A stretch of 64,000 nucleotides of DNA from Pseudomonas lini (GTDB lineage Bacteria > Pseudomonadota > Gammaproteobacteria > Pseudomonadales > Pseudomonadaceae), in the NCBI RefSeq assembly GCF_964063345.1, contig NZ_OZ061318.1, forward strand, positions 4,092,001-4,156,000, given 5' to 3'. The notes under the pieces were generated by a model. The model saw only the letters and a program-made list of their open reading frames with translations. It did no database searches and had not been told where the DNA came from. Made by a program: the position numbers and the translations under genes. Shown here in pieces: positions 1-64,000 of this stretch (position 1 is the first letter of the stretch; every line of letters starts with the position of its first letter).

Positions 1-335
1 ATCGTGATCTTTGGGACATGGTTTGGCTACGTCAGCAAGGCATAACACCGCAACTGGATCTGATTGCGAAAAAACTGGGCGATCATCACTGCGAACAGGA
101 CGAGTTCTTGAGATTGTTCAAGAAGCGTTCAACGCTGCTAGGTACCGATCCGAAAGTAGCCACTGAATTTCGCAAGGAAATGAGTCGGTTCCTGCCGGGG
201 GAGTTGGTAAGTCAAACCGTTAATGAACCGGCGTTTTGGGCGTTTCTGGTTGGACATGTACGTGATTTGTATGTGGCTACAAATAAAGCGCTGAGCGGCC
301 AAGAGAGTGTTCAGAGTTTTGGCTTCAAGATGTGA
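1..335 (+). CDS. C-terminal part of a probable AbiEii-type nucleotidyltransferase toxin (5' end outside window)
   Basis: The frame is open to the left edge (codons from position 3 read RDLWDM before the first internal ATG at 18), so the gene starts outside the window and only about 111 C-terminal residues are seen. The RDLWDMVWLRQQG stretch followed by a helical tail resembles the C-terminal part of AbiEii/AbiGii-type nucleotidyltransferases, the toxin half of AbiE abortive-infection pairs; this family call is an inference from a short motif. The catalytic N-terminal domain and any AbiEi antitoxin would lie upstream. A hairpin terminator follows 29 bases after the stop. It could instead be the tail of an unrelated accessory protein. 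Confidence 0.5.
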   Translation, partial: RDLWDMVWLRQQGITPQLDLIAKKLGDHHCEQDEFLRLFKKRSTLLGTDPKVATEFRKEMSRFLPGELVSQTVNEPAFWAFLVGHVRDLYVATNKALSGQESVQSFGFKM

Positions 336-363
336 AACCGAAGGACAATCGATAGCAGTCGTA

Positions 364-402
364 AAAATGGGCAACCTCAATGAGGTCGCCCATTTTGCTT
401 TT
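364..402 (+). terminator. Rho-independent terminator after the partial toxin-like gene
   Basis: AAAATGGGC-A-ACCTC pairs with GAGGT-C-GCCCATTTT around an AAT loop and is followed by GCTTTT. It may also serve the convergent minus-strand gene block to its right. Confidence 0.8.
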
Positions 403-404
403 CT

Positions 405-449
405 ACGCCGAAATCTGTGTCTGTGACCGTCGCATGCATCGATCCATGA
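405..449 (-). pseudogene. Remnant of the partner gene of DUF6124 (left copy)
   Basis: On the minus strand, 34 bases after the DUF6124-type gene, ATG GAT CGA TGC ATG opens a 14-codon frame (MDRCMRRSQTQISA). It matches the start of the intact 85-residue partner at 5178-5435 (MDRYMPVTG) for about eight codons and then diverges. The bases between the upstream stop and this ATG are also nearly identical in both loci. The left copy therefore kept only the first bases of the partner gene; the rest has been replaced by the terminator and toxin-like gene. Confidence 0.6.
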
Positions 450-482
450 CAAAACCTCCATTCGATCAACGAGCGCGATCAC

Positions 483-851
483 TCAGTGAAAGACGGGAGG
501 TTTGCCCACGGTCACCGACCCGTTCGGATCAAGGTTATCCTTCGCTCGGTTGACCAAAAGTTCGGTCAACACCGTCAACTGATGAAGAGCCAGCGCCACA
601 TTGTGCTGCGAGCCTTCGAGTTGATTGGCAAAGTCCAAAGTCATGACGTTGAGCGACGCCAGGGTTTCGCTGGCATGAGCGAGCAGGGTGGTCGTATCGA
701 CGTCGGGGCGGACGCTGAAGATGTTTCTGTTCAGGTTGCGCCGGCGGGCGCTGACGGCGCGTTCGGTGGCTTGGGGAAGTTGGGTTGGGTCGAGGGTTTC
801 AGGCTCTGAAGTGGCCGGATTTTCAACTAAATGCAGGGTGATTTTTTTCAT
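483..851 (-). CDS. DUF6124-type small protein, copy 1
   Basis: A 122-residue protein of unknown function. It has a disordered N-terminus (residues 1-45), then a helical core with the conserved runs FSVRPDVDTTTLLAHASE and ALALHQLTVLTELLVNRA. This resembles the DUF6124 family that is abundant in Pseudomonas, usually as small genes in accessory regions. It is paralogous to 5471-5839: the core aligns without gaps and the upstream 150 bases are also similar. No signal peptide or membrane segment is visible. The partner gene that follows the other copy is here reduced to a remnant. The family name is from recognition of the sequence pattern; the function is unknown. Confidence 0.7.
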   Translation of the reverse strand: MKKITLHLVENPATSEPETLDPTQLPQATERAVSARRRNLNRNIFSVRPDVDTTTLLAHASETLASLNVMTLDFANQLEGSQHNVALALHQLTVLTELLVNRAKDNLDPNGSVTVGKPPVFH

Positions 852-1158
852 AAGGGCGTTCCATGGGGTTAGGGATCCTTACGCTGTTTCGGCTTGTGAA
901 AACCGTCCGCAGGGTTTGTAGCGAAGAATGAAGACTATCTTCCGGAAACCTTGTTCGCCAGTTCATGGAAGCCGCTACGGGTTGCGGGAAATTTCCCAGG
1001 ATGACGTGGCTCTAATCTGTCAGAGAAACTCTTTTTAGCTACGTTCAGCCCGCATGACCCGGAGCGCCCATCGTAAGCGTCCGGCGAAGACACCTACCCT
1101 GATGCAGTATCCAGGGCAATGGTGTCCTCTGCGGCATTACCTCAAAACTATTTCTGAT
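852..1158. other. Intergenic region upstream of DUF6124 copy 1
   Basis: The first 150 bases (about 852-1005) align with the region upstream of the second DUF6124 copy (about 5840-5995), sharing TTAGGGATCC, AAAACCGTCCGC, CGCCAGTTCATGGA and GGGAAATTTCC. This is where the promoter should be. Nothing recognisable is seen from 1005 to 1158. Confidence 0.6.
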
Positions 1159-1566
1159 CTATTCGAGTTGGTAATTCAACCAAATATGGTGCGTGCCATC
1201 GGTGTCGATCTTGATCCCTCCTGATCCCGAGATCCCTCTCAAATCATCTGTACCACTGCCTCCGACTATGCAGAAAAACTCATCTGCCCGATCAGTGCCG
1301 GTTGTGGAGGCAGAGTGGATGAAATTGAAGGCGCCTTCTTTCCCATTCACCGCACCTTTGAAGCTCTCAATTGCGATGTAACTGCCTGTCCTGGTCGTCT
1401 GGTCGAATGCCGCAGTAAAAACTGTTGAAGAAACACCGTCGATAGCACCCGAGTAGCATTTCTCCATGGTGCTGATAGACACTGGCAAGGAGGTAGTAAT
1501 CTCGGGGGTTGGGCTCAGACCTGTTGGTTTGAAATTCTTAGTAGAAAAAGTGGCTAACGCTTCCAT
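1159..1566 (-). CDS. DUF3224 domain-containing protein
   Basis: A 135-residue cytoplasmic protein that I recognise as the DUF3224 family, small beta-rich proteins of unknown biochemical role. Typical features are an N-terminal strand (ALATFSTKNFKPTG), a central GSYIAIESFKGAVNGKEGAF run with the family's S/T-x-A/I-x-E-x-F-x-G pattern, and a C-terminal GSGTDDLRGISGSGGIKIDTDG stretch. The length is usual for the family. It stands alone, with no operon partner; neighbours on both sides are accessory. No catalytic residues are assigned. Confidence 0.75.
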   Translation of the reverse strand: MEALATFSTKNFKPTGLSPTPEITTSLPVSISTMEKCYSGAIDGVSSTVFTAAFDQTTRTGSYIAIESFKGAVNGKEGAFNFIHSASTTGTDRADEFFCIVGGSGTDDLRGISGSGGIKIDTDGTHHIWLNYQLE

Positions 1567-1776
1567 TCACATCCGTCTCTATCCAAAGAGTGAAGTTCTC
1601 ATTCTACTCCACAGCACAGCACGCATGGAGCCAAAACGCTCTGTGGAGCTAAGCCTATTTCCATCTATGCGGCAGCAACTCCGTAAGCGCCCGGCCAACC
1701 ACCCTCCTGAATCCAAACCTCAATGAAGCACAAACTAGCGCCCCCAGCGTTGGGATTAAATGGTTAGGTCAATGCA

Positions 1777-2433
1777 TCACCAGTTCATAATCATCGGCAA
1801 CTCTGGACGGAAATCGTGTGTATGGCCGCTTGCACCATGATCGATTTCCAATACGACCAGATGCTCATCACCATGAACAATTTCAAATCCTTTCAGCTGG
1901 TTTGCGCAGTTGGCTGGGGTAGAAAAAGCCTGGCTGTTGGGAGTGGTAACTCGCACAGATGTAATGTCACGAAAGCCGTTGGGATGTTCAAACGGCTGCG
2001 TTCGCTCAATCGGAGCCTCATCTGGTCTCTTGGCAAACGAAAGAAAAAACCACATCGGTTCGGATATAGGCGCATGTCCCACGTCGACTTTCAGGGCAGC
2101 TGGTAAGTAAACAGGTCGATACTCCCAGACCGGAAATATTGGTTTCTCGCCTTCGGTGGATGGTCTGAAGCAAATTCCAAAGGGCGAGGCGACTCCATCT
2201 GTGCACTTGAGGCGGTCAAAGAGTTGGGTTGGCGCTGTTAACTGACTTTGAGCTTCTAACTCGTCGGTGAGATGTAAAAGCTCAATGAATGAGTTTCGGA
2301 AGAAGAACCTTCTATTGGCAGTGCCTTGGCCGGGGTGTACGTTTGGCGTCCCTTCAGCAAGCCCGAGGGCTTTCAGAGCATCAGCGTCTATACCGTCATC
2401 ATTCACACAAATAAAAATGTGATCTATTTCCAT
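1777..2433 (-). CDS. VOC/glyoxalase-like domain protein
   Basis: A 218-residue protein starting MEIDHIFICVND, the first beta strand of a vicinal-oxygen-chelate fold with its metal-ligand-type histidine (H5). Residues 40-60 (RRFFFRNSFIELLHLTD) provide the glutamate-containing strand typical of glyoxalase-like domains that have a larger second module (PF13468-like). The reaction and substrate cannot be deduced. The ATG is preceded by AAAGGGAATTA, a good ribosome binding site. An IS66 remnant begins just upstream, so the gene's original context is lost. Confidence 0.7.
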   Translation of the reverse strand: MEIDHIFICVNDDGIDADALKALGLAEGTPNVHPGQGTANRRFFFRNSFIELLHLTDELEAQSQLTAPTQLFDRLKCTDGVASPFGICFRPSTEGEKPIFPVWEYRPVYLPAALKVDVGHAPISEPMWFFLSFAKRPDEAPIERTQPFEHPNGFRDITSVRVTTPNSQAFSTPANCANQLKGFEIVHGDEHLVVLEIDHGASGHTHDFRPELPMIMNW

Positions 2434-2450
2434 CGTTAATTCCCTTTAAT

Positions 2451-2546
2451 CATGGTCATGATCCATATGCTTACCTGAAAGACGTTCTCACGCGCCTGCC
2501 GACGCAGTGGGCGAGTGAAGTTGCTGACCTGTTGCCGAATAATTGG
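2451..2546 (+). pseudogene. C-terminal scrap of an IS66 transposase (TnpC)
   Basis: The plus strand reads HGHDPYAYLKDVLTRLPTQ and on to ASEVADLLPNNW, the characteristic last 30 residues of IS66-family TnpC transposases. There is no start codon and no upstream transposase sequence. The fragment meets an opposite-strand TnpC N-terminus at about 2547, so two IS66 pieces have been joined tail to interior by deletion or recombination. Confidence 0.75.
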
Positions 2547-2722
2547 GCAATCAAATCACACTTGAAGCGCTTGAGCAGCACGAACTCGTGGGCCAGTTTC
2601 TCGTTGACCGACTTGTGATGGGTAATTTGCTTGTCCATCGTCTCGACGCGTTGGATCAACTGCGCCGCCAAGGCACGCAGTTGTTCAGGGTTTAGTTGGT
2701 CGAGATTGGGAAGCGAAGTCAT
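2547..2722 (-). pseudogene. N-terminal fragment of IS66 TnpC transposase
   Basis: On the minus strand MTSLPNLDQLNPEQLRALAA, followed by a coiled coil to EFVLLKRFK, is the N-terminal 57 residues of an IS66 TnpC. The frame then runs into the antisense of the neighbouring IS66 C-terminal scrap, so the zinc-binding and DDE regions are missing. Confidence 0.8.
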
Positions 2723-2803
2723 TCCGCCGATTTTGCCAGAGCAGGCCAATACCAGCGATAGACTCATCGGACAATTGCACGGCCAGGCAGGTCATGGCAG
2801 GCG

Positions 2804-3036
2804 TCACACGATAGAAATCGCGACGCCTGGCCCGACTCTTTGCCAGGGTAGCCCGAGCACAAGGACGTGCAACTGCTCAGCGCTCAATTCCACGTGAGCG
2901 CCGTGCCGAGAGCCCGGCCAGAAAAACTTGCCTTGATGCAGGCGGCGGGCCGCCAGCCAAATACCCAACCCGTCGTGCACCAACACTTTGATGCGCGTGG
3001 CGCGACGATTGGCAAATAGATAAGCACAGTGCGGCT
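2804..3036 (-). pseudogene. 5'-truncated IS66 accessory gene tnpB
   Basis: The minus strand encodes PHCAYLFANRRATRIKVLVHDG and then GIWLAARRLHQGKFFWPG, diagnostic of IS66 TnpB (the Orf2 protein). About the first 30 residues are missing, the homology ending near position 3036. With the TnpC fragment downstream it forms a partial IS66 in its natural gene order (tnpB then tnpC). It is non-functional. Confidence 0.8.
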
Positions 3037-3143
3037 GCGTCAAATTGAAGTGCACACCATGTCTTGGCTTAGCAGAGCGGGCTAGATGCTTTTGCCGGAC
3101 GCATACCGACCATCACTCTTCGAGGCAGGGCTATCACCGTGCC

Positions 3144-3707
3144 TTAACCCTGATTCATCCGATAGGCCGTCGCGCTCCAGTACCGGTTGCCATTGCTTTT
3201 ATGGCGAGTCCATCCGGCAGCCTCCAATCGCTTGGCGATCATTCGATTCATGAATCCATGACCGAGCAGGAGAACTGGCCCTTCGCTGGCAAGCGATTGA
3301 AGTTGTTGAGCGGCCGTATTGGCCCGTATTTTAGCCTTGCGGGCAGACTCGACCGTCCCTGAGAAACCGCACAACCATAGGATTCGAAGAATAAATGCCC
3401 ACGTAAACGGTGAAAGGCGCGGCCGTGTCCATCGCCCATAGGGCAACTGCGCCTCGCAGAAGATCTCATCTACAAGGCTGGGCTGCAGGCCCAGCGCCCG
3501 AACGGATGTCAACGCCCGAGGCGCAGTACTCGACACGATCACTTTGGCGGTAGCGGCCACCTCCACACTCGCCTCAGGGGCGAGCTGGTTGATGATTTCG
3601 GACAGGTCGTATTGTTCGATCCAGTGTTTCATATCGACTGATGAAATCTTGTCGATCACAGCCAGATTCGGCTGGCCATGACGCATTAAGATAATTTCCC
3701 TTTCCAT
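3144..3707 (-). CDS. Histidine phosphatase family protein (phosphoglycerate-mutase-like)
   Basis: A 187-residue protein of the histidine phosphatase superfamily. The catalytic RHG motif is at residues 9-11 (ILMRHGQP). The second conserved arginine is in VSSTAPRALTSV (about 53-64), the acidic residue in DEIFCEAQLPYG, and the second catalytic histidine in LLLGHGFMNR (about 146-155). These are the four pocket elements of the family, so the enzyme is probably active as a phosphohydrolase; the substrate is unknown. Its start follows GGAAAATTATC-type sequence without a strong Shine-Dalgarno. It is a single-gene unit between the IS66 remnant and the DMT transporter. Confidence 0.8.
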   Translation of the reverse strand: MEREIILMRHGQPNLAVIDKISSVDMKHWIEQYDLSEIINQLAPEASVEVAATAKVIVSSTAPRALTSVRALGLQPSLVDEIFCEAQLPYGRWTRPRLSPFTWAFILRILWLCGFSGTVESARKAKIRANTAAQQLQSLASEGPVLLLGHGFMNRMIAKRLEAAGWTRHKSNGNRYWSATAYRMNQG

Positions 3708-3908
3708 TGTAATTACGTCCTTGTCTGCGGCCCCGCGAGTGCAAAGGATGCACGCTTGCGGGTATTTGGAGGGGGATGATCATGCCTGAATAATAAACCT
3801 GAAGCATTGATCAGCATCCAGATTTTATCCCCGGCGAGCGGTGCACTTGCCTCTGCGAAATAGCTGTCGACTCAACGGTATGGTCACGCTGCCGTCCATC
3901 TCAGTCGC

Positions 3909-4949
3909 TCAGTGTGAGTGCCTGTGATGGATATCGGGAAAGTGCGGATGACTGTGTTGGATGGGAGCGTGGTCATGTAAATGGCTATGAGGTTGAGTAC
4001 CGTCCCACTCAAAGGCATGTTCATGTTGATGGTGCTCATCGTGAATATGCGGATGGTCATGCGTTTGCGGATCGTGTTGGTGTTCGTGAGAATGGCTCTC
4101 GGTAAGGTGTATCCAGACACCCAACCCCATCAGGCCTGCCGCAATCCAAAACACCCATGTCACTGCTTCGCCTAAAAACAGGATTGAAATAGCGGCCCCC
4201 AAGAACGGTGCAGTAGAGAAGTAAGCACCTGTGCGTGCTGTTCCAAGCCCCCGCAAAGCTAGAACGAATAGCACCAGGCTAACGCCGTAGCCTAAAAATC
4301 CTACGAGTAGCGTTGGCCCTAGCAGAGCCAAATCAGGGAGATGCATTCCAAGAGCAATCCCTAAAACACAGTTCACGCCCCCGGCGACCAATCCTTTGAT
4401 GCCTGCAATGAACAATGCGTCCGATGCGGAAACCTTCCGGGTCAGGTTGTTATCGATGGCCCAACAAAAACATGCAATCGCCACTGCGACCGGACCAACC
4501 CAACCATGGATCTGCTCGGAAGTTTGAGGCCAACCCAAGAGCACGCCACCCGCCACTATTGCGATCATTCCGACGACGATCCGCCGGTCGGCGTTCTCCT
4601 TGAAAACCATCCAGGCAAGCAGGGCGGTTAACACCGCCTCAAGGTTTAGCAATAGCGAAGCAGTGGTACCCGATGTGAGGGTAAGGCCGAACATTAGAGA
4701 CACCGGCCCCAGCACTCCGCCGAACGCGATAGCGCCAATGAGCCATGGCCATTCGGAGGTTGTTAAGCCGACAGGCTGCCAACCGCGATCACGGATCAGC
4801 CTGGTGATTGTGAGACCCAAGCCGCTTCCCAGGTAAAGCAAACCGGCGAGCAAGACTGGGGAGACGTTCAGCCCCAGGACCTTGGCTAGCGGTGTGCTGG
4901 CACCAAAGAGGGCTGCAGCGCCCAAGGCGTATAAGACGCTTTTGGTCAT
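3909..4949 (-). CDS. DMT/EamA-family transporter with histidine-rich C-terminal tail
   Basis: An inner-membrane transporter of the drug/metabolite superfamily: about ten hydrophobic segments in two EamA halves between residues 1 and 285. The start is set at MTKSVLYALGAAALFG (4949), 24 bases inside the longest frame, because this places the first helix at the N-terminus. After the last helix comes a tail of about 60 residues (ESHSHEHQHDPQTHDHPHIH and onward) in which more than a third of residues are histidine, alternating with D, E, P and S. Such tails bind divalent metals, so a nickel, cobalt, zinc or similar metal-linked role is likely, but the substrate is not known from sequence. The family (general EamA) is secure; the metal link is an inference. 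Confidence 0.8.
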   Translation of the reverse strand: MTKSVLYALGAAALFGASTPLAKVLGLNVSPVLLAGLLYLGSGLGLTITRLIRDRGWQPVGLTTSEWPWLIGAIAFGGVLGPVSLMFGLTLTSGTTASLLLNLEAVLTALLAWMVFKENADRRIVVGMIAIVAGGVLLGWPQTSEQIHGWVGPVAVAIACFCWAIDNNLTRKVSASDALFIAGIKGLVAGGVNCVLGIALGMHLPDLALLGPTLLVGFLGYGVSLVLFVLALRGLGTARTGAYFSTAPFLGAAISILFLGEAVTWVFWIAAGLMGLGVWIHLTESHSHEHQHDPQTHDHPHIHDEHHQHEHAFEWDGTQPHSHLHDHAPIQHSHPHFPDIHHRHSH

Positions 4950-5099
4950 CGTCTGTTCCGTAGCAAAAGGCATTGTTGAGAAACACGATACCCGTCACGC
5001 ATGGATAGTGCATTGAATCGCAGCGGGTGCGCTAAAAAATGGCGGGGCCCCTGAAGAATACCTGAGCGCGCGGGGACATTCGCAACATTCCAAATCCAC

Positions 5100-5136
5100 A
5101 AAAAAGGCACCTGCGATAGGCTCGTCAGGTGCCTTT
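5100..5136 (-). terminator. Terminator downstream of the DUF6124 copy-2 operon
   Basis: AAAGGCACCTG and CAGGTGCCTTT form an 11-bp stem with a 12-base loop. The run of A at 5100-5105 gives a U tract on the minus-strand transcript, after the gene ending at 5178. Confidence 0.8.
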
Positions 5137-5177
5137 CTGCGTTGGGTGCGCGGCAACGATTTTCTATGCCGGGTTCG

Positions 5178-5435
5178 TTAAGACGCTGAAACCTGCATCT
5201 GCAATCGCCGCCCAACTACATCCAGCAAATCGCAACCATCGCGCAACGAAGTCACCAACACCCGCGCCAGCTCACTGTGAACGCCTTCGCTTACGGCGAA
5301 GCTCTCCAGCAATTGAGTCGCGGTGCGGATGCGGTAGGCCGCTGTTTCATGCAGCACATCCAACGGTGCTTCGGTGTCGATCAGCAGCGACGCAATGGTG
5401 CAGTCGATGCCGGTGACCGGCATGTATCGATCCAT
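5178..5435 (-). CDS. Small helical partner protein of DUF6124 (unknown function)
   Basis: An 85-residue protein (MDRYMPVTGIDCTIASLLID and onward), predicted mostly helical and cytoplasmic. It starts 35 bases after the DUF6124-type gene on the same strand and is followed by a terminator, so the two form an operon. It may belong to one of the small Pseudomonas DUF families found beside DUF6124, but I cannot name it with confidence. A remnant of the same gene lies after the other DUF6124 copy (405-449), which shows that the pair is ancestral. Confidence 0.6.
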   Translation of the reverse strand: MDRYMPVTGIDCTIASLLIDTEAPLDVLHETAAYRIRTATQLLESFAVSEGVHSELARVLVTSLRDGCDLLDVVGRRLQMQVSAS

Positions 5436-5470
5436 GACAAAACCTCCATTCGATCAACGAGCGTGATCAC

Positions 5471-5839
5471 TTAGTGGCAGACGGGCGTGACCGCAGGCGT
5501 GGGCGAATCGAGGTTATCCAGTGCTCGATTGATCAACATCTCGGCCAGCACGGCCAATTGCTGAATCGCCAATGCCACGTTGCGATGCGAGCCTTCGAGC
5601 TGGTCGGCCAGGTCGGTGGTCATGACGTTCATGGAGGCCAGGGTTTCGCTGGCGTGGCCGAGCAGGGTGGGTGTGTCGACGTCGGGGAGAATGGTGAAAA
5701 CATGACTCACGGGATCGGGCTGTTTCGGGTCGCGCAAGCGGGCGCTGACGGCGCGTTGGGTGGCTTTGGAGAGTTGGGTCAGGTCGAGGTCTTCCGACTC
5801 TGAAAGGGCTGGGTTTTCAAGTGGGTTGGTCTTTTTCAT
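5471..5839 (-). CDS. DUF6124-type small protein, copy 2
   Basis: A 122-residue paralogue of 483-851. It shares the MKK start, the RAVSAR run, the PDVDTPTLLGHASETLASMN stretch, QLEGSHRNVALAIQQLAVL and the NRALDNLD end. A small insertion (LRDPKQPDPVSHV) precedes the core. Function is unknown; there is no signal peptide or catalytic motif. It is the first gene of a two-gene operon with 5178-5435. The homologous upstream DNA in both loci suggests a shared promoter type and a segmental duplication or a shared mobile origin. Confidence 0.7.
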   Translation of the reverse strand: MKKTNPLENPALSESEDLDLTQLSKATQRAVSARLRDPKQPDPVSHVFTILPDVDTPTLLGHASETLASMNVMTTDLADQLEGSHRNVALAIQQLAVLAEMLINRALDNLDSPTPAVTPVCH

Positions 5840-6303
5840 GCAGGAACTCCGAAAGGTTAGGGATCCCTACGCTTTTCGGCCTGTCAAAACCGTCCGCCGA
5901 GTTGCAGCGAAGATGGAAGGTTATCTTCTTGGATCGTTACTCGCCAGTTCATGGAGTTCGCCACGACTTGAGGGAAATTTCCTAGGACGTAAAGCTGCAA
6001 TTAAGGTCTAGGTTGGGAAGGCAAATCGGGAGAGGCGGACGCAGGCGTTATTGAGCGACATCGAAGTGAGTACCGTGCTTTACCGTCCGGCCGTCCCTTC
6101 GCTATGCGGCCACCATGGTGAAGCCACCAACATGGGACTTGAAGACCAAGCCGACGCTGGAGCTTGGGCACCCCCGTCTTTTTCAAGGATGTGCCGTGAG
6201 TCCCGCCGCAATGAAGATGGCCCTGAAAGGGGATGTCGAGCGTATACGGGAACTAAAAAGCCCGGCATCTGGCCGGGCTTCTCTTTGATTCTATACAGGT
6301 CTA
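5840..6303. other. Intergenic region between DUF6124 copy 2 and the zeta-linked small ORF
   Basis: Bases 5840-5995 align with the upstream region of DUF6124 copy 1. A 57-codon plus-strand frame (6115-6288) reads through the terminator stem at 6255-6282 and is probably not a gene. Nothing else is recognised. Confidence 0.5.
6253..6282 (-). terminator. Terminator of the zeta-toxin operon
   Basis: AAGCCCGGC-ATCT-GGCCGGGCTT stem; on the minus strand the stem is followed by UUUUUAGU. It lies 22 bases after the stop of the small ORF at 6304-6471. Confidence 0.85.
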
Positions 6304-6471
6304 TTAGGCTTGCTTCGCCTCGGCCTGCATCATCACGAGGTTTTGTTGCTTGGTCGCCTCGGTCAGAACCTCACTGTAAACGCGCTTTTTTTGCTCCGAC
6401 TTCGCGTTACGAATAAAGTCGGCAAATGGGCTTTTAGCGCCCTTGGTAAGGCCTAGCTTAATCGAAATCAT
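6304..6471 (-). CDS. 55-residue protein translationally coupled to the zeta toxin
   Basis: A small ORF reading MISIKLGLTKGAKSPFADFI and ending NLVMMQAEAKQA, rich in lysine and helical. Its ATG overlaps the TGA of the zeta-toxin gene (ATGA), and a terminator follows directly, so the two are one transcript and probably translationally coupled. I do not recognise the family. By position it could be the antitoxin or a modulator of the kinase, although in the classical epsilon-zeta and PezAT pairs the antitoxin gene comes first. No DNA-binding motif is visible. Confidence 0.65.
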   Translation of the reverse strand: MISIKLGLTKGAKSPFADFIRNAKSEQKKRVYSEVLTEATKQQNLVMMQAEAKQA

Positions 6472-7226
6472 GAATGCGCTCCTGATGGTAACCCGAGCTC
6501 GGCCTCTAGATCGGCCCGCGTGTGGCGCTCAGGTATATGGTAGTCAATTTTATCGACACCAGCTTTGTAAAGTCGTCCCGAGTTGTCGATATGCTTGAGC
6601 AGTAGATCCACGTGGACATCGCCGCCGTACTCTAGCTTAAGTGTATTCACAACGTCACGCGCCGCGAAATACTGATCGATGAAATGCTCCTTGCGAATCC
6701 TTCTACCCTCTGCCTCCTCTCGAGCTTTGACAAAGCCCCATGCAAGATGAGGGTTCTGATAGACGTACAAGATTTGTACAAATCTGCCCTTTTTCAAGGA
6801 CCGTTCGACATTTCTTCTGGCTACATCGATGTTGGAGAATGTCCCGTCGAGAAGAAAAGACTGTCTCTGATCGATAGCAAAGTCGAGAATCTTTTCAACC
6901 AGGATCGAAACACCACCCTGAAAAAGCCAAGAGTTTCTACCCGAGTATTCAGAAAATTCGTTTCGAAGCTCGTCTGGATCAATCCTTAGAATCTTCGTGT
7001 CAGCGAAAAGGTTCACAAGCGCGATTGAGGCTTCAGTTTTACCTGCCCCTGGGGAGCCGGCCATAAACACTGACACGGGAGCTTCCTCTGGCGGATAAAT
7101 GGTTTTGTCAGTCCGGCGCTTGGCGATTGCTTTCTTGTGTGCGCGAGCGAAGCTGACTGCTTTAGCCGAAGTCTCTAGCTCTTCGGGTGTCATTACTTGC
7201 CTTGCTGGGGTTACCTCATTCGCCAC
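6468..7226 (-). CDS. Zeta toxin family kinase
   Basis: A 252-residue P-loop kinase of the zeta-toxin family. Members phosphorylate UDP-N-acetyl sugars or other small substrates. Visible elements are Walker A GSPGAGKT (about residues 57-64), the following RIDPDELRNEF stretch that carries the family's catalytic-type aspartate, and FLLDGTFSN, matching the zeta core. The start is GTG at 7226, with AAAGGAG seven bases upstream. No typical epsilon or PezA antitoxin gene is found upstream; instead a 55-residue ORF overlaps the 3' end. A tRNA-Thr-like 3' half lies between the ribosome binding site and the upstream region, a sign of past integration. The family is secure; toxicity is not shown. Confidence 0.82.
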   Translation of the reverse strand: MANEVTPARQVMTPEELETSAKAVSFARAHKKAIAKRRTDKTIYPPEEAPVSVFMAGSPGAGKTEASIALVNLFADTKILRIDPDELRNEFSEYSGRNSWLFQGGVSILVEKILDFAIDQRQSFLLDGTFSNIDVARRNVERSLKKGRFVQILYVYQNPHLAWGFVKAREEAEGRRIRKEHFIDQYFAARDVVNTLKLEYGGDVHVDLLLKHIDNSGRLYKAGVDKIDYHIPERHTRADLEAELGLPSGAHS

Positions 7227-7248
7227 AAGTAAACTCCTTTGTCGGTTT

Positions 7249-7292
7249 CGTACCGGCCCCGGAGTCGACCCAGGGACCTACTGATTACAAAG
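7249..7292 (-). other. tRNA-Thr-like 3' half (candidate old attachment site)
   Basis: On the minus strand TTTGTAATCAGTAGGTC resembles the anticodon loop (TGT) and variable region of tRNA-Thr. It is followed by CCTGG-GTCGACT-CCGGG, a T-arm-like stem and 7-base loop, and GCCGGTACGA in place of an acceptor ending in CCA. There is no 5' half. Such 3' halves are left when elements integrate into tRNA genes. Confidence 0.5.
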
Positions 7293-7382
7293 CACCATTT
7301 CAAGAACCGTTCAGCACACTCAAAAGCAAAGGAGCCAGCAAAGGGGAATGTGTGAGCCATCGATTACCAAACCCCAGATGCA

Positions 7383-7408
7383 ACAAAGCCCGCACTTGGC
7401 GGGCTTTG
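7383..7408 (-). terminator. Hairpin terminator beside the left island end
   Basis: ACAAAGCCCGC-CACTTG-type loop-GCGGGCTTTGT stem. On the minus strand it follows the ssrA-3'-like sequence at 7420-7444 by about 12 bases. It may therefore be the original ssrA terminator, displaced when the island inserted. Confidence 0.6.
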
Positions 7409-7419
7409 TCAGCTTCGAT

Positions 7420-7444
7420 TGGTGGGCCGGGGTAATTTGAATCC
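7420..7444. other. Candidate left attachment site (attL) of the island
   Basis: TTGGTGGGCCGGGGTAATTT followed by GAATCC resembles the ssrA 3' end at 25387-25412 (TGGTGGAGCCGGGGGGATTT then GAACC), with one gap and a few mismatches. The match is imperfect, so the site is decayed or was derived from a divergent ssrA. Confidence 0.55.
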
Positions 7445-7494
7445 GCTTAGCATCTTATTGATTTATAAGACTAATATCGATTTTTATTTTTGGT

Positions 7495-7514
7495 TGGAAT
7501 ACCAATTGGAATAC
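7495..7514. repeat. Paired TGGAATAC motifs near the left island end
   Basis: TGGAATACCAATTGGAATAC. Almost the same 20 bases recur at 25253-25272 beside the integrase gene, with a further inverted TTGGTATTCC at about 25222-25231. Their symmetric placement just inside both ends suggests arm-type integrase binding sites. Confidence 0.6.
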
Positions 7515-7868
7515 TGCACTCCACTTGGCCACCCAATTTCATTCAATCTGACCAGCACGCTTCGTTACCATGATTGGCAGTGAGCTGCCCTCTGCGTTTA
7601 GCCCAAACGTGCTTCCCCACTAAATTTCAGAAATGGGTTAAGTTTTTCTTCTGTCACTGCTGTGATCCAGCTGCAATGCTGCCATCGCCGCTCTAGTAGT
7701 TCCGCTGTCGCCACACGCGATACGACCTTGTTCGAGGCTATCGGGGTTATCATGTCAGGCCGTGGCCGGCACGAAGGTTGAAGCACTCAAGTGGCCTAGT
7801 CATCATCCGCAAAATTAACGGCTTAATTCGCCGTACTCGTTCATACGCGATCTGGACAGTGGTAAATC

Positions 7869-10661
7869 ATGAATGCAGTAGAAATTGAGTCCGCTATTTC
7901 GGACCTGGCCCTTGAGCCCTTTGACGCGGTGGAATTTCCGTTTGTCTTCCTGGCCGCTTTTGGCAATAAGGAAACAGCCCTCAAACGCTTGCGTGCCGGC
8001 AACAACAACGCTTCCGACGTGCCTGGCGGCGTGCTACTGCGCAATAACATTCATATCGCCGCATGCGAATCTGGTAGCGTGGGCGAAACGCTCAAGGCAT
8101 TGCGCGCCAGCCCGGCTACCACAAAGGCCAAAGCAAAGTTCATCCTTGCCACAGACGGGCAAACGCTGGAGTCCGAAGAGCTCATTACGGGTGAAACCAT
8201 CGCCTGCGACTACCCGGACTTTCCCAACCATTTCGGCTTCTTGTTGCCCTTGGCCGGTATCTCCACCATTAAGGAGATCAAGGACAACCCCATCGACGTG
8301 CGCGCTACCAGCCGCCTGAACAAGCTATACGTCGAGTTGCTGAACGAGAACCCTGACTGGGCCAAGGACGAACGCCGCGCCGACATGAACCATTTTATGG
8401 CGCGGCTGGTGTTCTGCTTTTTTGCTGAAGATACCGACATTTTTAATGGCGATGGCCTGTTTACCAAAACGGTTGAGCAGTACACCGAACGCGATGGCTC
8501 CAACGCCCATCAGGTGCTGTCTGAAATTTTCCGCGCTATGAACATCAAGCTGGCCGAGCGAGCCACTGTTCAGCTTCGCTTGCCCAACTGGGCCAACAGC
8601 TTCCCCTACGTGAATGGCGGCCTGTTTTCAGGCAGTACCGAGGCACCGCGCTTCACACGCATGGCACGCACTTACTTGTTTCATGCCGGCAAACTGAACT
8701 GGAAAAAAATCAACCCAGACATATTCGGCAGCATGATCCAAGCCGTAGCCGATGATGAGGAGCGCGGCTCACTGGGCATGCACTACACCAGCGTGCCCAA
8801 CATCCTCAAGGTGCTGAATCCGCTGTTCCTTGATGACTTGCGTGCTCAGCTCGATGTGGCAGGAGACAACAAAGCCAAGCTGCTCAACCTCCGCAAACGT
8901 ATGGCGCGTATCCGCGTATTTGACCCAGCCTGCGGCTCCGGGAACTTCTTAGTCATCGCCTATAAGCAGATGCGCGAGATCGAGGCAGAGATCAATCGCC
9001 GCCGAGGCGAGGCCAACAACAGGTCTGAAATTCCGTTGACCAACTTTCGCGGCATAGAGTTGCGCGACTTTCCGGCAGAGATTGCCCGCTTGGCGCTGAT
9101 CATTGCCGAGTTCCAATGCGATGTGCTTTATCGCGGCCAGCAGGATGCTCTGGCGGAGTTTTTACCGCTGAATGCGCAGAACTGGATTGTTTGTGGCAAT
9201 GCGCTGCGAATAGATTGGTTGAGTGTCTGCCGGCCTACGGGTACGGCGGTCAAGATAATTGCGGATGACTTATTTGGCACGCCACTAAATCAGGCGGAAA
9301 TCGATTTCGAGAACGAAGGTGGCGAGACGTACATATGTGGTAATCCGCCTTATCTTGGTTCAACTTGGCAGACTGATGAGCAGAAGGCAGACTTGGAAGC
9401 CATCTTTGCCTCCCGCACAAAAAACTGGAAATCGCTAGACTATGTGGCGGGCTGGTTTATGAAAGCTGCCGACTATGGTATCAAAACCAAGGCAAAAGCT
9501 GCATTTGTATCTACCAACTCCATTTGTCAGGGGCAGCAAGTACCGATTCTCTGGCCGTTAATTTTTGCAAAAAACTACCAGATCGTATTTACATATACCT
9601 CATTTAAGTGGACAAATCTTGCAAGTCACAATGCAGGTGTGACCGTTGTAATTGTCTGTATTTCTAACGACTCTGAGAGGAGTCGGCGGATTTATTCGAC
9701 CAATAGCAATGGAGAGGTGGCGGTTAAAGATGTCGATAGAATCAATGCTTACTTGGTATCCGGCGCAGACGTCATAGTCGATAAACAGACGTACCCAGCC
9801 GATGAAAGAAGCCAGATGGATGCCGGTGGTAAGCCGGTCGAAGGTGGGAATTTGCTTTTCGCAGAGGAGGAAAAGCAAAGGCTAGTAGAAGGTAATGTGG
9901 ATGTAGTTAAATTTCTTAAGCGCGTATATGGTGCAAGTGAGTATATTCGAGGTGAAGTGCGTTTCTGCTTGTGGATTTCTGACAGCCAAGAGCAAGAGGC
10001 TAAGTCTAATAGTGACATCAATTGCAAATTAAATGCGGTTGCTGCTTTTCGACTAAAAAGCCCAAAGGCTGCCACTAAGAAAGGTGCTGCCTGGCCTCAC
10101 AAGTTTGAAGAGGTTAAACAAATAGGCAATGAAGTCGTAACGATTGTTCCGAAGGTTTCGTCGGAGTCCCGTGAATATCTTCCCGTAGGATTACTTCCCA
10201 GAGGCTCAATAGTCACAGACTTAGCCTTTGCTCTTTACGATGCACCTCTTTGGAATATGGCCCTTATCGCTTCCCGTTTGCACCTGGTTTGGATTGGTAC
10301 TGTTTGTGGCAAAATGAAAACAGACTTTCGCTACTCCAACACCCTCGGCTGGAATACCTTCCCGATCCCCCTGCTCACAGAGCAAAACAAGGCCGACCTA
10401 ACCGCCTGCGCCGAAAACATCCTGTTGGCCCGAGAGGCGCACTTCCCCGCCACCATTGCCGATCTGTACAACCCGGACAGCATGCCGGACAACCTACGCC
10501 GTGCCCACGAGCGCAACGATGAAGTGCTGGAGCGCATCTATATTGGCCGTCGCTTCAAGAACGACACCGAGCGGCTGGAAAAGCTGTTTGACCTCTACAC
10601 CAAGATGGCGGCAAACGCAGCGAAGGCCGCGCCGAAAAAGCCACGAGGGATAAAGGCATGA
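7869..10661 (+). CDS. MmeI-like class I DNA adenine methyltransferase without obvious nuclease motif
   Basis: A 930-residue N6-adenine DNA methyltransferase. It has a helical YTS element (GMHYTS, about residue 303), SAM-binding motif I FDPACGSGNF (about 351-360) and catalytic motif IV NPPY (492-495). The length and layout match the MmeI/type IIL fusion family: N-terminal region, helical spacer, methyltransferase, target-recognition domain, C-terminal helices. The N-terminal 150 residues show no clear D...ExK pair, so cleavage is probably supplied in trans by the nuclease encoded next. Bases about 9600-10330 (target-recognition part) are visibly richer in A+T than the rest. The stop overlaps the next start (ATGA). 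A role in self-marking for a defence system is an inference. Confidence 0.82.
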   Translation: MNAVEIESAISDLALEPFDAVEFPFVFLAAFGNKETALKRLRAGNNNASDVPGGVLLRNNIHIAACESGSVGETLKALRASPATTKAKAKFILATDGQTLESEELITGETIACDYPDFPNHFGFLLPLAGISTIKEIKDNPIDVRATSRLNKLYVELLNENPDWAKDERRADMNHFMARLVFCFFAEDTDIFNGDGLFTKTVEQYTERDGSNAHQVLSEIFRAMNIKLAERATVQLRLPNWANSFPYVNGGLFSGSTEAPRFTRMARTYLFHAGKLNWKKINPDIFGSMIQAVADDEERGSLGMHYTSVPNILKVLNPLFLDDLRAQLDVAGDNKAKLLNLRKRMARIRVFDPACGSGNFLVIAYKQMREIEAEINRRRGEANNRSEIPLTNFRGIELRDFPAEIARLALIIAEFQCDVLYRGQQDALAEFLPLNAQNWIVCGNALRIDWLSVCRPTGTAVKIIADDLFGTPLNQAEIDFENEGGETYICGNPPYLGSTWQTDEQKADLEAIFASRTKNWKSLDYVAGWFMKAADYGIKTKAKAAFVSTNSICQGQQVPILWPLIFAKNYQIVFTYTSFKWTNLASHNAGVTVVIVCISNDSERSRRIYSTNSNGEVAVKDVDRINAYLVSGADVIVDKQTYPADERSQMDAGGKPVEGGNLLFAEEEKQRLVEGNVDVVKFLKRVYGASEYIRGEVRFCLWISDSQEQEAKSNSDINCKLNAVAAFRLKSPKAATKKGAAWPHKFEEVKQIGNEVVTIVPKVSSESREYLPVGLLPRGSIVTDLAFALYDAPLWNMALIASRLHLVWIGTVCGKMKTDFRYSNTLGWNTFPIPLLTEQNKADLTACAENILLAREAHFPATIADLYNPDSMPDNLRRAHERNDEVLERIYIGRRFKNDTERLEKLFDLYTKMAANAAKAAPKKPRGIKA

Positions 10662-11719
10662 GCGACACCCCTGTTAGCCTGAGCATGCCACCCGAGGGCT
10701 ACGGCGACTGGCTGACCGACCTCAAAGGCCGCATCCATAATGCTCAGCAGCGCGCCACGCTGGCAGTGAACCGCGAACTGGTGCAGCTTTACTGGCAGAT
10801 CGGTCACGATATTTTGACCCGGCAAGCACAACAGGGCTGGGGTGCCAAGGTAATCGAGCGCTTGGCGCAGGATTTGCGCGCAGCCTTTCCCGATATGAAT
10901 GGGTTTTCGCCACGCAACCTCAAGTATATGCGTGCCTTTGCCGAGGCGTGGCCTGATGCGGAGTTTGTGCAACAGGCTGCTGCACAATTGCCTTGGGGTC
11001 ACAATTTGGTGCTGCTGGACAAGTTGCCCGGCCCGGAAACCCGCCGCTGGTATGCCGCCAAGGCCATCGAGCACAACTGGTCGCGCAACATTCTGGTGAT
11101 GCAGATCGAGGCCCGTCTGTTGGAGCGCAGTGGCAAGGCAGTCAGTAACTTCGAGAGCCATCTGCCCAAACCGCAGTCCGACCTGGCCCGCGAGTCGCTG
11201 AAAGATCCTTACCGCTTCGACTTCCTTGGCCTGACCTGTGATGCGCAGGAGCGTGAGATCGAAAACGCTCTAGTCAAGCATGTCACCGAGTTCCTGTTGG
11301 AACTCGGTGCAGGCTTTGCCTTCGTCGGTCAGCAAGTGCTGCTGGATGTGGGCGGTGACGAGTTTTTTATCGACCTACTGTTCTATCACCTCAAGCTACG
11401 CTGCTATGTGGTGATCGAACTCAAGGCCGGCAAGTTCAAGCCCGAGCACCTGGGCCAGTTGAGTTTTTACCTCACTGCAGTGGATGCCCAGCTCAAGCAC
11501 CCACAGGACGGCCCCACCATCGGTCTGCTGCTGTGCAAGAGCAAGAACAAGGTAGTGGCCGAATACGCCCTGCGTGATAACGCCCGCCCCATCGGTGTGG
11601 CCGAATACCAATTGGTGGAGTCCCTGCCGGCAGAGCTGCAAACCAGCCTGCCCAGCATCGAACAGATCGAGCGCGAACTGGCAAGTGATGACGCATCCAT
11701 GGACGATGACTCGCAATGA
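10658..11719 (+). CDS. YhcG/DUF1016-family PD-(D/E)xK nuclease
   Basis: A 353-residue protein with an N-terminal DUF1016 helical domain (residues 10-170; RELVQLYWQIGHDIL and GFSPRNLKYMRAFA are typical) and a C-terminal PD-(D/E)xK nuclease fold. Here FIDLLFYH carries the metal-binding aspartate (about D239), and YVVIELKAGKF carries the E-x-K pair (E254-K256). YhcG proteins are predicted Holliday-junction-resolvase-like nucleases often encoded in restriction-modification loci. The gene overlaps its neighbours at both ends (ATGA), so it is probably made in step with the methyltransferase and helicase. It is the best candidate for the DNA-cutting subunit of the cluster. Confidence 0.85.
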   Translation: MSDTPVSLSMPPEGYGDWLTDLKGRIHNAQQRATLAVNRELVQLYWQIGHDILTRQAQQGWGAKVIERLAQDLRAAFPDMNGFSPRNLKYMRAFAEAWPDAEFVQQAAAQLPWGHNLVLLDKLPGPETRRWYAAKAIEHNWSRNILVMQIEARLLERSGKAVSNFESHLPKPQSDLARESLKDPYRFDFLGLTCDAQEREIENALVKHVTEFLLELGAGFAFVGQQVLLDVGGDEFFIDLLFYHLKLRCYVVIELKAGKFKPEHLGQLSFYLTAVDAQLKHPQDGPTIGLLLCKSKNKVVAEYALRDNARPIGVAEYQLVESLPAELQTSLPSIEQIERELASDDASMDDDSQ

Positions 11720-13881
11720 ACGAACAGAACCACAACCCAACCAACTCTTACACGGTGCCATCGGTATCCATCACCACGGCGCACACTGGGGCTTCCAGCA
11801 AAGCCAATGAGTTGGGTATGCGTACCATGCAGGAACGCGCCTATACCAAGCGCGGCGAACAGTACCTACTGATCAAGTCGCCCCCCGCATCAGGCAAGTC
11901 CCGCGCCCTGATGTTTATCGCGCTGGATAAGCTGCATAACCAGGGCTTGCAACAGGCAATTGTCGTGGTGCCGGAGCGCTCCATTGGCGGCAGCTTCGCC
12001 GATGAGCCGCTGAGCAAGTTTGGTTTTTACTGGGACTGGCAAGTGGCTCCACAGTGGAACCTATGCAATGCTCCTGGCATCGATGAGCCGCGTGTGGCCA
12101 AATCCAAGGTGGAATCCGTACGCGCTTTCCTGAAAAGCGCCGACAAGACACTGGTCTGCACCCATGCCACCTTCCGCTTTGCCGTGGAAGAGCTAGGTAT
12201 CGAAGCCTTCGACAATCGCCTGATTGCCATCGACGAATTTCACCACGTTTCAGCCAACCCGGACAACAAGTTGGGCGGCCAGCTAAGCGCGTTTATCGGC
12301 CGCGATAAAGTGCATTTGGTGGCCATGACTGGCTCTTATTTCCGTGGCGACAGCGAGGCCGTGCTGGCCCCGGCGGAAGAAGCCAGGTTTGAGACGGTGA
12401 CTTACACTTACTACGAGCAGCTTAACGGCTACCGCTGGCTCAAGTCGCTGGATATCGGCTACTTCTTCTACACCGGCAAGTATGTGGATGCCGTCGCCAA
12501 GGTGCTGGACCCAGTGCTGAAAACCATCATCCATATCCCTAATGTGAATGCCCGCGAAAGCCTCAAAGACAAGGAGCGCGAGGTCAACGAAATCATGAGT
12601 GCGCTGGGCGATTGGCAGGGTGTCGACCCGGCCACCGGCTTCCACCTCATCAAAGCCAAGGACGGTCGCACGCTGAAAGTGGCCGACCTGGTGGATGACA
12701 GCGACGCGACCAGACGCTCCAAAGTGCTCGGCGCGCTGAAAGACCCGGCGCAGAAGAACAACCGCGACCACGTGGATGTGATCATCGCATTGGGTATGGC
12801 GAAGGAAGGCTTTGACTGGATCTGGTGTGAACATGCACTGACCATTGGCTACCGCAGCAGCCTGACCGAAATTGTGCAGATCATTGGCCGTGCAACGCGT
12901 GATGCCGAGGGTAAGGAGCGCTCACGCTTCACCAACCTGATCGCAGAGCCCGCAGCCGATCAAGCCGCTGTTGCTGAGGCGGTGAACGATATGCTCAAGG
13001 CCATTTCCGCCAGCTTGCTGATGGAACAGGTGTTAGCCCCGCGCTATGAGTTCACCCCGAAAGATACAGGACCGAAAGAGGGTTTCACTTATGGGCCTGA
13101 TGGTTATCAACCAGGCGGCACCAACTTGGGTGTAAATGAAACCACAGGCCAGTACCATGTCGAGATAAAGGGGCTGATCACGCCGCAAAGCGCAGAGGCT
13201 ACGCGCATCTGCAAGGAAGATTTGAACGAAGTGGTGACCAACTTCCTGCAGGACAAAACCGTGCTGGAACGCGGCCTTTTCGACAAGGAAAATACACTGC
13301 CCGAAGAGCTGACCCAATTGCGCATGGGCAAGATCGTACGTGAGCGTTACCCAGACTTGAGCGACGTCGATCAGGAAGCCATCCGCCAGCACGCCATCGC
13401 CGCCATGAACATTACTCAGCAGGCCAAGTTGGCCTTGGGCCAGGCCGATGTAAACGGTGGCGACGCAGTGCAGGGCAGTACGGCGCTGTTGGATGGTGTG
13501 CGTAAGTTCGTTAACGTGCGCGAGCTGGACATTGATTTAATCGATCGCATCAATCCCTTCGATGCCGCCTATGCTGTGCTGGCGAAAGCGATGGATGAAA
13601 GATCCCTGCGTCAAGTCCAAGCCAGCATTTCTGCCAAGAAGGTTAGCATCCCGGAAGACGAAGCACGCGACCTGGCGAAGCGTGCGTTGCAGTTCAAGAA
13701 CGAGCGTGGTCGCTTGCCAGACATTAATTCCGCTGACGGCTGGGAAAAGCGCATGGCCGAAGGTGTAGCTGCTTTAACACGTTATCGTGCTCAGGCATTA
13801 GCAGGCCAAAAGGGGCTACCAATACCTAAAGAAACACCAACTATGCCAAAAGTAGCAGCGCCTAAAAAGACGGAAAAATAG
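11716..13881 (+). CDS. DEAD/DEAH-type SF2 helicase
   Basis: A 721-residue superfamily 2 helicase. Walker A PPASGKS (about 56-62), motif II DEFH (173-176), motif III-like MTGSY, motif V ALGMAKEGFDW and motif VI QIIGRATRD (about 388-396) are in order, so the ATPase core lies within the first 410 residues. The C-terminal 300 residues are unassigned, contain a helical FKNERGRLPDINS segment and end in a lysine/proline-rich tail. It resembles the translocase parts of type I and type III restriction enzymes but carries no nuclease motif of its own. It is translationally coupled to the YhcG nuclease gene, suggesting a complex that moves on DNA and cuts. Confidence 0.85.
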   Translation: MNEQNHNPTNSYTVPSVSITTAHTGASSKANELGMRTMQERAYTKRGEQYLLIKSPPASGKSRALMFIALDKLHNQGLQQAIVVVPERSIGGSFADEPLSKFGFYWDWQVAPQWNLCNAPGIDEPRVAKSKVESVRAFLKSADKTLVCTHATFRFAVEELGIEAFDNRLIAIDEFHHVSANPDNKLGGQLSAFIGRDKVHLVAMTGSYFRGDSEAVLAPAEEARFETVTYTYYEQLNGYRWLKSLDIGYFFYTGKYVDAVAKVLDPVLKTIIHIPNVNARESLKDKEREVNEIMSALGDWQGVDPATGFHLIKAKDGRTLKVADLVDDSDATRRSKVLGALKDPAQKNNRDHVDVIIALGMAKEGFDWIWCEHALTIGYRSSLTEIVQIIGRATRDAEGKERSRFTNLIAEPAADQAAVAEAVNDMLKAISASLLMEQVLAPRYEFTPKDTGPKEGFTYGPDGYQPGGTNLGVNETTGQYHVEIKGLITPQSAEATRICKEDLNEVVTNFLQDKTVLERGLFDKENTLPEELTQLRMGKIVRERYPDLSDVDQEAIRQHAIAAMNITQQAKLALGQADVNGGDAVQGSTALLDGVRKFVNVRELDIDLIDRINPFDAAYAVLAKAMDERSLRQVQASISAKKVSIPEDEARDLAKRALQFKNERGRLPDINSADGWEKRMAEGVAALTRYRAQALAGQKGLPIPKETPTMPKVAAPKKTEK

Positions 13882-13956
13882 CCGAGCAGAAAAGCTTATT
13901 AGCGACTTGTTTCAGCTTGATTGGTTTTATTAATGTCGGTGTCGGGGATGTAAAGG

Positions 13957-14514
13957 ATGGCGCAAGAGCGATTTTGGAAAGAACTTCATGAATTGAAGTT
14001 CAATATTGGTTTCGTTCAGCGGCTCTTGCTTGAAGCTGAGGCAAAAGAGCGCCTCATTAAAGCAGTCATAGCAATAACTTCTAGCGCAAGTATCGGTGCT
14101 TGGGTTGTCTGGAAAGAACTGGCTGTGCTCTGGGGTGCTATTATCGCAGGCTCACAGGTGCTCTCAGTCATCTACCCTTTACTCCCCTACGCGGATCGTC
14201 TCAAAACGTTTTCGTTGATGCTTAAAGATCTTGAACTTTTATTTATTGAGGCTGAGCATAAGTGGCAATCTGTTGCGGACGGAAGCATGTACGCTCAGAA
14301 AATAGATAGTGAACGCACACTGCTGCACAAACAGAAGAGCAATATTTTAAATAAGTATATGCCTACCAGCATTTTTCCGGAGAACCCTAGGTTTGCTGAC
14401 CGGGCTGAGCAGGATGCGGCAAACTACTTCTCTCGCTACTACCCTGAAGAGTATGAACCCTCCAAATCGTTCGGCACCACAAAAGAAGCCGCTAAAGATG
14501 GAGCGCTAACATGA
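13957..14514 (+). CDS. Small two-helix membrane protein (SLATT-like)
   Basis: A 185-residue protein. A charged amphipathic N-terminus (WKELHELKFNIGFVQRLLLE) is followed by two adjacent membrane helices (about residues 35-53 and 57-75), then a long soluble helical tail. This layout resembles SLATT-domain proteins, pore-forming effectors linked to nucleotide-sensing defence systems, but I cannot confirm the family by sequence alone. It sits between the helicase and the GIY-YIG gene, 75 bases after the helicase stop, and overlaps the GIY-YIG start (ATGA). Its reduced G+C content compared with its neighbours suggests a separate origin. Confidence 0.65.
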   Translation: MAQERFWKELHELKFNIGFVQRLLLEAEAKERLIKAVIAITSSASIGAWVVWKELAVLWGAIIAGSQVLSVIYPLLPYADRLKTFSLMLKDLELLFIEAEHKWQSVADGSMYAQKIDSERTLLHKQKSNILNKYMPTSIFPENPRFADRAEQDAANYFSRYYPEEYEPSKSFGTTKEAAKDGALT

Positions 14515-15677
14515 ATGATGACGACCTACTGGATGCTCTAGGGGTAGAGGTTCCCTCTCTCAAAACAGTCACTCGAACCCCTCGTGAAGAACGCATCATC
14601 GCTGGTTTCGAGGACATTCTGCGCTTTTATCAGACCCACGGTCACGCGCCACTGCATGGTGAAGACCGTGATGTTTTCGAGCGTTTGTACGCCGTACGCC
14701 TGGATCAGCTGCGCAAATTACCGGAAGCGCAAATACTACTGGCTGAGCTGGATGGCCCCGATCTACTGACCGGGACCGTAACGCTGGATGTGAATGACCT
14801 AGATGAGGACGCCTTGCTGGCCGAGCTGGGTATTGGCGGTGAACCCGCAGGCCAGGACGACATCACCGTGCTTCGTCATGTACGCTCCAGCACTGAAAAA
14901 CGTGCAGCTGAGGAAATCGCCGACCGTACGCCATGTGCGGATTTTGACAGGTTTCAACCACTGTTCGAGCTGGCTGAAAGGGATCTGAAATCTGAAGTTC
15001 GCAAAACCTTGCGCTTTGGTCGCGATGCCAGCATTGAATCGGGGAACTACTTCATCGTCGGCGGGCAGTTGGCCTACGTGGCGGAAATCGGCGAAACCAT
15101 CAAGGCGCCCAATGGCGAAAGCGATGCACGCCTGCGTGTCATCTACGCCAACGGAACGGAAAGCAACTTGTTGCGTCGTTCGCTCCAACGGGCGCTTTAC
15201 AAAGATGAAACCGGTCGGCGAGTAACCGATCCGGACATGGGACCGTTGTTTGGCAATGCTTCAGAGCCAGACGATATTGAAAACGGGACAATTTATGTGC
15301 TGCGCAGCCTGTCTAGCCACCCATTTGTCGCCGAGCACCGCGAGCTGATCCACAAGATCGGCGTGACCGGCGGCAAAGTGGAGACACGCATTGCTAACGC
15401 GCAAAAAGATGCGACCTATCTGCTGGCCGACGTGGAGGTTGTCGCCACCTACAAGCTGCATAACCTGAACCGCACCAGGCTAGAAAACATCTTCCACCGT
15501 CTGTTCGGTGGGGCTCAGCTCGACTTAACCATCGAAGATCGCTTCGGCCATCCGGTCAAGCCCAGGGAGTGGTTTTTAGTACCTCTCCATGTAATTGACG
15601 AAGCGGTTGAGCGCATTCGGGATGGGTCGGTTACCGACGTGGTCTATGATCCCCACTCGGCTCGCCTCGTCAGCTAA
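14511..15677 (+). CDS. GIY-YIG nuclease family protein (T5orf172-like)
   Basis: A 388-residue protein. The N-terminal part carries EERIIAGFEDILRFYQTHGH and HGEDRDVFERLYAVRLDQLR, a module I associate with GIY-YIG proteins of restriction loci. The C-terminal part (about 255-380) has the GIY-YIG fold: GTIYVLRSL as the first strand, IHKIGVTGGKVETRI as the second with its conserved arginine-type residue, and ENIFHRLFGGAQLDL with the family's helix. This is the variant seen in T5orf172/MUG113-like proteins. It is the last gene of the cluster and overlaps the membrane-protein gene by ATGA. A 382-base gap separates it from qatA. Confidence 0.78.
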   Translation: MNDDDLLDALGVEVPSLKTVTRTPREERIIAGFEDILRFYQTHGHAPLHGEDRDVFERLYAVRLDQLRKLPEAQILLAELDGPDLLTGTVTLDVNDLDEDALLAELGIGGEPAGQDDITVLRHVRSSTEKRAAEEIADRTPCADFDRFQPLFELAERDLKSEVRKTLRFGRDASIESGNYFIVGGQLAYVAEIGETIKAPNGESDARLRVIYANGTESNLLRRSLQRALYKDETGRRVTDPDMGPLFGNASEPDDIENGTIYVLRSLSSHPFVAEHRELIHKIGVTGGKVETRIANAQKDATYLLADVEVVATYKLHNLNRTRLENIFHRLFGGAQLDLTIEDRFGHPVKPREWFLVPLHVIDEAVERIRDGSVTDVVYDPHSARLVS

Positions 15678-16059
15678 AGACACTGATGAGGTACGCGATG
15701 ACTAGATCGATGCCGTGCGCAAACGCGCGATATCGATCTCGTCTGATCCCGAAACTCCTCTGGGCGTCCGCTAACTGCAAGTGGCGGTACTGCCGATGTC
15801 AGTATGGTATGCACGATATCTACAGGTCCCGGCTTTCGCGCTGCCGCTCGTTGTGCTTTACGTTTTCTCGTTCCTGAGCTTTTGCCTGCGACTACACGGC
15901 CCGATGGACTGATAGGAAGGGTGTTATCCACTGGATGTCTAAATGATGGCATTGAATCGCTTTTTAACGAATGATAGCGGTTATGAAGGCGATGCTGCGT
16001 GTCTGTGGCAGTAAGTCCAGTTCGTAAGCAAAGGATGGTCCGCAAGCAAGGAGGCTCAG
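15678..16059. other. Intergenic region between the five-gene block and qatA
   Basis: No convincing gene is seen on either strand; a minus-strand frame (15674-16081) overlaps both neighbours and lacks coding features. The region should hold the qat promoter. No strong terminator hairpin with a U tract is visible, so readthrough from the first block is possible. Confidence 0.5.
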
Positions 16060-17856
16060 ATGTGGGCTGATGTCGATACAAAAAACGATTTTCTGAATTA
16101 CTCAGAAGTGGCCGATCTTGTTGTGGACGTCATCCGTGATCCGTCCATGCGTCCGGTTACCGTAGGCGTGTTCGGTTCCTGGGGTACTGGGAAGTCCACG
16201 CTGCTCAATCTGATCGAGCATGGACTGAACCCTCCTCAGGGAGCGTCTGAATTCGTCGTCGTTCGTTTTGACGCCTGGTTGTATCAGGGCTTCGATGACT
16301 CCCGCGCCGCGCTGATGGAGGTCATCGCCTCCACCCTTATCGACGCTGCCAAAGAAACCAGCTTTCTACCTGAAGCGAAGAAGCTTTTTGCGCGGGCCAA
16401 CAAAATGCGAATGCTTGGTCTCATGGTCGAAGGTGGAGCGCTTGCTTTGGGTATGCCTGCTTTCGGTTTTGGTGCGAAAGGGGTGGAAGCTCTGGGGAAG
16501 CTCTTTTCCGGTGAAGCGGATCATGACTCGTTAGGAACTCTCAAAGATGAAGGTGGTAAAGCGAAGGACAGCTTTACCGGGCTGCTTGGCCCAGAAAAGC
16601 AGCAAACTCCCCCCCAACAGATCGAGGCGTTCCGAAAGGAGTTCTCAGATGTCCTCATTGGTCTCGACAAAACGTTGGTCGTTTTTGTCGACAACTTAGA
16701 TCGCTGCTTGCCCAAGCAGACGATCCATACCTTGGAGGCTTTGCGTCTATTCCTCTTCATGAACCATACGGCTTTTGTCGTGGCGGCAGATGAGGAGATG
16801 GTTCGCCATTCGGTCAGTGAGCATTTCAAAGATCCTGGTGATCGTCATGTGACTGATTACTTGGACAAACTTATTCAAGTGCCTGTTCGTGTGCCAAGGT
16901 TGGGCGTTCAGGAGGTTCGGGCGTACCTATTCATGCTGTTTGCCTCGGCCGGTAACAAGGTCCCTGGCGAGCGCATCGAGGCCTTGAGAATCGGGCTTGA
17001 AGATAACTTGCGCAAGGCATGGAGAGACGAGCCCATCAGCACAGAGAGGGCCTTAGAGTTGCTGGGCTCGAATGTGCCAGTGGAAGTTGCCGAAGCTTTT
17101 CCGATTGCTGATCGAATTGCGCCAATGCTCGCAAGCTCCAGCTCCGTGTTGGGTAACCCCAGAATCGTGAAGCGTATGCTCAACGTCGTTCGAATGAGGG
17201 TACGGGTAGCGGCACTGCGTGAAATGCCTGTAAACGAGGCCCTAATCGCCAAGGTAGCTCTTTTTGAGCGTTGCATGGAGGAGAAAGCGGTCGCCCATCT
17301 TTACTCGATGATAAATGGTGCTGCCGGTGGCAAACCTGAAGTGCTGGCCGAACTGGAGGGACTACTGGAAGATCCCGTGAAATTTGCGGAGGCTTGTCCG
17401 GATTTATGGACCAAAGTAGACCTCGTGCGAGATTGGATCAGGCTCGAACCGCAGCTTTCGACTGTAGACCTTCGTCCGGTCGTTTATCTGAGCAGGGAAA
17501 CCACTCCCTTACGGGTATTGCGCGCAGGTCTTTCTGCTGATGCGGCCGAAGCGCTTGCTGTGCTCAAACGGACGTCCAACACCTCGTCACCTTCTGCAAA
17601 AGCTGCTCTACAGACCATATCCGGTGGTGAGCACGCGGCCGTCATGATCCAGTTAATTGAATCGATGCGGTCGCATTCTGAGTGGACAAGCAAGCCAGTC
17701 GGCTTCGACGGTGCGCAGTTGCTTGCCGAGAAGTCACCAGAAGCCGGTGCGCTGCTATCGGACTTCATTCACACCGTAATGCCGGACAAAATTCGGCCTT
17801 GGCTCAGCAGCAAGCTTAAGGGCGCGAGCTGGTACAAGGAGCGGGAGAAGAAGTAA
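16060..17856 (+). CDS. qatA: Qat system ATPase QatA (KAP family P-loop NTPase)
   Basis: A 598-residue KAP-family ATPase. Walker A GSWGTGKS is at residues 39-46, the KAP-typical VVVRFDAWLYQGFDD follows, and Walker B VVFVDNLDRCLP is at about 206-217. The ATG has AAGGAGG six bases upstream. KAP ATPases are the first component of the QatABCD anti-phage system, named for QueC-like, ATPase and TatD proteins; the identification rests on this fold plus the order of the next two genes. The downstream gene starts within the TAATG junction, so the qat genes are co-translated. Confidence 0.88.
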   Translation: MWADVDTKNDFLNYSEVADLVVDVIRDPSMRPVTVGVFGSWGTGKSTLLNLIEHGLNPPQGASEFVVVRFDAWLYQGFDDSRAALMEVIASTLIDAAKETSFLPEAKKLFARANKMRMLGLMVEGGALALGMPAFGFGAKGVEALGKLFSGEADHDSLGTLKDEGGKAKDSFTGLLGPEKQQTPPQQIEAFRKEFSDVLIGLDKTLVVFVDNLDRCLPKQTIHTLEALRLFLFMNHTAFVVAADEEMVRHSVSEHFKDPGDRHVTDYLDKLIQVPVRVPRLGVQEVRAYLFMLFASAGNKVPGERIEALRIGLEDNLRKAWRDEPISTERALELLGSNVPVEVAEAFPIADRIAPMLASSSSVLGNPRIVKRMLNVVRMRVRVAALREMPVNEALIAKVALFERCMEEKAVAHLYSMINGAAGGKPEVLAELEGLLEDPVKFAEACPDLWTKVDLVRDWIRLEPQLSTVDLRPVVYLSRETTPLRVLRAGLSADAAEALAVLKRTSNTSSPSAKAALQTISGGEHAAVMIQLIESMRSHSEWTSKPVGFDGAQLLAEKSPEAGALLSDFIHTVMPDKIRPWLSSKLKGASWYKEREKK

Positions 17857-18608
17857 TGGGAACCTCTACGTCAAGCAAAGGGCCTGGGGGTAATTCTCCA
17901 TTTGTGCCTGGGTGGGTGGACACCGATGGGCAGCAGGTACCCGAGGCTCCTCCGCAGCGATTTAAAGACTTCCGCACAAATCTGGGGAGATTCGTCTCGA
18001 CAGGAGACGGCGATTACCTTCGCTCTGCGATAAGCAGCTATGCAGGCGGTGCAACCGGTGGCAGTGGCATTGGACCTGCCCGGTTTGGCTCCATGGCCGG
18101 AGCCGGGGGAGCCTTATTTGGTGCGATGGCCACATTGAGGGAAGGGCATTCCCCTCTGGGGCTGGATCTCGCTGCGTTGAACGGCCAGGACACGGACATT
18201 GCTATCGACATGATCGTGCAGGCGCTTGCCACTGAGGACGGCGATTCTGATCGCGTTCGGGTTGCGATGAACGAGGCGCTCTCTGAATGCCTAGAGGGTT
18301 ACCAAGAGTTCGATTTCGCGAGCATCACTGACGAGATGCTTGTACAGATGATGCTGGTGTACGTCACCAAATGCGTGTTTGGACAAGTGGTGCTCGATTC
18401 GAACGATGCGTTCGCAAAAGCTGAATCACCTGGCCAAGTCGAGCAGGCCGAGAAGGAACTGTACTCTCTCGTTGAATCGGTGACCGACAAGCACATGCGT
18501 TCCTTGTTGGGAGGCAGTCTGAAAGCGCTCTCCAGCACTCAAATTGAAAAGATTCAGATGGCCGCCATCCGCGAAGTGTGGAGTGAATGGGAGGCATACC
18601 AAGAGTGA
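17856..18608 (+). CDS. qatB: Qat system protein QatB
   Basis: A 250-residue protein of no known catalytic fold. It has a disordered glycine/proline-rich N-terminus (residues 1-35), then RFKDFRTNLGRFVSTGDGDY, a glycine-rich SSYAGGATGGSGIGPARFGS stretch and a helical remainder. This is the pattern of the QatB protein encoded between the KAP ATPase and the QueC-like gene in Qat loci; its biochemical role is unknown. Its ATG overlaps the qatA stop (TAATG) and its stop overlaps the probable GTG start of qatC. Confidence 0.8.
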   Translation: MGTSTSSKGPGGNSPFVPGWVDTDGQQVPEAPPQRFKDFRTNLGRFVSTGDGDYLRSAISSYAGGATGGSGIGPARFGSMAGAGGALFGAMATLREGHSPLGLDLAALNGQDTDIAIDMIVQALATEDGDSDRVRVAMNEALSECLEGYQEFDFASITDEMLVQMMLVYVTKCVFGQVVLDSNDAFAKAESPGQVEQAEKELYSLVESVTDKHMRSLLGGSLKALSSTQIEKIQMAAIREVWSEWEAYQE

Positions 18609-19915
18609 CAGACCTCATTTTCCATCACGAAGCTGATCAGCTTCGCTCGCAAACGGCTAATGAAATTCCCGTACTGATGTACGGCAGTCGCCCACCGGCG
18701 CGGGGCACTTGCTCTATAGGGGGGCCGGTTCGCGCCGCAGTGAGGCGTTTGGGGGCTCCGGTCAGTAGAACCGGGTTCGATTTGTTGACCATAGCCATGG
18801 CCGTAACAGCCGCAGATACTTTTGTTGATAAAGCAGAAGCTGATGATGGTTGGGCCCGGGACCTTCGCTTATTCATCCCCATCGCTGATCCGCAACTTTG
18901 GCAGCCCGCGATACCGCTTTTACAGAAGGCTCTGCATTTCTTAAGCGGCGATCTTTGGGAGATCATCCTATTGCCTGATGGACCCAGACAGCTCACGTCT
19001 CAGAACCGTGGTCGCATCACCGTTATGGCCGGCCACGATTGCGTCAGTTTGTTCTCGGGGGGGATGGATAGCGGCATTGGAGCGTTGAATTTATTAGCAG
19101 AGGGCAGGCGCCCATTGTTGATAAGTCATGCATATCGAGGTGACTCGGAAAAGCAAATCATGGTTCGGGATCATCTACCGGTGGAGGTCTCAAGATTCGC
19201 TGCGGTGGCAAATCCGGTGTCCTTGACTGGGAGAAAAACCGATGTGCAGATGCGCACTCGAAGCTTCAATTTCCTCGCCTATGGTGCACTGGTTGGGGCC
19301 ACACTGGCGCAGCTACGAGTCACTGGCACACCAGTAGAACTTTTCGTTCCCGAGAACGGGCTCATTGCGCTGAACCCTCCAATGACTGCTCGCCGCATTG
19401 GCGCGTTGAGTACTAGGACGACGCACCCACATTTTTTGGGCCTATTCCAAAAAATCCTGGATACGGTCGGCCTGCCTGTACGAGTCGAGAATCCGTACGC
19501 GCTTCAGACGAAGGGAGAGATGCTTTCTGGGTGCTTAGATCAAGCGAACTTGAGGGTCCTGGCATCGGAAACGGTATCGTGTGGTAAGTGGAAGCGGACA
19601 CACCGGCAGTGTGGTAAGTGCGTCCCGTGCGTCATCCGACGCGCCTCGTTCCACGCTGCCGGAATGACGGACGGCACCGCGTACCATGCCAGAGGAGCGG
19701 ATCTGACTTCAGTAATTCGGGATGCGAATGCCAGAGATGATTTGATGGCCATGATCCTGGCGGCCCGCAGATTGCCTGCAGAAGATGTCGCGAAATGGGT
19801 GCGTCAATCCGGCCCGCTTCCACTCCAACGCCAGTCTCGTGATTGTTTAATAGGCGTGGCCACTAGAGGCATGGGAGAGGTCAGAAACTATCTATGGTCT
19901 CTCGGTCTGCTCTGA
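18605..19915 (+). CDS. qatC: QueC-like protein QatC of the Qat system
   Basis: A 436-residue protein of the QueC/PP-loop type. The ATP-pyrophosphatase motif SGGMDS is at residues 151-156, and a zinc-type cysteine cluster follows (C326, C336, C339, C342), as in QueC 7-cyano-7-deazaguanine synthase. In Qat the protein is thought to modify a target using related chemistry, not to make queuosine. The start is set at GTG 18605, which overlaps the qatB stop (GTGA) and has GGGAGG upstream; an ATG at 18587 would add six residues. The qatD (TatD-like DNase) gene that normally follows is missing: a convergent gene overlaps the last 28 bases. Confidence 0.85.
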   Translation: MTDLIFHHEADQLRSQTANEIPVLMYGSRPPARGTCSIGGPVRAAVRRLGAPVSRTGFDLLTIAMAVTAADTFVDKAEADDGWARDLRLFIPIADPQLWQPAIPLLQKALHFLSGDLWEIILLPDGPRQLTSQNRGRITVMAGHDCVSLFSGGMDSGIGALNLLAEGRRPLLISHAYRGDSEKQIMVRDHLPVEVSRFAAVANPVSLTGRKTDVQMRTRSFNFLAYGALVGATLAQLRVTGTPVELFVPENGLIALNPPMTARRIGALSTRTTHPHFLGLFQKILDTVGLPVRVENPYALQTKGEMLSGCLDQANLRVLASETVSCGKWKRTHRQCGKCVPCVIRRASFHAAGMTDGTAYHARGADLTSVIRDANARDDLMAMILAARRLPAEDVAKWVRQSGPLPLQRQSRDCLIGVATRGMGEVRNYLWSLGLL

Positions 19916-20214
19916 AGGGGGGCTGTAATCTCGAGGTGCCAGATCAGCAATTCTCGGTCGTTCCCTAATCGCTTCCAGACCAATTGGGCGGTGAGCTGAT
20001 AATAATACCGGGAGGCGTCCGAGTGGTCTCTCAGGTGCTGAGTGAGAAACCAGCGCACATGCTTGAGCTGCCAGGTCCAGGGATTGTCTCGCTGCCATCG
20101 CTGTTGAATGGCCGCTTGCATGATTCGGGCTTGCCGTAGGTGTCGTTGCTGCGTGACCTGCGAGCCGGTCAGTACGCCGCTCAGGAACAGCGCTATATCG
20201 AATGGTTTGGTCAC
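19888..20214 (-). CDS. Hypothetical protein of the island core module
   Basis: A 108-residue soluble, tryptophan- and arginine-rich protein (RHLRQARIMQAAIQQRWQRD, WTWQLKHVRWFLTQHL). It starts with GTG overlapping the stop of the recombinase gene (GTGA) and ends inside the last codons of qatC on the other strand. The coupling to the recombinase suggests a partner role in DNA transactions of the island, such as a directionality or accessory factor. I do not recognise a domain. Confidence 0.55.
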   Translation of the reverse strand: MTKPFDIALFLSGVLTGSQVTQQRHLRQARIMQAAIQQRWQRDNPWTWQLKHVRWFLTQHLRDHSDASRYYYQLTAQLVWKRLGNDRELLIWHLEITAPLQSRPRDHR

Positions 20215-21200
20215 TCTCGACCTCCAATGTAGGCCGAAACCACATCGATCCGGTTATGCCCGAGCTCTAGGCTGATTTGTTGGCGCGCCTGTTGATCAAG
20301 GTCGCGGTCAATGCGATAGCAGTGGCCGCCATTGACTGGTGCGGCGTGCCCCGTGAGCTGTTCGTAGCGCTCGCAGGCGTAGGCTGCTCGCAGTTCATGG
20401 AAACCCTTCAGCCCTTGTTCATGCAGCGTTTCTCGGGCGGGGAGCACGGTCTGTTGCAGAAACGCGGCGTAGCTTTCGTCGCGGGCCAGTAAGTTGCGGC
20501 TGCGGGGCGGCGATGCCTTGCGAGCAAACTGCAGCGCCGCTTTCACCTCTTCATTTACCGCGACCCATCGCGGCGCTGATGCGCCTGAGCGGCCGCCCTT
20601 GGTGCCGTCCTGGATGTTGATGCGGCCTAAGTGTTCGGCTTCGCGGTGCAAGCGTGGCAGGTCGGCGAGGATCGCTTCGCGCAGGCGCATGCCGGTTGTT
20701 CGGGCCAACAGGACAATCGCGGCCACCCGCTCGTGTTGCTGTTCGCCAAGCGCCTCGAGTACTCGCCGCACCTGTTGGTGGTCTTGGCCATACGGCGCGC
20801 GGGTGCGTACGGTCGAGCGCTGCTGTCCTAACGCCTGACTCGGACTGGCGATCCTCACGTCCTGATCACCGCGCAGCGCAGCGAGGGTGCGGTTGACGCT
20901 GCTCAGGCGGTTCTGCGCGGTGGCGATGCAGAGTTCACCTTGCTGGATCTGCTGACGCAGGTAAGCGGCGTAGTCTTGCAGCGTCCGTCGATCGATCTGG
21001 CGCGCATCGTTGTAACCGGGGCCGTCCTCTGATCGACACCAACGCACGAACGCTTGCCAGCGATCGCTATGCGCTTTCACCGTGGCGAAGTGGCCGCCGG
21101 CAAACAGATCCTTTAGCGCTTGTGGGCCGGCGTAGCTCAGCTGGCGGCCATAGCCAAAGTTGCGACCCTCACGCCGACCGACCAGTGCCATCGTCATCAC
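20211..21200 (-). CDS. Tyrosine recombinase (integrase domain-containing protein)
   Basis: A site-specific recombinase of up to 329 residues. An N-terminal SAM-like DNA-binding domain (residues 30-115) precedes the catalytic domain, which shows the conserved arginine in TGMRLREA, the HELR box, and the C-terminal LGHNRIDVVSAYIG with histidine and nucleophilic tyrosine. All core residues of a tyrosine recombinase seem present, so it is likely active. A start at MALVGRREGRN (21191) is also possible. This type is frequent in Pseudomonas islands beside YfjI-type proteins and differs from the P4-type integrase next to ssrA. It may act on another site or on dimer resolution. Confidence 0.8.
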   Translation of the reverse strand: MMTMALVGRREGRNFGYGRQLSYAGPQALKDLFAGGHFATVKAHSDRWQAFVRWCRSEDGPGYNDARQIDRRTLQDYAAYLRQQIQQGELCIATAQNRLSSVNRTLAALRGDQDVRIASPSQALGQQRSTVRTRAPYGQDHQQVRRVLEALGEQQHERVAAIVLLARTTGMRLREAILADLPRLHREAEHLGRINIQDGTKGGRSGASAPRWVAVNEEVKAALQFARKASPPRSRNLLARDESYAAFLQQTVLPARETLHEQGLKGFHELRAAYACERYEQLTGHAAPVNGGHCYRIDRDLDQQARQQISLELGHNRIDVVSAYIGGRE

Positions 21201-21552
21201 CGTTTTCGTTTGTTTGCAGAAAGCGAAGCAGGGCTTTCCAGTGGGGGCTGATCCTGTCCACCTGCTGCCAGTGTGTCGGGCGGATCAGGAGGGCGTTCTC
21301 CTGGTGTTGCAGCAGTGCCCCTTCTTCGCGCAGTTGCTCGATCAGCAGGGCGAGGTTGGCAGGCTCAAATGGTGGTGTGGCGACAGCGGCGACAGTGGCG
21401 ACAACCCGCGTCGTTTCTGGCCTGGCGCGTGGCGACAGGGTGGCGACAGAGGCGGCGACACTCCGCGATTCTGGCTGTGGTCGATGTTGCGCTTGGTAGC
21501 GGCGCACCGCGTCATTGAGGCGGAACATGGCGTACCTCGAAGGTCGTTCCAT
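21169..21552 (-). CDS. Hypothetical protein with VAT/GTCGCC repeat segment
   Basis: A 127-residue protein of unknown function. Its middle (VAASVATLSPRARPETTRVV, then ATVAAVATPP) is encoded by six GGCGACA heptamers, so the DNA repeat may matter as much as the protein. The C-terminal half (LLIEQLREEGALLQHQENAL and on to HWKALLRFLQTNE) looks like a small winged-helix or helical domain. It overlaps the recombinase start by 32 bases and the YfjI gene end by 41 bases, so the three are one transcript. A degenerate, inverted copy of the repeat segment lies at about 23803-23890. Confidence 0.6.
   Translation of the reverse strand: MERPSRYAMFRLNDAVRRYQAQHRPQPESRSVAASVATLSPRARPETTRVVATVAAVATPPFEPANLALLIEQLREEGALLQHQENALLIRPTHWQQVDRISPHWKALLRFLQTNENGDDDGTGRSA
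21376..21458. repeat. Cluster of six GGCGACA heptamers
   Basis: GGCGACA recurs at irregular spacing: three copies nearly back to back (GTGGCGACAGCGGCGACAGT and on), then a CAACCCGCG spacer, then three more. The arrangement resembles iterons. It lies inside the 127-residue gene. Confidence 0.6.
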
Positions 21553-22912
21553 CGCGGCTGCTCAGCCAGCGATGAGTGATCAGCACGACCAATAAAGAGG
21601 CGGTATGGTCAGCGCTTTTGCGGGCAAAACGAGGGCCGTTGCGATTGACGTCGCGAATGGTGAAGTGGGTCCAGCCTTTCTGCACCAGCCAGCGCAGCAG
21701 CCGATCCGCCTCTTCGCATCGGCTATTGACCGGTTCCTGTTCGGTCAGGCGCTGGATCTCGGCCAGGTAGTAATCCATCAACGTGGAGGCGCGCTGGATG
21801 TGTGCTTCGTCCAGCTGACTGGCCTCTTCAACCATGGCCAGCACACCCGCGATACGCAGCACATTTGCCGCGGCCTTGCCCGCGACAGGCTGGACGCCGG
21901 CCAGCTCGCCAAACTCACCAGACTGACACTCGATGGTGTCGTGAATATCAATCCAGGCCCGGCGGGCATGGGCAGTCAGCTCCAGGGTGGCGGGATTCAG
22001 TGATCCATCCTGGTGAAGCGACCAGGGCTGTTGCAGCAGGGCGGTGATCCGCTGTTGGTAGCGCTGGAGTTTGGCATCTCGGGTTAGGTCGATCGCCTTG
22101 TAGAGTCGCTGGCCGGCCAGGCGCTCGGGCCAACTGATCAGGCAACGGCCGAGGATGCCTTGGCCATTGATCACCGGGTCTTTGAACAGTTGATTGGCCA
22201 GGTAGGGCTGAAGCATCAGATGCAGGCTGAGACGGCGGTCATAGGCCCGCAGGCTTTCTCCAGGCATAGAGCGCGCCCGGTCGATCGGGCTGCCATCCCA
22301 CAGTGTCGACAAGGTAGTGATCGCCTTGAGCCGATTCTCTTTGCTCATGGTGCTGCTGCCCAAGAACTGGCCGCCCTCATCATTGAACAAGCCCATGCTG
22401 GGCAAGCCCTGGCACAGACTTTTGACTAGGGCCTCAATGGTCGGTTCGGCAATGATCAGCCTCGGGGGTACCGGCTCAGATAGTTCGCTGCTTTCCGACT
22501 TCGCGTGTTTCTTTGCGGTTTTGGGTTTGGCCATGATGCTGGTAGCGGCGCGATAGGCTTTGAGCTTTTCCGCATACAGGGTCCACTGCTGTCGTTCCCA
22601 GTCACGCGCGGCCTTCAGTGCCAGATGGTCCACCGCGCTTTTGCGATCACCCGAGGACGCCACTGTCAGTAGGTAGAGGGACAGCGGATAGGTTCGGCCG
22701 TCGAGTTGGACATTGGCATGACCCTGGCTCACCAGAGCAGCGCTGGCCAGCACCGATTGCGCGGCCATGGCGCAGGGCACGCCGATCACCTCGGCCAGTC
22801 GTTCGACCGCAGGGCCCAACAATTCCCCCAGTGCTTCGACCGGGTAGGACAGTGGCGCCTGCTGATATTCCAGCAACGGTTGTGGTGGCTCGAACGCTTC
22901 GCACAGTTGCAT
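21512..22912 (-). CDS. YfjI family protein (DUF3987)
   Basis: A 466-residue protein of the YfjI/DUF3987 family, which I recognise from ASSGDRKSAVDHLALK (a P-loop-like motif at about 88-103), FNDEGGQFLGSSTM and the GRCLISWPERLAG segment. Such proteins are typical of P4-like satellites and islands and probably serve in island replication or maintenance as a primase-helicase-type ATPase lacking a primase domain. It begins the minus-strand core operon (YfjI, 127-residue protein, recombinase, 108-residue protein). The start ATG at 22912 is preceded by CAGGAGAATTGCG, a good ribosome binding site. Confidence 0.8.
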   Translation of the reverse strand: MQLCEAFEPPQPLLEYQQAPLSYPVEALGELLGPAVERLAEVIGVPCAMAAQSVLASAALVSQGHANVQLDGRTYPLSLYLLTVASSGDRKSAVDHLALKAARDWERQQWTLYAEKLKAYRAATSIMAKPKTAKKHAKSESSELSEPVPPRLIIAEPTIEALVKSLCQGLPSMGLFNDEGGQFLGSSTMSKENRLKAITTLSTLWDGSPIDRARSMPGESLRAYDRRLSLHLMLQPYLANQLFKDPVINGQGILGRCLISWPERLAGQRLYKAIDLTRDAKLQRYQQRITALLQQPWSLHQDGSLNPATLELTAHARRAWIDIHDTIECQSGEFGELAGVQPVAGKAAANVLRIAGVLAMVEEASQLDEAHIQRASTLMDYYLAEIQRLTEQEPVNSRCEEADRLLRWLVQKGWTHFTIRDVNRNGPRFARKSADHTASLLVVLITHRWLSSRDGTTFEVRHVPPQ

Positions 22913-23333
22913 CGCAATTCTCCTGAGATTATCGATTCGTCCTCACTCATCCCGCCACGGTTGTTGAGTGTTATCAGGGATCAAGGTCCCTGCGACCTGT
23001 GAGGGTTTTCCACTAACGCGGGACTGGCGGCTCCTTACGACCGGGAGCTTGGGCATCTCATGATCCGGCCTCCTGAACACCTCCGAAGAAGTGGGCGGGT
23101 GGAGGCTGCACTGGCTGACGAGACCAATGCCGCGAGATCCTGAGTCGGGTGAAGACAGCTATGCGATGACCGGGGCATGCCTGACTGTCAGTCAGGTGCA
23201 GCCTGTCCATCGGCTGCGGCACCATTATCGGCATCGCTGTGGTGAGTGAGCATTCGGTGTTTGTCACGCCGATTGTCACGAGGGGGAAAGCCGCAAAGCC
23301 CCATGCGAGCAGGGCTGCAGCAGTATGAGATGC

Positions 23334-23364
23334 GCCCGTCTCTTTAGGGGGCAAAGAGACGGGC
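23334..23364. repeat. Perfect 12-bp inverted repeat
   Basis: GCCCGTCTCTTT and AAAGAGACGGGC around a 7-base loop. No U tract follows on either strand, so it is not a standard terminator. Confidence 0.75.
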
Positions 23365-23725
23365 AACAGGTTGGCGCAAGAAATGGCCAAGCGGATAAGT
23401 TGCTGCAGGGCAGCCAGGAGAAGGCCTGAGTTGCCGCAGTGGGCATTCTGGAAGAGTGGGCGTCCATCACATCGCTGTGACCGTGCGAGCCGCCGGACGC
23501 TAATCGCACTTGGGGGTGAACCACCACGGTGTGGCGTAGCCTCAAAGGTTCTGGCTACCTGGGGGCCTGTCGAGGACAGCGCTTGTACGGCTCTGATTTA
23601 GCGCTCGTTCTGCTCGCGGTCAACAGTATTTTGGGGGCGACTCTTGCGCCAATCGGTAATGCTGGAAGACCTTGGAGACCGGTGGTTTCCCATGGCCGGG
23701 TGGTCGTTCGTCGGTTTTTAATGTG

Positions 23726-23770
23726 AGCCCATGCGAGTGGGAATGCGGAGCCTTCCCGCTCGCGTGGGCT
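23726..23770. repeat. Long 18-bp stem hairpin
   Basis: AGCCCATGCGAGTGGGAA pairs with TTCCCGCTCGCGTGGGCT over a 9-base loop, interrupted only by two G-T positions. In RNA it would fold strongly on either strand. Confidence 0.75.
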
Positions 23771-23802
23771 TGGTCGAGAAAGCCTCAAGAGAGAGGCTTG
23801 CA

Positions 23803-23890
23803 GTGGCGACAGTCGCCACTTCTGTCGCCATGCTGCAGACCAGATATTACGCGGGTTGTCGCCGGTGTCGCCGCTGTCGCCAAATCAACC
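23803..23890. repeat. Degenerate inverted copy of the GTCGCC repeat segment
   Basis: GTGGCGACAGTCGCCAC, then CGCGGGTTGTCGCCGGTGTC and GCCGCTGTCGCC. The second part matches the complement of 21379-21415 almost base for base, in inverted orientation relative to that copy. Confidence 0.6.
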
Positions 23891-23942
23891 ATCACTCCAT
23901 CTGGGGAGTCATTTTCGGTTACCGGCGGCGTCCGGTGAGCGC

Positions 23943-25217
23943 TCACCGTATCGGCACGACGTTGTGATTCCTGGTGTCATTGATGGCCGCTACCGACAGG
24001 TTGCCAGTGGCCGCTTTCTGGATGTGCTCACTCCACCAAGCCATCATCGGACGGCGGCGTTCGATGTAGTCAGCTCGGTTGTAAGCGCTTCGGACTTCGT
24101 CCTTGTCGACATGCGCCAGCGCGACTTCGATTAGCTCCGGATCCCACCCATGCTCGTTCAGGATGGTGCTGGCCATGGAGCGCATGCCGTGGCTGACCAA
24201 GCGGTCCTGGAAGCCCATGCGTTTCAACGCCATGTTGGCGGTCTGGCTATTGGCGTGGGTGCGCGGGTTTCTATCTGCCGGGAACACGTATTCCCTGTGG
24301 CCGCTGTGGGGTTTGAGCGCCTCCAGTAACGCGAGTGCCTGTTCGGTCAGCGGGATGGTGTGCGGACGACGCTTTTTCATACGCTCCGGCGGGATGGTCC
24401 AGATGCGTTTGTCGAAGTCGATGTCTGCCCAGCGGGTGGTGGCCGCTTCGGCAGGACGGGTCATGGTGTGCAGTTGCCATTCGATCAGGCAGCGGGTGAT
24501 CCGCTTGATGCTGGCGTTCGCAATTTCGATCATGAGCTCGGAAAGCTCATCGGGTCGTAGCGCGGCCATGTTCTGTTTTTTGGGCTTCTTGAATACCGCC
24601 CGAATGCCACTGAGGGGGTTAGCGAAAATCAACCCGGAGTTCACCCCGTAGGTCATGATCTCGTTGAGCCGTTGGCTCAGTCGCTTCACTGTCTCGAGAC
24701 TGCCTTTGGCCTCAATCGGGCGAAGCAGTTCTATGACCATCGGTGCGGTAATTTTCGAGAGCGGCGTTGTTTTCAGGTCTGGGAATACGTGCAGCGTGAG
24801 CGATCGCCAAATGTCTTCGGCGTACGCCGGCGTGACGGAGTCCTTCTTCAGCTCGAACCAGGCGGTGGCCACGTTCTCGAATGTATGTTCCGTCTCCGCT
24901 CGTTTGGCTTCGTCCTGTGCATTGCGTTGCACCTTGGGATCAATGCCTTGTGCAAGCAGCTCGCGTGCTTCCACCACTTTCTTCCTGGCGTTCGCTAGCG
25001 AGAGCTCTGGGTATGTGCCCAGCCCCATATTGATACGATTTTTGGTTACCGGCTCGCGGTAGTTGAAGTTCCACAGCATCGAGCCATTGCTCCTGACTCG
25101 GAGCTGAAGGCCGTCACCATCGCTGAGGACGTAATCCTTGTCTTTTGCCTTGACTGCCTTGAGCTGGCGGTCGGAAAGGCGAAGGGCTAGAGCGGGCATG
25201 AGAGCTACCTCTGACAC
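23943..25217 (-). CDS. P4-type integrase (tyrosine recombinase) of the ssrA island
   Basis: A 424-residue integrase. It has the N-terminal DUF4102/arm-binding domain (LSDRQLKAVKAKDKDYVLSD; LGTYPELSLANARKKV) and the C-terminal catalytic domain with arginine in MTRPAEAATTRW, the HGMR box in LVSHGMRSMAST, the following histidine in VALAHVDKDEVRSAY, and the tyrosine region AYNRADYIERR. It is the integrase class that uses tRNA and tmRNA 3' ends. It lies 170 bases from ssrA and is transcribed in the same direction as ssrA, away from it. TTGGAATACC-type repeats upstream are probable arm sites. It should be able to excise the island, provided the divergent left site is still recognised. Confidence 0.9.
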   Translation of the reverse strand: MSEVALMPALALRLSDRQLKAVKAKDKDYVLSDGDGLQLRVRSNGSMLWNFNYREPVTKNRINMGLGTYPELSLANARKKVVEARELLAQGIDPKVQRNAQDEAKRAETEHTFENVATAWFELKKDSVTPAYAEDIWRSLTLHVFPDLKTTPLSKITAPMVIELLRPIEAKGSLETVKRLSQRLNEIMTYGVNSGLIFANPLSGIRAVFKKPKKQNMAALRPDELSELMIEIANASIKRITRCLIEWQLHTMTRPAEAATTRWADIDFDKRIWTIPPERMKKRRPHTIPLTEQALALLEALKPHSGHREYVFPADRNPRTHANSQTANMALKRMGFQDRLVSHGMRSMASTILNEHGWDPELIEVALAHVDKDEVRSAYNRADYIERRRPMMAWWSEHIQKAATGNLSVAAINDTRNHNVVPIR

Positions 25218-25221
25218 CGTT

Positions 25222-25272
25222 TTGGTATTCCAAAAAATAGCACCGGATGGCTTGGAATACCATTTGGAATAC
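25222..25272. repeat. Integrase arm-site-like repeats near ssrA
   Basis: TTGGTATTCC, then TTGGAATACCATTTGGAATA (25253 on). The direct pair matches 7495-7514 at the other island end except for one base. Confidence 0.6.
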
Positions 25273-25349
25273 CCAAACAGCTGGAACTCAAAAAACCTCT
25301 CCAGCGCCCAGTAGCGCTTAAACCCTTGATTTCACTGAATTTCAGGCAC

Positions 25350-25375
25350 AAAAAAAGACGTCCGTGGACGTCTTT
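25350..25375 (-). terminator. Terminator following ssrA (current right junction)
   Basis: AAAGACGTCC-GT-GGACGTCTTT stem; a run of seven A at 25350-25356 gives the U tract on the minus strand. It was probably supplied by the island end. Confidence 0.85.
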
Positions 25376-25386
25376 AGATGATGAAG

Positions 25387-25780
25387 TGGTGGAGCCGGGG
25401 GGATTTGAACCCCCGTCCGCCAGTACTCCGCTGTCGGTACTACATGCGTAGCCGTGTCTATTAAGTTAACCCTCAGCGACCCGACGGGCAGGGTGCTTTG
25501 GGCGAGTTGTGTAAGTTTTAGCCGCTTCGTCCACAACGTACTGCACGGCGATTCTGTTCTATATGACAATCACTTTGGGTTTACAGACATCCCCTGATGA
25601 TTGCTGGACCCGAAGGTACCAGGAGGGAAGGGCTAAGGCTGCTTACGCAGCGAGAGCGTATTCCCCGTAGGTTTCGTCATTGGCAACTATAGAAAGTTGC
25701 AACAGTGGATTTACGAGTTCTGTTACCAACTCGGCATGCACCTAAAGTTTCGCAACCGGCGTCGAATCCTAAACGGCCCC
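25387..25780 (-). ncRNA. ssrA: tmRNA
   Basis: A 394-nucleotide tmRNA. The 5' end GGGGCCGTTTAGGATTCGAC and the 3' end GGCTCCACCA (with the TTCAAAT T loop) form the tRNA-like domain. The tag frame at 25643-25684 encodes ANDETYGEYALAA followed by TAA, the tag type of Pseudomonas. It rescues stalled ribosomes together with SmpB, encoded 10 kb away at 35652-36134. Its 3' end is the island attachment site and remains intact. Confidence 0.97.
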
Positions 25781-25896
25781 GAACCTGCTGTGTGTAACCA
25801 GCAGGCAAGCGCAGTGTACGCCAATGCGCGCGGCGAGTCGACCTTCTGTCCTTACCTGTGCATCGGGACCAGCGTCGGATTGGCTCTGGCCCGGCC

Positions 25897-26172
25897 CTAA
25901 TGGCTATTCATGTGGCTTTGAATGTCCTGAAGCGCCTGCTGCGTCAGGGAGACACACTCTTTGTCATTGTTGGCGGCGTGGGCGGCCTTGGCTTGTTCGG
26001 TTTTGGTGATGACGACGCCTTTGGTGGCAGCGTCCAGCGTGGCTGCGCTGGACAGCTTGCTGTTGACTTCCTGGAGCTTCATTACGCATTGATCGCTATC
26101 GTTTGAGGCGTATGCGGAGGAGGCCAGCATTGTTGCAGCGATGAGCAGTCCAGCCAGGGCGGAACGCTTCAT
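25897..26172 (-). CDS. Small secreted protein, paralogue 1
   Basis: A 91-residue protein. MKRSALAGLLIAATMLASSAYA is a clear signal peptide, cut after AYA, so the mature 69-residue helical protein (SNDSDQCVMKLQEVNSKLSS and so on) is periplasmic; it has two cysteines that could pair. The start ATG at 26172 has AGGAGA upstream. It is paralogous to 26479-26751. Function is unknown. Confidence 0.78.
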   Translation of the reverse strand: MKRSALAGLLIAATMLASSAYASNDSDQCVMKLQEVNSKLSSAATLDAATKGVVITKTEQAKAAHAANNDKECVSLTQQALQDIQSHMNSH

Positions 26173-26478
26173 GGGTATCTCCTGGAACGGGGGTGGGGAT
26201 GGGCCACGCTGATTGGGGCTTAACAAATGGACTGTGATGGCGGGCAAGGGTTCTGTTTTTGCGGGCGTTAGGGTGAAAGATTTTTCCGGGAGGCGGGTGC
26301 GAAAAAGGGACAAGAAACGCCTGATGCCAGTCAGTTAAGACGAAATGCGATCTGTTGCAGCTGCCGAGCTCGCGAGGCTGCGTTCGGCCGCGAAGCAGTC
26401 GTGAGTCTGCCTGATGCTCCGCAAGCTTAGGGTTTACATGGCTCAGAAGGCCAACCCGAAGGTTGGCCTTGTGCTGGA
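26173..26478. other. Gap between the two small secreted-protein genes
   Basis: Holds the terminator of the upstream paralogue (26447-26470) and presumably the promoter of the downstream one. No gene is seen. Confidence 0.6.
26447..26470 (-). terminator. Hairpin after small secreted protein paralogue 2
   Basis: AAGGCCAACC-CGAA-GGTTGGCCTT: a perfect 10-bp stem with a stable CGAA tetraloop, 9 bases after the stop at 26479. Confidence 0.75.
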
Positions 26479-26751
26479 TTACTTCCCGCCTTTGTTCGCG
26501 TTCTTGAGTTGCTGGATAGTTTGTTCGGTCTCGGCTATGCAATCATTAGTCCCTTCCTTGGTGCCTTTTGCCTGATCGGCTTTGGCTTTCGTGACGCTTT
26601 CCATTACCTGATCAGTCATCTCTGGAGGAGTCTGTGCCTTGGCATTTTCGATGGTTTTCAAGTTGACCGCACAGAGGTCTTCGGCGGCAAATGAGGGAGA
26701 CGCCAGCATTGAGGCAGTAACGAACAGACCTAACAGTACAGAGCGTTTCAT
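26479..26751 (-). CDS. Small secreted protein, paralogue 2
   Basis: A 90-residue protein with signal peptide MKRSVLLGLFVTASMLASPS followed by FAAED, and a helical mature part with two cysteines (LCAVNLKTIENAK; NDCIAETEQTIQQLKN). The start ATG at 26751 has AAGGAGATACAC upstream. The shared MKRS...LG...A.MLAS start, length and cysteine spacing show that it is a tandem duplicate of 25897-26172. Function is unknown. Confidence 0.75.
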   Translation of the reverse strand: MKRSVLLGLFVTASMLASPSFAAEDLCAVNLKTIENAKAQTPPEMTDQVMESVTKAKADQAKGTKEGTNDCIAETEQTIQQLKNANKGGK

Positions 26752-26880
26752 GTGTATCTCCTTGAACTGAGGGTCCAGGCATCGCTGGCCATCAGGACGG
26801 GCTGCCAATTTTGGGAAAGGTCCCGCGTTTGCGGGACTTGATCGGTGGACTGCGGCAGTACATCAGGGTTCTATTTTTCT

Positions 26881-29691
26881 TCAGATCACCCTGGCCTTGG
26901 TCACCCGATCCACCAGATAGACCAGCCCGTGATAATCAATTCCACCGTGTTGCGTCAGACCAATCTCACAAGTACGGCTGGTAGAAATCCCTTCGCTGCA
27001 TTGCTGTACCGCGTCCTTGAGCGTGCGTAACGAGTGAGCATTCAATTCTGGGGTGGTGAAGCCCTTGTCACCGGCAAAACCGCAGCAGTGAATGCCTTCC
27101 GGGATGACCACGTTTTTACTGCATTTGCGCGCCAGATCGATCAACGCCTGGCTCTCGCCGAGATGCTGAGTGCTGCACGTCACATGCACCGCGATCGGCG
27201 CTTCCTGGGGGGTGAAATCGAGACGATCCATCAAGTGAGTGCGGATGAAACGCACCGGGTCGTACAGGTCGAGTCGCACATCGCCCAAGTCCTGAACCAG
27301 CCGCAAGGTGCAGGGGCTAGTGTCACAGTAGATTGGATCGAGGCCGCCACGACTGGCGTGCAACAGTGCGCCAATCAGTTCCTGGCGTTTGTGTTCGGCC
27401 TGTTCGGCGTAGCCTTTGGAGGCGAATGGCTGACCGCAGCAGAGGTTGTCCTGATTGTCCGGAAAAACTACCTGGTAACCGGCCTTTTCCAACAGGCCAC
27501 GGGTTTTTTCGTACAGCGACATTTGCTCTTTATCGCCCGCCGCCGGGCCCATCACCCGCGACACGCAGGCCGCCAGGTACACCACCCGAGGCCGCTCGTC
27601 CGACACGGTCGGGCTGAAGCGAATAGCCCTTTCCGGCTGTGGCATGGCGTTGGTCCATTGCGGAACCTGCCCCTTGGACAACCGCGTCAGCGATGCCGAC
27701 AGCTTTGCCAGGCGCGGCGCGCCCAACAACATCCGTGCACCGTTGGCGACGTGCAGGGTGAAGCGCGCGCCTTGCAACGCGGTGGCGAAATGTCCTTCAA
27801 TCCAGTTGGCGGTTTTCGTATGCGTTGCTTGCCGGCCGCGGAGTTTTTTCACCAGCTCACCGGTATTGATTCCTACAGGGCAACGTTGTGCACACAGGCC
27901 GGTGGCGGCGCACGTTTCGATGCCCTGGTACTCGTAGGCTTTTTCCAGTTCGGCGGTGTCTGTCCCAGCGCGTTTCTTCGCTTGAATGTCACGCCAGATC
28001 ACGATGCGTTGGCGTGGGCTCAAGGTCAGGCCTTTCGATGGGCACACCGGTTCGCAAAAACCGCATTCGATGCACTTATCCACAATCTCATCGGCGGCGG
28101 GCAACGGTTTCAGGTGCTTGAGGTGGATCTGCGGATCTTCGCTGAGTACCACGTCCGGGTTGAGAATGCCGTTAGGGTCGAGCAGGCGTTTGAGCTGCCA
28201 CATCAACTGGTAAGCATCGCTGCCCCATTCCAGTTCGACGAAGGGCGCCATGTTGCGACCGGTGCCGTGTTCAGCCTTCAGAGATCCGCCGAATTCAACG
28301 GCCACCAATTGCGCGACGTCGTCCATGAACGCCTGGTAGCGTGCGACTTCTTCCGCGCTGTTGAAGCCTTGGGTGAAGACGAAGTGCAGATTGCCTTCCA
28401 GGGCGTGTCCGAAAAGGATCGCTTCGTCGTAGTGATGTTTGTCGAACAGCTCGATCAAGCGGTTCACGCCGCTGGCCAGTTGTTCCACCGGGAAAGTTAC
28501 GTCTTCAATGATCACCGTGGTGCCGGTTTTGCGCACCGCACCGACGGCAGGGAAGGTGTCCTTGCGGATCGCCCAGAGCCGGGCGTTTTCCACCGGGTCT
28601 TCGGTGAAGTCGACTTGTTTCTCTACCGGGAAACCCGTCAGCGACGCCATGATTTGCGCCAGTTGTTCCTGCAGCAAAGTGGAAGAAGCAGCGCGGGATT
28701 CGATCAGCAGGGCGCAGGCATTGGTCGACAGTTGTTGTACGAAAGCCGGCATGCCGGGCTTGTCCTGCACCGAGCGCAGGCTGCGACGGTCCAGCAATTC
28801 CACCGCCGATACGGGTTGGCTTTTTAGGACGGTCACGGCGTTGCAGCAGGTTTCTACATCCGGGAACACGATCAGCGCCGACGCCTTGTTCGGGTGGTCG
28901 ATCACCGTGTCGTAGGTCACCGCGCTGATGAACCCGAGCGTGCCTTCGGAGCCCACCAGCAAGTGGCTCAAGATATCCACAGGCTCGTCGAAATCCACCA
29001 GGGCATTGAGTGACAGCCCGGTGGTATTTTTCAGACGATACTTGTGGCGAATTTTCGCAGCCAGTTCGGCATTGGCGCGGGTCTCGCGGCCCAACGTCGC
29101 CAGACGCTCCAACAGATCGGCGTGGCTCTCTCGGAAGGCCGCCACACTGGCGGCGTCTTCGGTATCGAGACGGCTGCCATCGGCCAGTACCAGACGAATC
29201 CCGGCCAGCGTGTGATAGGTGTTCTGCGCCGTGCCGCAGCACATGCCGCTGGCATTGTTGGCGACGATGCCGCCGATTTTGCAGGCGTTGATCGACGCCG
29301 GATCCGGACCGATCTTGCGTCCGAACGGTGTCAGCCAGGCGTTGGCCTGGGCACCGATCACGCCCGGTTGCAGGCGGATCTGTGTTCCTTGTCCGCGAAT
29401 CTCACGACCGTTCCAGTTGTCGCCCAGCACGATCAGCACCGAATCGCTGATGGCCTGGCCAGACAGGCTGGTACCGGCGGCGCGGAATGTCACCGGGACT
29501 TTATCCCGTTGCGCCAGTTTGAGCAGCGCCACCACTTCGTCTTCGGACTCGACGCGGATCACCAGTTTCGGAATCAGCCGGTAGAAACTGGCGTCGGTGC
29601 CGAAGGCCAAGGTCGATAGCGGATCGTCGAAACGTCGTGCCTGAGGAATCAGTTGCTGCGCATCTCGCAGGAAAGCTGCCGGTAGACTCAT
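26881..29691 (-). CDS. dld: FAD and Fe-S D-lactate dehydrogenase (D-iLDH)
   Basis: A 936-residue respiratory flavoprotein. The N-terminal FAD_binding_4 domain has VPVTFRAAGTSLSGQAISDS and KIGGIVANNASGMCCG. The middle is a FAD-linked oxidase C domain (FGHALEGNLHFVF, KAEHGTGRNMAPF). The C-terminal part has ferredoxin cysteines (CIECGFCEPVCPS; CAATGLCAQRCPVG) and CCG motifs (NLCCGQPF; GIHCCGFAG). This is the long D-lactate dehydrogenase type that feeds electrons to the quinone pool, as in P. stutzeri and P. putida lld loci. The ATG at 29691 overlaps the lutC stop (ATGA). It is the last gene of the lactate operon. Confidence 0.9.
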   Translation of the reverse strand: MSLPAAFLRDAQQLIPQARRFDDPLSTLAFGTDASFYRLIPKLVIRVESEDEVVALLKLAQRDKVPVTFRAAGTSLSGQAISDSVLIVLGDNWNGREIRGQGTQIRLQPGVIGAQANAWLTPFGRKIGPDPASINACKIGGIVANNASGMCCGTAQNTYHTLAGIRLVLADGSRLDTEDAASVAAFRESHADLLERLATLGRETRANAELAAKIRHKYRLKNTTGLSLNALVDFDEPVDILSHLLVGSEGTLGFISAVTYDTVIDHPNKASALIVFPDVETCCNAVTVLKSQPVSAVELLDRRSLRSVQDKPGMPAFVQQLSTNACALLIESRAASSTLLQEQLAQIMASLTGFPVEKQVDFTEDPVENARLWAIRKDTFPAVGAVRKTGTTVIIEDVTFPVEQLASGVNRLIELFDKHHYDEAILFGHALEGNLHFVFTQGFNSAEEVARYQAFMDDVAQLVAVEFGGSLKAEHGTGRNMAPFVELEWGSDAYQLMWQLKRLLDPNGILNPDVVLSEDPQIHLKHLKPLPAADEIVDKCIECGFCEPVCPSKGLTLSPRQRIVIWRDIQAKKRAGTDTAELEKAYEYQGIETCAATGLCAQRCPVGINTGELVKKLRGRQATHTKTANWIEGHFATALQGARFTLHVANGARMLLGAPRLAKLSASLTRLSKGQVPQWTNAMPQPERAIRFSPTVSDERPRVVYLAACVSRVMGPAAGDKEQMSLYEKTRGLLEKAGYQVVFPDNQDNLCCGQPFASKGYAEQAEHKRQELIGALLHASRGGLDPIYCDTSPCTLRLVQDLGDVRLDLYDPVRFIRTHLMDRLDFTPQEAPIAVHVTCSTQHLGESQALIDLARKCSKNVVIPEGIHCCGFAGDKGFTTPELNAHSLRTLKDAVQQCSEGISTSRTCEIGLTQHGGIDYHGLVYLVDRVTKARVI

Positions 29692-30359
29692 TGGTCCTCC
29701 AGAATCAGAACGACCAGATCTTTGGGGCCATGGGCGCCGTAGGCCAGTACTTGCTCGATGTCGGCAGTCTTCGACGGGCCGGACACCAGCAAGGCGTTGG
29801 TCGGCATGCCTTGGGCCCATTCGAATTCCTGTTGTACCTGATAGAAGTTGTCGCGAATTTCGCTGGCTTTGAGCAGGGCGAAATGCACTGGCGGCACGAG
29901 GCTCATCAGGCGCGGTTCTTCCCGCGTCGGCCAGAGAATCAGACTACCTGTCGCGGCGATTGCGCCGAGGGTGGTGGTGAGGCTGGCCGGGGTGTCGTTG
30001 AACAACTCGGCTTTCCATTCCTCGACCGGACGGTCGTAGGCTTTGAGCGCGGGCAGGCCAGGATTTTTCGCCCAATGCTGAGTGATGCGTTGACCATGAG
30101 GTGTCGTCGGCGCAATCAAAAGGCTCGGCAATTGGCGATCCTGCAGCAGTTGCGCCAGCAATTCTGGCCAGCCTTCTCCGGGCGTCAGATGAATTTCTGT
30201 GTGCACTGCTTCCATCAGTTTGCGCAGTTGTGGGATGCGTTGCTCTGGCGTGTAGGTGTAAGGCTCGGTCACCAATTCGACATCGAAGTTGTCAGGCACC
30301 GGCGTGGTGCCTGTCAGACTGTTGCGCAATTTGGCGAGGATATTTTGCTTGGCGCTCAT
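29688..30359 (-). CDS. lutC: L-lactate utilisation protein LutC (LldG)
   Basis: A 223-residue LUD-domain protein, starting MSAKQNILAKLRNSL and ending with GPKDLVVLILEDQ. LutC is the small subunit of the LutABC L-lactate oxidase, together with the Fe-S proteins encoded upstream. It overlaps lutB at one end and dld at the other. No lldD (FMN L-lactate dehydrogenase) gene is present, so L-lactate oxidation here depends on LutABC. Confidence 0.9.
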   Translation of the reverse strand: MSAKQNILAKLRNSLTGTTPVPDNFDVELVTEPYTYTPEQRIPQLRKLMEAVHTEIHLTPGEGWPELLAQLLQDRQLPSLLIAPTTPHGQRITQHWAKNPGLPALKAYDRPVEEWKAELFNDTPASLTTTLGAIAATGSLILWPTREEPRLMSLVPPVHFALLKASEIRDNFYQVQQEFEWAQGMPTNALLVSGPSKTADIEQVLAYGAHGPKDLVVLILEDQ

Positions 30360-31813
30360 CAGCGGTCTCCCTGTTTGGCCAAATGCTCGCGGGCCATGTC
30401 ATGCAGTGAGCGGGCGGCGGGTTTCGGTGCGCTGTGGTTCTGGGTCCACGGGCCGACGTTGCTCGGTGTCAGCGCTCGCAGGCGAGTGGCGAAAAAGCCG
30501 AACAAACGATAGAGCGTTGGCGAACTGTTGAGCTTCGCCCAGGCATTCCAGATAAACCGTTCTTTGCGTGAGAACTTGCTGCCCTGACCGCGCATCACTT
30601 GATGCGGGCTGTCCGGGGCTTTGACGTTCTCTTCCCGTAGGCGACGCAGCAATGCGGGGATCGGAATTTTTACCGGGCAGACTTCACCGCAAGCGCCGCA
30701 TAACGAAGATGCGCTCGGGTGGTCGGGGACTTTCGCCAGGCCGACCATGTGCGGAGTGATGATTTTTCCGATAGGCCCAGGGTAGACCTCGCCATAGGCA
30801 TGGCCGCCGATTCGGGTGTAGACCGGGCAATGATTCATGCAGGCGCCACAGCGGATACAGTTCAGGGTCTGGCGCAATTCGCTGTCGGCAAACGCCTGGC
30901 TGCGACCGTTATCGAGCAATACCAGGTGCACTTCCTGCGGGCCGTCGAGTTCATGTTCCTTGCGCGGCCCGGAGATCATGTTGACGTAGGTGGTGATCGG
31001 TTGGCCGAGGGCGGAACGGGTCAGCAGCGACAACAGCGGTACAACGTCCCGCAGGTTCTCGACGACTTTCTCGATGCCGGTGACGGCAATGTGTACGGGC
31101 GGCACGGTGGTCGACATGCGCCCGTTGCCTTCGTTTTCCACCAGCAGCAAGGTGCCGGTTTCGGCCACGGCGAAGTTGACGCCGGAGACGCCGATGTCTG
31201 CTTCGAAGAATTTCTGTCGCAAGACTTTGCGACCAATCTGAATGAGTTGGTCAACGTCCTTGGTGTACTCCACGCCAAGTTTGTCGTGGAACAAGGACGC
31301 GACCTGACCGGCATTCTTGTGGATCGCCGGCATAATGATGTGTGAAGGCTTCTCGTGGTCGAGCTGGACGATGAATTCGCCCATGTCCGACTCCAGGCAT
31401 TCAATGCCTTGAGCCGCGAGGACATGGTTCATCTCCATCTCTTCGCTGACCATCGATTTGCCCTTGATCACTTGCCGCGCCTCGTGAGCGCGGATGATCG
31501 ATAAGACGATGCCATTGGCCTCGTCCACCGTTTCCGCCCAGTGCACTGTCACACCGTTGCGGGTCAGGTTCTGTTCAAGCTGCTCGAGCAGGTCGGGCAA
31601 CTTGGATAAAGCACGGGCGCGGACAGCATTGCCCAGTGCTCGCAAATGTTCTCGCTCAAAGGCATCGCTGAAGGACGCTGCCCGTTTGCTCATCAGTGAA
31701 TCCATCGCGCTGCGAAAGTTGTTTCGCAGTTGCGTGTCAGCCAAAGCCTTGTGAGCCCTGGCGCGAAAATCTTCTTCTACGGCCACCGTAGGAATAATCG
31801 TGGAAGTGCTCAT
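30359..31813 (-). CDS. lutB: L-lactate oxidation Fe-S protein LutB (LldF)
   Basis: A 484-residue protein: an N-terminal LUD domain (residues 60-290, with GKSMVSEEMEMN and TGTLLLVENEGNGR) followed by two 4Fe-4S clusters (CIRCGACMNHCPVY and CGACGEVCPVKIP) and a DUF3390-type tail (GQGSKFSRKERFIWNAWAKL). The start is set at MSTSTIIPTV (31813), which overlaps the lutA stop by four bases; the frame extends eight codons further upstream. Confidence 0.92.
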   Translation of the reverse strand: MSTSTIIPTVAVEEDFRARAHKALADTQLRNNFRSAMDSLMSKRAASFSDAFEREHLRALGNAVRARALSKLPDLLEQLEQNLTRNGVTVHWAETVDEANGIVLSIIRAHEARQVIKGKSMVSEEMEMNHVLAAQGIECLESDMGEFIVQLDHEKPSHIIMPAIHKNAGQVASLFHDKLGVEYTKDVDQLIQIGRKVLRQKFFEADIGVSGVNFAVAETGTLLLVENEGNGRMSTTVPPVHIAVTGIEKVVENLRDVVPLLSLLTRSALGQPITTYVNMISGPRKEHELDGPQEVHLVLLDNGRSQAFADSELRQTLNCIRCGACMNHCPVYTRIGGHAYGEVYPGPIGKIITPHMVGLAKVPDHPSASSLCGACGEVCPVKIPIPALLRRLREENVKAPDSPHQVMRGQGSKFSRKERFIWNAWAKLNSSPTLYRLFGFFATRLRALTPSNVGPWTQNHSAPKPAARSLHDMAREHLAKQGDR

Positions 31814-32634
31814 CGGGCACCCCCGGTACGCTGCCACAGGAAACTGGCCAGATGCTGACCGCGCAATGCTTCCTGCTGTTTCTCCAGTGAGCCATTGATG
31901 TTCATCAGGCAGCCGCAGTCGGCACTGAGTACCTTGTGCGCGCCGGATTCCTTCAACGCTCGGGTCTTGTCAGCCACCATCGCGCCGGAAATATCTGGCA
32001 TACGGACGCTGAAAGTCCCACCAAAGCCACAGCATTCACTTTCGTGACTATGGTCGACTCGCTCCACATTGCTTAGCTGCGCCAACAACTCACGGCCGTG
32101 CAGGTGGGTGTTCATTTCACGGCGTGCCGAGCACGACGTGTGCAATGCCACTTTTACCGGTTCGCCACTGTCCTTGAGTTGCACCTTGCAGACAAACAGC
32201 AGAAATTCGGCCAACTCATAAGTCCGTGCCGCGAGGGCCTGGACCTGTTTCAGCGTTTGCGGCTCGTCCTTGAACAAGTCGGCGTAGTGTTCGCGCAACA
32301 TGCCCGCGCAAGACCCCGACGGCACCACCACCGGATAATCACCGGCAAACAGCGCCAGTTGCGAGCGCGCCACGGTCCGGGCTTGTTCGGTGTAACCCGA
32401 GGTGTAGGCCGGTTGCCCGCAGCAGCTTTGCCCTTGCGGGTATTCGACACGAATGCCTTCGCGTTCCAGCAGATGAATCGCGTCCATCCCGGCTTCCGGG
32501 TAAAACAGATCCACCACGCAAGTCCCGAACAGGTAGACCCGTGACGGTTTTTCGCTGGGGTATTGCCGAGGCTCGGGCAGTGGCGGGGCGACGCGGGTCG
32601 CGTTCGGCACGGCGTTGTAAAAAAGCTCGCTCAT
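31810..32634 (-). CDS. lutA: L-lactate oxidation Fe-S protein LutA (LldE)
   Basis: A 274-residue protein with duplicated CCG domains (GQSCCGQPAYTSGY; ESECCGFGGTFSV) that hold Fe-S clusters, the LutA/GlpC-type architecture. An unusual 30-residue N-terminal extension (MSELFYNAVPNATRVAPPLP) precedes the typical VYLFGTCVVDLFYP start. It is the first of the four overlapping genes lutA-lutB-lutC-dld; lldP lies upstream on the same strand. Confidence 0.9.
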   Translation of the reverse strand: MSELFYNAVPNATRVAPPLPEPRQYPSEKPSRVYLFGTCVVDLFYPEAGMDAIHLLEREGIRVEYPQGQSCCGQPAYTSGYTEQARTVARSQLALFAGDYPVVVPSGSCAGMLREHYADLFKDEPQTLKQVQALAARTYELAEFLLFVCKVQLKDSGEPVKVALHTSCSARREMNTHLHGRELLAQLSNVERVDHSHESECCGFGGTFSVRMPDISGAMVADKTRALKESGAHKVLSADCGCLMNINGSLEKQQEALRGQHLASFLWQRTGGAR

Positions 32635-32727
32635 CAGGCGTGTCTCCGGGTGGTCCCGGTTATCCGTCCGCTGAGGCTGCTGAATATAGAGAGGGAAGCT
32701 TTCAGCAGCCTTGCAGACCCGGTTGTG

Positions 32728-32767
32728 AATAGCTGACGCCGGGGGCGTAACCCGGCGTCGGTTTTTT
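32728..32767 (+). terminator. Hairpin between lldP and lutA with U tract on the plus strand
   Basis: GACGCCGG-GGGCGTAAC-CCGGCGTC followed by GGTTTTTT. The U tract is on the plus strand, while the neighbouring genes lie on the minus strand, so it would stop antisense transcripts. On the minus strand it is a stem only, which could limit transcription from lldP into lutA or stabilise processed ends. Confidence 0.5.
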
Positions 32768-32785
32768 CCGTGTCGCGTGTAGTTC

Positions 32786-34477
32786 TTAGTGCACCAGCAT
32801 GCCGGTGAACCAGTAAGCCTGAGCCAACGTGATCAGGCCGACGATCGTTGCAAAGAATAGGCTGTGCTTGAGGGTGAAGCGGAACAGATCCGATTCCTTG
32901 CCCACCAGCCCGGTCGCGGCGCAGGCCACGGCGATCGATTGCGGCGAAATCATCTTGCCGGTCACGCCGCCGCTGGTATTTGCCGCCACCAGCAAGGTGT
33001 CGTTGACGCCGATCTGGTGCGCGGTGGTTGCTTGCAGCGAACTGAACAGTGCGTTGGAGGAAGTATCGGAACCGGTCAGGAACACGCCGAGCCAGCCGAG
33101 GAACGGCGAGAAGAACGGGAATGCCGCCCCCGTGCCTGCCAAGACCAAAGCCATGGTCGACGACATGCCCGAGTAGTTGGTGACGAAGGCGAAGGCCAAC
33201 ACCATACCGATGGACAGAATCGGCCAGCGCAGTTCGTAAAAGGTTTCTTTTAAAGTGGTCAGACCAGTTTTCAGATTGATCTTCAGCACCAGCATCGAGA
33301 TCAGCGCGGAGAAGAAAATCGCCGTGCCGGTCGCGGAAACCGGATCGAGTTTGAATACCGCCGGCATCGCCGTCGGTGCGGTCACGATCGGTGCGATCTT
33401 GATCACCATTTGATCCAGGTGCGGGATAGCGAAGTTGAACACCCAGCTATACATCGAGCCACCTGCAGCGAACATCGCCTTGAACGGTTTCAGCGTCCAG
33501 ATCGTGACCAGCACGGTGAGGATTAGAAAGGGCGACCAGGCTTTGAAAATTTCCCCCAGGCTGTAAGGCGAAGCCACGGTGGTGCGTTTCTGGCCGAAAC
33601 CACCGGCGCTGGACACCACGGAAGCCGAGACGGCACCGACGATGTGTGCGCCTGCAGCGCGTTTTGGCTGCCAGACTTTCAGGAACAGGGTTAGAGAAAT
33701 CAGGCTGACCAGCGCCGAGGTGATGTCCGGCAGCTCCGGGCCAATGAAGTTCGAAGTGAAGTATTGGGTGACGGCAAAGCTCAAACCGGCCACCAGTGCG
33801 GCAGGCCAGGTTTCCCGAACGCCGCGCAGGCCATCCATCATGAACACCAGCCAGAACGGCACGAACACCGACAACAATGGCAGTTGCCGACCCGCCATGG
33901 CGCCGATCTTGAACGCGTCTATGCCGGTGACTTGCCCGGCGACGATGATCGGAATCCCCAGTGCGCCAAAGGCCACCGGCGCAGTGTTGGCGATCAAACA
34001 CAGGCCTGCGGCATACAGCGGGTTGAAGCCCAGCCCTACCAGCAGCGCGGCGGTAATCGCTACCGGTGCGCCGAAACCGGCGGCACCTTCCAGGAAGGCG
34101 CCGAAGCAAAAGCCGATCAGCAGCACTTGCAGACGTTGGTCGTCAGTGATCGACAACACCGAGCTGCGGATCACTTCGAACTGGCCACTCTTGACCGTCA
34201 GTTTGTACAGGAACACCGCTGCCACGATGATCCACGCAATCGGCCACAAGCCGTAGGCGAAGCCATAGCCGGCTGCCGCAAAGGCCATATCGACCGGCAT
34301 CTGGAACGCGAAGATTGCCACGGCAATCGACAGCGCGAGGGTAATGCTGCCGGCCACGTGGCCTTTGAGGCGGAACACGGCCAAAGCCAGGAAGAAAAAT
34401 ACGATGGGGATGACGGCCGCGAGTGCGGACACGCCGAGACTGCCGAGCGGGCTGTAGAGCTGTTGCCAGGTTTGCAT
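32786..34477 (-). CDS. lldP: L-lactate permease
   Basis: A 563-residue inner-membrane lactate:proton symporter of the LctP family with about 13-14 helices. Recognisable runs are [20 protein letters not shown] at the N-terminus, [20 protein letters not shown] and [20 protein letters not shown]. It is transcribed divergently from lldR, with a palindromic operator in between, and is followed by the lutABC-dld genes for oxidation of the imported lactate. Confidence 0.95.
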
Positions 34478-34529
34478 ATGGGGTGGCCCCTAATTGTTGT
34501 TGGTCAGGCACTGGTCAGCGTTCTTGGAT

Positions 34530-34546
34530 AATTGGTAATACCAATT
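34530..34546. promoter_or_regulatory. LldR operator
   Basis: AATTGGTAATACCAATT is a perfect 17-base palindrome with the TGGT...ACCA half-sites bound by FadR-type GntR regulators such as LldR. It lies 52 bases upstream of lldP, in the divergent lldP/lldR region. Confidence 0.85.
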
Positions 34547-34739
34547 TACAATCGCTGTTGGCTAGGGTAAAAGCCTTGTATACGGTGTGTCAATTTGCCG
34601 CCCTAAAACTTTTGTCGAATAAGCGGTGCAGAACGCATCTGATTCGTTCGATCAAGCGTCGACTGGTAGGTGCTGGTGCGGCGTCAATAGGCCAGAATAG
34701 AGAGCCCGGCGAGCCGCCGGGATCGTGGAGAATTGAGTG

Positions 34740-35507
34740 ATGGGGTTTGATCAGATTCGGCAGCGCCGTTTGTCTGACGATATTGTCGAGCAGCTCGAAG
34801 GGATGATTCTCGAGGGCACATTGAAGGCCGGCGAGCGGCTGCCGGCGGAGCGTGCGTTGGCCGAGCAGTTCGGCGTGTCACGCCCTTCGTTGCGCGAAGC
34901 GATTCAGAAACTGGCGGCCAAAGGTCTGCTGGTCAGCCGTCAGGGCGGTGGTAACTATGTGGTGGAATCCCTGGGCTCGACGTTCAGCGATCCGCTGCTG
35001 CATCTGCTGGAAAGCAACCCCGAGGCTCAGCGTGATTTGCTGGAGTTTCGTCATACGCTGGAAGCATCCTGTGCTTACTACGCGGCATTGCGCGCCACGG
35101 ACGTGGATCGCGAGCGGCTGACGGCGGCATTCGACGAGTTGCAAGACTGCTATTCGCGCCATGACGAAGTGGGTCGGGCGGAAGAGGGCGCGGCAGATGC
35201 GAAATTCCATTTGGCGATCGCCGAGGCCAGTCATAACGCGGTGTTGCTGCACACCATTCGTGGCCTGTTCGACCTGCTCAAGCGCAACGTGGTGACCAAC
35301 ATCGGCGGCATGTACAAGCAGCGTGCTGAAACCCGCGACATGCTGATTGCGCAGCACAGAGAATTGTATCTGGCGATTATCGAAGGTCGGGCGGAGCAGG
35401 CGCGGGAAGTTTCCAGTCGGCACATTTTGTATGTGCAGGAAGTGCTGGAAGAGGTGCGTCAGGAAGTGCAGCGCGTGGCTCGGGCGGAGCGGCGCAAGGG
35501 GATGTAA
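34740..35507 (+). CDS. lldR: Lactate-responsive GntR/FadR-family regulator LldR
   Basis: A 255-residue repressor. The N-terminal winged helix (RQRRLSDDIVEQLEGMILEG, then RLPAERALAEQFGVSRPSLR) is followed by an FCD ligand domain (residues 90-240), with metal- and ligand-site histidines in KFHLAIAEASHN and on. The start is ATG 34740; GTG at 34737 is equally spaced from the GGAG. It should bind the palindrome at 34530-34546 and release it when lactate is present. Confidence 0.92.
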   Translation: MGFDQIRQRRLSDDIVEQLEGMILEGTLKAGERLPAERALAEQFGVSRPSLREAIQKLAAKGLLVSRQGGGNYVVESLGSTFSDPLLHLLESNPEAQRDLLEFRHTLEASCAYYAALRATDVDRERLTAAFDELQDCYSRHDEVGRAEEGAADAKFHLAIAEASHNAVLLHTIRGLFDLLKRNVVTNIGGMYKQRAETRDMLIAQHRELYLAIIEGRAEQAREVSSRHILYVQEVLEEVRQEVQRVARAERRKGM

Positions 35508-35516
35508 TCAGTTCAC

Positions 35517-35628
35517 TGTGGCGAGGGCTTGCTCCCGTTGGGGCGCGAAGCGGCCCCCAGGCCAGCACCGTTAAGCAGATCGTTTACGACTGCTTCGCAG
35601 CCGAGCGGGAGCAAGCTCCCTCGCCACA
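35517..35628. repeat. REP doublet (REPIN-like)
   Basis: TGTGGCGAGGGCTTGCTCCC and its inverted mate GGGAGCAAGCTCCCTCGCCA flank about 60 bases. This is the paired REP arrangement of P. fluorescens-group genomes, mobilised by RAYT transposases. It lies between the ends of lldR and smpB and may stabilise 3' ends. Confidence 0.85.
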
Positions 35629-35651
35629 AAAGCCGCGATCAGGGTGGAAAA

Positions 35652-36134
35652 TTAATCTTCCTTACCCTTGTTTCGCACCGCGCGCTGCAATTCACGACCG
35701 GCGTCGCGTTCGCGTTCGGTATCGCGCTTGTCGTATTCCTTCTTACCCTTGCCCAGAGCGATCTCGCACTTGACCATGTGCTTGCTCCAGTACCAGGAAA
35801 GGCATACGCAGGCGTAACCTTTTTGCTGCACGGCAGCGGCCAGCTTTTCCAGCTCGCGCCGGTTGAGCAGCAATTTTCGGGTGCGGGTCGGATCAGCGAT
35901 GACGTGCGTACTGGCAGTCATCAGCGGCGTAATGTGGCTGCCGAGCAGCCAAGCTTCGCCATCCTTGAGCAATACGTAACTGTCAACCAGTTGTAGCTTG
36001 CTAGCCCGCAAACTTTTTACTTCCCAGCCGGCCAGGACCAGACCAGCCTCGAACTTATGCTCGATGAAGTAATCGTGTCGCGCCTTTTTGTTCTGCGCGA
36101 TGGTCCCTGTTGGGTGTTTCTTCTGTTTAGCCAT
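35652..36134 (-). CDS. smpB: SsrA-binding protein SmpB
   Basis: A 160-residue RNA-binding protein that brings tmRNA (25387-25780) to stalled ribosomes. Typical motifs are [49 protein letters not shown] and the basic C-terminal tail ([20 protein letters not shown]) that enters the mRNA channel. The start is [10 protein letters not shown] at 36134; the frame is open further upstream but without homology. Confidence 0.96.
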
Positions 36135-36252
36135 AGGGGCGGCATTATAGGGAGTTGCAAGCAAGTCGGCTACGGTGACGCTACGTGCTTGAGCAGGTTG
36201 ATTGAATCCCGGACAATGCGGCCTCTTTTTTGATCGCTTGGGCGTGATAACG

Positions 36253-37656
36253 ATGTCGACAGACAAGGTTTCTGTCCACGGCAGTTGGGCTAGCCGCTGG
36301 GTCTTCATACTCGCCGCGACCGGTTCGGCCGTGGGGTTGGGTAGTATCTGGAAATTCCCTTACATGGTCGGCGTCTACGGTGGCGGAGCCTTCGTGCTGA
36401 TGTTCCTGGCCTGTATCGCGCTGATCGGTATGCCCGTCATGCTGGCCGAAACCCTGATCGGCCGCCGCGCGCGGCAGAGCCCGGCCAATGCCTTGAAGGT
36501 CCTGGCACTGGAAGCGGGGCATTCGGCGAAGTGGTCCTGGGGCGCATTTGCCGGGATGATCACGGCGCTGCTGATCCTCTCCTTCTATAGCGTGGTCGGC
36601 GGTTGGTCGCTGGATTACATCATCGACATGGGGCGTGGCGACTTCCAGGGTGTAACGCCTGACCAGGTCGGGGCTTATTTCGGCAATGTGATCGCCGACC
36701 CATGGCGCCTGACACTTTGGCATACGATTTTCATGCTCCTCTCTGCGGTGGTGATCGCTAAAGGCGTTGTTGCCGGGCTTGAGCGCAGCTTGCGAATCAT
36801 GATGCCGCTGCTGTTCGTAATGATCCTGGTGCTGCTGGGTTACAGCATGACCACGGGCCATTTCATGGAAGGCGTGCATTTCATGTTCGACTTTCATCCG
36901 GAAAAAGTGCTCGACGGTTTGCTGCCGGCGATGGGGCACGCTTTCTTTTCCCTGAGCGTAGGCGTCGGTTCGATCATGATCTACGGCGCTTACATGCCGA
37001 AGAATTCGTCGATCTCAGGGACTGTGGTCGGCGTGGCGCTGCTCGATACCTTCGTTTCCCTGGTGGCCGGTCTGGCATTGTTTCCGATTGTGTTTGCCGC
37101 GGGCCTGAACCCGAGCGAAGGCCCTGGCCTGATGTTCGTCAGCCTGCCATTTGCATTTGGCAACGTGGCGTTCGGCCAGTTGATGGGCGTAGTGTTCTTC
37201 GTGCTGGTAGCGATTGCTGCATGGAGTTCGGCGATTTCCCTGCTCGAACCGATGGTGGCTTACCTGGTTGAGCGCACGAAGATCAGCCGCGCCTGGGTCA
37301 CCTTCTGGCTGGCGTTCACCTGCTGGTTCGTCGGTCTGGGCACCGTGTTCTCCTTCAATATCTGGAAGGAAGCCAAGTTTTTCGTGAACGAAGGCGGGAT
37401 GTTCCACCTCTATCAATGGGGGGCAGCCGGTGGTCTGGACTTCTTCGGTGTGATCGATTTCTTCACCTCGCGGATCATGTTGCCACTCGGTGGTTTGTGT
37501 TTCGTGATGTTTGCGGGCTGGGTGATGGGGCGTGAAGCGGTGCGCGACGAGTTGTCGATCCATCGTCCGGTGCTGTTCGCCCTGTCCCTGTTCTTGATGC
37601 GCTATGTGGCGCCCATCGGCATTCTCGTAGTGTTTGCCGCCCAGCTGTGGAAGTAA
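36253..37656 (+). CDS. Sodium-dependent transporter (NSS family)
   Basis: A 467-residue inner-membrane transporter with about 11-12 helices of the neurotransmitter:sodium symporter family. [20 protein letters not shown] followed by [16 protein letters not shown] is the sodium/substrate-site helix 1 signature. The substrate is probably an amino acid, but it cannot be read from the sequence. The start is [10 protein letters not shown] at 36253. It is divergent from smpB and followed by ratA after only 7 bases. Confidence 0.88.
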
Positions 37657-37663
37657 CGCTGAC

Positions 37664-38098
37664 ATGACGACACACATTCAACGTTCGGCCCTGCTGCCGT
37701 ATCCGGCACAAGCGCTTTATGACTTGGTCAACGACGTGGCCCGCTATCCGGAATTCCTGCCGTGGTGTTCGTCGGCGGAAGTCCTGGAAAGCACTCCTGA
37801 GCTTATGCGTGCCAGCGTCGGCGTGGCCAAGGGTGGCCTGAGTCAGCATTTCGTGACGCGTAACACCCTGGTGCCAGGGCGTTCGATCGAGATGAACCTC
37901 GAGGAAGGTCCATTCAGCCAGTTGCACGGCGTCTGGGTGTTCAAGCCGTTGGGCGAGAAGGCCTGCAAGATCAGTCTGGACTTGTCGTTCGACTACTCGG
38001 GACCGCTGGTGCGTGCCACGTTGGGGCCTTTGTTCAATCAGGCGGCGAACACACTGATGGACGCGTTTTGCCAGCGTGCGAAACAGATGCATGGTTGA
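37664..38098 (+). CDS. ratA: RatA/PasT family START-domain protein
   Basis: A 144-residue protein of the COQ10/START-like fold (HIQRSALLPYPAQALYDLVN, RYPEFLPWCSSAEV). In E. coli the homologue (RatA/PasT) is reported as a ribosome-association toxin at high dose, and related proteins bind ubiquinone. It overlaps the following rnfH gene by eight bases. Confidence 0.88.
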   Translation: MTTHIQRSALLPYPAQALYDLVNDVARYPEFLPWCSSAEVLESTPELMRASVGVAKGGLSQHFVTRNTLVPGRSIEMNLEEGPFSQLHGVWVFKPLGEKACKISLDLSFDYSGPLVRATLGPLFNQAANTLMDAFCQRAKQMHG

Positions 38099-38405
38099 GG
38101 CAATGATCAAGGTCGAAGTGGTGTATGCCGCTGTTGATCGTCAGGTATTGCTGGCCGTGACGGTGCCGGTGGGCGCAACGGTACGAGAAGCGTTGCTCAA
38201 ATCCGGCCTGAACAGCGAATTTCCTGAGCTGGATCTGGCCAGTTGTCCGGTTGGGATCTTTGGCAAAGTGATTGCTGAGCCGGCCAGTCGTCCGGTCCAG
38301 CCTGGGGATCGCCTCGAGATTTACCGGCCGTTGCTTGCCGATCCAAAAGAAGTTCGCCGGTTACGCGCCGCCAAAGCGGCCGAGACCAAAGCCCGGAATC
38401 AGTGA
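38091..38405 (+). CDS. rnfH: RnfH family ubiquitin-like protein
   Basis: A 104-residue beta-grasp protein (KVEVVYAAVDRQVLLAVTVP, VGIFGKVIAEPASRPVQPGD, RLEIYRPLLADPKEVRR) of the RnfH/PasI family, almost always paired with ratA as here. ATG 38091 overlaps the ratA end; MIKVEV at 38103 is an alternative start. Whether it counters RatA is disputed in the literature; its role is unclear. Confidence 0.88.
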   Translation: MVEAMIKVEVVYAAVDRQVLLAVTVPVGATVREALLKSGLNSEFPELDLASCPVGIFGKVIAEPASRPVQPGDRLEIYRPLLADPKEVRRLRAAKAAETKARNQ

Positions 38406-38426
38406 TCCGGTTAAACGCCAGGCGAT

Positions 38427-38453
38427 AAAAAACCCGGACATGCCGGGTTTTTT
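38427..38453. terminator. Bidirectional terminator between rnfH and bamE
   Basis: AAAAAACCCGG-ACATG-CCGGGTTTTTT: A and T tracts on both sides, so it can serve both convergent genes. Confidence 0.92.
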
Positions 38454-38466
38454 ATTGCGTCGCAAA

Positions 38467-38994
38467 TTATTGCGGCGAAGTTTCCAGCGGTTCTGGCGTC
38501 GGGACTGGAACGGTTTCTACGTTGTCCACGTCCTTCTGGATCTGGTCCAGCAACGAACCTGGCTTGACCGGTTTTTCTGGCTTCGGCTTCTCGGCGTTTT
38601 CTGCAGGTGTGGTCACGGTAGTGCCACTGTCCTTGCCGAGAATGGCTTCGTCGCGGCTCACGCCCGGCATGAAATCGCCAGAGAGGCTGACAAGTTGGTC
38701 ATTTGGGTTGAAGATAACGCTAATGCGTTCCTGTTGGCGTTCACCGCCACCCGGCTGCAGGCTGTAGAGATAATCCCAGCGATCGGCATGGAACGTGTCA
38801 GTCAGCAGAGGGTTACCCATGATAAACCGTACTTGCCGGCGGGTCATTCCCGGGCGTAACTGGTCTATCATGTCCTGCGTGACGACATTGCCCTGCTGGA
38901 TGTCGATTTTGTAAACCCCGGGGAATGAACAACCGGCGAGTGCGAGCAGTCCCACAAAGGTGAAACTGGTTAGCAAGAGCTTGGTGTTTTGCAT
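38467..38994 (-). CDS. bamE: Outer membrane assembly lipoprotein BamE (OmlA)
   Basis: A 175-residue lipoprotein: signal sequence with lipobox LAGC (cysteine at about 22), then the BamE fold ([40 protein letters not shown]). The C-terminal 60 residues are a proline/lysine/glutamate-rich extension, longer than the E. coli protein and typical of Pseudomonas. It is part of the BAM complex that inserts outer membrane proteins. It is divergent from fur. Confidence 0.95.
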
Positions 38995-39091
38995 CGGTGG
39001 GCGACTTCCACTATCTTGGCTGGGACAACGTAAACGCCGATCATACCCGCATTAAGAGAAGCTGCGAAGCAGCATCGCGAGAAAGCTGACC

Positions 39092-39496
39092 ATGGTTGAA
39101 AATAGCGAACTACGCAAAGCCGGCCTCAAAGTGACCCTTCCACGGGTCAAAATTCTGCAAATGCTCGATTCCGCCGAGCAACGCCACATGAGTGCCGAGG
39201 ATGTCTACAAGGCGCTGATGGAGGCTGGTGAGGACGTCGGTCTGGCCACGGTTTACCGTGTTCTGACCCAGTTCGAGGCAGCTGGCCTTGTGGTGCGGCA
39301 TAACTTCGACGGAGGCCATGCGGTCTTCGAGCTGGACGACGGCAAGCATCACGACCATATGGTCAACGTCGAGACCAGTGAAGTGATCGAATTCTTCGAC
39401 GAAGAAATCGAGCGGCTGCAGAAAGCAATCGTCGACAAGTATGGCTTCGAGATGGTTGATCACAATCTTGTACTGTACGTGCGCAAGAAAAAGTAA
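39092..39496 (+). CDS. fur: Ferric uptake regulator Fur
   Basis: A 134-residue iron-responsive repressor. The winged helix (ELRKAGLKVTLPRVKILQML, VGLATVYRVLTQFEAAGLV) is followed by the dimerisation/metal domain with HHDHMVNVETSEVIEF. The CxxC zinc site of E. coli Fur is absent, as in other Pseudomonas Fur proteins. The intergenic space with bamE is about 100 bases, the usual arrangement in this genus. Confidence 0.96.
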   Translation: MVENSELRKAGLKVTLPRVKILQMLDSAEQRHMSAEDVYKALMEAGEDVGLATVYRVLTQFEAAGLVVRHNFDGGHAVFELDDGKHHDHMVNVETSEVIEFFDEEIERLQKAIVDKYGFEMVDHNLVLYVRKKK

Positions 39497-39530
39497 GCAT
39501 GTCGCGCGAACTTCAGGTTCGCGAAACGAA

Positions 39531-39556
39531 CGAAGGCGACCCCAGGGTCGCCTTCG
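39531..39556. terminator. Hairpin between convergent fur and recN
   Basis: CGAAGGCGACCC and GGGTCGCCTTCG, a 12-bp stem with a two-base loop, followed by TGCTTTCTG. The U tract is weak on both strands. Confidence 0.7.
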
Positions 39557-39571
39557 TGCTTTCTGCCGTTC

Positions 39572-41245
39572 TTAAATTTTCGCGGTAACGACCATCTTTT
39601 TCGCGTGAGCCAGTGATTCCTTGGTGAGGTCGATGCCACCCAGCATCCGTGCCACTTCTTCGACACGATCGGTCTTGCTCAGTTTGGAAACGGCCGTACG
39701 CGTAGCGTCTTCACCGCGCACCTTGTGTACAAATAGATGTTGATGCCCTTGCGCCGCCACTTGCGGCAAGTGAGTCACGGTCAGAACCTGCCCGCGCTCC
39801 CCGAGGCGTCGCAGTAACTGGCCGACAATCTCGGCGGTCGGGCCGCCGATACCCACGTCCACTTCGTCGAACACCAGGGTCGGTACGCGCGAGGTCTGTG
39901 CAGTGATCACCTGAATCGCCAGGCTGATACGCGACAGTTCGCCACCCGATGCCACTTTCGCCAGGGCTTTCAACGGTTGCCCCGGGTTGGCGCTCACCAG
40001 CAGTTCTACCTGTTCGAGCCCGTTAGGCAGCAGTTCGTCGCTGCTGTTGGGGCGAAGTTCGATGGTGAAGCGGCCGCCGGGCATGCCCAGGCGCTGGATT
40101 TCCTGTTCCACGGCACTGGCCAGGCTGCTTGAGGCTTGATGCCGCAAGTCGCTCAGCTCCCGAGCCTTCTCCTGATAATGGCGGGCGTAGGAGGCCAGTT
40201 CATCGCTCAATCGCTCGATGGATTCGTCGTTGGCGTTCAGGGTTTCGATTTCATCGAGTAGCCTCTGCTGCATCTCGGCGACTTCAGTCGGCTGGATGCG
40301 GTGTTTGCGCGCCAAGGTGTAGATGGCATCGAGGCGCTCTTCCAGGTATTGAAGGCGGGCCGGGTCGGCGTCGAAATTGTCGAGAAAGCGGTTCAGCTCG
40401 CCCACGGCTTCTTCAACCTGAATCTGCGCGCTGGTCAGCAGGCTGCTGGCTTCGCCCAGGGCGCCGATCGAATTGTTTACGCTCGATAGGCGGTTAAGGC
40501 TGGCAGTGAGTGCATTCAATACGTTGCCGGAATCACTTTCGCTGCATTGTTCGACCACTTGCCGGCAAATGCCCAGCAGGGTTTCGGCATTGGTCAGGTT
40601 TTTGTGTTCCTGTTCCAGCTGCTCCAGTTCGTTCTCGCCGAGGCCGAGGTTTTCCAGTTCTTCGAGTTGGTAGCTGAGCAACTGATGACGAGCGCGCTGT
40701 TCGTCGCCGGAGTTGGAGAGGCGTTCCAGTTCCTGGCGGGTCTGGCGCCAGCGTTGGGCGGCCAGTTGCACCTGGCGAGCCAGGTCCGTGGCGCCGGCGT
40801 ATTCGTCGAGCAGGCGGCGGTGAGTATCGGTTTTGAGCAGGGATTGGTGTTCGTGCTGGCTGTGGATATCAATCAGCAACTCGCCCAAGGCCTTCAGGTC
40901 GCCGAGAGGGCAGGGGGTGCCGTTGATGTAGCCGCGCGAGCGCCCTTCAGCGGTGATCACTCGACGCAGAATGCACGGCCCGTCGCTCTCGAGGTCGCGC
41001 TCGGCCAGCCAGGCGCTGGCTTCCGGAATGTCGATCAGGTCGAAAGTGGCCAGGATATCGGCCTTGTCGGCACCCGGGCGGACCACGCCGTTGTCGGCGC
41101 GATCGCCCAGGGTCAGGCCCAGGGCGTCGAGCATGATCGACTTGCCGGCGCCGGTTTCCCCTGTGATCACGCTCATCCCGCGATCGAGTTCGAGATCGAG
41201 ATGTTCAACGATGGCGTAGTTGTGTACGGACAGGTGCACCAGCAT
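39572..41245 (-). CDS. recN: DNA repair ATPase RecN
   Basis: A 557-residue SMC-like ATPase that organises double-strand break ends. Walker A GETGAGKS (about 30-37), the long antiparallel coiled coil (about 155-370) and the C-terminal ABC signature (LAKVASGGELSRISLA) with Walker B (TLVFDEVDVGIGG) are all present. The start is MLVHLSVHNYAIVEHL at 41245; the frame extends five codons upstream. It is divergent from grpE. Confidence 0.95.
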   Translation of the reverse strand: MLVHLSVHNYAIVEHLDLELDRGMSVITGETGAGKSIMLDALGLTLGDRADNGVVRPGADKADILATFDLIDIPEASAWLAERDLESDGPCILRRVITAEGRSRGYINGTPCPLGDLKALGELLIDIHSQHEHQSLLKTDTHRRLLDEYAGATDLARQVQLAAQRWRQTRQELERLSNSGDEQRARHQLLSYQLEELENLGLGENELEQLEQEHKNLTNAETLLGICRQVVEQCSESDSGNVLNALTASLNRLSSVNNSIGALGEASSLLTSAQIQVEEAVGELNRFLDNFDADPARLQYLEERLDAIYTLARKHRIQPTEVAEMQQRLLDEIETLNANDESIERLSDELASYARHYQEKARELSDLRHQASSSLASAVEQEIQRLGMPGGRFTIELRPNSSDELLPNGLEQVELLVSANPGQPLKALAKVASGGELSRISLAIQVITAQTSRVPTLVFDEVDVGIGGPTAEIVGQLLRRLGERGQVLTVTHLPQVAAQGHQHLFVHKVRGEDATRTAVSKLSKTDRVEEVARMLGGIDLTKESLAHAKKMVVTAKI

Positions 41246-41405
41246 AAAGGCCGCTCCCAAGCTTTAGGTCTGGTTATTTATACAGTGTTTTGTTTCGGGC
41301 TGACAATGCCCCCTCTTAGGTCGATTTGCTTGATCGAAGGAAATCCTTAGTGCGGTGAGGAATGACAATGCAGCTGTTTTTTGTAGGGTTAATCAACAAA
41401 TAGCC

Positions 41406-41433
41406 CTTGAAGCTGAATTTTGCGGCCCCATAT
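41406..41433 (+). promoter_or_regulatory. Sigma-32 heat-shock promoter of grpE
   Basis: CTTGAA (41406-41411), a 14-base spacer and CCCCATAT (41426-41433) match the RpoH consensus. It lies about 54 bases upstream of grpE. Confidence 0.9.
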
Positions 41434-41486
41434 ACCGGGGCAGAAGCGCGAGTTGAGCTCGCGGACGATATTGGAAGGAGAAATCT

Positions 41487-42053
41487 ATGGCTGACGAACA
41501 GACAGTGGATACGCAAAATCTAGACGCCAACCAGGGCCCCGAGGCTTCGGGTGAAGACCTGGCGGCTCGTGTACAAGTGCTCGAAGAGCAATTGGCTGGT
41601 GCGCAGGATCAGGCTTTGCGTGTAGCCGCCGATCTGCAGAACGTCCGCCGCCGTGCCGAGCAGGACGTTGAAAAGGCTCACAAATTCGCCCTGGAAAAGT
41701 TCGCTGGCGACCTGCTGCCGATCATCGACAGCCTGGAGCGCGGCCTGGAGCTATCCAACCCTGACGACGAAAACATTCGTCCGATGCGCGAAGGGATCGA
41801 GCTGACCCTGAAAATGTTCCAGGACACCCTGAAGCGCTATCACCTGGAAGCGATCGATCCTGAAGGCGAACCCTTCAACGCCTCGCATCACCAGGCAATG
41901 GCCATGCAGGAAAGCGCCGATGTCGAGCCAAACAGCGTGCTCAAGGTGTTTCAGAAGGGCTACCAGCTCCACGGTCGCCTGCTGCGCCCGGCCATGGTTG
42001 TGGTCAGCAAGGCACCTGCACCCGTTTCGCCTTCGATTGACGAGCAGGCTTGA
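41487..42053 (+). CDS. grpE: Nucleotide exchange factor GrpE
   Basis: A 188-residue co-chaperone that releases ADP from DnaK. A long N-terminal coiled coil (residues 35-85: [20 protein letters not shown]) is followed by the GrpE helices and beta domain ([40 protein letters not shown]). GGAAGGAGA precedes the ATG, and a sigma-32 promoter lies upstream. dnaK and dnaJ follow. Confidence 0.96.
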
Positions 42054-42155
42054 AATTAGCCGCAAGGCCCCCATTTAGAAGTCAAGCGTTTAAGTGCTAC
42101 CGCAGTCAGCCACCACTACTGCGGCATCCAAATCCAAAGTTTCGGGAGAGTGAAC

Positions 42156-44072
42156 ATGGGCAAAATTATCGGTATCGACCTGGGGACTACCAACTCCTGC
42201 GTCTCCGTGCTGGAAAACGGCAAAGCCAAAGTTATTGAAAACGCTGAAGGCGCGCGTACCACGCCGTCGATCATCGCTTATGCCAACGACGGTGAAATCC
42301 TGGTTGGTCAGTCGGCCAAGCGTCAGGCAGTGACCAATCCGCATAACACCCTGTACGCGGTGAAGCGTCTGATCGGTCGTCGTTTTGACGAAGAAGTCGT
42401 ACAGAAAGACATCCAGATGGTCCCTTACAAGATCGTCAAGGCTGACAACAACGACGCCTGGGTTGAAGTGAACGGCCAGAAAATGGCGCCGCCACAAATT
42501 TCGGCTGAAATTCTGAAGAAAATGAAGAAGACCGCCGAAGACTACCTCGGCGAGCCAGTGACCGAAGCGGTCATCACCGTTCCGGCCTACTTCAACGACA
42601 GCCAGCGTCAAGCCACCAAAGACGCCGGCCGCATCGCGGGTCTGGACGTTAAACGTATCATCAACGAACCAACCGCAGCGGCACTGGCCTACGGTATGGA
42701 CAAGGCGAAAGGCGATCACACCGTGATCGTTTACGACTTGGGCGGCGGTACTTTCGACGTTTCCGTGATCGAAATCGCTGAAGTCGATGGCGAGCACCAG
42801 TTCGAAGTGTTGGCCACCAACGGCGACACTTTCCTGGGTGGTGAAGACTTTGACATCCGTCTGATCGACTACCTCGTTGACGAGTTCAAGAAAGAAAGCG
42901 GCATGAACCTCAAGGGTGACCCGCTGGCCATGCAGCGTCTGAAAGAAGCCGCTGAGAAAGCCAAGATCGAACTGTCCTCGAGCCAGTCGACCGACGTGAA
43001 CCTGCCGTACATCACTGCAGACGCTACCGGTCCTAAGCACTTGAACGTGAAAATCTCCCGCGCCAAGCTCGAAGCGTTGGTGGAAGACCTGGTTCAGCGC
43101 ACCATCGAACCTTGCCGCATCGCCATGAAAGATGCCGGTATCGAGATTGGTGCGATCAACGACGTGATCCTGGTCGGCGGTCAGACCCGTATGCCACTGG
43201 TTCAGAAGCTGGTGACCGATTTCTTCGGTAAAGAAGCACGTAAAGACGTCAACCCTGACGAAGCTGTTGCCATGGGTGCTGCTATCCAGGGCGCGGTATT
43301 GGCCGGTGACGTGAAAGACGTTCTGCTGCTCGACGTCAGCCCGCTGACCTTGGGTATCGAAACCATGGGCGGCGTGATGACCGCGCTGATCGAGAAAAAC
43401 ACCACGATTCCTACCAAGAAATCGCAAGTGTTCTCGACTGCCGACGACAACCAGGGCGCAGTGACCATTCACGTGCTGCAAGGTGAGCGTAAGCAAGCCG
43501 CACAGAACAAGTCCCTGGGCAAGTTCGACCTGGCCGAGATTCCACCAGCACCACGTGGCGTGCCACAAATCGAAGTGACCTTCGACATCGACGCCAACGG
43601 CATCCTGCACGTCGGCGCGAAAGACAAGGCTACCGGCAAGACTCAGTCGATCGTGATCAAGGCCAACTCCGGTCTGTCCGAGGAAGAAATTCAGCAGATG
43701 GTTCGCGATGCTGAAGTGAACGCTGAAGAAGACCGCAAGTTCGAAGAGCTGGCCAGCGCCCGTAACCAGGGCGATGCCCTGGTTCACTCGACGCGCAAAA
43801 TGGTCGCTGATGCTGGCGACAAAGTGAGCGCTGAAGAGAAGACTGCAATCGAAGCCGCTGTCGTTGCCCTGGAAACCGCCATCAAAGGTGATGACAAGGC
43901 CGCTATCGAAGCCAAGGTTGAAGAGTTGTCCAAGGTTTCCGCGCCAGTGGCTCAGAAAATGTACGCTGATCAGGCTCAGCCAGCTGAAGGCGCGGCGCCG
44001 AAAGACGAATCGGCTGAAAAGGCTGACGACGTTGTCGATGCCGAGTTCGAAGAAGTCAAAGACCACAAGTAA
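42156..44072 (+). CDS. dnaK: Chaperone DnaK (Hsp70)
   Basis: A 638-residue Hsp70. The phosphate-binding loop [14 protein letters not shown] is at the N-terminus; then [18 protein letters not shown], the [18 protein letters not shown] linker and substrate domain, and the acidic C-terminal tail ([15 protein letters not shown]) typical of bacterial DnaK. The start is ATG 42156, with GGGAGAG upstream; an ATG two codons earlier is possible. Confidence 0.98.
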
Positions 44073-44126
44073 GTTGTTGGTCGCCCGGTTGACTGCCTTC
44101 AGGCGGTGACTGGTAGGATGTCGCCG

Positions 44127-44146
44127 CGCGGGAGCTTGCTCCCGCG
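44127..44146. repeat. Single REP palindrome
   Basis: CGCGGGAGCTTGCTCCCGCG, the core of the Pseudomonas REP family, between dnaK and dnaJ. It can limit transcript decay or readthrough and so help set the higher dnaK:dnaJ ratio. Confidence 0.8.
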
Positions 44147-44369
44147 TTGGCGTGTCTGGAGTTAGCGAATTTTTACAGCATGCGACAGCGCTCGGGTGCT
44201 GAAGGTATGACCGGAAATGCTCCTGCTTTTCGAGTCGAAAGTACCGCATCGAATCAAAGACCAGGATCGTTGAATTGACGTGAGTTGGGTCCGGGCCTGT
44301 ATTGGGGCTCAACGAGTTTGGCGAGGCTCAGGAGAGGTTTGCCGAACGTCCTTAAGAGTGCAAAGACTT

Positions 44370-45494
44370 ATGGCAAAGCGTGACTATTACGAAGTATTGG
44401 GTGTTGAGCGTGGTTCAAGCGAAGCGGACCTGAAAAAGGCCTACCGTCGCCTGGCGATGAAGCACCACCCGGACCGTAATCCCGATGACAAAGCGTCGGA
44501 AGATATGTTCAAGGAGGCCAACGAGGCCTACGAAGTGCTGTCCGATTCCAGCAAGCGCGCGGCCTATGACCAATACGGTCATGCCGGTGTCGACCCGAGC
44601 ATGGGTGGCGGCGGTGCCGGGTTTGGCGGTCAGAACTTCTCCGATATCTTTGGCGATGTCTTCAGTGACTTCTTCGGTGGCGGTCGCGGCGGTGCTCGTG
44701 GCGGCGCTCAGCGCGGCAGCGACCTGCGTTACACCCTGGAGCTGAACCTGGAAGAAGCGGTGCGCGGCACGACCGTGAATATCCGCGTTCCGACACTGGT
44801 CAACTGCAAGCCGTGCGACGGCTCGGGCGCCAAGAAAGGCTCCTCTCCGGTCACTTGTCCGACGTGCGGCGGTATCGGTCAGGTGCGCATGCAGCAGGGC
44901 TTCTTCTCGGTGCAGCAGACCTGCCCGCGTTGCCATGGCCAGGGCAAGATCATTTCCGATCCGTGCGATTCCTGCCGCGGCGAAGGTCGTGTCGAAGAGT
45001 ACAAGACCCTGTCGGTGAAAGTGCCGGCCGGTGTCGATACGGGTGACCGTATTCGCCTGTCCGGTGAAGGCGAGGCGGGAGCGCAGGGTGGCCCGACCGG
45101 CGACCTGTACGTGGTGATCAACGTGCGTGAGCACGCGATCTTTCAGCGTGACGGCAAGCATCTGTTCTGCGAAGTGCCGATCAGCTTCGTCGATGCAGCG
45201 CTGGGCGGCGAGCTGGAGATTCCGACCCTCGATGGTCGGGTCAAACTGAAGATCCCTGAAGGGACTCAGACCGGTAAGCAGTTCCGTGTTCGCGGTAAAG
45301 GCGTCGCGCCGGTTCGTGGTGGCGGTGCTGGTGACCTGATGTGCCGTGTGGCGGTCGAAACCCCGGTCAACCTGGGTCGGCGTCAGCGCGAATTGCTTGA
45401 GGAGTTCCGCAGCTCCCTGGCGGACGACAACAGTCATTCGCCGAAAACCACCGGTTGGTTCGAAGGCGTGAAGCGCTTCTTCGGCGATTTGTAA
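44370..45494 (+). CDS. dnaJ: Chaperone DnaJ (Hsp40)
   Basis: A 374-residue co-chaperone. The J domain ([20 protein letters not shown], with the HPD motif in KHHPDRNPD), the glycine/phenylalanine-rich segment, four CxxCxGxG-type zinc repeats ([42 protein letters not shown]) and the substrate domain follow in order. The start MAKRDYY at 44370 lies 90 bases inside the longest open frame. dapB starts 9 bases after its stop. Confidence 0.97.
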
Positions 45495-46310
<816 letters not shown>

Positions 46311-46321
46311 GATGTGCCCGA

Positions 46322-46358
46322 AATCGGGTTCAAACTCATCGTTTGGACCCGGTTTTAT
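46322..46358 (+). terminator. Terminator after dapB
   Basis: GGGTTCAAAC-TCATC-GTTTGGACCC stem followed by GGTTTTATT. Confidence 0.85.
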
Positions 46359-46420
46359 TCCGCCAAGCGACGTCCTGTCGCATTCTCCGGCCTTTAGGGC
46401 TCATTGGCGGTAGACCAAAA

Positions 46421-46579
46421 ATGCCTTTTTCTGTAAGCTACAGCTTTAGTGTGTCCACTAAAAGCGCGCAGAATAATTCGGTGAAGAAGCGGGGTGACGT
46501 GTCCATACGTCACTCCGCTTTTTTACAACCTGCGATCGCCCTTTCAGGCTTTATATTTACGGGAGGTCTTCTTGACTAA
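46421..46579 (+). CDS. Possible leader ORF upstream of and overlapping carA
   Basis: A 52-codon frame ([20 protein letters not shown]...) that starts at ATG 46421, runs through the leader hairpin at 46487-46525 and ends at TAA 46579, eight bases beyond the start of carA. No good ribosome binding site is seen. If translated, ribosome movement could govern folding of the hairpin. Its reality is not established. Confidence 0.35.
46487..46525 (+). promoter_or_regulatory. Terminator-like attenuator hairpin in the carA leader
   Basis: AAGCGG-GGTGACGT pairs with ACGTCAC-TCCGCTT around GTCCAT and runs directly into TTTTTTAC. This is a complete intrinsic-terminator shape, 47 bases upstream of the carA start, as expected for premature termination control. 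Confidence 0.75.
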
Positions 46580-47708
46580 GCCAGCCATACTCGCCCTTGC
46601 TGATGGCAGCATTTTTCGCGGCGAAGCCATTGGAGCCGACGGTCAAACCGTTGGTGAGGTGGTGTTCAACACCGCAATGACCGGCTATCAGGAAATCCTT
46701 ACCGATCCTTCCTACGCCCAACAGATCGTTACCCTGACGTACCCGCACATCGGCAATACCGGCACTACGCCGGAAGACGCCGAGTCCGACCGCGTCTGGT
46801 CCGCTGGCCTGGTCATTCGTGACCTGCCACTGGTTGCGAGCAACTGGCGCAACACGATGTCACTGTCCGACTACCTGAAAGCCAACAATGTGGTGGCAAT
46901 CGCCGGTATCGACACTCGCCGCCTGACGCGCATCCTGCGTGAGAAAGGCGCACAGAACGGCTGCATCATGGCCGGTGACAACATTTCCGAAGAAGCTGCC
47001 ATCGCCGCAGCTCAGGGTTTCCCTGGCCTCAAAGGCATGGACCTGGCAAAAGTCGTCAGCACCAAAGAGAAGTACGAGTGGCGCTCGACGGTCTGGGATC
47101 TGAAAACCGACAGCCACGCGACTCTGGAAGCCTCCGAGCTGCCATATCACGTGGTGGCTTACGACTACGGCGTCAAGCTGAACATTCTGCGCATGCTGGT
47201 CGAGCGCGGTTGCCGCGTGACCGTGGTGCCTGCACAGACTCCGGCCGCCGAAGCACTGGCACTGAAACCGGACGGCGTGTTCCTGTCCAACGGCCCGGGC
47301 GACCCTGAGCCATGCGACTACGCGATCCAGGCAATCAAGGATGTGCTGGAAACCGAAATTCCGGTATTCGGCATCTGCCTCGGTCACCAGCTGCTGGCTC
47401 TGGCCTCCGGCGCCAAGACCCTGAAAATGGGTCACGGCCACCACGGTGCCAACCACCCGGTCCAGGATCTGGACAGCGGTGTGGTGATGATCACCAGCCA
47501 GAACCACGGTTTTGCGGTAGACGAAGCGACCCTGCCAGGTAACGTTCGGGCGATCCACAAATCGCTGTTCGACGGCACCCTGCAAGGCATCGAGCGTACC
47601 GACAAGAGCGCCTTCAGCTTCCAGGGTCACCCTGAAGCCAGCCCTGGCCCGAACGACGTAGCGCCACTGTTTGATCGCTTCATCAATGAAATGGCCAAGC
47701 GACGCTAA
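46572..47708 (+). CDS. carA: Carbamoyl-phosphate synthase small subunit
   Basis: A 378-residue glutaminase subunit that supplies ammonia to CarB for arginine and pyrimidine synthesis. The N-terminal domain begins [20 protein letters not shown]; the class I amidotransferase domain has the nucleophile region [14 protein letters not shown] and the C-terminal GHPEASPGP. The start is TTG at 46572, set by GGGAGGT at the proper distance and by alignment of the N-terminus; non-ATG initiation of carA is known in Pseudomonas. A terminator-like hairpin in the leader suggests attenuation. Confidence 0.96.
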
Positions 47709-47727
47709 TCGCTCGCCCTGATGTAGC

Positions 47728-47772
47728 GAAGCCTGAGGGCGGTCCCGAAACCGGTGGCCCCCTCAAGGCTTC
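47728..47772 (+). other. Hairpin in the carA-carB gap
   Basis: GAAGCCTGAGGG pairs with CCCTCAAGGCTTC (one bulged base) around a 20-base loop. No U tract follows. It may influence processing or the carA:carB ratio. Confidence 0.6.
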
Positions 47773-47825
47773 AGAGATTGAACAAGACGGCTTGCCGACT
47801 GACCTGCGGATTTGAGTGACAACCC

Positions 47826-51043
<3,218 letters not shown>

Positions 51044-51047
<4 letters not shown>

Positions 51048-51520
51048 TCAAATACCCAATGACCGTCCAGGGCGCGAAAGCCCTGGAAGAAGAGCACGCT
51101 CACCTGACCAAGGTCGTCCGTCCGAAGCTGAGCCAGGACATCGGTACGGCCCGCGAGTTGGGTGACTTGAAGGAAAACGCCGAATACCACGCTGCTCGCG
51201 AGCAGCAGGGTATGGTCGAGGCGCGGATTCGTGATATCGAAGGCCGGATTCAGAATCAGGTCATCATTGATGTCACGACCATTCCCCACACCGGCAAAGT
51301 GATTTTCGGCACCACCGTTGAAATCGCCAACGTCGAGACTGATGAAAGCGTCACTTACCACATCGTGGGTGAGGATGAGGCTGACTTCAAACTCGGCAAG
51401 ATTTCGGTGGGTTCGCCACTGGCCCGCGCCTTGATTGCCAAGGAAGAGGGTGATGTGGTCGCCGTGAAAACGCCAGGTGGCGTTATCGAGTATGAGATTG
51501 TCGAAGTTCGCCACATCTGA
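51044..51520 (+). CDS. greA: Transcription elongation factor GreA
   Basis: A 158-residue factor that rescues backtracked RNA polymerase. The N-terminal coiled-coil finger carries the acidic tip ([20 protein letters not shown]), and the C-terminal FKBP-like domain ends with [17 protein letters not shown]. The ATG overlaps the carB stop, so it is translationally coupled to carB. Confidence 0.96.
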
Positions 51521-51525
51521 AAGAA

Positions 51526-51548
51526 GGCGCCCGCTACGTGCGGGCGCC
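51526..51548 (+). other. Hairpin between greA and the DUF4149-like gene
   Basis: GGCGCCCGC-TACGT-GCGGGCGCC, a perfect 9-bp stem ending at the base before the next ATG. It lacks a U tract and covers the place where a ribosome binding site should be. Confidence 0.65.
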
Positions 51549-51953
51549 ATGCTTTGGCAGCTGACCCAAATGTTGTGGGTTGGCGGCTTGTGGCTGTTGC
51601 ACATCGGTCTGCTGCCGGTGCTGGGGCGAATAGGCCTGGCACCGCTGCTGATCGACGAAATTGCAGGCATGCTGAATACGCTGATGGTGGGATTTGCCAC
51701 GGCGTGTGTGGGTTTTCAGGCTTTGGTGCTGGTTCAGGCCAAGGGCCTTGCCAGTCTATGGCGCGATATTCGTGGGCAACTGCTGCTGATGGCACTGTAT
51801 GGGGGCGCGATGTATTTCGCGGTCCACGTCGGCTGGCCGCACGCGGCGCATTGGCAGCTGTTCAGCTATCTTGTTCTGGGATTTTCCGGGCTGGTGCTGG
51901 TGATGCAACCGGTGCCGGGATGGAGTGTGAGGGTGCGCGAAGCACACCCTTGA
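51549..51953 (+). CDS. Small inner-membrane protein (DUF4149-like)
   Basis: A 134-residue protein with four membrane helices (about residues 5-25, 45-65, 78-95 and 100-120). The MLWQLTQMLWVGGLWLLHIG start is typical of the conserved membrane protein between greA and yhbY in Pseudomonas. Function is unknown. The ATG at 51549 directly follows a hairpin, so its translation may depend on ribosomes leaving greA or on an upstream start in the same frame (51492). Confidence 0.7.
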   Translation: MLWQLTQMLWVGGLWLLHIGLLPVLGRIGLAPLLIDEIAGMLNTLMVGFATACVGFQALVLVQAKGLASLWRDIRGQLLLMALYGGAMYFAVHVGWPHAAHWQLFSYLVLGFSGLVLVMQPVPGWSVRVREAHP

Positions 51954-51962
51954 CCCTTGTCA

Positions 51963-52271
51963 TCACTTGAAGCGATGGACGTTCGACAGCTGCTTGTTGA
52001 CGCTGAAGTTCTTGCGGTAAATCAGTGCCATCTTGCCGATGACCTGAACCAGATCGGCTTTGCCGGCCTTGCAGAGTTCTGCAATGGCTGCCAGGCGCGA
52101 TTCGCGATCAAGGATGTTGAGCTTGATTTTGATCAGCTCGTGATCCGCCAAAGCGCGTTCAAGTTCGGCTAACACACCTTCAGTCAAACCGTTGTCAGCC
52201 ACAATCAAAACTGGTTTCAGATGGTGGCCAATGGATTTGTACTGTTTCTTCTGCTCTTGAGTGAGCGGCAT
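51963..52271 (-). CDS. yhbY: Ribosome assembly RNA-binding protein YhbY
   Basis: A 102-residue CRM-domain protein (LTQEQKKQYKSIGHHLKPVL, VLAELERALADHELIKIKLN, DLVQVIGKMALIYRKN) that takes part in large-subunit maturation. It is divergent from rlmE, with a 100-base shared promoter region holding a perfect 21-base palindrome. Confidence 0.92.
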   Translation of the reverse strand: MPLTQEQKKQYKSIGHHLKPVLIVADNGLTEGVLAELERALADHELIKIKLNILDRESRLAAIAELCKAGKADLVQVIGKMALIYRKNFSVNKQLSNVHRFK

Positions 52272-52296
52272 AATCTGACCCTTTAGTCTGGATTCT

Positions 52297-52317
52297 GTAA
52301 AATGGCGGCCATTTTAC
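52297..52317. promoter_or_regulatory. Perfect 21-base palindrome between yhbY and rlmE
   Basis: GTAAAATGGC-G-GCCATTTTAC lies 26 bases upstream of yhbY and 56 bases upstream of rlmE. It could be an operator for both genes; no regulator is assigned. Confidence 0.6.
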
Positions 52318-52372
52318 CCGAGGGTTCGTGGATCCGCCCAATTAATCACGACCCTTATCATCGAGGTGCCCA

Positions 52373-53002
52373 ATGGCGCGTTCCAAGACAAGCCTTGGTT
52401 GGCTGAAAAGACATGTCAATGATCCCTATGTGAAGCAGGCGCAGAAGGATGGTTACCGCTCGCGTGCGAGTTACAAGCTTCTGGAGGTCCAGGAGAAATA
52501 CAAGCTGATCCGTCCGGGTATGAGCGTTGTCGACCTGGGTGCGGCGCCCGGCGGCTGGTCGCAGGTCACTAGTCGGCTGATCGGTGGTCAGGGGCGTCTG
52601 ATCGCCTCGGACATCCTGGAAATGGACAGCATTCCGGACGTGACTTTCATCCAGGGTGACTTCACCCAGGACGAAGTGCTCGCTCAGATCCTTGAAGCCG
52701 TGGGTAATTCGCAGGTGGACCTTGTGATTTCCGATATGGCCCCCAATATGAGTGGTACGCCTGAGGTGGACATGCCAAAAGCCATGTTTCTATGTGAGCT
52801 GGCTCTTGATCTGGCGGCTCGGATACTCAAGCCGGGTGGTAATTTCGTGATCAAGGTGTTTCAGGGCGAAGGGTTTGATGCTTACGTGAAGGACGCTCGT
52901 CAGAAATTCGACAAGGTCCAGATGATCAAGCCGGACTCTTCCCGTGGCAGTTCCCGCGAGCAATACATGCTGGCTTGGGGCTACCGCGGCCGTAGTGAGT
53001 AA
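52373..53002 (+). CDS. rlmE: 23S rRNA (uridine2552-2'-O)-methyltransferase RlmE
   Basis: A 209-residue FtsJ-type methyltransferase. SAM motif [14 protein letters not shown] (about 56-69), and catalytic K-D-K-E residues in [30 protein letters not shown] and [11 protein letters not shown]. It methylates U2552 of 23S rRNA late in 50S assembly. In this genus it lies upstream of ftsH, as in E. coli. Confidence 0.96.
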
Positions 53003-53195
53003 ATCGAGGTTTTTTTGCGGGTCGATAGGATTTTCGTATTTCGTCCCGTGAGCATTAGCGAATATTGTGTAGAAAGTGTTTCACAAAGGGTTACAGACGG
53101 CGCCTGCCAGAGCCGTAGGTAATGTAGTAAGTTAGGCCGGTGAATATCATGCGAAGCACGCGCCATTAGCGGAGCTTGCTTCAGAGGGTAGTTAA

Positions 53196-55115
53196 TTGAA
53201 CGATATGGCAAAGAATCTGATCCTGTGGTTGATCATCGCGGCTGTCCTGGTGACGGTGATGAACAACTTCTCCAGCCCTAACGAGCCGCAGACCCTCAAC
53301 TATTCCGACTTCATCCAGCAGGTCAAGGATGGCAAGGTCGAGCGCGTAGCGGTTGATGGCTACGTGATTACCGGCAAGCGCAACGATGGCGACAGCTTCA
53401 AGACCATTCGTCCGGCAATCCAGGACAATGGCCTGATCGGCGACCTCGTGGATAACCACGTGGTAGTCGAAGGCAAACAGCCTGAGCAGCAAAGCATCTG
53501 GACTCAACTCCTGGTCGCAAGCTTCCCGATCCTGGTAATCATCGCTGTCTTCATGTTCTTCATGCGACAGATGCAGGGCGGTGCCGGTGGCAAGGGCGGG
53601 CCGATGAGCTTCGGCAAGAGCAAGGCGCGCCTGCTCTCCGAAGATCAGGTGAAAACCACTTTGGCTGACGTTGCTGGTTGCGACGAAGCCAAGGAAGAAG
53701 TTGGCGAGCTGGTCGAATTCCTGCGTGATCCGGGCAAGTTCCAGCGTTTGGGCGGTCGCATTCCTCGTGGCGTGCTGATGGTTGGTCCTCCTGGTACCGG
53801 TAAAACCTTGATCGCCAAGGCGATTGCCGGCGAAGCCAAAGTGCCGTTCTTCACTATTTCCGGTTCCGATTTCGTCGAAATGTTCGTCGGTGTCGGTGCC
53901 AGTCGTGTTCGTGACATGTTCGAGCAGGCGAAGAAACACGCGCCATGCATCATCTTCATCGATGAAATCGACGCCGTCGGTCGCCACCGTGGTGCCGGCA
54001 TGGGCGGCGGTCACGACGAGCGCGAACAGACACTCAACCAGTTGCTGGTAGAGATGGACGGCTTCGAAATGAATGACGGCATCATCGTCATTGCAGCGAC
54101 CAACCGTCCCGACGTGCTGGACCCTGCATTGCTGCGTCCGGGCCGTTTCGACCGTCAGGTCGTGGTCGGCCTGCCGGATATCCGTGGTCGCGAGCAGATT
54201 CTCAAAGTCCACATGCGCAAAGTGCCAATGGGTGACGACGTCGCTCCGGCCGTGATCGCGCGTGGTACTCCTGGTTTCTCCGGTGCCGACCTGGCCAACC
54301 TGGTGAACGAGGCGTCGCTGTTCGCAGCCCGTGCCGGCAAGCGCATCGTCGAGATGAAAGAGTTCGAGCTGGCCAAAGACAAGATCATGATGGGTGCCGA
54401 GCGCAAATCCATGGTCATGTCCGAGAAAGAGAAGCAGAACACTGCTTATCACGAAGCTGGCCACGCTATCGTCGGTCGTGTCGTCCCTGAGCATGACCCG
54501 GTCTACAAAGTGTCGATCATCCCGCGCGGTCGTGCGCTTGGTGTGACCATGTTCCTGCCGGAAGAAGATCGCTACAGCCTGTCCAAGCGTGCGCTGATCA
54601 GTCAGATCTGCTCGCTGTATGGCGGTCGTATCGCTGAAGAAATGACCTTGGGCTTCGATGGCGTCACTACCGGTGCATCCAACGACATCATGCGTGCCAG
54701 CCAGATCGCACGGAACATGGTAACCAAGTGGGGCTTGTCGGAAAAACTTGGTCCGTTGATGTACGCCGAAGAAGAGGGCGAAGTGTTCCTCGGTCGTGGC
54801 GGCGGTGGTCAACATGCCAGCTTCTCCGGCGAGACAGCCAAGCTGATCGACTCCGAAGTACGCAGCATCATTGACCAATGCTACGGCACGGCCAAACAGA
54901 TCCTTACGGATAACCGTGACAAGCTTGATGCCATGGCGGATGCCTTGATGAAGTACGAGACGATCGATGCTGATCAGATCGATGACATCATGGCGGGTCG
55001 TGCGCCTCGCGAGCCTCGCGACTGGTCTGGCGGCAGTGATACTTCCGGCACGCCTCCGGCGGTGCAGGATGGGCGTCCGGAAACACCAATCGGTGGCCCG
55101 GCTGCTGACGTATAA
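53196..55115 (+). CDS. ftsH: Membrane-bound AAA+ protease FtsH
   Basis: A 639-residue protease. Two membrane helices (about 7-23 and 102-122) flank a periplasmic domain; Walker A GPPGTGKT at about 197-204, Walker [15 protein letters not shown] region, and zinc site HEAGH at about 419-423. It degrades LpxC-type and misfolded membrane substrates. The start is TTG 53196 because AGAGGGT lies six bases upstream; ATG 53205 is possible. folP follows after eight bases. Confidence 0.96.
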
Positions 55116-55123
55116 GGTTTGAA

Positions 55124-55975
55124 ATGACTTTTGTTCAGTCCTCAACCCGGTTGCCTTGCGGCAACCGGGTTCTTGATTTGGCCCAGACGCATGTCATGGG
55201 CATTCTCAATGTCACTCCCGACTCCTTCTCCGATGGCGGCCAATACAGCCAGCTGGATGCGGCGCTGCGCCACGCCGAGGCGATGGTGGCGGCTGGCGCG
55301 ACGCTGATCGACGTTGGTGGCGAATCGACCCGGCCGGGTGCCCGGGCGGTTTCACCGCTTGAAGAGCTCGAGCGTGTAGCGCCTATCGTTGAGCGTATCA
55401 GTCGTGAACTCGATGTGATTATCTCGGTCGATACATCCACGCCAGCGGTCATGCGTGAAACCGCAAGACTGGGGGCGGGCTTGATCAATGATGTGCGTTC
55501 GTTGCGCCGAGACGGAGCCCTGGATGCAGCAGCGGCCACCGGTTTGCCGGTGTGTCTGATGCATATGCTCGGTGAGCCGGGCGACATGCAGGACAATCCG
55601 CAGTACCAGGATGTGACGAAAGAGGTCGGTGAGTTTCTCGCTGAACGCATGCTTCAGTGCGCATCGGTAGGCATCCCTGCCGAGCGGATCATCCTCGATC
55701 CGGGGTTCGGCTTCGCGAAAACCTTGCAGCACAACTTGAGCTTGTTTAAGCATATGGAGGCCTTGCATGCCTTGGGGCGGCCCCTGTTGGTCGGGGTTTC
55801 GCGAAAGAGCATGATCGGGCAAGCCTTGAATCGGCCGGTGGGAGAACGCCTGCATGGCGGTTTAGCGCTCGCGGCACTGGCTTCAATCAAGGGGGCGCGT
55901 ATATTGCGCGTCCATGATGTGGCTGAAACGGTCGACGTAGTGCGAATGATTGCTGCGGTAGAATCAGCCGAATAA
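55124..55975 (+). CDS. folP: Dihydropteroate synthase
   Basis: A 283-residue folate enzyme joining the pterin pyrophosphate to para-aminobenzoate; the target of sulfonamides. TIM-barrel motifs: [66 protein letters not shown] and [10 protein letters not shown]. Length and motifs are normal. It is followed closely by glmM, as in many bacteria. Confidence 0.96.
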
Positions 55976-55991
55976 GAATGATGGAGTACTT

Positions 55992-57329
55992 ATGAGTAAA
56001 AAATACTTTGGCACCGACGGCATTCGTGGTCGGGTCGGTCAATACCCGATAACTCCTGATTTCATGCTCAAGCTTGGCTGGGCGGCAGGCATGGCATTTC
56101 GCAGCATGGGTGCCTGCAAGGTGCTCGTGGGCAAGGACACCCGGATATCCGGTTACATGTTCGAATCGGCGCTTGAGGCCGGGCTGACCTCGGCAGGTGC
56201 TGATGTGATGCTCCTGGGGCCGATGCCGACGCCGGCCATCGCCTATCTGACACGTACCTTTCATGCCGAAGCCGGCATCGTGATCAGCGCTTCGCACAAT
56301 CCTCATGATGATAACGGCATCAAATTTTTCTCCGGGAAGGGCACCAAGCTTCCGGATGAAGTCGAATTGATGATTGAAGAGTTGCTCGACACCCCGATGA
56401 CCGTGGTTGAGTCGAGCAAAATCGGCAAAGTATCGCGAATCAACGATGCCTCGGGTCGTTATATCGAATTCTGCAAGAGCAGCGTTCCGACCGGCACCAG
56501 TTTCGCTGGGCTGAAGATCGTGATCGACTGTGCCCACGGTGCGACCTATAAAGTGGCGCCTAGTGTGTTCCGAGAGCTGGGAGCCGATGTCGTTGTGCTT
56601 TCTGCTCATCCTAATGGCCTGAACATCAATGAGAATTGCGGTTCGACCCATATGGAGCCGCTGCAAGCTGCTGTATTGGCCGAGCAAGCCGATTTGGGTA
56701 TTGCCTTTGACGGTGATGGTGACCGGGTCCAGATGGTCGATCACACCGGCACTGTCGTCGATGGCGACGAGTTGTTGTTTATCATTGCTCGCGATCTGCA
56801 AGAGCGCGGCAAGTTGCAGGGCGGTGTCGTCGGTACGCTGATGAGTAACCTGGGGCTGGAATTGGCCCTGGCGGATCTGGCAATTCCTTTTGTGCGCGCC
56901 AACGTTGGCGACCGTTACGTGATCTCCGAGTTGCTGGAGCGCGATTGGCTGGTGGGTGGGGAAAACTCAGGGCACATTGTCTGCTTCAGTCACACCACCA
57001 CTGGTGATGCGATCATTGCTGCGCTGCAGGTGTTGATGGCCCTTAAGAGGCGCGTAGAAAGCCTGGCTCAGTCCCGTCAGGCGCTGCGCAAGTGTCCTCA
57101 GGTGCTGATCAATGTCCGGTTTGGCGGTGGTGCGAATCCGATCGAACATCCGACAGTCAAAGAGGCCAGTGATCGTGTGACCCAGGCGATGGCCGGTCGT
57201 GGGCGCGTACTGTTACGCAAGTCCGGGACAGAGCCGCTGGTGCGGGTCATGGTCGAGGGCGAGGACGAAACGCAGGTTCGCGGTTACGCCGAAGAGCTGG
57301 CAAAACTGGTAACTGAAGTTTCTGTCTGA
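55992..57329 (+). CDS. glmM: Phosphoglucosamine mutase
   Basis: A 445-residue mutase that converts glucosamine-6-P to glucosamine-1-P for peptidoglycan and LPS. N-terminal [20 protein letters not shown], the active serine in [20 protein letters not shown], metal loop [13 protein letters not shown] and phosphate-binding [24 protein letters not shown] precedes the ATG. Confidence 0.97.
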
Positions 57330-57395
57330 TTTCGGCTTGCCAGCCATGATTGTGTTGGGTAACATCTGCGCCCACTTTGACCGACGAGGTACAGC

Positions 57396-58151
57396 ATGCG
57401 TCGCCCTATGGTAGCTGGTAACTGGAAGATGCACGGTACCCGCGCCAGCGTCGCTGAGCTGATCAAAGGCCTTAGTCATCTGGCCTTGCCTAGCGGTGTT
57501 GATGTCGCGGTATTCCCGCCTTGCTTGCATATCAATCAAGTGATTGATGGCTTGAAAGGCAAGTCGATTTCGGTCGGCGCGCAGAATTCTGCAGTGGAAT
57601 CCATGCAAGGTGCATTGACTGGTGAAGTTGCGCCGAGTCAGTTGGTGGATGCAGGTTGTTCCCTGGTGCTTGTCGGGCACTCCGAACGCCGCCAGATAAT
57701 GGGCGAGCAGGATGGAATGCTGATTCGCAAGTTCGCAGCGGCGCAGGCATGTGGCTTGATTCCGGTGTTGTGCGTAGGGGAGACCCTCGAAGAGCGCGAA
57801 GCCGGGAAAACTCTTGAGGTTGTCGGGCGTCAGCTTGGCAGTATCATTGAGGAGCTGGGTGTAGGTGCCTTTGCAAACGCAGTAATTGCTTACGAGCCGG
57901 TCTGGGCCATTGGTACCGGGCTGACTGCTTCGCCGCAACAGGCGCAGGATGTGCATGCAGCCATTCGCGCTCAGTTGGCGGCAGAGAATTCTGAGGTCGC
58001 GCAAGGTGTGCGGCTTCTATACGGCGGCAGCGTGAAGGCGGCCAATGCGGTCGAACTGTTCGGCATGCCGGATATCGATGGGGGGCTCATTGGTGGAGCT
58101 TCCCTGAATGCAGATGAGTTCGGTGCGATTTGTCGCGCCGCGGGAAACTGA
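57396..58151 (+). CDS. tpiA: Triosephosphate isomerase
   Basis: A 251-residue glycolytic isomerase. Substrate loop with lysine in [17 protein letters not shown], catalytic histidine in [11 protein letters not shown], catalytic glutamate in [13 protein letters not shown], and the phosphate loop [18 protein letters not shown] lies six bases before the ATG. Confidence 0.97.
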
Positions 58152-58155
58152 AAAA

Positions 58156-58539
58156 ATGCTGGAAACAGTCGTAGTCGTTTTTCATCTGCTGGGTGCATTG
58201 GGCGTAGTTGCTCTGGTTTTGCTGCAGCAGGGTAAAGGTGCGGATGCTGGCGCGTCTTTCGGAGCAGGTGCTTCAAATACTGTGTTCGGAAGCCAAGGTT
58301 CCTCTACCTTTCTTAGTAAGTTTACTGCTATACTTGCCGCCGGTTTCTTCATAACCAGCTTGGGGTTAGGTTACTTTGCTAAAGAGAAGGCTCATCAGCT
58401 GACTCAAGTAGGGTTGCCAAATCCAGCAGTGTTGGAAGTTCCAAAGCAACAACCGGCTTCTGATGATGTCCCGGTGCTTCAAGAGCAAAAGTCGGCTACT
58501 CCAGCGACTGACGTGCCTCCAGCTCAAGAGCAGAAGTAA
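58156..58539 (+). CDS. secG: Preprotein translocase subunit SecG
   Basis: A 127-residue inner-membrane SecYEG subunit. Two helices (about 3-22 and 54-74), with [20 protein letters not shown] between them, and a glutamine/alanine/proline-rich C-terminal tail. [13 protein letters not shown] at 58156 is the start; the tpiA stop is four bases earlier. A tRNA-Leu gene follows. Confidence 0.95.
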
Positions 58540-58560
58540 GAAGGTTTCAAACGTAGTATT

Positions 58561-58646
58561 GCCGAGGTGGTGGAATTGGTAGACACGCAACCTTGAGGTG
58601 GTTGTGCCCATAGGGTGTAGGGGTTCGAGTCCCCTTCTCGGTACCA
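58561..58646 (+). tRNA. tRNA-Leu (GAG)
   Basis: An 86-base tRNA with an acceptor stem GCCGAGG/CTCGGTA-type end and CCA encoded, loop CTTGAGG giving anticodon GAG, a long class II variable arm and T loop GTTCGAGTC. It lies directly after secG, as usual in gammaproteobacteria. Confidence 0.95.
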
Positions 58647-58657
58647 ATTATCAGGAG

Positions 58658-58680
58658 AGCCCGCTGTTGCGGGCTTTCTT
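58658..58680 (+). terminator. Terminator after tRNA-Leu
   Basis: AGCCCGC-TGTT-GCGGGCT followed by TTCTT. Confidence 0.85.
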
Positions 58681-58742
58681 GTAGGTGGAAGGTTACATTG
58701 ACCCTGTTAGGGATCGGTCGTATACTTCCGCCCCAGCTTTGT

Positions 58743-58819
<77 letters not shown>

Positions 58820-58826
58820 GTTTAAG

Positions 58827-58849
58827 GAGCCCCTTTTCAGGGGCTTTTT
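58827..58849 (+). terminator. Terminator after tRNA-fMet
   Basis: GAGCCCC-TTTTCA-GGGGC followed by TTTTTG. Confidence 0.85.
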
Positions 58850-58957
58850 GTTAGCTGGACACTTTCAACGCCGCTGTTCAACGGCGTTTCAAGGATGGGC
58901 GTTTCGCCCATTTTTTTATTTTGCACAGCATGCACATACATGCACGAGGGGGTTCAG

Positions 58958-59416
58958 GTGTCGAGCAAGCTAGAAGAGTTGCAGGCCTTGCTGGCCCCGG
59001 TGGTCGTGGCCCTAGGCTATGAATGCTGGGGTATTGAGTTTTCGGCTCAAGGTCGCCACTCAATGTTGCGCGTTTATATTGATAAAGAGGGCGGCGTGCT
59101 GGTGGACGATTGTGCCATCGTCAGTCGTCAGATCAGCGGTGTGCTGGATGTTGAAGATCCGATCGCCGTTGAATACACCCTTGAAGTTTCCTCGCCTGGC
59201 ATGGAACGCCCACTGTTCACTATTGAGCAGTTTGCAAAATTTGCCGGTGAACAAGTGAAGATCAAGCTGCGCTCGCCTTTTGAAGGTCGGCGCAACTTTC
59301 AGGGCCTTCTGCGCGGTGTAGAAGAACAGGACGTCGTGGTGCAGGTTGAAGACCATGAGTTCCTGTTGCCGATCGATATGATCGACAAGGCCAACATTAT
59401 TCCCAGTTTTGACTGA
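58958..59416 (+). CDS. rimP: Ribosome maturation factor RimP
   Basis: A 152-residue protein needed for 30S assembly. The first domain has [40 protein letters not shown] and [13 protein letters not shown]; the Sm-like second domain has [20 protein letters not shown]. The start is GTG at 58958, with GAGGGGGT upstream, giving the usual N-terminus ([13 protein letters not shown]); ATG at 58940 is less likely. It opens the rimP-nusA-infB-rbfA operon. Confidence 0.94.
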
Positions 59417-59463
59417 GACGCGGATCCCGCGGATCCAATGGCTTGCGAAAGGCGAGGCGTACG

Positions 59464-60945
59464 ATGAGCAAAGAAGTACTGCTGGTTGTTGAGTCGGTAT
59501 CCAATGAAAAGGGCGTACCGGCAAACGTAATTTTTGAAGCGCTGGAGCTGGCTCTGGCCACTGCTACCAAAAAGCGTTTCGAGGACGAAGTCGATCTGCG
59601 TGTGGAAATCAATCGCCACACCGGTGCTTACGAGACATTCCGTCGCTGGACGGTCGTCGAAGAAGCAGATCTGGACGATCCGGCCATCGAAACCTGGCCG
59701 AGCAAGGTTGCTGAAACGCATCCTGGTGCCAAGGTCGGCGATGTTGTCGAAGAAAAGATCGAATCCATCGAGTTCGGCCGTATTGCTGCACAGACCGCCA
59801 AGCAGGTCATCGTGCAGAAAGTTCGCGAAGCCGAGCGTGCTCAAGTCGTTGACGCCTATCGCGAGCGCCTGGGAGAAATCATCTCCGGCACCGTGAAGAA
59901 AGTCACCCGCGACAACGTGATCGTCGACCTGGGCAATAACGCTGAAGCGTTGCTGGCCCGTGAAGACATCATTTCTCGCGAAACCTTCCGGGTTGGCGTG
60001 CGTCTGCGTGCGCTGCTCAAGGAAATCCGCACCGAGAACCGCGGCCCTCAGCTGATCCTGTCGCGTACCGCGCCGGAAATGCTGATCGAGTTGTTCCGCA
60101 TCGAAGTGCCGGAAATCGCTGAAGGCCTGATCGAAGTAATGGCTGCGTCCCGCGACCCGGGTTCGCGCGCCAAGATCGCGGTCCGCTCCAAGGACAAACG
60201 CATTGATCCGCAAGGCGCTTGCATCGGTATGCGCGGTTCGCGCGTCCAGGCAGTGTCGGGCGAATTGGGCGGTGAGCGTGTGGACATCGTCCTGTGGGAC
60301 GATAACCCGGCGCAGTTCGTGATCAATGCAATGTCGCCGGCTGAAGTGGCGGCAATTATCGTTGACGAAGATGCCCATGCAATGGACATCGCCGTTGGCG
60401 CAGACAATCTTGCTCAGGCCATCGGTCGCGGTGGTCAGAACGTGCGTCTGGCTAGCCAGTTGACTGGCTGGACCCTGAACGTGATGACCGAATCGGACAT
60501 CCAGGCTAAGCAGCAAGCAGAAACCGGCGACATCCTGCGCAACTTCATCGACGAGCTGGAAGTCGACGAAGACCTGGCACAGGTGCTGGTAGATGAAGGT
60601 TTCACCAGCCTGGAAGAGATTGCCTACGTACCGTTGGAAGAAATGCTCAACATCGATGGCTTTGACGAAGACACCGTCAACGAGCTTCGCGCTCGGGCCA
60701 AGGATCGTTTGTTGACTAAAGCCATCGCTACTGAGGAAAAGCTGGCAGACGCCCATCCGGCCGAAGACCTGCTCTCGCTTGAGGGTATGGACAAGGATTT
60801 GGCGATGGAACTGGCGGTGCGCGGCGTAATTACCCGCGAAGACCTGGCCGAGCAGTCTATTGACGACCTGCTCGACATCGACGGCATTGACGATGATCGT
60901 GCCGGCAAGTTGATCATGGCCGCCCGAGCCCATTGGTTCGAGTAA
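59464..60945 (+). CDS. nusA: Transcription termination/antitermination factor NusA
   Basis: A 493-residue protein: N-terminal RNA polymerase-binding domain, S1 domain (about 135-200), two KH domains with [20 protein letters not shown] and [18 protein letters not shown], and the two C-terminal acidic repeats (about 365-490) typical of gammaproteobacteria. The start MSKEVLLVV at 59464 fits homologues. Confidence 0.96.
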
Positions 60946-60972
60946 TTAGGCGCGGCCTGAGGAGAGAAGTGC

Positions 60973-63495
60973 ATGACGCAAGTCACGGTGAAACAACTGG
61001 CCGATGAGGTCAAAACACCGGTAGAGCGCCTGTTGCAGCAGATGCGTGAGGCAGGTCTGCCGCACACCGCCGCCGATGAAGGTGTGAGCGATAGTGAGAA
61101 GCAGTCTTTGCTGACTCACTTGAAGAGCAGCCACAAGGCGAAAGTGGAAGAACCGCGCAAGATTACATTGCAGCGCAAAACCACCAGCACCCTGCGTGTT
61201 GCTGGTAGCAAGAGCATCAGCGTTGAAGTACGCAAGAAGAAAGTCTTCGTACAACGCAGCCCGGAAGAAATCGAAGCCGAGCGCAAACGCGAACTGGAAG
61301 AACGTCGCGCAGTAGAAAATGCTGCACGTCAAAAGGCTGAAGAAGAAGCCAAGCGTCGCGCCGAAGAAGAAGCGCGTCGCCAGCCTGCTGCTGCGCAAAC
61401 CGCTACTAACAACGCCGTTGCAGCGCCTGCTGCCGTTGCCGAGCCAGTGCGTGAAAGCGCGCCGGTTGTTGCAGCTGCACCGTCTGCTGACGTTCGCAAC
61501 AAGCAGAACGAACAGCGCCGTCCGGACAAACCACGTGCCGACGATAGCAATCGTCGTGGCAGTGGCGATGGCGAGCGCAAAAACGCTCCGCATCGTGCTT
61601 CGGTCAAAGAGAAAGCGCCTGCACCACGCGTTGCCCCACGTACTACCGACGAAGAAAGCGATGGCTTCCGTCGTGGTGGTCGCGGCAAGGCCAAGCTGAA
61701 GAAACGCAACGCCCACGGTTTCCAGAGCCCAACCGGCCCTGTCGTGCGTGATGTGCAGATTGGCGAGACCATCACTGTTGGCGATCTCGCCAATCAGATG
61801 TCGGTCAAGGCTGCTGAAATCATCAAGTTCATGTTCAAACTGGGCACTCCAGCGACCATCAACCAGGTGCTTGATCAGGAAACTGCTCAGCTGGTAGCCG
61901 AAGAACTGGGCCACAAAGTGACCCTGGTCAGCGACACCGCTCTGGAAGATTCCCTGGCCGAGTCCCTGAAGTTTGAAGGTGAGACGTTCTCCCGTGCACC
62001 GGTTGTGACCGTAATGGGCCACGTTGACCACGGTAAAACCTCGCTGCTCGACTACATCCGTCGTGCCAAGGTTGCTGCTGGCGAAGCCGGCGGTATCACC
62101 CAGCACATCGGTGCGTACCACGTTGAAACTGATCGCGGCATGGTCACGTTCCTCGATACCCCGGGTCACGCTGCGTTTACCGCAATGCGTGCCCGTGGCG
62201 CCAAGGCGACCGACATCGTGATCCTGGTCGTTGCAGCGGACGACGGCGTAATGCCGCAGACCATTGAAGCGGTCCAGCACGCCAAGGCTGCCGGTGTTCC
62301 ACTGGTTGTTGCAGTGAACAAAATCGACAAGCCGGGCGCTGATCTCGATCGCATCCGTAGCGAACTGTCGGTTCACGGCGTGACTTCCGAAGAGTGGGGC
62401 GGTGATACGCCTTTCGTCTCGGTATCGGCGAAAGTCGGTACTGGCGTAGACGAGTTGCTCGAAGCTGTTCTGCTGCAAGCTGAAGTTCTGGAACTGAAAG
62501 CGACTCCTTCGGCTCCTGGCCGTGGCGTCGTGGTTGAATCGCGTCTCGACAAAGGTCGTGGCCCGGTTGCAACCGTTCTGGTTCAAGACGGTACCCTGCG
62601 CCAAGGCGACATGGTGCTGGTCGGTTCGAACTATGGCCGTGTACGTGCCATGCTCGACGAGAATGGCAAGCCAATCAAGGAAGCCGGTCCTTCCATCCCT
62701 GTCGAGATCCTCGGCCTGGACGGTACCCCGGACGCTGGCGACGAGATGAGCGTGCTGTCGGACGAGAAGAAAGCCCGTGAAGTGGCTCTGTTCCGTCAAG
62801 GCAAGTTCCGCGAAGTCAAGCTGGCCCGTGCTCACGCCGGCAAGCTGGAAAACATCTTCGAAAACATGGGCCAGGCAGAGAAGAAGACGCTCAACATCGT
62901 CCTCAAATCCGACGTCCGTGGTTCGCTGGAAGCGTTGAACGGTGCCTTGAACGGCCTGGGTAACGACGAAGTGCAAGTGCGTGTTGTCGGTGGCGGTGTC
63001 GGTGGTATCACCGAGTCCGACGCCAACCTGGCACTGGCCTCCAACGCTGTACTGTTCGGCTTCAACGTGCGTGCCGATGCTGGCGCTCGCAAGATCGTCG
63101 AGCAGGAAGGTCTGGATATGCGTTACTACAACGTGATCTACGACATCATCGAAGACGTCAAGAAAGCCCTCACCGGTATGCTGGGCAGCGATGTTCGCGA
63201 GAACATCCTGGGTACCGCTGAAGTGCGTGACGTGTTCCGTTCGCCGAAGTTTGGCGCGATCGCCGGTTGCATGGTTATCGAAGGTGTTGTTCACCGTAAC
63301 CGTCCAATCCGTGTGCTGCGTGAAGACATCGTTATCTTCGAAGGCGAGCTGGAATCCCTGCGCCGCTTCAAGGATGACGCTTCCGAAGTACGTGCCGGCA
63401 TGGAATGCGGTATCGGCGTGAAGAGCTACAACGACGTCAAAGCTGGCGACAAGATCGAAGTCTACGAGAAGGTTCAGGTTGCTCGCAGCCTCTAA
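60973..63495 (+). CDS. infB: Translation initiation factor IF-2
   Basis: An 840-residue GTPase. The N-terminal IF2_N domain ([20 protein letters not shown]) is followed by a long charged, alanine-rich coiled linker (residues 80-240), a second IF2_N, the G domain with [20 protein letters not shown] and [17 protein letters not shown], and domains II-IV. It places fMet-tRNA on the 30S subunit. Confidence 0.97.
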
Positions 63496-63566
63496 CTCGC
63501 GCACTTCAAGGGCCACGATGAGCCGCCGCATGCAGATGCGCGGCGCAACGTCCGGACTCTAAACGC

Positions 63567-63601
63567 AACGCCCGGTCTGGCTTTTGTCAGGCCGGGCGTT
63601 T
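63567..63601 (+). terminator. Hairpin between infB and rbfA
   Basis: AACGCCCGG-TCTG...CAGG-CCGGGCGTT followed by TGCCG. There is no U tract, so it may be leaky and allow rbfA expression from the operon. Confidence 0.55.
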
Positions 63602-63654
63602 GCCGCTTTCAGACCCCTCGGGTTTCACCGTGGGGCAGTAACAGGTAACAAGAC

Positions 63655-64000
63655 ATGGCAAAAGAATACAGCCGTACCCAACGTATCGGCGATCAGATGC
63701 AGCGTGAGCTGGCACAGCTGATCCGTCGTGAAGTAAAAGACCCGCGCGTCGGCCTGGTCACCATTACCGCTGTTGAAGTCAGCCGTGACGTCGGTCACGC
63801 CAAGATCTTCATCACCGTGATGGGTCAGGACAACGCTGAAGACATCGCGCAAAGCATCAAGGTGCTCAACGCAGCCGCAGGTTTCCTGCGCATGCAGTTG
63901 GCTCGCGAAATGAAGTTGCGCAGCGTTCCGCAGCTGCACTTCCATTACGACGAGAGCGTCGTGCGTGGCGCGCATCTGTCTGCCCTGATCGAGCGTGCGG
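63655..64000 (+). CDS. rbfA: Ribosome-binding factor A RbfA (3' end outside window)
   Basis: The first 115 residues of RbfA are present ([60 protein letters not shown]). It is a KH-fold cold-shock factor for 30S maturation, the usual last gene of the rimP-nusA-infB-rbfA group. The window ends inside the gene, shortly before its expected C-terminus. Confidence 0.95.

Follow-up and report, generated by a model that had tools for sequence, protein, structure and literature searches.

A DnmA–YeeB–YeeC-like operon of Pseudomonas lini with two cargo slots, probably a split type I-like restriction–modification system

In a 64,000-nucleotide stretch of Pseudomonas lini contig NZ_OZ061318.1 (hereafter the window), five intact open reading frames (ORFs) lie on the + strand between positions 7869 and 15677. 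Their coordinates and shared orientation agree with the initial annotation, as do the ATGA overlaps at 10658, 11716 and 14511. At the remaining junction the frames do not overlap (helicase stop, 13879–13881; membrane-protein gene start, 13957). The features of the locus and its surroundings, with the evidence for each, are as follows.

7869–10661, + strand: gene 1, adenine methyltransferase of the DnmA/MmeI type that includes its own target-recognition domain and lacks the N-terminal nuclease motif (Pfam, PADLOC, PDB match, motif scan)
10658–11719, + strand: gene 2, YhcG/DUF1016 PD-(D/E)xK nuclease, optional cargo in slot 1 (Pfam, PADLOC, alignment)
11716–13881, + strand: gene 3, YeeB-like SF2 helicase/translocase with no recognised nuclease domain (invariant motifs, model fold)
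13797–14504, + strand: inserted cassette in slot 2, comprising the helicase C-terminal tail, a 75-nt gap and the membrane-protein gene (BLAST alignment edges)
13957–14514, + strand: gene 4, two-helix membrane protein of 185 amino acids, candidate membrane effector (hydrophobic segments, AlphaFold2)
14511–15677, + strand: gene 5, T5orf172/GIY-YIG protein resembling YeeC, part of the core and probably a nuclease (Pfam, invariant residues)
16060–19915, + strand: qatA, qatB and qatC, neighbours outside the five-gene cluster (PADLOC QatA/B/C)
23943–25217, − strand: tyrosine integrase adjoining ssrA, likely the island integrase (Pfam Phage_integrase, Arm-DNA-bind_3)
25387–25780, − strand: ssrA (tmRNA; ARAGORN)

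The cluster was initially placed in an ssrA island beside a Qat system. PADLOC identifies QatA, QatB and QatC, of which QatC alone exceeds its NCBIfam cut-off; no QatD was seen, and the ORF list contains no + strand frame longer than 139 amino acids from qatC to 21600. The tmRNA gene beside an integrase fits the island; no exact repeat of the ssrA 3′ end of at least 14 bp that would mark the island edge occurs elsewhere in the window. A position of the five genes on an ssrA island is plausible.

Gene 1 contains all five MmeI domains (MmeI_N, hel, Mtase, TRD and C; Pfam), matches the PADLOC model REase_MTase_IIG (PDLC03598) with 948.6 bits and DrmMI with 90.5 bits, and matches the MmeI structure 5hr4 in the PDB (E = 2.3e-138). 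The motifs DPACGSGNF and NPP are invariant across 74 aligned methylases. A motif scan of its first 200 residues found no D-x(7-14)-(E/D)xK string; the N-terminal D-x9-ExK motif is kept in all four helicase-free MmeI_N relatives and is missing from all 16 methylases encoded beside a helicase. The domains are those of MmeI-type IIL/IIG enzymes, a class from which the lack of D-x9-ExK and the presence of a helicase and a GIY-YIG protein set the locus apart.

The other genes are also what they had been taken for. Gene 2 carries DUF1016_N and YhcG_C (Pfam) and corresponds to PDC-S02 (PDLC04831; E = 2.9e-171), a single-gene candidate in PADLOC; all 14 copies in the alignment share its nuclease residues D239, E254 and K256. 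For gene 3, the Pfam families DEAD and ResIII each score slightly below cut-off, the Walker A, DEFH and QIIGRATR-region residues are invariant in a 98-row alignment, and the model has an SF2 core fold over residues 29–502. This is a generic SF2 core, with EcoR124I HsdR among the Foldseek matches and not singled out by them, and no nuclease domain was recognised. Gene 5 matches MUG113/T5orf172 (Pfam), with G259, Y262, K282-I283-G284 and R293 present in 92 of 92 aligned sequences and E325 in 91 of 91. Gene 4 has two hydrophobic stretches (residues ~33–51 and ~55–73), no Pfam match and an all-helical AlphaFold2 model (pLDDT 83.4).

Among the best 80 related loci, 73 are complete, that is, have methylase, helicase and GIY-YIG genes together, in a single order and on a single strand in all 73. 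Helicase and GIY-YIG frames abut or overlap in 72 of these 73; in the window the cassette separates them. This conservation indicates that the core of the locus is the methylase, the motor and the GIY-YIG protein, the last being a likely nuclease. YhcG lies between methylase and helicase in only eight of the complete loci and the membrane gene is in none of them, which contradicts the original expectation that gene 4 is kept with the first three genes. Close and distant relatives tell the same story: a stretch in strain BP8 (L056), ~94% identical to the window in DNA, has no membrane gene, another locus (G365/L178) has neither accessory gene, and a distant genome (L104) has the membrane gene and no YhcG. 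That the five genes form a new defence system needing every one of its parts, as the shared strand and the three ATGA overlaps might suggest, is thus extremely improbable.

Nor is the novelty of the set, for which the initial annotation had made it a candidate, supported: genes 1, 3 and 5 match the DnmA–YeeB–YeeC systems of Bacillus subtilis and Vibrio crassostreae, in which, in the published text available (PMC7261158, PMC9973331), an MmeI-like methylase without a restriction endonuclease motif is followed by an SF2 helicase and a T5orf172 protein. We assign the window to this kind by its domains, its gene order and a single YeeB-annotated record, a relative 65.5% identical to gene 3. Unlike those systems, it has YhcG in slot 1, a membrane cassette in slot 2 and a swapped helicase tail.

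According to the same available text (PMC7261158, PMC9973331), B. subtilis DnmA produces m6A at GACGAG, single deletion of dnmA, yeeB or yeeC leaves predation by three tested phages unchanged, plasmid uptake is unchanged by dnmA deletion, and the authors regard the locus as a nonfunctional relic. The deletion results and the authors' verdict speak against a working restriction system. They would suit an orphan methylase whose restriction arm has decayed, mainly methylating the host genome for gene regulation, with helicase and GIY-YIG protein as leftovers, as proposed for B. subtilis. Decayed copies do exist: in G096 the start of the methylase is joined directly to the end of the GIY-YIG gene, and in L041 the GIY-YIG protein is reduced to its first 24 residues. 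The latter, together with L089, which has no methylase within 10 kb upstream, also weighs against the core as we define it, as neither has a contig end as an excuse. In the window, however, all five genes are open, and the active sites of helicase (98 rows) and GIY-YIG protein (92 rows) are invariant. Between the window and L056, dN/dS is 0.05–0.12 for genes 1, 2, 3 and 5, including 0.10 for the helicase and 0.12 for the GIY-YIG protein (for which dS, at 1.19, is near saturation), and the helicase matches 264 plasmid records, 152 of which cover at least 80% of it. We therefore consider an orphan methylase quite unlikely here. In favour of a working system stand the m6A made by B. subtilis DnmA and results from Vibrio crassostreae, for which the portion of the published account available reports greater sensitivity to some phages when the dnmA or yeeB homologue is deleted.

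The position between methylase and motor (slot 1) takes optional cargo. Where it holds ORFs other than YhcG, five of ten scanned match RhuM, AlbA_2/HATPase (twice), GmrSD_N or PDDEXK_4, and YhcG relatives (40–73% identity) sit inside six type I-like hsd operons. The initial annotation had split methylation, translocation and cleavage among the first three genes; separate chains remain the probable arrangement, with YhcG an unlikely core cleaver because it is optional.

The position between motor and GIY-YIG gene (slot 2) takes optional cargo as well. Alignments to nine distinct cassette-free Pseudomonas loci end at 13790–13804 and homology restarts at 14505 in eight of the nine (at 14570 in L004), so that the edges of the BLAST alignments delimit a cassette of ~708 bp (13797–14504), which also supplies the helicase C terminus (residues ~694 to 721). 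A counterpart occupies the identical slot in L104, and the helicase tail is common to the window and L104 only; on this comparison, the best reading is that the membrane protein moves together with the motor tail. The cargo is rare: of 398 Pseudomonas genomes one has gene 4, as do two of 369 gammaproteobacterial genomes, and its family has 44 members, in each case with the window counted. Of the second effector layer once proposed for genes 4 and 5, the GIY-YIG protein belongs instead to the core, and what is left is this rare membrane cassette, found in the same slot of one distant genome.

Gene 4 resembles SLATT and CBASS 2TM effectors in having a pair of membrane helices with helical regions on either side. 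Within the family, SLATT_4 is weakly matched by two of the 44 members (best 1.3e-4) and the PADLOC 2TM Effector model, also weakly, by four. The window's own protein matches neither the SLATT nor the 2TM Effector models, and hhalign against one SLATT_4 group was negative, with a probability of 0.7% that at least 8 of 100 shuffles exceeded; kinship with these effectors is only suggested.

The locus might also be three independent defences in one operon: DnmA–YeeB–YeeC, a lone YhcG nuclease and a lone membrane protein. YhcG, besides being a single-gene candidate (PDC-S02), lies outside co-oriented type I or YeeB operons in 9 of 15 neighbourhoods fetched, and relatives of gene 4 occur on two plasmids and in one contig of a phage, where the stretches fetched showed none of the cluster's other proteins. 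There is precedent in TgvAB and DarTG2 in type I loci and in Hma-embedded genes, which are defence genes lying between the core genes of another system (available text of PMC11411939 and PMC12255303). TgvAB, embedded in a type I operon, acts without HsdR, although for several phages its protection is weaker when it is alone than when the cluster is complete (PMC11411939, available text). Here, by contrast, the host operon is of the DnmA–YeeB–YeeC kind, with one of the inserts also giving a core protein a different end. That the cassette brings its own helicase C terminus in both carrier loci would be needless for a free-standing gene, and we regard independence as possible, though well short of probable.

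The reading we favour as probable is a split type I-like restriction–modification system of the DnmA–YeeB–YeeC kind with two cargo slots. By anatomy it would work like type I systems (HsdM–HsdS–HsdR), which also combine recognition and methylation with an SF2 motor, in which the slot ahead of the motor gene is likewise open to cargo, RhuM and relatives of YhcG among it, and whose HsdM shares the N6_Mtase family with gene 1. Unlike them, it has methylase and specificity in one chain, a motor without a recognised nuclease domain and a predicted nuclease on a separate GIY-YIG chain. In genes 1–5 Pfam detects none of the families HsdM_N, Methylase_S and HSDR_N, and the locus is not itself an Hsd system, having no separate HsdM, HsdS and HsdR family proteins. 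BREX and DISARM were also considered; no signature partner of either appears among the matches listed for ten proteins between 7869 and 22912 (25 of 30 for YhcG), and gene 1 scores far lower as DrmMI than as REase_MTase_IIG.

We infer complex formation, translocation and cleavage as follows. Gene 1 would read an asymmetric DNA site and methylate adenine in the host's own DNA; where such sites on incoming DNA are unmethylated, it would load the gene 3 motor, which would then translocate, after which the GIY-YIG protein would cleave or nick, an activity that the literature covered reports for no member. Slot 1 offers an optional second nuclease, here YhcG. The slot 2 cassette swaps the end of the motor C terminus, and the membrane protein may act when the motor engages foreign DNA. 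In an extension that we think unlikely, the cassette tail couples motor to membrane protein, such that unmethylated DNA leads both to a cut and to an opened or broken membrane, and the cell dies by suicide.

If that extension were true, restriction would become suicide, and the system would have in slot 2 another cargo site, whose cargo brings its own docking tail; no description of slot 2 as a cargo site was found in the literature searched. The window and BP8, a natural pair with and without the cassette, make its role directly testable. DnmA–YeeB–YeeC loci are widespread; one published case seems defunct and another alters phage sensitivity. The comparison points to their core, to a probable new place of cleavage and to a locus that takes cargo beside its motor gene in the manner of type I operons.

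Inspection of the window sequence bore out the initial annotation of five open reading frames on a common strand with three ATGA overlaps, and domain searches identified most of the products:

7869..10661, + strand, gene 1, MmeI-like methylase
10658..11719, + strand, gene 2, YhcG/DUF1016 nuclease
11716..13881, + strand, gene 3, SF2-type helicase (DEAD and ResIII scores just under the cut-offs)
13957..14514, + strand, gene 4, membrane protein (no family match in the domain search)
14511..15677, + strand, gene 5, MUG113/T5orf172 (GIY-YIG) protein
16060..19915, + strand, qatA, qatB and qatC (PADLOC)

The set had been proposed as an undescribed system. PADLOC classed the gene 1 product as type IIG and that of gene 2 as PDC-S02, and left genes 4 and 5 without a match. 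PADLOC-DB 2.0.0 has no model that matches these two genes and no good model for gene 3, which gave weak partial matches only (PbeA). Qat systems normally include a fourth gene, QatD; no candidate QatD frame follows qatC in the window among + strand frames over 139 amino acids up to 21600, and none was seen past qatC in the related locus of Pseudomonas sp. BP8 (L056), up to the end of the fetched piece. Upstream of the cluster lies a zeta-toxin-like protein (6468–7226, minus strand).

We scanned species genomes with the helicase, kept the top 80 of at least 579 loci, a sample biased to helicases approximately 70% or more identical, and scored the core genes by phmmer with the window proteins (>100 bits). 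Methylase, helicase and GIY-YIG protein were all present in 73 of the 80, invariably on one strand and in that order, with the helicase and GIY-YIG frames abutting or overlapping in 72 (the exception, L071, has the GIY-YIG gene in two pieces). In five of the seven incomplete loci (L036, L043, L055, L079 and L095), a nearby contig end cuts the cluster, and L041, cut on its methylase side, retains only the first 24 GIY-YIG residues. The last, L089, pairs the helicase with the GIY-YIG gene but shows no related methylase in the 10 kb upstream; a different methylase may serve it. The helicase occurs in 16 of 194 relatives. The proposal that all five genes form one conserved system did not survive this census: YhcG lies between methylase and helicase in 8 of the 73 complete loci, and phmmer found the membrane gene in none of them. 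In one genome (G096; L179 9468–10225), the methylase start is joined directly to the GIY-YIG end, so that the central part of the cluster has been lost by natural deletion.

The core of the window cluster is already known and is of the DnmA–YeeB–YeeC kind, a match to the Bacillus subtilis cluster by domains, gene order and annotation. The portions of two reports available to us (PMC7261158, PMC9973331) describe dnmA(yeeA)–yeeB–yeeC as an MmeI-like methylase that lacks a REase motif, followed by an SF2 helicase and a protein ending in a T5orf172 domain, in an order kept across species and proposed to be a type I-like restriction–modification (RM) system; B. subtilis DnmA methylates GACGAG, and homologues in Vibrio crassostreae reportedly alter the sensitivity to some phages. 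Methylase, helicase and GIY-YIG genes also stand in a row in an Acetobacter plasmid record, whose helicase, annotated YeeB, is 65.5% identical to gene 3.

The 194 relatives contain 27 MmeI_N places, of which 22 were aligned (five weak ones without a profile match were left out) and 16 adjoin the helicase. Four MmeI_N relatives, in frames of 1,152–1,174 amino acids without such a helicase alongside, share a D-x9-ExK motif of the form DLY(K/R)R(G/D)(S/C)FVLE(A/G)K; in the alignment, this string occurs in none of the 16 helicase-side methylases. Three of the 16 have other D...(E/D)xK strings, which we take as chance because they align elsewhere (window residues 69–106). The MmeI_N places in G096 and G009 are fragments without the motif. 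Active-site-type residues of the helicase are invariant in an alignment of 98 rows, a few of them from overlapping copies, and those of the GIY-YIG protein, which we presume to be catalytic, are invariant in 92 rows (E325 in 91 of 91). From these alignments, we infer that cleavage moved to the GIY-YIG chain.

The interval between methylase and helicase (slot 1) is variable. In 28 further complete loci it spans at least 300 bases, with a co-oriented frame in all except L052 and L097; in the other 37 it is shorter than 300 bases with no YhcG above 100 bits, although some of these retain a YhcG remnant (L020 and L058). The L020 and L004 alignments to the window both omit 10748–11697, so the two loci share the edges of a deletion inside YhcG, and L058 keeps a short piece similar to those remnants. 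Ten slot 1 frames, picked to differ (one from the 194 relatives rather than the 80 loci), were scanned with Pfam: five matched RhuM, AlbA_2 with HATPase_c_4 (twice), GmrSD_N and PDDEXK_4, and five had no match. Slot 1 of G145 (L184 6394–8066) holds a Fic-like_C protein plus YhcG.

YhcG matches of all strengths occur in 60 of 144 relatives. Among 15 YhcG neighbourhoods fetched from a much longer list, mainly the closest outside YeeB loci, six are type I-like operons with YhcG 40–73% identical (L144, L146, L147, L149, L150 and L153); the other nine are not, including L141, where the NPPY-motif gene is separate and lies on the opposite strand. Pfam scans identified HsdM, HsdS and HsdR in L149; L147 gave HsdR, L153 gave HsdM, HsdS and a RhuM-Fic protein, and L144 gave an AAA_13 protein. 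The remaining assignments, including L146 and L150 entirely, were made from motifs and lengths. YhcG is immediately 5′ of the motor gene in five of these six operons, as it is before gene 3 in the window. YhcG is cargo common to YeeB-type and type I operons, although in-frame stops marked in some copies (G040, G083 and G022, two of these in type I loci) argue against over-reading this. Cargo in the hsdS–hsdR gap is a theme in the published text available (PMC11411939, PMC12255303, PMC3710099).

Slot 2, between helicase and GIY-YIG gene, holds a cassette (13797..14504) that comprises a new helicase C-terminal tail, a 75-nt gap and the membrane-protein gene. Homology to nine distinct cassette-free Pseudomonas loci ends at 13790–13804 and restarts at 14505 in eight and at 14570 in L004 (BLAST edges). 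Helicase residues past the break are replaced by the tail KGLPxPxxTPxMPKVxxPKK, found among the tails compared only in the window and in L104, a locus in G734 with methylase, helicase, membrane gene and GIY-YIG gene in order and no YhcG. Of 398 Pseudomonas genomes, only the window's own has gene 4; of 369 Gammaproteobacteria, two have it, again including the window's own. We found no description of such a cassette in the literature searched; with its own helicase tail, it is a new part of the cluster.

The BP8 locus lacks the cassette and matches the window, qatABC included, at approximately 94% identity. Identity falls towards the cassette (0.76–0.89 in the late helicase, 0.65–0.83 over the greater part of the GIY-YIG gene) and rises again downstream of this region, and dS rises from 0.09 in the methylase to 1.19 in the GIY-YIG gene (qatA, 0.15). 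This looks like a single recombination tract that would have brought in the cassette and the GIY-YIG allele together. The cassette also appears to have moved or been lost independently, because L178 has an 87% identical GIY-YIG protein without it and the window and L104 loci are placed apart in trees. Between GIY-YIG and qatA, the BP8 locus has approximately 3 kb (L056 13950–16493) that are absent from the window, including a transposase-like frame that appears IS66-like by eye. The BP8 stretch that matches the window has a tRNA-Pro close to its start; ssrA (25387–25780, minus strand) is at the other side in the window.

AlphaFold2 models the gene 4 protein as entirely helical (pLDDT 83.4); its two hydrophobic segments lie at approximately residues 33–51 and 55–73. 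Its database family has 44 members, itself included; two match SLATT_4 (best E = 1.3 × 10−4) and four a PADLOC 2TM effector model; the window's protein matches neither. A direct profile comparison with one SLATT_4 group was negative. Given these weak family matches and the negative comparison, we call the protein a candidate membrane effector rather than a SLATT protein. A separate SLATT-domain protein is encoded elsewhere in the same genome (G000 C1:5433877–5434074; L156). Distant relatives occur on a phage contig (41% identical) and two plasmids (approximately 29%), in stretches where tblastn with the window core proteins found no cluster. The phage-contig relative (L103 8001–8495) stands alone, opposite in strand to most large frames and near some that look by eye like recombination genes; it may be an immunity gene that the phage carries.

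The gene identities and their order, the lost and retained motifs, the optional nature of the cargo and the cassette edges were established directly. The strongest evidence against a split type I-like reading is that phage and transformation tests were negative in B. subtilis, in the portions available of the same reports (PMC7261158, PMC9973331). We consider it reasonably probable that the cluster is a split type I-like RM system. The products of genes 1, 3 and 5 would form a complex in which the methylase chain recognizes DNA, a separate helicase chain translocates as the motor and a separate GIY-YIG chain cleaves, with cargo carried in two slots; any suicide function is putative.
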